Of a stretch of 24,690 nucleotides of DNA, positions 1-24,690 are shown in pieces (within the stretch, counting starts at the first letter, position 1; every line of letters starts with the position of its first letter). The notes beneath the pieces are model-generated. The model saw nothing but the letters and a program-made list of their open reading frames with translations. It was not told where the DNA came from and ran no database searches. This stretch comes from Bacteroidales bacterium (GTDB lineage Bacteria; Bacteroidota; Bacteroidia; Bacteroidales; VadinHA17). Location: contig PMIG01000234.1 in the NCBI GenBank assembly GCA_003157055.1, forward strand, positions 1,845 to 26,534. The letters are read 5' to 3'. Made by a program: the position numbers and the translations under genes.

Positions 1-602
1 AAATAATTAAACATTTTTAAGGATACTTTTTCCTGGATATCTCCATCAGTCATGGAAATACCTGCTTTATGGATGCTGTCTCCGACCTCTTTCATAAGCA
101 GGCCGAACATGGCCTGTTTAATATTACTGTTTATTTTTTGTTCTGCCAGGTTAAGTTCATCATCATTGAGCACAGTACCCTGGACAATATAAAACTGTGT
201 GCCCGACGATCTCATCTCCGGGTTTATATCATTACCTTCCCTTGCAGCTGCCAAACCACCTTTCCGATGAAAATATTCCTTCCTGAATTCTGCGGGGATT
301 GTATATGTATTCAGAGAATCAGCGGTTTTTGAAATTGGAACGGTCCTGGTTGCCGGATCACCGGCCTGGATCATAAATTTATTGATGACACGATGGAACG
401 AAATTCCTTCAAAAAAACCTGAATTAACCAGTTTAAGAAAGTTATCGCGGTGTAGAGGAGTGTTATCATACAACTTGAGCTTAATGTCACCAAGGCTTGT
501 TTTCATGAGAATAACACTATTTTCATTCCCGGCAGGAGTACCGCAGGAAAGTGTTATTAAGAAAAAAGAAAAGGTAAATATCCTTACAAATAATTTGTTC
601 AT
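1..602 (-). CDS. Cyclophilin-type peptidylprolyl isomerase lipoprotein (3' end cut by window edge)
   Basis: Reading the minus strand from the ATG at 602-600 gives an open frame of 200 codons that runs off the left edge. The first 20 residues form a lipoprotein signal peptide (hydrophobic stretch ending LITLSC, Cys20), so the protein is probably an envelope lipoprotein. The body matches cyclophilin: a start like VILMKTSLGDIKLKLYD, then FHRVINKFMIQAGDP, carrying the Arg, Phe and Gln of the active site, then a GGLAAAREG segment and SSGTQFYIVQG, where the SQFFI-type motif normally lies. The family catalyses cis-trans isomerisation of prolyl bonds, here presumably helping fold exported proteins. 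It is transcribed divergently from the TPR lipoprotein, with a promoter-like element in the gap. The C-terminal end is not visible. The two plus-strand frames overlapping this region are antisense shadows. Confidence 0.92.
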   Translation of the reverse strand, partial: MNKLFVRIFTFSFFLITLSCGTPAGNENSVILMKTSLGDIKLKLYDNTPLHRDNFLKLVNSGFFEGISFHRVINKFMIQAGDPATRTVPISKTADSLNTYTIPAEFRKEYFHRKGGLAAAREGNDINPEMRSSGTQFYIVQGTVLNDDELNLAEQKINSNIKQAMFGLLMKEVGDSIHKAGISMTDGDIQEKVSLKMFNY

Positions 603-644
603 GAATATTTTCTTTTAGTTAATAATGTTAAGCAAATCTGAATG

Positions 645-675
645 CAAAGATATTTAACTTTGCCCGATCATAAAA
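645..675 (-). promoter_or_regulatory. Bacteroidota-type promoter candidate for the cyclophilin lipoprotein
   Basis: On the minus strand there is TATCTTTG (plus 645-652), an exact TAnnTTTG -7 box. A TTTT, one mismatch from the TTTG -33 box, lies 19 bases upstream (plus 672-675). This leaves a leader of roughly 35 bases before the ATG at 602. The boxes and spacing are seen; the promoter role is inferred. Confidence 0.5.
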
Positions 676-733
676 AATGATTTTTAATTATTCTCGTTTT
701 ATTTGATTTGCGGCATTGGGGGAAGAAATAAAC

Positions 734-2467
734 ATGAAAAGAATTTACAATATTTTACTTGGACTGGCGATTGCAATCTATTTGTTTTCCGCATGTACGA
801 GAAAGCTTAATCCTTCTCATTATACGGGAACAAAAGAAAATTCATATGATTCGTCAGCTGCAGAATATGTATATATTGAAGCGGTGAAGCAAAAATTGCT
901 TGGCAATGCAGGAGATGCTATTAAATTGTTCGAGCAGTGTATAAAATCCGATCCGTCAAATGACGCTGCATATTTTCAGATCTCGCAGATACTCATTGGC
1001 ACTGGCGATATTAATAATGGGAAAAAATACGGACTTAGGGCACATGAACTGAACCCCGATAATTTCTGGTATACAATTATGCTAGCTGGAACTTACTACC
1101 AGGAGAAAAACCTTGACAGTGCAATTATCTTCTATGAGAAAGCAGTTAAAGGATTTCCTGAAAAGGAAGATTTACAAATAAACCTTGGAAATTTGTATGC
1201 AGAAAACAACAAGCTTGAAAAGGCATTGCAGGTATTCGAAAATCTGGACAAAAAATATGGAATTAACGAAACATCTACTCCATCAGGAGTAAAGGTATTA
1301 ATGGCAGAAGGCAAGTTCCAGGAAGCAGAAGACAGGGTAAAGAAGCTTATAGAAAAATTCCCGGATGTAATTCTTTACAGCGGTCTTTTGGCTGAGATCT
1401 ACAATAACAATAAGGAAAACGTGAAGGCTTACGAGGTCTATAAGGACCTTATAAGAAAAAGCCCGGACAATCCTGAAACGCAAATGTCACTTTGTAACTT
1501 TTTTTTAGATCAAAAAAACTATAATGAGCTGCTTCTGTTATTAAACAAGGTAATCCTAAATAATGATATTAAAAGAGAAGATAAAATAGGTTTATTTTCC
1601 AAAATTATCGAAAGCCCGGAACTAATAACAGCGAAGGGAAATGAACTGCAGTTGGCATGTATGATAATGGAAGCGGCTTATAAAGATGACGACATTGTTT
1701 TATTACTAAGACCTGAATTTTTAACAGCTGAAAAAAAGCTGAATGAAGCTGCTGCAAGACTTGAGGAGATAATCATTAGCAGGCCCGACAATTATTACGC
1801 GTGGGAGAAACTTCTGTTTGTTTATCTTGAAGAAAAAGACTATAAAAAGCTCCAGGAAAAAGGCGAATTATGTGCTACCAGGTTTAACAGATCATTCCCG
1901 GCTAAGTTACTTTACGCAACTGCTGCCGTTGAAAACAAGCAATACGATATTGCAATTGAGGAGTTAAGAAAAGCCAATATTCTGGCCGGGGATGATAAGG
2001 ACATGCTGTTACAGGCTCTATCATTGCAGGCAGATGTATATTACAGGATGAAAGAGTATGATAAATCATTTAAAGCATTTGATGATGCACTTAAACAGAA
2101 TCCAAATGATGTTACCTTGCTAAATAATTATGCTTATTACCTTGCAGAACAGAACACAAGGCTAAAAGATGCTGAAAAAATGGCCCGGAAAGTAATTGAA
2201 ACTGAAAAAGAGAATACTACATTTCTTGATACTTATGGATGGGTTTTATACAAAAGAGGAAAGCTTAATGAAGCTGCAAGAGTTATGGAAAATGTAATTA
2301 AAATCGGGAAAGAAACAGACGCAGAATGGTACGAGCATTACGGATATATATTAAAAAAGAAAAACGATTGTTCCGGTGCTGTAACTAATTGGAACATTGC
2401 GATTAAAATCGATTCCTCGAAAACTAATTTGATTAAAGAAATACAAAAATGTCAGGGAGACCGCTGA
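734..2467 (+). CDS. Tetratricopeptide-repeat lipoprotein
   Basis: A 577-residue protein from the ATG at 734. An upstream in-frame TTG at 716 would add six residues, but the ATG is preferred because it directly opens a clean lipoprotein signal (MKRIYNILLG, hydrophobic core, lipobox FSAC with Cys21). The mature part is alpha-helical, with repeated TPR-like units such as AAYFQISQILIGTGDINNGK and NPNDVTLLNNYAYYLAEQ, and a strong run of TPRs near the C terminus (DTYGWVLYKRGKLNEAARVM). TPRs mediate protein-protein contact, so this is probably an outer-membrane or periplasmic scaffold. Its stop overlaps the start of the DUF4292 lipoprotein by 19 bases, indicating co-translation with that gene and the EnvC-like gene. 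No enzymatic motif is seen and the exact partner is unknown. Confidence 0.9.
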   Translation: MKRIYNILLGLAIAIYLFSACTRKLNPSHYTGTKENSYDSSAAEYVYIEAVKQKLLGNAGDAIKLFEQCIKSDPSNDAAYFQISQILIGTGDINNGKKYGLRAHELNPDNFWYTIMLAGTYYQEKNLDSAIIFYEKAVKGFPEKEDLQINLGNLYAENNKLEKALQVFENLDKKYGINETSTPSGVKVLMAEGKFQEAEDRVKKLIEKFPDVILYSGLLAEIYNNNKENVKAYEVYKDLIRKSPDNPETQMSLCNFFLDQKNYNELLLLLNKVILNNDIKREDKIGLFSKIIESPELITAKGNELQLACMIMEAAYKDDDIVLLLRPEFLTAEKKLNEAAARLEEIIISRPDNYYAWEKLLFVYLEEKDYKKLQEKGELCATRFNRSFPAKLLYATAAVENKQYDIAIEELRKANILAGDDKDMLLQALSLQADVYYRMKEYDKSFKAFDDALKQNPNDVTLLNNYAYYLAEQNTRLKDAEKMARKVIETEKENTTFLDTYGWVLYKRGKLNEAARVMENVIKIGKETDAEWYEHYGYILKKKNDCSGAVTNWNIAIKIDSSKTNLIKEIQKCQGDR

Positions 2468-3201
2468 TATTTCTTTTTTTAATCCTATTTACTAATTGTT
2501 CTGCTTTAAAAACAGGCAAAACAATTACTGAACAGATCAACAACCCCTGTTTTGAGCTCGCAAATGTTAAAAATCAGAATTTGTCTGCTAATGATTTTAA
2601 TATAAAGAAGGCTGAGATAGAGATTAATATTGACAATGAGAAACAAAAGCTTCTGGCTTCAGTTAAGTATAAAACACCGGGAAGGTGGCTTATCTGTCTT
2701 AAAAGTAATACTGGTATTGAGGTTGCCAGAGCATTTATAACGGTCGACACTTTATTGATAAATGACAGGCTGCATAAAAAGCTGTATTATGGGAGTATAA
2801 GATCAATTGAAAAGAAATGCGGAATACCTTTTATTACACTACCTGTCCTTTTTGGCGATTTTATTGCAGGGAATGTTTCCATAAGGGATTCTGCTAAATG
2901 TATTGATGGAAGAGATATGAAGACTTTTAAATTTGGAGAAAGTGAAATAGAATATTTATTAAGCTGCAAGGATAATAAAATTATTAGTTCAAAGATAAGA
3001 AGACCTGGGGGTAATGAAATTCAGGTATCATATTCGAAAATGAAATTAGTTAATAAATACAAATATCCGGCAAGACTAATAATAAGAGATCCTTCAGAAA
3101 AATGCATTTTAGAAATAAAGATCAGAAATATAGAATTTAAGAATATTGAAAAAGTTGATTTTATTCCTGGGAAAGGATATAATTATATATTACTGAAGTG
3201 A
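2449..3201 (+). CDS. DUF4292-type lipoprotein
   Basis: A 250-residue lipoprotein. The short signal (MSGRPLIFLFLILFTNC, Cys17) is preceded by no better start, and the ATG overlaps the TPR gene by 19 bases. The body alternates short hydrophobic strands (IEINIDNEKQKLLASVKYK, ARLIIRDPSEKCILEIKI), as in the uncharacterised DUF4292 family of Bacteroidota. Assignment rests on length, lipobox, strand pattern and the characteristic place between a TPR protein and an EnvC-like protein. A lipid-binding LolA/LolB-like fold is possible, but that is inference. Its TGA overlaps the GTG start of the next gene (GTGA), so the three envelope proteins are probably made together. Function is unknown; a role in outer-membrane or cell-wall biogenesis is suggested only by context. 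Confidence 0.75.
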   Translation: MSGRPLIFLFLILFTNCSALKTGKTITEQINNPCFELANVKNQNLSANDFNIKKAEIEINIDNEKQKLLASVKYKTPGRWLICLKSNTGIEVARAFITVDTLLINDRLHKKLYYGSIRSIEKKCGIPFITLPVLFGDFIAGNVSIRDSAKCIDGRDMKTFKFGESEIEYLLSCKDNKIISSKIRRPGGNEIQVSYSKMKLVNKYKYPARLIIRDPSEKCILEIKIRNIEFKNIEKVDFIPGKGYNYILLK

Positions 3202-4376
3202 AGCTGAAATTACTATTTACTATTATTTTGTTATGTTGTTATGCCATCGCTATAGGCCAGACAAGGGGCGAATTGGAAGAACAAAGAAAGAAAACACTGG
3301 AGGAAATTACATATGTTGACGGCCTTTTAAAGAATACTGAAAAGCAAAAAAGTGAAAGCATAAACTCGCTTAAAATTCTAGGGCAAAAAGTAAACCTGAG
3401 AGAATCGGTTATTTCAGGAATGGGACAGGAAATAGACTTGCTAAATGAACGAATTGATATTAACAGACAGGCTATAGATATGATGGAGAGTGATTTAAAA
3501 ATATTAAAGGAAGATTACTCCAGAGCAATCATTAATTCTTATAAATCAAAAAAGATAAATCCGGACATAGTTTACATTTTATCTGCCAGAGACTTTAATC
3601 AGGGATATAAACGACTTAAATATTTGCAGCAGGTATCTAAATTCAGGAGAAACGAGTCAGAAGTAATTTCTCAATTGAAGCTTGAAATAGTAAGTACAAA
3701 GGAAAAACTGGAGAATGATCTGGAAAGGATTTCTGATTTGAGACATAAAGAAGTTCAGCAGAAAGAAATTCTGGTGGGTGAGCAACAAAGAAAAACTAAA
3801 GTTGTTAAAAACCTTGGTAACAAGGAGAAACAACTAAAAAAAGAGCTGGAAGAGAAGAAGATTATTGCTGATCGGATTGAAAAGGCGATAGCGAAAATAA
3901 TTGAAGAGGAAAGGAAAAAAAGCATAAAAAATGAGCTTACACCGGAACAAAAACTTATTGGTGAAGATTTTTCAGTGAATAAGGGAAGATTGCCATGGCC
4001 GGTAGAGAAAGGAATAATAACAAGTCATTTTGGAGTGCACAAGCATCCTGTATTAAAATATGTTACTGAAAACAACTTTGGGATTGAGATAACAAGCTCT
4101 GGAATGAATTTAGCAAGAAGTATATTTAAAGGCGAAGTAACAGCTATAACTGCCATTTCTGGTGCAAATATGACAGTAATAATAAGACACGGAATTTATT
4201 ATTCAGTATACACAAATCTGGTAAATGTGAAAGTAAGAAAAGGAGAGGAAGTTAATACGAAGCAGATTATTGGAGAAGTTTATCAGGATCCTTCTGCAAG
4301 CAATAATTCAACAATAAAATTCATGATTTTTGAAAAACAATATCTGGATCCTGAATTATGGATAGCAAAAAACTGA
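3198..4376 (+). CDS. envC: EnvC-like murein hydrolase activator with degenerate LytM (M23) domain
   Basis: A 392-residue exported protein. The GTG start overlaps the previous stop (GTGA) and opens a signal peptide ending AIAIGQ. Residues about 22-250 are a long charged coiled coil. Residues about 264-388 form a LytM/M23 fold recognised by LPWPVEKGIITSHFG, a KGEVTAI segment, IIRHG and a C-terminal LDPELWI. The metal ligands of active M23 peptidases are largely missing: HxGID is N293-F-G-I-E297, YaHL is YTNL, and the HxH of HLHFE is replaced near FMIFE. Loss of zinc ligands plus a coiled coil is the signature of EnvC, which activates N-acetylmuramoyl-L-alanine amidases at the division septum instead of cutting peptidoglycan itself. 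The amidase partner is not in this window. Confidence 0.88.
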   Translation: MKLKLLFTIILLCCYAIAIGQTRGELEEQRKKTLEEITYVDGLLKNTEKQKSESINSLKILGQKVNLRESVISGMGQEIDLLNERIDINRQAIDMMESDLKILKEDYSRAIINSYKSKKINPDIVYILSARDFNQGYKRLKYLQQVSKFRRNESEVISQLKLEIVSTKEKLENDLERISDLRHKEVQQKEILVGEQQRKTKVVKNLGNKEKQLKKELEEKKIIADRIEKAIAKIIEEERKKSIKNELTPEQKLIGEDFSVNKGRLPWPVEKGIITSHFGVHKHPVLKYVTENNFGIEITSSGMNLARSIFKGEVTAITAISGANMTVIIRHGIYYSVYTNLVNVKVRKGEEVNTKQIIGEVYQDPSASNNSTIKFMIFEKQYLDPELWIAKN

Positions 4377-4430
4377 TATGAACTGAAACAAATTTTAATT
4401 TATTAAGTATAAAGAATCTTATTTGAAGCA

Positions 4431-4835
4431 ATGCTCAAACAGCTTACAATAGAATCTGATATAACCAATCTCAATATGGTTGAAAATGCAATTGATTCGT
4501 TGACAAATGAGATTGGTATAAGTCAGGATAATTATGGAAAAATACTGGTTGCTGTACTGGAAGCTGTTAATAATGCAATAATACATGGGAATAAAGCAGA
4601 TTCAAAAAAAACGGTTGAAATAGATTTTTGGGTGAAAAAGAAAGATTTGAATATTTCTGTAACAGACAAAGGAAAAGGATTTAAACCGGCCGAAGTACCG
4701 GATCCTACCAAACCGGAAAATATTGAAGCAATAAATGGAAGGGGGATATTTCTGATGTCTAAGCTTGCAGATGCAATAGAATTTAATAAAAGAGGAAACA
4801 GCGTTACAATGATATTTAAAAATATAACACCTTGA
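4431..4835 (+). CDS. RsbW/SpoIIAB-like ATP-binding protein (HATPase_c_2)
   Basis: A 134-residue cytoplasmic protein made of a single GHKL ATPase domain. Visible motifs are the N box (E44, N47, N48, then HGN), the G1 box DKGKGF (D79, G81, G83) and the G2 box NGRGIFLMSKLADAI. This matches stand-alone anti-sigma-factor/serine kinase proteins of the RsbW type. The frame starts at an ATG 54 bases after the EnvC-like stop, and its last codons overlap the TTG start of ybeY (TTGA). In Bacteroidota such an ATPase commonly precedes ybeY and mnmG; its target is not generally known. No anti-anti-sigma factor or sigma factor lies nearby, so calling it an anti-sigma factor would go beyond the evidence. Confidence 0.85.
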   Translation: MLKQLTIESDITNLNMVENAIDSLTNEIGISQDNYGKILVAVLEAVNNAIIHGNKADSKKTVEIDFWVKKKDLNISVTDKGKGFKPAEVPDPTKPENIEAINGRGIFLMSKLADAIEFNKRGNSVTMIFKNITP

Positions 4836-5254
4836 AAACAAGGATATTTTATGATGGTATAAAGTACAGGTTAAAGAATAGCAGGAAGGTACTGAAATTA
4901 ATTGAAAAGGTTATCGGGGAATACAGAAAGCCCAGAGGTAGCCTTTCTTTTATTTTAGTAAGCGATGAAGAATTGATAAAAATCAACAGGGAATTTTTGC
5001 AACATAACTATTTTACTGATGTTATTGCTTTTGATTATGGTAAAAGTGATTTACTCGATGGTGAAATTTATTTAAGTCTGGATACGATTAAATTAAATGC
5101 CTTTAACTATAATGTTAGTTTAAGAAATGAGTTAATAAGAGTAATGATTCATGGGACACTTCATCTTTGCGGATTCAAAGATTCAACTAAAAGTGAAAAA
5201 GGAAGAATGACAAGGCTTGAGAACAAATGGATTTTAAAATTAAAGTTGAATTAA
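4832..5254 (+). CDS. ybeY: Endoribonuclease YbeY (rRNA maturation factor)
   Basis: A 140-residue UPF0054 protein. YbeY is a metal-dependent RNase acting in 16S rRNA 3'-end maturation and ribosome quality control. The core is present: FTDVIAFDYG, DGEIYLSLDTIKLNA, and the metal-binding helix HGTLHLCGFKD with H107 and H111. The third ligand, His in HxxxHxxxxxH of E. coli, is Asp117 here, as I recall for other Bacteroidota homologues. The start is taken as TTG at 4832, overlapping the ATPase stop as TTGA; no in-frame ATG lies close to the N terminus that would keep the first strand (TRIFYDGIKYRL). The stop codon directly abuts the mnmG ATG with no gap, consistent with coupled translation. Confidence 0.92.
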   Translation: MKTRIFYDGIKYRLKNSRKVLKLIEKVIGEYRKPRGSLSFILVSDEELIKINREFLQHNYFTDVIAFDYGKSDLLDGEIYLSLDTIKLNAFNYNVSLRNELIRVMIHGTLHLCGFKDSTKSEKGRMTRLENKWILKLKLN

Positions 5255-7129
5255 ATGGATTTCAGATATGAAGTAATAGTAGTTGGGGGAGGTCATGCCG
5301 GATGTGAAGCAGCTCATGCTGCTGCGAAGATGGGAGCAAGAACCTTGCTTGTGACAATGGACATGACAAAGCTGGCACAAATGTCGTGCAATCCTGCAAT
5401 GGGTGGAATCGCAAAAGGACAGATTGTAAGAGAAATTGATGCATTAGGTGGATTGAGCGGGATCATTACCGATCGAAGCATGATACAATTCAGAATGCTT
5501 AATAAGTCGAAAGGTCCTGCAATGTGGAGCCCAAGGGCTCAATGCGACAGGCAAAAATTTACGAGCGAGTGGAGAAAAGAACTGGAACAAACAAAAAACT
5601 TGCATATATGGCAGGAACAAGCGAAAAAGATAATTATTGATAATAATAGGGCAATAGGAATTGAAACATCTTTTGGTAATAAGTTTTATGGAGATGCTGT
5701 CATTTTAACAAATGGAACTTTTCTTAATGGATTGATGCATGTGGGGCTTACAATGGTAAATGGAGGAAGGTCAGGAGAATCTGCGTCAATAGGTTTAAGC
5801 GAACAAATAAGAAATATGGGATTTCAGGTTGAAAGAATGAAAACCGGAACAAGCGCAAGAATTGACGGAAGGACAATTGACTTTAATTCGATGGTTGAAC
5901 AGAAGGGAGATGGAGAAGGTAGATCATTTTCATATAAGAACAATATTTTGAAAATTCAAGACCAGATGAGCTGTTTTATTACTCATACTAACGAGGAGGT
6001 TCATAAAGAAATAAAAAAGGGAATGGAATTTAGTCCTTTATATACAGGAAGAATTAAAGGAATTGGACCAAGGTACTGCCCTAGCATAGAAACAAAAATT
6101 ATAACATTTAAAGATAAAGAGTCTCACCAGCTGTTTATTGAACCAGAAGGACGGGATACTATTGAATATTACGTAAACGGGTTTTCAAGCAGCCTTCCTC
6201 TGGAAACACAGATAAATGCATTAAGAAAAGTAAAGGGACTTGAAAATGTCGAGATATTCAGACCTGGATACGCAATAGAGTATGACTTTTTTCAGCCTAC
6301 CCAGCTTAAAAACAGCCTTGAAACAAAAATGATTAAAAACCTTTATTTCGCAGGACAGATTAATGGAACCACTGGATACGAAGAAGCTGCCGCCCAAGGT
6401 TTAATAGCAGGCATTAATGCAACATTAAAAATAAGAGGAAGAAATAAATTTGTGCAAGGTCGGGACGAATCTTATATTGGAGTTTTGATTGACGACCTGG
6501 TAACAAAGGGTGTTGATGAACCTTACAGGATGTTTACATCCAGAGCGGAGTACAGGATTTTACTTAGGCAAGATAATGCTGATGAAAGATTGACCAGAAA
6601 GGGATTCAATTTGGGATTAGCAGAAAAGGAAAGGATAGAGATTCTGGACGAAAAAGAAAAAATGGTAAATGAAATAATGACATTCCTTAGAAAGGAGACA
6701 GTAGTACCTGAAAAGATTAATAATTGGTTAAGAAAGAAAAAAACATCTGAAATTAAGCAGAAAACAAAAGCCGTTAACATTGCTGCCAGACCACAGATTG
6801 AATTAAAAGAACTTATGGAAAATATAAAAGGATATAAGAAGTTGTCAGCTGTGAATTCTGAAAGGTTCAACGAGATTGCAGAATCTGCAGAGATCAGGAT
6901 TAAGTATAAAGGATATATTTTAAGAGAGAAACTTATGGCTGATAAAATAAGTAGATTGGAAAATTTAAAAATTCCTGAAGAGATTAATTATAGTGAACTA
7001 GTCTCAATTTCAACAGAGGGAAGACAAAAACTAGAAAAAATTAAACCTGAGAATATAGGACAAGCTGGTAGAATAAGCGGCGTCTCTCCTTCCGATTTAG
7101 GAATTTTGCTTATGTATTTGGGCAGATAA
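5255..7129 (+). CDS. mnmG: tRNA uridine-5-carboxymethylaminomethyl(34) synthesis enzyme MnmG (GidA)
   Basis: A 624-residue FAD protein, close to the usual length of about 620-630. With MnmE it installs the cmnm5 modification at wobble U34 of tRNAs. The N terminus carries the FAD-binding VVGGGHAGCEAA (GGGHAG at residues 11-16), followed by SCNPAMGGIAKGQIVREIDA, a strongly conserved MnmG stretch. Further family marks are MKTGTSARIDGRTIDF, the central GRDTIEYYVNGFSSSLP, and FAGQINGTTGYEEAAAQG, which closes the FAD site. The C-terminal helical tRNA-binding part (TSRAEYRILLRQDNAD, then ISTEGRQKL and GRISGVSPSDL) is intact. It starts immediately after ybeY. A perfect parS-like palindrome begins two bases past its stop; mnmG is classically near the replication origin in many bacteria. 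Confidence 0.98.
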   Translation: MDFRYEVIVVGGGHAGCEAAHAAAKMGARTLLVTMDMTKLAQMSCNPAMGGIAKGQIVREIDALGGLSGIITDRSMIQFRMLNKSKGPAMWSPRAQCDRQKFTSEWRKELEQTKNLHIWQEQAKKIIIDNNRAIGIETSFGNKFYGDAVILTNGTFLNGLMHVGLTMVNGGRSGESASIGLSEQIRNMGFQVERMKTGTSARIDGRTIDFNSMVEQKGDGEGRSFSYKNNILKIQDQMSCFITHTNEEVHKEIKKGMEFSPLYTGRIKGIGPRYCPSIETKIITFKDKESHQLFIEPEGRDTIEYYVNGFSSSLPLETQINALRKVKGLENVEIFRPGYAIEYDFFQPTQLKNSLETKMIKNLYFAGQINGTTGYEEAAAQGLIAGINATLKIRGRNKFVQGRDESYIGVLIDDLVTKGVDEPYRMFTSRAEYRILLRQDNADERLTRKGFNLGLAEKERIEILDEKEKMVNEIMTFLRKETVVPEKINNWLRKKKTSEIKQKTKAVNIAARPQIELKELMENIKGYKKLSAVNSERFNEIAESAEIRIKYKGYILREKLMADKISRLENLKIPEEINYSELVSISTEGRQKLEKIKPENIGQAGRISGVSPSDLGILLMYLGR

Positions 7130-7131
7130 AC

Positions 7132-7147
7132 TGTTCCACGTGGAACA
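7132..7147. promoter_or_regulatory. parS-like ParB-binding site, perfect palindrome
   Basis: TGTTCCACGTGGAACA is a perfect 16-bp palindrome that exactly fits the widespread parS consensus TGTTNCACGTGNAACA. It lies in the 45-base gap between mnmG and the adenine deaminase gene. The match is seen directly; ParB binding is inferred from established knowledge of chromosomal parS. It could in principle act as a short hairpin terminator, but no T-rich run follows directly on either side. Confidence 0.82.
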
Positions 7148-7174
7148 AATTTATTTAAAACATATTTTATTTTT

Positions 7175-8794
7175 ATGAAACTGAAAGGTTTGCTTATTGA
7201 TATACATAAGAGAAAAATATTTCCCGCGATAATTACTATAAAAAACGGAAAGATCGGGAATATTGAATTGAATAAAGGAAATGAAGGTAATTTTATTCTT
7301 CCTGGGCTTATTGATTCCCATATTCATATTGAAAGCTCTATGGTATCTCCTGGTTCTTTTGCGATGGAAGCTGTTTCACGTGGAACTATAGGTGTGGTTT
7401 CTGATCCACATGAGATAGCAAATGTACTGGGAACAGACGGAGTAAACATTATGATTGAAGATGGAGAAAAAGTTCCGTTAAAATTCTGGTTTGGTGCACC
7501 ATCCTGCGTTCCCGCCACTAAATTTGAAACTTCAGGAGCAAAAATAAATAGCGCTGGAATAAAAGAACTTTTAAGTAGAAAAGAGATAAAATACCTATCC
7601 GAAATGATGAATTATCCGGGTGTTATTTTAGGGGATAATGAGGTAATGGAAAAAATTAAAATTTCAATCGATAAGGGAAAGCCGGTAGACGGACATGCAC
7701 CAGGATTAACAGGTGAAGATCTGAAAAGATATGTCGCTGCAGGGATATCAACAGACCATGAGTGTAGCACAATTGAAGAAGCAAGAGAAAAAATTAGTCT
7801 GGGTATGAAGATTCTGATAAGGGAAGGAAGCGCTGCAAGGAACCTTGACGCATTGAAGGAACTCTATAAGACAAACCCACAGGATTTAATGCTTTGCAGT
7901 GATGATCTTCATCCTGAAATGTTAATGAAAAGACATATAAACAAATTAATTTCAAAACTGGTTTCTGAAGGATACGACCTTTTTGATGTAGTTAGAAGCG
8001 CAACCATAAATCCGGTATTTCATTATGGGCTGGAGGCAGGACTGTTGAGGATTGGAGATCCTGCAGACTTCATTATTGTTGATGATCCGGGGAAAATGAA
8101 TGTGCTGGAAACATGGATAGATGGGAAAAAAGTCTTTGAAAAAGGCAAGACAACTTTTAAAAATAAATTCGGCAAAAGTCAGAACAAATTTAATTGTTCT
8201 GAAATACAGGAAGAAAGCATTGCTATTAAGTTAACAGGGGGGAAAATAAGAATTATAGAGGCTTTTGACGGGGAACTATTGACAAAGGAGATAATCAGGG
8301 AATTGCCGGCAGAGAAAGGCATTGAATCAGATACGGAAACCGATATGCTTAAAATTGTTGTAAAAGACAGGTATAATGATGCTCCTCCGGCAGTCGGATT
8401 TATTAAGGGATTTGGACTGAAGAAAGGTGCATTTGCCAGCTCTGTGGCACATGATAGTCATAATATAATTTGCATAGGTACAAGAGATTCTGATATAGCC
8501 GCCGCGATAAATGAAGTAGTGAAAATGAAGGGTGGTCTTGCCGTTGTGAACGAAGGGAATATAGAAACACTAAAACTTCCCATCGCCGGGATCATGTCAG
8601 ATAGACCAGTCAGTGAAGTTGCTGATAAATATGCGTCACTTTCCTCTCTTGTAAAATCACTCGGATGTAGAATGTCAGCTCCGTTCATGACTCTCTCATT
8701 TATGGCATTGCTGGTAATACCGGAGCTAAAGCTCAGCGACAAAGGACTCTTCGACGGTCGTAAATTCGAACTCGTGCCATTGTTCGTTGATTAA
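7175..8794 (+). CDS. ade: Adenine deaminase
   Basis: A 539-residue amidohydrolase that hydrolyses adenine to hypoxanthine and ammonia in purine salvage. It has the Ade pattern: an N-terminal beta domain ending in LPGLIDSHIHIESSM (metal ligands H49, H51; E53), then SRGTIGVVSDPHEIANVLG, PVDGHAPGLTGEDL, AAGISTDHECS, and CSDDLHPEML with the metal-binding Asp. The remaining C-terminal domain (about 340-539) includes AVGFIKGFGLKKGAFASSVAHDSHNIICIG and GGLAVVNEG, also typical of Ade. The length fits the family range of roughly 540-590. The start ATG lies 27 bases past the parS-like palindrome. A second parS-like site lies inside its own coding region at 7372-7387. It sits between mnmG and uvrC, a place that, as I recall, holds apt in Bacteroides. 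Confidence 0.95.
   Translation: MKLKGLLIDIHKRKIFPAIITIKNGKIGNIELNKGNEGNFILPGLIDSHIHIESSMVSPGSFAMEAVSRGTIGVVSDPHEIANVLGTDGVNIMIEDGEKVPLKFWFGAPSCVPATKFETSGAKINSAGIKELLSRKEIKYLSEMMNYPGVILGDNEVMEKIKISIDKGKPVDGHAPGLTGEDLKRYVAAGISTDHECSTIEEAREKISLGMKILIREGSAARNLDALKELYKTNPQDLMLCSDDLHPEMLMKRHINKLISKLVSEGYDLFDVVRSATINPVFHYGLEAGLLRIGDPADFIIVDDPGKMNVLETWIDGKKVFEKGKTTFKNKFGKSQNKFNCSEIQEESIAIKLTGGKIRIIEAFDGELLTKEIIRELPAEKGIESDTETDMLKIVVKDRYNDAPPAVGFIKGFGLKKGAFASSVAHDSHNIICIGTRDSDIAAAINEVVKMKGGLAVVNEGNIETLKLPIAGIMSDRPVSEVADKYASLSSLVKSLGCRMSAPFMTLSFMALLVIPELKLSDKGLFDGRKFELVPLFVD
7372..7387. promoter_or_regulatory. parS-like site inside the adenine deaminase gene
   Basis: TGTTTCACGTGGAACT keeps the CACGTG core and matches TGTTNCACGTGNAACA at every fixed position except the last base. 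It starts 240 bases after the start of the perfect site at 7132. It encodes part of the conserved AVSRGTIG segment, so the sequence is constrained by protein as well. Chromosomal parS sites within genes are common. Confidence 0.6.
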
Positions 8795-8811
8795 ACGGAA
8801 TTCACAGATCT

Positions 8812-10599
8812 ATGTCGGTCGAACATAAAAAAATATTACCCTTAATTCCCGATAAGCCCGGTGTTTACCAGTTTGTAGACTCTTCGGAGATTATTATTTA
8901 TGTGGGGAAAGCAAAAAACCTCAGGAAGCGGGTTTCTTCATACTTCAATAAAAACCAATCGGGTAAAACAACGGTAATGCTGAAGAAGGCAGCCAACATC
9001 AGACATATTGTTGTGGACAATGAATCAGATGCACTTTTACTTGAGAACAACCTTATTAAGAAACTACAGCCCAGGTATAACATACTTTTAAAAGATGATA
9101 AAACCTACCCATGGATATGCATAAAAAACGAGCATTTCCCCCGGGTTTTCAGCACGAGAAATACTATAAAAGACGGCTCTTTATACTTTGGTCCATATAC
9201 ATCTGGCCTGATGGTTAAGACCCTTGTTGATCTGGTGCGGCAGCTTTATAAGCCAAGAACCTGCTTTCTTAACCTTACAAAGGAAAACATATCAGCCGGA
9301 AAATTCAGGCCTTGCCTTGAATACCATATTGGCAACTGCCTGGCCCCATGTGTCGGTTTTCAGACAGAAGAGGAGTACAATGAAAATATCCAACAGCTTA
9401 AAAATATTCTGAAAGGAAATATTTCAACGGTATATGAACACCTGAAACAGGTAATGATAAAATATTCTGTAGGGCTTCAGTTCGAAAAAGCGCAATTGAT
9501 CAAAGAAAAGATCGACTTGATTTCAAAATACAGGAGCAAGTCTTCCATTGTAAGCTCGACTATAAAAAATGTTGACGTATTTGCTATTAGCCAGGACATC
9601 GACAACTCATACATTAACTATCTGAAAGTGGTTAACGGTGCTGTTATTCAGGCTTTTACACTTGATATTAAAAGCCGCGTAGATGAGGACAAAGAGTCTC
9701 TGCTTGGTTTTGCAATAACAGAGATAAGACAAAGATTATCAAGCGATTCACCAGAAATAATTGTCCCGTTTAAACCCGATATTCTTCTTGAAAAAATCAA
9801 GTATACCGTTCCCGTAATTGGCGACAAGATAAAACTCCTTGAGCTGGCTTCCCGAAACGCCATCTATTATAAGCTTGAGCAGCGCAAGAAACATGAGGTC
9901 GCAAAACCAAAGGATCGCACAGGAAAAAACCTTGAACGGCTGAAATCAGATTTACATATGGCAGAAATGCCTGTTCACATTGAGTGTTTTGACAATTCGA
10001 ACATAATGGGCACTAATCCGGTTGCGGCCTGCGTGGTTTTCCGGAACGCCAGGCCAAGCAAGAAGGATTACCGTCACTTCAACATAAAAACCGTTACGGG
10101 GCCGGATGATTATTCGTCTATGGAGGAAATTGTATTCAGACGGTATAAAAGAATGATTGAGGAAAATCAGAAGCTTCCGCAGCTGGTGATAATCGATGGG
10201 GGCAAAGGACAGCTTTCCTCGGCAGTGAAAAGCCTTGATAAACTTGGTTTAAAGGATAATCTGACAATTATAGGCATTGCAAAAAAGCTTGAAGAGATTT
10301 ATTTCCCTGGCGATTCAGTTCCTCTGTACCTGGATAAAAATTCAATAAGCCTTAAAATAATTCAGCAACTAAGGAATGAAGCCCACCGGTTCGGGATAAA
10401 TTTTCACCGTGAAAAAAGATCATCAGGGATGATGAAGTCGGAACTGGATGAAATAAAAGGGATAGGTATAAAAACAAAAGAAATTTTATTGAAGGAAATC
10501 GGTTCTCCGGACAAAATCAGAAAATGCTCATTCATTGAACTCGAAAAGCTTATCGGAACTAAAAAAGCGGAGATACTTACCACATACCTCCATAAATAA
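8812..10599 (+). CDS. uvrC: UvrABC excinuclease subunit C
   Basis: A 595-residue protein of usual length. UvrC makes both incisions flanking a DNA lesion in nucleotide excision repair. The N-terminal GIY-YIG nuclease is intact (GVY at 17-19, YVGKAKNLRKRVSSYF from residue 30, with R40). A UVR motif for UvrB binding is visible around VGLQFEKAQLIKEKIDLI. The C-terminal RNase H-like nuclease shows CFDNSNIMGTNPVAACVVF, DDYSSMEEIVFRRY, LVIIDGGKGQL and HRFGINFHREKR, providing the expected Asp and His catalytic residues. A helix-hairpin-helix region (LDEIKGIGIKTKEILL) ends the protein. It starts 17 bases after ade. Codon choice is visibly richer in C than in mnmG upstream. Confidence 0.98.
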   Translation: MSVEHKKILPLIPDKPGVYQFVDSSEIIIYVGKAKNLRKRVSSYFNKNQSGKTTVMLKKAANIRHIVVDNESDALLLENNLIKKLQPRYNILLKDDKTYPWICIKNEHFPRVFSTRNTIKDGSLYFGPYTSGLMVKTLVDLVRQLYKPRTCFLNLTKENISAGKFRPCLEYHIGNCLAPCVGFQTEEEYNENIQQLKNILKGNISTVYEHLKQVMIKYSVGLQFEKAQLIKEKIDLISKYRSKSSIVSSTIKNVDVFAISQDIDNSYINYLKVVNGAVIQAFTLDIKSRVDEDKESLLGFAITEIRQRLSSDSPEIIVPFKPDILLEKIKYTVPVIGDKIKLLELASRNAIYYKLEQRKKHEVAKPKDRTGKNLERLKSDLHMAEMPVHIECFDNSNIMGTNPVAACVVFRNARPSKKDYRHFNIKTVTGPDDYSSMEEIVFRRYKRMIEENQKLPQLVIIDGGKGQLSSAVKSLDKLGLKDNLTIIGIAKKLEEIYFPGDSVPLYLDKNSISLKIIQQLRNEAHRFGINFHREKRSSGMMKSELDEIKGIGIKTKEILLKEIGSPDKIRKCSFIELEKLIGTKKAEILTTYLHK

Positions 10600-10604
10600 C
10601 GCTG

Positions 10605-10620
10605 GATTCCACGTGGAACA
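10605..10620. promoter_or_regulatory. parS-like site downstream of uvrC
   Basis: GATTCCACGTGGAACA matches the perfect site at 7132 in 14 of 16 positions, differing only in the first two bases. The inner TTCCACGTGGAA is fully palindromic. It begins five bases past the uvrC stop. The ParB-binding role is inferred from the consensus and from the two other sites nearby. Confidence 0.65.
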
Positions 10621-10902
10621 ACAAGAATCCACAACTATCTTAAATATCTTAATTACAATAGAATAGCTTCGTTTACCTTTGGTTTTAACTCAATGAGAAT
10701 CGAGTATTTTAAGCCGACCGGAACACCGGACATGAATAATTGATCAGAAAGAGCTGTTATTTCGAATTAGTGGAATGTTTATTCGAAAAATAAAAGTAAA
10801 AGATAAATCAATTTTGAAAAGAAGGGAAATATTAAAATCGCAATAAAGGGGAAAAAATTTCGAGTTTTTTCACTTTACGATCTTAATGGCTTAATAAAAA
10901 AT
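10621..10902. other. Intergenic stretch between convergent uvrC and HAD gene
   Basis: About 300 bases separate uvrC from the HAD phosphatase gene. Apart from the parS-like site at its left end I see no convincing gene: the region is AT-rich and frames on both strands are interrupted by stops. A short AT-rich inverted repeat lies near the right end. No DnaA-box cluster or iteron array is apparent. Confidence 0.6.
10851..10871. terminator. Weak AT-rich inverted repeat, possible terminator between convergent genes
   Basis: GAAAAAA (10851-10857) and TTTTTTC (10865-10871) can pair around a seven-base loop. It lies between the convergent uvrC and HAD genes. The stem has only one G-C pair, so a role as terminator is doubtful. 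Confidence 0.22.
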
Positions 10903-11508
10903 CTAATGCTCTTTCAGACTCTTTAAAAATTCATCAGAAATATTTGTAGATCCTGAGGTAAAAAATCCTTTCATTCCTATTGACACGGCAACAATAGTAT
11001 TTTCTTCATGGTCATCAATGAAGAGACATTCATTGGCGCTGAGTCCATACTTTTCAAGCAAAAGCCTGAAGATTTCCGGGTTTGGTTTTGAATAGCGGAC
11101 CACAGCTGAAATAATTCCACCATCAAAATATTTAAAAAAAGAATAGCTTCTTTTTACTTCATCAAAGATATCAACCGGGAAGTTGGAAAGGTAATATAGC
11201 CTGTAACCATCTTTTTTAAGTCTGGGAATGAGTTTGACGTTCTCGTCAATGTCGGACATAATCTCAGTCCGTTTATTGAAAATAAGGGCTATTTCCTCCC
11301 TTCTGAGCGAAGATTTCTCTGCAATGCGATCAATAGCTTCCACGGTACTTATTTCACCGTTATCGAGAAGAAGCCATTCTATGCTTCCGAAGATATCCGA
11401 ATGGATAATCTTCCTTTTAGCTTCAGGATAATTATTTTTTAAAAGGTATTCTTCCGGCCTGAAACTGATAAGAACATTCCCAAGGTCGAATACGATATTC
11501 CTGATCAT
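10903..11508 (-). CDS. HAD-superfamily (subfamily IA, YihX-like) phosphatase
   Basis: A 201-residue cytoplasmic HAD hydrolase. Motif I is FDLGNVL with nucleophile D8; the usual Asp at +2 is Gly10, as in E. coli YihX (sugar-1-phosphate phosphatase). Motif II is LSN (S108), motif III is the Lys of YSKPNPEIF (K141), and motif IV is FIDDHEEN (D165, D166). The cap is the helical IA type (WLLLDNGEISTVEAIDRI). Substrate cannot be told from sequence, though sugar phosphates are plausible because it follows phosphofructokinase with one base between the stop of that gene and this ATG. This spacing implies one transcript and coupled translation. An exact physiological role is not assigned. Confidence 0.88.
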   Translation of the reverse strand: MIRNIVFDLGNVLISFRPEEYLLKNNYPEAKRKIIHSDIFGSIEWLLLDNGEISTVEAIDRIAEKSSLRREEIALIFNKRTEIMSDIDENVKLIPRLKKDGYRLYYLSNFPVDIFDEVKRSYSFFKYFDGGIISAVVRYSKPNPEIFRLLLEKYGLSANECLFIDDHEENTIVAVSIGMKGFFTSGSTNISDEFLKSLKEH

Positions 11509-11509
11509 A

Positions 11510-12835
11510 TCAGGGATTCTTCATGCTGATGGGTTGTCCGGTTGCCTCAAGGACATTCCACCAAAGCTCACCTTCAACATCGATCTTCTTACGCTTGGCA
11601 ACAGCCATCGGTATCGGGATAAGGGTAAATTCATAATTCCAGTAGCCGATTACAAAATCAGTCTTACCGGCAACTGCTGCATGAACTGCATTTTGTGCAA
11701 GCAGATTGCAGAATTTACTGTCGTTGGCATTAGCCGGTGCACTACGGATGATATAGCTTGGATCGATATACTTAATAGAATAGGGAAAGCCCTTTGAATC
11801 GAACTCTTCCTTTATCTTTTCCTTGAGATATATTCCGATATCCTTGTGTTTTACATTCCCGGAAGCGTCTTTCTGCAGGTCTTTTGATTCGATCAGATCC
11901 TGGCCGGCACCTTCTGCAACAACAATTACTGCATGATGCCTTTCTTCGAGCCGTTTCCGGAGTACCTTCAGGAATCCGCGGATCCCGTAAAGGTCGAAAG
12001 ATATCTCGGGTACCAAAACGAAATTCACCTCCTGGATTGCAAGTGCAGCACTGGCAGCTATAAATCCCGAATCGCGCCCCATAAGCTTTACGAGAGCTAT
12101 GCCGTTATATGCTCCCTGGGCTTCATTATGGGCATTCCTGATTATGTCGTTTGCAATTGAGAAAGCAGTTTCAAAGCCAAATGATTTCTGGATCAGATCA
12201 ATATCGTTGTCAATAGTCTTGGGTATTCCTGCAACGCAAATTTTAAGTTTTCTTTTTATTATTTCCTCATGAATGGCATGAGCCCCCTTAAGGGTTCCGT
12301 CGCCTCCGATACAGAATAGAATATTGACGTTCAGTATCTCGAGAGTATCGACTATCTCTTTTACATCCTGTTCGCCTCGAGACATTCCCAGAAAAGAACC
12401 CCCCGCAAGATGAATATCGCTTACCATTGGCGCTGTAAGTTCAATTACGGAGTGATTAAATTTTGAAATGAACCCCTCATATCCGTATCTTATACCGAGG
12501 ATCCTGCTTACACCATACCTGTAGAAAAGCTGATTTACAAGACCCCGGATAACATTATTGAGCCCTGGGCACAGTCCGCCGCAGGTAACGATAGCCACCT
12601 TTGTCTTGGCTGGTTCAAAGTAAATGGTCTCCTTTGGTCCGGCTTTTTCAAATGACACAGGCAGAACCCCGTTCTCCTGGTATTTTTGAAATGACTCAAG
12701 GGATACTTCGTAAAGGATCCTTTCATCATCCTTTACAAATTTATAAACAGGACTATCGGTCCTTTGGGTCTGTTTTAAGGGAGAAATCACATTACCCTTT
12801 CCAAGAGTGGTTATCAGGAAATCCTCATATTTCAT
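11510..12835 (-). CDS. pfkA: 6-phosphofructokinase (Lys-type, probably ATP-dependent)
   Basis: A 441-residue PfkA-family kinase, longer than the E. coli enzyme (320) because of an N-terminal extension of about 75 residues before KVAIVTCGGLCPGLNNVIRG. It phosphorylates fructose 6-phosphate in glycolysis. The phosphoryl-donor site reads GGDGT (G177-T181) and the catalytic loop reads PKTIDND (K206, catalytic D209). E. coli ATP enzymes have Gly at both diagnostic positions; PPi-dependent enzymes have Asp and Lys. Here Gly180 suggests ATP while Lys206 resembles the PPi type, the combination seen in plant PFK and related bacterial clades. MGRDSGFIAA (sugar-phosphate site) and VVAEGAGQ are also present. 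It is followed closely by the HAD phosphatase and preceded by a YwbE-family gene on the same strand. Confidence 0.93.
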   Translation of the reverse strand: MKYEDFLITTLGKGNVISPLKQTQRTDSPVYKFVKDDERILYEVSLESFQKYQENGVLPVSFEKAGPKETIYFEPAKTKVAIVTCGGLCPGLNNVIRGLVNQLFYRYGVSRILGIRYGYEGFISKFNHSVIELTAPMVSDIHLAGGSFLGMSRGEQDVKEIVDTLEILNVNILFCIGGDGTLKGAHAIHEEIIKRKLKICVAGIPKTIDNDIDLIQKSFGFETAFSIANDIIRNAHNEAQGAYNGIALVKLMGRDSGFIAASAALAIQEVNFVLVPEISFDLYGIRGFLKVLRKRLEERHHAVIVVAEGAGQDLIESKDLQKDASGNVKHKDIGIYLKEKIKEEFDSKGFPYSIKYIDPSYIIRSAPANANDSKFCNLLAQNAVHAAVAGKTDFVIGYWNYEFTLIPIPMAVAKRKKIDVEGELWWNVLEATGQPISMKNP

Positions 12836-12945
12836 TTCTCAAAAAATTGAATTAATAAACAGAAACCCGGAATGCAAAAGAGTTCCACAGAATTCAAAAT
12901 TAGTTAATTTTTTGAATGTTTGATTTATGTGATTAACTGCAGAAT

Positions 12946-13137
12946 TCAGATAATCTGTTTGATCCTTCCAACAAGTCCGCTCTCAAGCATCACTTTTATT
13001 CCATGAGGATGAATGGGTGCGGTCGTAAGCACTTCCTTTACCTTGCCCCCGGTAAGCCTGCCAGTGCGTTTATGTTCCGTAAGTTCAACCATCACTGATA
13101 TTCCTGGCATGATATCTGCCCTCCGAGTTCCGTCCAT
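12946..13137 (-). CDS. YwbE-family small protein (DUF2196)
   Basis: A 63-residue protein matching the YwbE/DUF2196 family: DIMPGISVMVELTEHKRTG, then LTGGKVKEVLTT and HPHGIKVMLESGLVGRIKQI. The family is conserved, small, and of unknown function; the beta-rich pattern with HPHGIKV resembles small RNA- or nucleic-acid-binding barrels, which is inference. The length is normal, so it is not a fragment. It lies 110 bases upstream of phosphofructokinase on the same strand, possibly in the same transcript. The start is the first ATG in frame, opening MDGTRRADIMPG. Confidence 0.88.
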   Translation of the reverse strand: MDGTRRADIMPGISVMVELTEHKRTGRLTGGKVKEVLTTAPIHPHGIKVMLESGLVGRIKQII

Positions 13138-13282
13138 CGCTGAATATAATTTAAATGAAAATGGCTTCTGTCAAATAATCAAGGGTACAATAATAAAGAA
13201 TTTCCCGCAAGAAGATTATGTGAAATTGTAAATAGTGAAGAATTGTTGAAAAAACTTTTACAGAGAAAAACGACAATAATTA

Positions 13283-14185
13283 TCAACCCCTGGTTCCTTT
13301 TACTTTAAGTTTTATCCTGTAGAGTCCCTTGCTGGCAGTGATGTAGAGACTTTTAAAATCCTTATCGCCAAAGCAGACATTTGCCGTCCAGCTTTCCGGG
13401 ACAGGAATGTTGCCGATCCTGGTTCCGGTTTTGTCAAAAACAGTAACGCCTATGCCGGAAAGGAAGAGATTCCCTTCAGAATCGATCGTCATTCCGTCAG
13501 ATCCCATCTCGCAAAAGAGTTTTTTCCCTGTTAATGAACCGTCGGGATTTATTGAATATGACCAAGTTTTATTTCCACGGATATCTGCAATAAAAAGTGT
13601 TTTCCCATCAGGTGTGCCAACTATTCCATTCGGCTGAACAAGATCGTCGGCAACCCTAATAGCTGTTTTATGACCCGGCTCAAGATAATAGACACATTGT
13701 TTATCCTGTGGCATTTTATCATGATCCCACCAGGGACGTTGATAAAAAGGGTCAGTGAAATATATCCCACCGTCAGGCCGGATCCATAGATCGTTAGGGC
13801 CATTAAGAAGATTCCCGTTGTAATTGGTCACAACCACTTCAACACTCTTTGTGGGAGAGATCTTCCACAACTCATTCTTATTATCGGCACAGGCCCAGAG
13901 GTTTCCCTTATTGTCGAAGGCCATGCCATTGGCTCGTCCTGACGGTTGCATATATACCGAAAGGCCTGTTTTTGTGTTCCAGACCATTATCCTGTCATTC
14001 GGTTGATCGGTGAAATAAACATTGCCTTTTATATCGGCAGTCGGACCCTCAGTAAATAGGAACCCGGTAGCAAGTTTTTCAAGCGTTGCCCCTTGTTTGA
14101 TAATATTTCTCATTCCATCATCCTGGGCTGAGATGAATCTCAAGTTTAACATTAGAATGAGTAAGAAAAAAAATAGATTTTTCAT
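13283..14185 (-). CDS. Secreted SMP-30/gluconolactonase-like protein
   Basis: A 300-residue protein. The ATG at 14185 is chosen over one eight codons upstream (14209) because it directly begins a signal peptide (MKNLFFFLLILMLNLRFISAQ); either start leaves export likely. The mature protein is a six-bladed SMP-30 beta-propeller: TEGPTADIKGNVYFTD (metal-binding Glu), GRANGMAFDNKGNLW, NGPNDLWIRPDGGIYFTDP (Asn), QPNGIVGTPDGKTLF (Asn) and GSDGMTIDSEGNLF (Asp). All expected divalent-metal ligands are therefore present. Family members hydrolyse sugar lactones or related esters; the substrate here is unknown. It precedes no obvious sugar-catabolic operon. An S15-type secreted hydrolase lies upstream on the same strand, 158 bases away. 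Confidence 0.87.
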   Translation of the reverse strand: MKNLFFFLLILMLNLRFISAQDDGMRNIIKQGATLEKLATGFLFTEGPTADIKGNVYFTDQPNDRIMVWNTKTGLSVYMQPSGRANGMAFDNKGNLWACADNKNELWKISPTKSVEVVVTNYNGNLLNGPNDLWIRPDGGIYFTDPFYQRPWWDHDKMPQDKQCVYYLEPGHKTAIRVADDLVQPNGIVGTPDGKTLFIADIRGNKTWSYSINPDGSLTGKKLFCEMGSDGMTIDSEGNLFLSGIGVTVFDKTGTRIGNIPVPESWTANVCFGDKDFKSLYITASKGLYRIKLKVKGTRG

Positions 14186-14343
14186 TAAAGTATCTTTAAA
14201 ACTATTCAATTAACGGTTTCCCCGCCGCAGTTGCTCCTCCTCCAATGGCAACATTTGAAACAACCGGCCCTGGTTATTTTTCTTATTAGCAGAAATGACG
14301 ATTATTATCTGATTAATTGTTCTCTTTCTCTTCCTTTTCCGGA

Positions 14344-16215
14344 TCATTTAAGAACAATCACTTTCAGATTCGATGGGTGAGCAGCATCGTGATAGATCCT
14401 CATAGTTGCTTTCTGGAAATCACTTTCTGAACAGGTATAGATATCGACAAATTTCTGTGGGTTTCTGTCGACCAGCGGAAACCAGGAATTCTGAACCTGG
14501 ATCATTATCCTGTGACCTTTTTTAAAGGTATGGGCTACATCAGGTATTGAATACTTCACTTCAGTTACTTTCCCTGGCCTGAAGGGCTCCGGTTTCTCAA
14601 AGCTGTTCCGGTACTTGCCCCTGAAAACCTCTCCCCGCACCAGCATCTGATAACCGCCAAGAGGAACTTTCACATTCTGATCCGGAGCAGCCCTGGTATC
14701 GGAAGGAAGAACATCGATAAGCTTGACAATAAAATCAGCATCGGTACCGGTGGTGGAAACAAAAAGATCGGCAGTCAGCGGACCCGTAAAAGTGATATCT
14801 TCAGTAAGCACCCCGGTCTGGTAAACCATAACATCAGGTCTGCGCGATGCAAATCTTTGGTCATCAGTCATGTAGGTTGTAGTTCTGCGGGTATGGATAT
14901 CTTCGGTATATGGGACAGGATGCATCGGGTCGGATAAATATTCGTCATAACTTGTTTTAACAGGTGGCGCTGAAAAAGAAGCCATTTCTCCTGGCATAAG
15001 ATATAAGTTCTTTTCAGTTACATTTTCAGGCGGACATGTGTCGAATCTTCTCCATTCGTTTGAACCAGTGACAAATATTGTTGCTTCAGGGATATTAAGT
15101 TCTCCTTTGCCCATCAGGTAATAATCAAAAAAACTGACCTCTTCTTCGGCAAACTTCAAATTTGCATCAAGCCCCCAGTAAATGTTCCCCAGGTTTGTGG
15201 CCTTCCCGAACATCCACTGACCATGGGACCATGGACCCATTACAAGATAGTTCTTTGTTGAGGGAGGATTTTGCTTTTCAATTGACTGGTACGTATGAAG
15301 AGCGCCGTACATATCTTCTGCATCAAACCATCCGCCAACAGTCATTACTGCGGGCTTTACATTTTTCAGGTATTGCTGCGGGTCTCGCGATTTCCAAAAC
15401 TCGTCATAGTTGGGATGCGTGAAGGTTTCTTTCCACCACCTGACACTATCACCGAAATATTTAGGCGATAGGTTTCTGATGGCTCCTGCGGAAAGGAAAA
15501 ACTCATAATTATCCGGAGTCGGCCATATAAAACTAGGATTTCCGGTCCTTGTCAGCCCTCTGCGAGGCTTTCCGAACCAGAAATCGAACGGGAAACAGTC
15601 AAGAAGGAAGAAAGCTCCATTATGATGAACATCGTCTCCTATGAACCATGCGGTTACAGGTGCCTGCGGCGAGACTGCCTTGATAGCCGGATGAGCATTT
15701 ATTATACCCATCGTAGAATAAAAGCCGGGATAAGAAATGCCAAAGAGGCCTACGTTGCCATTATTGTTTTTAACATTTTTAATGAGCCAGTCAACAGTAT
15801 CCCAGGTGTCTGTAGTCTCATCAATGTCCTTATTGCTTTTCTTGTCCCGTACAACAGGACGGATATCCTCATATTCACCTTCGCTCATAAATTTTCCGCG
15901 GACATCCTGGAAAACCATAATATAGTTTTCCCTGGTAAACATGGAATAGACCATCAGATAACTGTTATATCTGTCAGGACCGCCGCCCTCTATGTTATAG
16001 GGAGTACGGGTCATAAGTATGGGATGTTTCACTGAATCGCTTTTGGGAGTATAGATTGAAGTAAAAAGCCTTATCCCGTCGCGCATAGTGATATAAACTT
16101 CTTGTTTGTCGTACTTATCCCTTATCGAAAATCCCGGTTGCGAAAACATTGCTGACGACAGCAATAACATTAAAACCAAAATAAATCCAAAAGACCTAAG
16201 AAGTCGTTTTCTCAT
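14344..16215 (-). CDS. Secreted CocE/NonD-type S15 alpha/beta hydrolase
   Basis: A 623-residue protein with a signal peptide ending about SAMFSQ (residue 26). It belongs to the X-Pro dipeptidyl-peptidase S15 / CocE / glutaryl-7-ACA acylase superfamily. The catalytic triad is visible: Ser161 in GISYPGF, Asp298 in GGWFDAEDMYG, and His331 in GPWSHGQW. Also present are the oxyanion-type RTPYN, the DVRGKFMSEGEYEDIRP segment and a C-terminal jelly-roll domain (residues about 430-623, with DADFIVKLIDVLPSD and KGHRIMIQVQNSWFPLVDRNPQ). Members cut acyl, ester or peptide bonds, and substrate cannot be read from sequence. Length and domain order are normal for the family. It sits downstream of a thioesterase/CoA-binding pair but is separated by 66 bases, perhaps with its own promoter. 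Confidence 0.92.
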   Translation of the reverse strand: MRKRLLRSFGFILVLMLLLSSAMFSQPGFSIRDKYDKQEVYITMRDGIRLFTSIYTPKSDSVKHPILMTRTPYNIEGGGPDRYNSYLMVYSMFTRENYIMVFQDVRGKFMSEGEYEDIRPVVRDKKSNKDIDETTDTWDTVDWLIKNVKNNNGNVGLFGISYPGFYSTMGIINAHPAIKAVSPQAPVTAWFIGDDVHHNGAFFLLDCFPFDFWFGKPRRGLTRTGNPSFIWPTPDNYEFFLSAGAIRNLSPKYFGDSVRWWKETFTHPNYDEFWKSRDPQQYLKNVKPAVMTVGGWFDAEDMYGALHTYQSIEKQNPPSTKNYLVMGPWSHGQWMFGKATNLGNIYWGLDANLKFAEEEVSFFDYYLMGKGELNIPEATIFVTGSNEWRRFDTCPPENVTEKNLYLMPGEMASFSAPPVKTSYDEYLSDPMHPVPYTEDIHTRRTTTYMTDDQRFASRRPDVMVYQTGVLTEDITFTGPLTADLFVSTTGTDADFIVKLIDVLPSDTRAAPDQNVKVPLGGYQMLVRGEVFRGKYRNSFEKPEPFRPGKVTEVKYSIPDVAHTFKKGHRIMIQVQNSWFPLVDRNPQKFVDIYTCSESDFQKATMRIYHDAAHPSNLKVIVLK

Positions 16216-16281
16216 TATAATTAAAGTTTAAATAAATTGTTTTATTAAATATACACTTCTGTTTTGATAATGAATCAAATA

Positions 16282-16695
16282 TCAATCATTTAACCCAAGC
16301 CGGGATATCAGATTTCCTGGAGCAACCGGCTTGCCGTTTTTTGTTGCAACAGCGACAACGCTTGCTTTCACAATTGGTTTCTCGTCGGGGAGCCTGAATA
16401 TATGCTGATCAAAAACAACCCTGATATTTCCTTCCCTTCGTAAATTAAGCCTGACAACAAATAGATCGCGACTCCTGAGCGGATATTTGTAATCTATCTC
16501 AATTCGCGTAATGATGACGTCAAGACCCTCTGCATGAAGCCCGGAGAAGCTTATTCCCCGGGAGATAAGAAATTCATGACGCGCATGTTCGAGGTAGTGC
16601 AGGTAGTTTGCATTATTCACAATTCCCTGGATATCGCATTCATAATCACGTACGGCGAATTCAATGGAAAACAGGTAGCTTTTTTCTGCAGGCAT
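16282..16695 (-). CDS. Acyl-CoA thioesterase (4-hydroxybenzoyl-CoA/YbgC type, hotdog fold)
   Basis: A 137-residue single hotdog domain. The active-site segment VRDYECDIQGIVNNANYLHYLEHAR aligns with the YDTDxxGxVxxxxYxxxxExAR motif of 4-hydroxybenzoyl-CoA thioesterases, with catalytic Asp21. A central IIITRIEIDYKYPLRSRD-like strand pattern and RVVFDQHIF complete the fold. The family hydrolyses acyl-CoA or acyl-ACP thioesters in the cytoplasm. It lies 12 bases after the CoA-binding protein gene, so the two are probably co-transcribed; a shared link to CoA metabolism is plausible but not proven. Substrate specificity is not visible. Confidence 0.9.
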   Translation of the reverse strand: MPAEKSYLFSIEFAVRDYECDIQGIVNNANYLHYLEHARHEFLISRGISFSGLHAEGLDVIITRIEIDYKYPLRSRDLFVVRLNLRREGNIRVVFDQHIFRLPDEKPIVKASVVAVATKNGKPVAPGNLISRLGLND

Positions 16696-16707
16696 CTGTA
16701 ATAAGGG

Positions 16708-17157
16708 CTATTTAGGGAATTTGCCGAAAATCTTCTTAAGCCTTCCATGAAATTTGTGAAAGCTATGTGGTTTATAATGCATCAGGATACACTGCCCGGC
16801 AATATAGTTGATATCTGTTCCCTTTAATTCATCCAGCGCCTCCTGGGAATCAGAGTTCTGCTGTATCCATATCTGTTTGTACCCGGCTTCTTTTGCTTCC
16901 TTTACAACAGTGGCAGTCACGGCTTTGGGTGTTATTATTATCAGGCCCCTGACACCGGGAGGTAATGATTTCAGGTCGTGATATACTTTAGAGCCATGTA
17001 TTTCCTCTGCATACGGGTTTACCGGGATAATATTCATCCCTTTTTCTTTCAATTCCCGGAACGCGGTAAAGCCAAACTTTTTCTTATTTCTTGAAACGCC
17101 AATCATTGCTATCGGTTCCGAAGCGATGAATTCCTCAATTTGCTTGAGTACAACCAT
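16708..17157 (-). CDS. CoA-binding (Rossmann) domain protein
   Basis: A 149-residue protein consisting of one CoA-binding Rossmann domain related to the N terminus of succinyl-CoA synthetase alpha. Marks are IAMIGVSRNKKKFGFTAFRE, GMNIIPVNPYAEEIHGSKVYHDLKSLP, GLIIITPKAVTATVVKEAKEAG and YKQIWIQQ, followed by a Cys- and basic-rich tail (GQCILMHYKPHSFHKFHGRLK). No catalytic domain is fused. Such stand-alone proteins are widespread and largely uncharacterised. It is the first gene of a minus-strand pair with the thioesterase and is divergent from the MFS gene. Confidence 0.88.
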   Translation of the reverse strand: MVVLKQIEEFIASEPIAMIGVSRNKKKFGFTAFRELKEKGMNIIPVNPYAEEIHGSKVYHDLKSLPPGVRGLIIITPKAVTATVVKEAKEAGYKQIWIQQNSDSQEALDELKGTDINYIAGQCILMHYKPHSFHKFHGRLKKIFGKFPK

Positions 17158-17303
17158 TTTTAGAATTTATTATATTAATGATATTTGAAAGATACTCCCG
17201 GACAATTGCTTATGGTAAGTATAAAGACTTAAAAATACAATAAAAAAAATCAACTTACATTTTTTTTATATTACTTGCTGATAGGGTAATAAAACAAATC
17301 ATT

Positions 17304-18593
17304 ATGAAAAGTACGGAAAAGCGTCTGGGATATCTGTTTTCTCTCCGGTATTCAAATTATGTATTCATGCTTCTGTTCCTGCTCTATATGTTCGATTATA
17401 TCGACAGAATGGTTGTTACGTCAATGTTTACCCATATTGAGCATGACTGGGGAATAACGCATACCCAAAGTGGACTTCTGGTCTCAGCGGTTTACTGGGC
17501 AATTGTCATTTTATCTTTTCCTGTTTCCCTTCTTGTTGACAGGTGGAGCAGGGCTAAAACAATAGGAGTAATGGCAGTCATGTGGAGCCTTGCTACAGCT
17601 CTTTGTGCGCTGACAGGTAATTTTGTACAGCTCTTATTGGCGCGTATGTTAATTGGAATTGGTGAAGCTGGATATGCTCCTGGCGGGACCGCCATGATTT
17701 CAGGATTATATCCTGTTGACAGAAGGGCAAGAATGATGGGAATATGGAATGCCTCAATTCCCCTGGGGAGTGCAATCGGGGTCCTCCTTGGAGGAATCAT
17801 TGCTGCTAAATTAGGCTGGAAACACGCTTTCGGACTTGTTGCGTTACCGGGACTTATAGTTGCAGTGCTCTTCTATTTTGTAAAAGATTATAAGACTGTC
17901 GACCTCTCATTTTATGATAAGGATAGCAATAAAATCAAGATGGAGAGGAAAGATATGGTTAAAGAGTTTTTAACCAAACCGTCGGTTATTTTCACTTACC
18001 TAGGAATGGCTGCTGTAGTATTTGTGACTACAGCGATGCTGACCTGGTTGCCAACCTATTTTGAAAAAGTAAGAGACGTAAGTGCTGAGACAGCAGGTAA
18101 AATGGCAAGCTCTATTATGGTTCTTGCCCTGATTGGCGCACCAGCGGGAGGATTTCTTACCGATTTCTGGCGAAAAACCAGGCCAAATGCAAGAATGCTC
18201 TTCCCTGCGATCACCACATCTATCTCTGCTGTTATTCTGTTTATTGCGCTTGTTGTGTTCAAAGGAACAGTGCAATATATCACTTTACTGGTTTTTGGGA
18301 TCTTTATCATGGCATTCATTGCGGGAGCTTCTGCTGTCACACAGGATGTCATTCATCCCGGTTTGCGCGCATCATCATATGCAATTGCCGTTGTTGTTCA
18401 GAATCTTCTGGGCTCATCTATGGCCCCTGTTGTCCTGGGTAAAATATATGATCTTTCAAATATCCAGACCGCGCTCTCAATATTGCCTTTTGTTCTTTTA
18501 ATCGGAGCGGCACTTTTCTTTTTAGGATCGAGATATTATGTCAAAGACATTGAAAAGGTCGCCAAGATTAAGCTTGAAGCACAAACAGCCTGA
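17304..18593 (+). CDS. Major facilitator superfamily transporter (Spinster/ACS-like)
   Basis: A 429-residue integral membrane protein with about twelve hydrophobic segments in the 6+6 MFS layout. DYIDRMVV in the first helix, the loop LVDRWSRAKTIGVMAVMWSL with its RxxxR-like motif A, and RMLIGIGEAGYAPGG in helix four are typical of the spinster and anion:cation symporter-like groups. A charged cytoplasmic loop (about residues 195-215) separates the halves, and the second half repeats motif A as GFLTDFWRKTRPNARM. The cargo cannot be told; carboxylates or sugar acids are possible in view of the neighbouring SMP-30 protein, but this is weak context. It converges on the polyprenyl synthase gene with only eight bases between the two stops. 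Confidence 0.9.
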   Translation: MKSTEKRLGYLFSLRYSNYVFMLLFLLYMFDYIDRMVVTSMFTHIEHDWGITHTQSGLLVSAVYWAIVILSFPVSLLVDRWSRAKTIGVMAVMWSLATALCALTGNFVQLLLARMLIGIGEAGYAPGGTAMISGLYPVDRRARMMGIWNASIPLGSAIGVLLGGIIAAKLGWKHAFGLVALPGLIVAVLFYFVKDYKTVDLSFYDKDSNKIKMERKDMVKEFLTKPSVIFTYLGMAAVVFVTTAMLTWLPTYFEKVRDVSAETAGKMASSIMVLALIGAPAGGFLTDFWRKTRPNARMLFPAITTSISAVILFIALVVFKGTVQYITLLVFGIFIMAFIAGASAVTQDVIHPGLRASSYAIAVVVQNLLGSSMAPVVLGKIYDLSNIQTALSILPFVLLIGAALFFLGSRYYVKDIEKVAKIKLEAQTA

Positions 18594-18601
18594 AAGAATA
18601 A

Positions 18602-19576
18602 TTACTTATTTCGTGAAGTAGTGTAATTGACAAACTGCTGTAGCGATTCTTTAACATCCGAAGCAGGATATGAATCAAGAATAGCAAGGGCCTTATCACG
18701 ATACTGATTCATTTTGATTTCAGCATACTCAAGGCCGCCTGTTGATGATACAAATTTTATAACTTCATTAATCTCTCCCCGGGTCTTCTTCCTGCTTTTC
18801 ACAATGGAAAGTATCTTTCTTTTCTGAGGCATCGAAGCAAGCTCAAGTGAATGGATTAGAGGAAGCGTTATCTTTCTTTCCTTTATATCGTTGCCGACGG
18901 TTTTGCCAGTAAGTCCGTTTGATTCATAATCGAGGATATCGTCCCTTATCTGGAAAGCAATTCCGATATTCTCCCCAAAATCCTTCATAAGCTGAATTGT
19001 ATCGGGATCTTCTGTCACCGAACGGGCTCCTGTAGCTGTACAGGCAGAAAGTAATGCGGCTGTTTTGCTTATGATGATCTTATAATAATCCTCCTCCTTA
19101 ATATTCAGCTTCCTGGCTTTCTGAATCTGCAGGAGCTCTCCCTCTGCCATAGATTGAACTGATTCGGAGACGATCTCCAGCATATCGTATCGCGATTTCT
19201 CAACGCTGATCAGAAGTCCTGCGGAAAGCATATAATCGCCTGCAAGAACGGCGATTTTTGAATTCCAAAGTGCATTGACCGACAGTGCTCCGCGCCGCTC
19301 ATGAGCATCATCAACTATATCGTCGTGTACAAGCGATGCAGTATGAAGCAGTTCAATCAAAGTAGCTGCCACATATGTTGGTTCAGATATTTTACCGTTA
19401 AGTTTTGCAGTAAGAAATACAAGGAGCGGTCTCATCTGCTTCCCTTTCCTTCTCAGAATATAGTTCAGAACAATTTTCAAAAGCGGCACATCGCTTTTCA
19501 TGGTCCTGTTGAAATAGGATTCAAATTCATCCATCTCCTTTAAAACAGGCTTTCTGATTTCGTCAAGAAGTGACAT
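18602..19576 (-). CDS. Polyprenyl diphosphate synthase (octaprenyl/solanesyl type)
   Basis: A 324-residue trans-isoprenyl diphosphate synthase, extending farnesyl diphosphate with isopentenyl diphosphate, probably for the menaquinone side chain. The first Asp-rich motif is DDIVDD (D85-D90), the second is FQIRDDILDY; GKQMRPLL near the N terminus binds substrate. Small residues (Ala80, Ser81) before the first motif suggest a long product. I prefer the ATG at 19576 because a TAnnTTTG -7 box ends just before the other in-frame ATG (19591), so transcripts from it would start inside or after that codon. The longer form adds MKYIR. Neighbours (lspA downstream-facing in the same direction) do not define a pathway. 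Its stop is eight bases from the convergent MFS stop. Confidence 0.9.
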   Translation of the reverse strand: MSLLDEIRKPVLKEMDEFESYFNRTMKSDVPLLKIVLNYILRRKGKQMRPLLVFLTAKLNGKISEPTYVAATLIELLHTASLVHDDIVDDAHERRGALSVNALWNSKIAVLAGDYMLSAGLLISVEKSRYDMLEIVSESVQSMAEGELLQIQKARKLNIKEEDYYKIIISKTAALLSACTATGARSVTEDPDTIQLMKDFGENIGIAFQIRDDILDYESNGLTGKTVGNDIKERKITLPLIHSLELASMPQKRKILSIVKSRKKTRGEINEVIKFVSSTGGLEYAEIKMNQYRDKALAILDSYPASDVKESLQQFVNYTTSRNK

Positions 19577-19592
19577 CCGGATATATTTCATT

Positions 19593-19600
19593 CAAATATA
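19593..19600 (-). promoter_or_regulatory. TAnnTTTG -7 box candidate for the polyprenyl synthase gene
   Basis: The minus strand reads TATATTTG here, an exact Bacteroidota -7 box. No clear TTTG -33 box sits at the expected 19-21 bases upstream, which lowers confidence. If used, transcription would start close to the ATG at 19576. Confidence 0.3.
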
Positions 19601-19694
19601 GCAAATTCAGAGCAACACATTAAATATCATGTCAATTTGTTCTATCCGGTCAAAAGAGAATTATCGGCGATTTTATCAGCTATTGCTGTAAGAA

Positions 19695-20303
19695 TTATTG
19701 AAGATTCCTGAACATTTTTTTCTGGAAGATAAGTATGGCAAAGACCCCGCAGGTGATTGCTGAATCTGAAACATTGAAAACAGGCCTGAAAAAAATGAAA
19801 GATTCACCCGGTCTGAACGGCGACCACATCGGCCAGTGAGTATTAATTACCGGGAAATAAAACATATCAACCACTCTTCCCTGGAGGAATGAAGAATAAC
19901 CACCGCCAGGAGGGAAAAGAATTGCAGGCTGATTGAAGCTTTCGCTGAAGATCATGCCATAGAATGCACTGTCAATCAGGTTACCTATGGCTCCTGCAAG
20001 AATGGCGCTTACAGCAAGAATAAGGCCGAGATTGGCTTTCTTCTTGTAAAGGGAAGTCAGAAACCAGCCGATGCCCGAAATAGCAATGATACGGAAGATG
20101 CTTAAAATAATTTTGCCTTTTTTCCCGCCCATTTCCATACCAAAGGCCATTCCGTTATTCTCGATAAAATGAAACATCCCGTACTTCCCGAAAAGGTGAA
20201 TTTCGTCGCCCATCTGCATGTGAGTCTTGACCCATATTTTAAGTGCCTGATCAATAATCAGGATAAGGAGGATCAGAAACATTGATTTTTTTTCTGCCGA
20301 CAT
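19695..20303 (-). CDS. lspA: Lipoprotein signal peptidase (signal peptidase II)
   Basis: A 202-residue inner-membrane aspartyl protease that removes signal peptides from prolipoproteins after lipidation. It has the expected four hydrophobic segments and the signature residues: DQALKIWV near the N terminus, FHFIENNGMAFG, AGAIGNLIDS, RVVDMFYFP with catalytic Asp146, and FNVSDSAIT with catalytic Asp180. The protein is longer than the E. coli enzyme (about 165) owing to a loop (residues about 120-170) before the second Asp, a feature usual in Bacteroidota. The window itself encodes at least four lipoproteins that would be its substrates. It sits between creD and the polyprenyl synthase, with a gap of about 130 bases to creD. 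Confidence 0.96.
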   Translation of the reverse strand: MSAEKKSMFLILLILIIDQALKIWVKTHMQMGDEIHLFGKYGMFHFIENNGMAFGMEMGGKKGKIILSIFRIIAISGIGWFLTSLYKKKANLGLILAVSAILAGAIGNLIDSAFYGMIFSESFNQPAILFPPGGGYSSFLQGRVVDMFYFPVINTHWPMWSPFRPGESFIFFRPVFNVSDSAITCGVFAILIFQKKMFRNLQ

Positions 20304-20377
20304 TATTCTTCAGTTACAGGGGCGCAAAATAGCAAAAAAATCGATGGCTTTTAATTCAAATTGGATGAAAAGAAAAC

Positions 20378-20405
20378 AGCAGGAAATTATTTTGTTTTTC
20401 CTGCT
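20378..20405 (-). terminator. Intrinsic terminator of creD
   Basis: AGCAGGAAA (20378-20386) and TTTCCTGCT (20397-20405) form a nine-pair stem with a ten-base loop. On the minus strand the stem is followed by GTTTTCTTTTC, a T-rich run. It lies 28 bases after the creD stop and before the lspA promoter region, so it most likely ends the creD transcript. Confidence 0.6.
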
Positions 20406-20433
20406 ATAAGTTATATACGAAATACACTACGGT

Positions 20434-21762
20434 TTATTCAGAAGATTCTTCTGCTGTATTCCTGGCTGAACCATTGAATAACCGGAGCTTTGTGGAAACA
20501 GCCATTGTTAGGGCAAGAAGGAAAAAGAGTCCTATGTTTCCTGCCAGATATGCATAGTCGTTGAGAGTCAGCAGAATAAAAATAAATGAATAAAGGAAAA
20601 CAAGCATTCCGGAAACAAGAATCACAGTTCTGAAGTTCCTGACTAGTTTCAGCAGGAAGAGTGTAATCAAAATGATTGTCGAACCTGCCGCTATAATATA
20701 TGCCGGATTAAAGCCAACTTGTTCACTGAGGGCATTAAGCAACGAAAAGAAAAGAACAAGAGCAAATGAAACAAGAAGGTAATTAATTATCTGCAACGAC
20801 TCCCCGGTTGCCATTTCAGCAAACAAGAGCGCCATGAAAGTAAGCGCAATGAAAAGAATCCCATATTTTGCACTTCTCAGTGATTTCTGATAATGATCCA
20901 CAACCATCACAAAATCGACCCCGAATGAATCATTTGAAGGCTTGAATTCATCTTCTTTCCATACCTGCGGGAAGTTGCGGTTAAGGTTTGTAATAAGCCA
21001 ATCTGCTTTAAATCCGGAATCGTCAACTGTTCTGGTTGCCGGCAGGAAATTCCCAGTAAAACCCGGAGCGTTCCAGGTCGATTTCAGATTCACATGCGTG
21101 GTTTTTCCCACAGGCGAGAAGCTTAATCCTTCCGATCCGGAGAGATTTATTTCCAGCTCAAACGGGATGGTTTTAACCCTATTGGTAAGCCCGACAGGGA
21201 ATGAAATACCGGAAGCGAACACTTCCTTATCCAGCAATCCGGGAACAGCATTTATATCTAAAGTGCCGGTCTTCATAACGACACCACCCTTAAGGCCTCG
21301 ATTATCACTAATCCCAAGAGTATAATATGCTTCATTCCATTGCACTTCACTGCTTTCTCCGGCGCTGATATCCGGTATAAAAAACTCGCCAGAAATGTGG
21401 AAATAAGAATTATAGATCACAGTCTGATAAATGCTTCTATGACGTTTTTCCGTTTTGACATCTCCAGAGACATTAAGTGTTTCCGGCATAATATGAATGA
21501 TTGACATATGTGGTTCAGCATTGTTCTTCAAAGGGAATATCCTAACCGGGATGTTCAGCACCGGCCCGGAAAGATTTTGTCTTCCGGCCCATTGAGAAGC
21601 GATTTCCTGTTTTGCCTTTTCAGAGGTCTGTTGCCTCTCGCGGATAATTGATTTTATCATTTCCAGCGGAATTAAAAGAAACAAGCCCATGATTGCCAGT
21701 AGCAGTATCTTCAATGTTAAAGTATTCTGCCATTTTTTGCTTTCACTGATTTCAATTTTCAT
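20434..21762 (-). CDS. creD: Inner-membrane envelope protein CreD
   Basis: A 442-residue CreD family protein. The N terminus has one transmembrane helix (about residues 17-36, LKILLLAIMGLFLLIPL) followed by the family stretch MIKSIIRERQQTSEKAKQEIASQW. A large periplasmic beta-rich region follows, then a cluster of hydrophobic helices (about 298-425). CreD is an envelope-integrity protein of unclear biochemical activity; in Gammaproteobacteria it belongs to the CreBC regulon. No creB or creC is present here. Instead it follows a winged-helix regulator and a membrane protein on the same strand, and a palindromic operator-like site lies 25 bases upstream of its start. An intrinsic terminator follows it. 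Confidence 0.92.
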   Translation of the reverse strand: MKIEISESKKWQNTLTLKILLLAIMGLFLLIPLEMIKSIIRERQQTSEKAKQEIASQWAGRQNLSGPVLNIPVRIFPLKNNAEPHMSIIHIMPETLNVSGDVKTEKRHRSIYQTVIYNSYFHISGEFFIPDISAGESSEVQWNEAYYTLGISDNRGLKGGVVMKTGTLDINAVPGLLDKEVFASGISFPVGLTNRVKTIPFELEINLSGSEGLSFSPVGKTTHVNLKSTWNAPGFTGNFLPATRTVDDSGFKADWLITNLNRNFPQVWKEDEFKPSNDSFGVDFVMVVDHYQKSLRSAKYGILFIALTFMALLFAEMATGESLQIINYLLVSFALVLFFSLLNALSEQVGFNPAYIIAAGSTIILITLFLLKLVRNFRTVILVSGMLVFLYSFIFILLTLNDYAYLAGNIGLFFLLALTMAVSTKLRLFNGSARNTAEESSE

Positions 21763-21778
21763 AGCGATATTATTTAGT

Positions 21779-21801
21779 TAAAAGTACTTTGAATTGCAAA
21801 G
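21779..21801. promoter_or_regulatory. Operator-like palindrome upstream of creD
   Basis: The stretch starts TAAAAGTACTTTGAA, identical over 15 bases to that upstream of the membrane-protein gene at 22756, and contains CTTTG-AATTG-CAAAG (21787-21801). On the minus strand one arm overlaps TAGCTTTG, an exact TAnnTTTG -7 box, so a bound repressor could block RNA polymerase. The winged-helix regulator encoded just upstream is the obvious candidate binder; this is inference. Confidence 0.55.
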
Positions 21802-21817
21802 CTAAAAGATAAAAAAA

Positions 21818-22114
21818 TTATTGAGTCTTAATGATCTCTTCAAGAGCTCTAAGATGTGCACTGAACTTTTGTTTGCCCGACTCTGTGACGCAATAGCTTG
21901 TGTTGGGCTTTTTCCCAATGAATTGTTTGCTTGATTTTATCAGTCCGTTCTCTTCAAGGACCCTGAGATGGCTTGCAAGATTTCCATCAGTCACACCAAG
22001 CGCTCCTTTCAGGTTGTTGAAGTCGTATGAATCATTTACGACAAGGATTGACATAATACCGAGCCGTACACGATTTTCAAAGAATTTATTCAAGCCCGAA
22101 ATATCAATTTTCAT
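21818..22114 (-). CDS. Winged-helix transcriptional regulator (HTH_34 / ArsR-like)
   Basis: A 98-residue DNA-binding protein. A longer frame exists upstream (to 22177) but is rejected because the ATG at 22114 overlaps the stop of the preceding membrane-protein gene as ATGA and opens the natural helix KIDISGLNKFF. The order is helix (NRVRLGIMSIL), HTH with DFNNLKGALGVTDGNLASHLRVLEENGLI, then a wing (KSSKQFIGKKPNTSYCVTESGK) and a dimerisation helix. The family represses small operons coding for membrane proteins. It is translationally coupled to the six-TM protein upstream and followed by creD, with matching palindromes ahead of both transcription units. No metal-binding Cys cluster is seen (a single Cys in the wing). 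Confidence 0.88.
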   Translation of the reverse strand: MKIDISGLNKFFENRVRLGIMSILVVNDSYDFNNLKGALGVTDGNLASHLRVLEENGLIKSSKQFIGKKPNTSYCVTESGKQKFSAHLRALEEIIKTQ

Positions 22115-22746
22115 CTTTCGTATTTTCTGTACATGGCCAGGCCATAGACGATATGGAGCAATCCGAATCCAAAACACCAGAAAATAATCCCATAAACAGG
22201 AAAAATTGCAGAGAGAAGACCGGTTGTTATTTCAAGTAACCCCAGATAGAAAATTTCATTAAATGTAAATTTTTCAGCATTAACCAGCCCAAGGCCGTAG
22301 AAGATAAGCATAAATGGAATTATAAGCTGCCAGTGATGTTGAAAGAATAAGATCAGTATAAGAATTCCACCTGTAATCAGCGGGACAAACAGACTAACCA
22401 GAAGCCTTTTTGAAACGGGAGTCCATATTTTAAGACCTTTTAACACTGATTTCCTGTAGGAGAAAAAGACTGAAACCCCCAGCGCAAGGATAAGAACAAT
22501 CAGCGCTTCTGCAAGAAGTTTGAACATAAGGCTATCCGTTTCCTGTATCTTATATGCACTGAAAAATCCTCCGGGAAGAAGGAGTTTTCCATCCGGGAAT
22601 GTATAAATGGCAAAAGCTGCTCCGGCTAACGCAATTATTCCGGCAAAAAGACCCGATAATCCGCTTAATGAAAGAAACCGCGAAGATTCTTCCATCACCT
22701 TTTTAATAATACGGAGGTCTTCAAAATATTCTGATTTGCTTTCCAT
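22111..22746 (-). CDS. Six-TM membrane protein coupled to the winged-helix regulator
   Basis: A 211-residue integral membrane protein that I do not recognise by name. A soluble N-terminal stretch (MESKSEYFEDLRIIKKVMEE) precedes about six hydrophobic helices: near residues 28-50, 72-98, 112-135, 138-157, 163-183 and 186-205. The start is taken at 22746 because the longer frame begins inside the palindromic operator-like site. Its TGA overlaps the regulator ATG (ATGA), so the pair is one translational unit; creD follows. The organisation suggests a membrane component sensed or controlled by the regulator, but its role is unknown. Confidence 0.82.
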   Translation of the reverse strand: MESKSEYFEDLRIIKKVMEESSRFLSLSGLSGLFAGIIALAGAAFAIYTFPDGKLLLPGGFFSAYKIQETDSLMFKLLAEALIVLILALGVSVFFSYRKSVLKGLKIWTPVSKRLLVSLFVPLITGGILILILFFQHHWQLIIPFMLIFYGLGLVNAEKFTFNEIFYLGLLEITTGLLSAIFPVYGIIFWCFGFGLLHIVYGLAMYRKYER

Positions 22747-22755
22747 GGTAATGTA

Positions 22756-22779
22756 TAAAAGTACTTTGAAATACAAAGT
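22756..22779. promoter_or_regulatory. Operator-like palindrome upstream of the membrane-protein/regulator operon
   Basis: It contains ACTTTG-AAATA-CAAAGT (22763-22779), a perfect six-base inverted repeat with a five-base centre, following TAAAAGTACTTTGAA shared with the creD site. It lies ten bases upstream of the ATG at 22746. The minus strand carries TTACTTTG at the position equivalent to a TAnnTTTG box, with one mismatch. Confidence 0.6.
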
Positions 22780-22874
22780 AAAAACAAATATTTTAATTGT
22801 GCAATTATATTCCAGGTATATTGTTTATACGGATATTCTCTTTTTATTAACTTCAGCTTTTTAATGATAATAAA

Positions 22875-23537
22875 ATGGGAAATCGCACAGCAATTGTTTT
22901 TGGCGCTACCGGGCTCGTAGGCAACTTATTGCTTGAGGAATTGGAGAAGGCCGGGAACTATCAGACAATAAAAATATTTGTAAGGCAAACTGCAGGAATT
23001 TCTTTACCGGTTGTTGAAGAGATAATTACTGATTTTAGTAATATCGGTGGCCTCGGGGCTGACCTAAAGGGTGACGATCTCTTTATCTGTTTAGGTACAA
23101 CAATAAAAAAAGCCGGATCAATCGAAAGCATGGAAAAAGTCGACAGAGATCTTCCTGTGGATATAGCTATTCTGGCCCGAAAGAATGGGGTAAAAAGGGT
23201 TGCTGTTGTCTCTTCGATTGGTGCTGACCCGGCTTCGAAAAATTATTATCTCAGGATAAAGGGGGAAATGGAGCAGGGAATACTTACTACAGGTTTTGAA
23301 AAAACTGTAATTGTAAGACCCTCGATGCTGATGGGAGAAAGAAAGGAACGACGTCCCGGAGAAATTGCAGGCAAAGTAGTGATGAAGGTTATCAAGCCGG
23401 TACTGTCAGGAAAACTGCTGAAATTCAGGGCGATTCATGGAAGAGATGTCGCAAGGGCGATGATCATGCTTCTTGACAAAGAAACAGATAAGAAAATATA
23501 CGAATCGGACGATCTGCAAAAGATTGTAAAATCATGA
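22875..23537 (+). CDS. NAD(P)-binding atypical SDR (HTATIP2-like) protein
   Basis: A 220-residue Rossmann protein. The glycine-rich NAD(P) motif GATGLVG is at residues 10-16. The middle holds LFICLGTTIKKAGS, which resembles the HTATIP2/TIP30-like atypical SDRs, then VDRDLPVDIAILARKNGVKRVAVVSSIGAD. A plausible catalytic set is Ser113/Ser114 with Tyr125 and Lys129 (YLRIK). TVIVRPSMLMGER and the AIHGRDVARAM tail are common in this group. It is probably a cytoplasmic reductase or a redox-sensing NmrA-like protein; substrate is unknown. It diverges from the membrane-protein operon and converges on a lipoprotein gene. Confidence 0.88.
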   Translation: MGNRTAIVFGATGLVGNLLLEELEKAGNYQTIKIFVRQTAGISLPVVEEIITDFSNIGGLGADLKGDDLFICLGTTIKKAGSIESMEKVDRDLPVDIAILARKNGVKRVAVVSSIGADPASKNYYLRIKGEMEQGILTTGFEKTVIVRPSMLMGERKERRPGEIAGKVVMKVIKPVLSGKLLKFRAIHGRDVARAMIMLLDKETDKKIYESDDLQKIVKS

Positions 23538-23546
23538 AAAAAGAAA

Positions 23547-23566
23547 AGTCGCTGAATTCAGCGACT
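23547..23566. terminator. Perfect 20-bp palindrome, likely bidirectional terminator
   Basis: The 20 bases read as a perfect palindrome (arms AGTCGCTGAA / TTCAGCGACT), giving a G-C-rich stem of eight pairs or more with a small AATT loop. On the minus strand it is followed by TTTTCTTTTTTC, a typical terminator tail; on the plus strand by CTCATTTTAT, a weaker one. It sits between convergent genes ending at 23537 and 23592. Confidence 0.75.
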
Positions 23567-23591
23567 CTCATTTTATCTTAATATCACGATA

Positions 23592-24422
23592 TCACGGGCA
23601 AGTCGCATCTACATGCAATGCATCCCAGCAGTGCCATAAACTGTCGCCAAAATATTTAAGACACTTTGCCCTTCCGATTATTCCTGTAGAGCTCCACTCA
23701 ACATTGGCATCATACCAATCAGCCAGATAATAGAAATGAATAGTATAAGATGAATTATATGGCGATGAAGCTGATCCGTACTCAATATAGCTGGTATTGA
23801 AAGGATCTGCGGTGCGTGCATCATTAAGTGTCCTTACGTAGGTATATTTCACATCAGTAACGGCAGTTCCAGTACCAGTCCAGTCGATCTGCAGAACCTT
23901 CTCATTGAAAACAGGGCTGTAATTAAAGACCCATTGTCCTCCGGTACCATCAAGTTTTGAAGTTCCGGTAAACCAGAGAAAGTCGGTAAAGCTTCCTGTT
24001 CCTGTTTTGGATACATACATATTCCAGAGAACATCCGTTGACCTTATTTGTCCGGTAAGCCTTGCAGTATATGAAATTGAAAGTACAGAAACAGTAACGC
24101 TCCACTGCCATGTTTTATCTGAAAGAAATGTAGGAGTCTGGTCAATAGTCAGTTTAAATGCGGCTACAGGAACAGCAAGTGTCCCGGCAATGACTGTTTT
24201 CCAGTAACCAGCCATAAGTGCTGCATAGTCCCAGTTGATTTCATTTACACCTTTAGGAAGATCTGCAACTGCCGATTTCGTTCCGGTTGAGAAATTACTG
24301 AAATCTATTGCCATCGATTCAGCAGGAGGAAGAGTGGGGGGATTCCCTTTATCTTTTTTGCAGCTTGAAATCAGGCTGACTGAAAAGACAACAATAAGCA
24401 TTAAGGTGAAAATCCGTTTCAT
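23592..24422 (-). CDS. Unrecognised lipoprotein, beta-rich
   Basis: A 276-residue lipoprotein with a clean signal (MKRIFTLMLIVVFSVSLISS, lipidated Cys21, then KKDKGNPP linker). The mature part is rich in Thr, Ser and aromatic residues, with alternating strands (TWQWSVTVSVLSISYTARLTG, YTIHFYYLADWYDANVEW), as expected for a beta-sandwich or barrel. It ends with three Cys residues (AKCLKYFG, LWHCWDAL, DATCP), possibly disulfide-bonded in the periplasm. I do not recognise a family and give no function. It is divergent from the Tat-exported protein at 24566 and convergent with the SDR gene. Confidence 0.82.
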   Translation of the reverse strand: MKRIFTLMLIVVFSVSLISSCKKDKGNPPTLPPAESMAIDFSNFSTGTKSAVADLPKGVNEINWDYAALMAGYWKTVIAGTLAVPVAAFKLTIDQTPTFLSDKTWQWSVTVSVLSISYTARLTGQIRSTDVLWNMYVSKTGTGSFTDFLWFTGTSKLDGTGGQWVFNYSPVFNEKVLQIDWTGTGTAVTDVKYTYVRTLNDARTADPFNTSYIEYGSASSPYNSSYTIHFYYLADWYDANVEWSSTGIIGRAKCLKYFGDSLWHCWDALHVDATCP

Positions 24423-24454
24423 AATTAGGGTCGTTTTGGTTATGTATATAACAA

Positions 24455-24462
24455 CAAAAATA
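24455..24462 (-). promoter_or_regulatory. TAnnTTTG -7 box candidate for the lipoprotein gene
   Basis: The minus strand reads TATTTTTG, an exact TAnnTTTG match, 32 bases upstream of the ATG. No TTTG -33 box is seen at the right spacing, so support is weak. Confidence 0.28.
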
Positions 24463-24565
24463 ACTTAAATGTTGCATTTAAAATAATAAAAGTAAATGCT
24501 AATGGTAAATAAGCTCTTCTGAACAATCTTTATTCCTGCTTGTTTAACATCATAAATTGCCGGAT

Positions 24566-24690
24566 ATGGAACGACGACATTTCATAAAAAATCTAGGACT
24601 CGGGGCGGCTGCCGCATATTTTACAGGGAAAACCCTTGGGCAAAGCACTACTAATTTTAAAAAAACAAATATGGAAAATTTACAGACATT
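24566..24690 (+). CDS. Tat-exported protein, N-terminal end only
   Basis: An open frame of 41 codons starts at the ATG at 24566 and continues past the right edge. It begins MERRHFIKNLGLGAAAAYF, a twin-arginine signal (RRHFIK followed by a hydrophobic, Ala-rich stretch). The Tat pathway exports folded, often cofactor-containing proteins. In Bacteroidota such short signals commonly precede Gfo/Idh/MocA oxidoreductases or sugar-isomerase-like proteins, but nothing in the visible part identifies the enzyme. It is divergent from the lipoprotein gene. Confidence 0.75.
   Translation, partial: MERRHFIKNLGLGAAAAYFTGKTLGQSTTNFKKTNMENLQT

Follow-up and report, generated by a model that had tools for sequence, protein, structure and literature searches.

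The 24,690-nucleotide stretch of Bacteroidales DNA analysed here (the window) contains three 16-bp sites that, judging from sequence evidence, are very probably chromosomal parS centromeres belonging to a ParABS system whose ParB would act in trans. The type of site is already known; its arrangement is unusual. An initial annotation had described a perfect 16-bp palindrome right after mnmG, with two near-matches in the next 3.5 kb. A motif scan bears out the palindrome and its position and finds both near-matches; the sites and the genes around them are the following.

Putative parS site 1, 7132-7147: TGTTCCACGTGGAACA, between mnmG and ade, 2 bp past the mnmG stop codon (motif scan, 0 mismatches)
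Putative parS site 2, 7372-7387: TGTTTCACGTGGAACT, in ade codons 66-71 (A-V-S-R-G-T) (motif scan, 1 mismatch)
Putative parS site 3, 10605-10620: GATTCCACGTGGAACA, 5 bp past the uvrC stop codon, one outer half-site decayed (motif scan, 2 mismatches)
mnmG (gidA), 5255-7129, + strand: conserved neighbour of site 1 (Pfam GIDA, 6.9e-164; NCBIfam TIGR00136, 816 bits)
ade, adenine deaminase, 7175-8794, + strand: hosts site 2 (Pfam; NCBIfam TIGR01178, 598 bits)
uvrC, excision nuclease subunit, 8812-10599, + strand: upstream neighbour of site 3 (Pfam UvrC_RNaseH_dom, 5.1e-54)

With 0, 1 and 2 mismatches, the three sites are close to the 16-bp palindrome TGTTTCACGTGAAACA with a CACGTG centre that characterises parS. 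The exact core TTYCACGTGRAA occurs three times in the window, with a mean of 0.02 in shuffled sequences, and none of 100 shuffles reaches three; when up to 3 mismatches are allowed, three window matches are only mildly unusual (four of 100 shuffles reach three). As had been claimed from the start, no parA, parB or dnaA is present among the 19 window ORFs scanned with Pfam, a set from which four right-end ORFs (119-276 aa) and overlapping antisense ORFs were left out. An Rfam search of the window gave no match.

Partner genes elsewhere in the genome

The window comes from contig C325 of a 78% complete draft genome (G000), which totals 2.73 Mb in 398 contigs. The nearest named relatives of its MnmG come from Bacteroidales metagenome-assembled genomes, that of locus L303 (fen_984) being 91% identical. 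A genome scan at up to two mismatches, the check first proposed, proved non-discriminating, with 9 matches against 8 for the reversed control. Since this loose scan is no better than its control, the exact core was used instead, which gives 4 matches genome-wide against 1 for the control, three of them in the window within 3.5 kb. parS is expected in few copies grouped within a single chromosomal region, and the 4 exact cores in 2.7 Mb fit this. The fourth core, at C384:2197, is on a 3-kb contig bearing uvrC-HAD-PFK, a second copy of the window locus. This repeat (L009), which has its own parS-like site, probably stems from a second strain or from contamination of the draft.

The proposal that a ParB encoded elsewhere acts on the sites in trans is supported by a lone parA-parB operon on another contig, by the parS-type residues of its ParB, and by conservation of the sites at the DNA level in relatives, including inside coding sequence. 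A profile search revealed one parB (TIGR00180) in the genome, on contig C98, where it directly follows parA (258 aa) in an operon; an exact-core scan found no core site on this contig, and dnaA is on contig C9. At positions 173, 179, 184 and 201 (Caulobacter numbering) the ParB has Arg, Tyr, Lys and Gly. R173 and G201 are called absolutely conserved in ParB orthologs in the passages of PMC7383237 available to us. Both are present in all 23 ParBs compared; the operon on C98 pairs parA with an R173/G201 ParB. The GERR and ENIQR motifs also occur in this ParB; their count of 23/23 is by construction, because the motifs served to pick the frames.

The same residues bear on whether another palindrome-binding protein, for example one of Noc type or a local regulator, binds the sites instead of ParB. 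The best NCBIfam match of the ParB is indeed the Noc model TIGR04285, at 233.8 bits and below the cut-off of 315, its best PDB matches are Noc chains, and it has Lys184 as Noc does. However, Noc with its NBS sites is marked by Q173, K179, K184 and R201, and the protein reads R, Y, K and G at these positions, with Arg and Gly at 173 and 201 where Noc has Gln and Arg. Furthermore, a single TIGR00180 gene per genome was found in all 22 genomes tested, parB being found in all 23 including our own, and a local regulator fails to explain why several classes have the same 16-mer at mnmG and few exact copies of it in other places. Binding by such a protein is in our view highly improbable, and ParB is kept as the protein that would recognise the sites.

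SMC (TIGR02168) and ScpB (PF04079), which a ParABS system coupled to SMC-ScpAB should have in its genome, were not found in G000 (78% complete) or in G011, G030, G023 and G050, four same-order relatives that are 98-99% complete. Over the 23 genomes they are missing together in nine (these five with G088, G116, G154 and G162) and present together in the same 14; in one search at most 19 candidates per genome were scored, and this condensin result covers SMC and ScpB. For Bacteroides ihuae, a control, neither the SMC nor the ScpB search was positive. As the two proteins were not found in our genome and its four same-order relatives, the sites probably serve ParA-driven partition and not condensin loading. 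According to the passages of PMC10197239 available to us, no condensin homologue was found in Bacteroides caecimuris and Muribaculum intestinale, which have parS clusters at the inferred origin.

Conservation beside mnmG and inside ade

The exact 16-mer TGTTYCACGTGRAACA is found in 47 of 60 relatives (our own genome included), with an mnmG match in 57 of the 60. The site lies within 1 kb of mnmG in 46 of these 47 and within 100 bp in 43, and 58 of the 61 sites are within 1 kb. In a draw across the phylum, 87 of 118 genomes carry the exact 16-mer and 31 do not, the reversed control occurring in one genome. Among the matches listed, which cover 44 of the 87 genomes (19 from the window's class, our own included, and 25 from a single family of another class), a site comes within 1 kb of mnmG in 41 of the 44, and 72 of the 75 sites are that close. 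The exceptions among the 44 are G123 and G084, with site and mnmG on separate contigs, and G131, in which they are 25.5 kb apart.

The core is similarly present in all 30 mnmG loci of relatives (our own included) and in 28 of the best-scoring 30 mnmG loci of the phylum draw, four scrambled cores giving 0/30. Out of 63 named mnmG loci it occurs in 59, and in 57 a core starts 6-20 bp beyond where the mnmG match ends; the loci without it are L296 (clostridial), L291 (distant Bacteroidia), and L292 and L307 (contigs ending within mnmG). All 114 cores of the named set fall between -2.5 and +4.5 kb of mnmG, and four scrambled-core controls in the same 1.05 Mb give 0, 0, 1 and 0 matches.

In 34 loci, counting the window, a site of the site 3 type, TTCCACGTGGAAC, follows mnmG at a distance of 1.9 to 4.2 kb, mostly as GTTTCC or TTTTCCACGTGGAACA. 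Since it is kept in 34 loci, the 2-mismatch site 3 is a real, asymmetric member of the family. Its type stands directly after uvrC in the window and on C384, the two places where uvrC was annotated and on which this position rests.

Two other placements were observed. A further core about 2145 bp before mnmG in L271, L274, L276, L288, L290, L294 and L300, within an open frame reading M-F-H-V-K-L, is TGTTTCACGTGAAACT in six of these loci and TGTTCCACGTGAAACT in L276. In G076, an exact parS 16-mer lies within the mnmG coding sequence (G076:C1:1086925-1086940).

At site 2, inside ade, a constraint acts at the DNA level. We compared the codons of 48 ade genes aligned at this site (window included), leaving out loci without ade aligned there. 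The core is present in 13 of them, all reading V-S-R-G-T with codons GTT TCA CGT GGA AC(A/T); the remaining 35 have His (33) or Gln (2) instead of Arg, and their codons vary. Among the 13 core-bearing genes, 116 ade columns hold an invariant residue for which at least three codons exist, and four of these columns use a single codon, namely the V, S, R and G of site 2. Four single-codon columns placed at random among the 116 would hit site 2 about once in 7 million, a figure that ignores relatedness, although relatedness acts on all ade columns alike. In L248, L255, L278 and L295, ade has V-P-H-G-T encoded by GTT CCA CAT GGA ACA, His being kept one base off a perfect site. On an mnmG tree of 45 rows (L293, L299 and L300 were left out for stops in the mechanically cut mnmG frame), the ade-core label needs 4 changes, against a shuffled mean of 11.4, and one origin of the ade core followed by losses is possible. 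Moreover, the solved structure of a distant adenine deaminase (3nqb) reads Ala-Arg-Gly at the site 2 position, thus Arg is tolerated there. The freezing of these ade codons provides a clear example of how a DNA signal overrides codon choice in an enzyme gene.

Sites 1 and 3, located after the mnmG and uvrC stops, could also be read as intrinsic transcription terminators with a 6-bp stem and a 4-nt loop. In the window they begin 2-5 bp past a stop codon, and a terminator scan reports the hairpin at 7132 on either strand; however, its total of 6 such sites, with 5.0 expected, is at chance level. Over the first 70 nt after mnmG in the 63 loci, the loop is ACGT in 51 of 57 unmasked perfect hairpins (six have other loops), and no constant T-run follows the hairpins. 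In addition, 38 of 48 loci have the ade alignment starting 30-53 bp beyond the mnmG match, which leaves little room to stop transcription, and a terminator would not freeze codons within ade. With a fixed ACGT loop, no constant T-run and a scan count at chance, the intrinsic terminator was rejected, and we give it hardly any credence beside the reading of the sites as parS.

Position relative to the origin

The locus had also been proposed to be origin-proximal. With our genome split into 398 contigs, no skew plot can be drawn for it. For six complete same-class genomes, each sampled at 20 stretches of 20 kb, we computed GC skew, fourfold-site GC skew, gene-strand bias and AT skew, as well as sums of these measures. 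In five of the six, at least one GC measure places the inferred origin near the sites; the measures do not all agree, and the one trusted in each genome was chosen after the results were known. Expressed in % of genome length, its distance from mnmG by GC and fourfold GC is 1.1-4.9 in G116, 0.8-4.8 in G154 and 2.0-3.8 in G162; the two measures agree in these three, plain GC in G162 not being significant (p 0.11). The distance in G088 is 0.4-3.3% by fourfold GC and 5.1 or 17.1% by plain GC depending on the fit, fourfold AT placing the origin opposite. For G092 it is 1.5-5.1% by plain GC, and GC skew, strand bias and sign-flipped fourfold AT skew agree, fourfold GC being opposite and not significant (p 0.50). 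Gene-strand bias also agrees in G092 only in this set, being 10-12% off in G154 and disagreeing in G116, G162 and G088. The sixth genome, G061, disagrees on every measure, its skew-inferred origin being 41-46% away and nearly opposite the sites.

In one long same-order contig, G050:C3, gene strand and GC skew are negative from 40 to 340 kb, positive from 620 to 980 kb and mixed between. The site is at 423 kb and fourfold skew shows no clear difference, which makes a loose fit to an origin nearby. In the window's order (named loci and our own contig), skew keeps its sign over the 10 kb on either side of mnmG; fourfold skew over this range, compared with L296 (Clostridia) left out, is positive to the left and right of the gene, with the higher values on the left, the right exceeding the left in 4 of 34 loci. 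Within the window, GC skew is strongly positive over 1001-9000 (up to 0.33) and falls to about zero past 9 kb, and the fourfold-site skew of relatives is likewise higher on the window's 1001-9000 side. The sequence TTATCCACA, which we take to be the DnaA box, forms no cluster at any distance around mnmG in the 63 named loci and the window, so no oriC is pinpointed. Support for origin proximity is thus indirect: the skew-inferred origin is near mnmG in five of the six complete same-class genomes by at least one GC measure and nearly opposite in G061, and no local sign change within ±10 kb accompanies it in the order. For the window's own organism, these relatives suggest that the origin may be near.

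In all 18 complete genomes parB and mnmG are at least about 300 kb apart (the G061 value), the distance being for example 884 kb for G116 and 1.29 Mb for G154. In five of the six complete same-class genomes dnaA is also far from mnmG (749 kb in G116, 1.42 Mb in G154), the exception being G061. On G061:C1 the two genes are about 14 kb apart with the skew minimum nearly opposite, which could reflect an inverted polarity or a relocation of the origin. In other classes the complete genomes vary: dnaA is at most about 30 kb from mnmG in some (e.g. G122, G111, G132 and G089) and at least 150 kb away in G064, G102, G118, G124 and G171.

A parB and often a dnaA far from mnmG, the skew minimum of G061 and the lack of a local skew flip in the window's order would all fit a relic, in which the sites mark a former parABS or origin place and the working origin and centromere are now elsewhere. 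Decay would be expected of a relic, yet site 1 is kept in 57 of the 63 named loci and site 2 is under codon-level constraint; moreover, by at least one GC measure the origin inferred in five of the six complete same-class genomes is close by. We hold the relic to be very unlikely.

Proposed role and known systems

ParB produced from the parA-parB operon elsewhere on the chromosome would load at the 16-bp sites and spread across the flanking mnmG-ade-uvrC region using CTP, and the resulting complex would be moved by ParA, so that sister origins separate. Binding, spreading and ParA-driven movement are predicted here from sequence. On a larger scale, we lean modestly towards a view in which mnmG-parS has been an anchored centromere since the Bacteroidota ancestor. 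It would have stayed at the origin while parAB (and dnaA too, in the class of the window) shifted by hundreds of kb and SMC-ScpB disappeared from one large branch. Selection on the sites would have reached into coding sequence, fixing ade codons and going along with Arg instead of the usual His.

dnaA is a common landmark for the origin. In five complete same-class genomes dnaA is far from the skew minimum and mnmG-parS is near it; if the view above is true, mnmG-parS marks the origin in draft genomes of the window's class better than dnaA. A landmark bound to the origin would help replication-rate estimates from metagenomes as well as Hi-C on gut and environmental Bacteroidota. These bacteria would also be a natural test of ParABS without condensin, since the sites are kept where SMC and ScpB were not found and the role of parS without condensin is directly testable there. 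In titles and abstracts of the open-licence literature, which has partial coverage, we found neither a parS-mnmG/gidA link in Bacteroidota, which may already be in the Livny 2007 survey, nor an ade codon freeze.

Compared with ParABS of the Bacillus and Caulobacter type, the sites have the same 16-bp palindrome with a CACGTG centre and form a cluster of several, and one ParB with R173/G201 adjoins parA. Unlike in these systems, the sites stay with mnmG and show no linkage to parAB, or to dnaA in five of the six complete same-class genomes. In Bacillus, parS has a condensin-loading role, which seems absent here, as searches in the order turned up neither SMC nor ScpB.

The closest comparison is with Bacteroides caecimuris and Muribaculum intestinale (PMC10197239), for which the available passages describe a parS cluster at an inferred origin that is not always at dnaA. 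That origin was derived from skew and coverage, the skew shift nearer the parS cluster being taken as the origin. In contrast to our case, mnmG/gidA is absent from the text of that study (0 occurrences), and the available passages contain no phylum-wide linkage or sites in coding sequence. Finally, the ancestral origin gene set, given in the accessible part of PMC2099444 as parA, parB, gidA, gidB, dnaA and others, places gidA (mnmG) among the genes often near the origin. Our results differ from this set in that mnmG and parS are found together, with parAB and often dnaA elsewhere on the chromosome.
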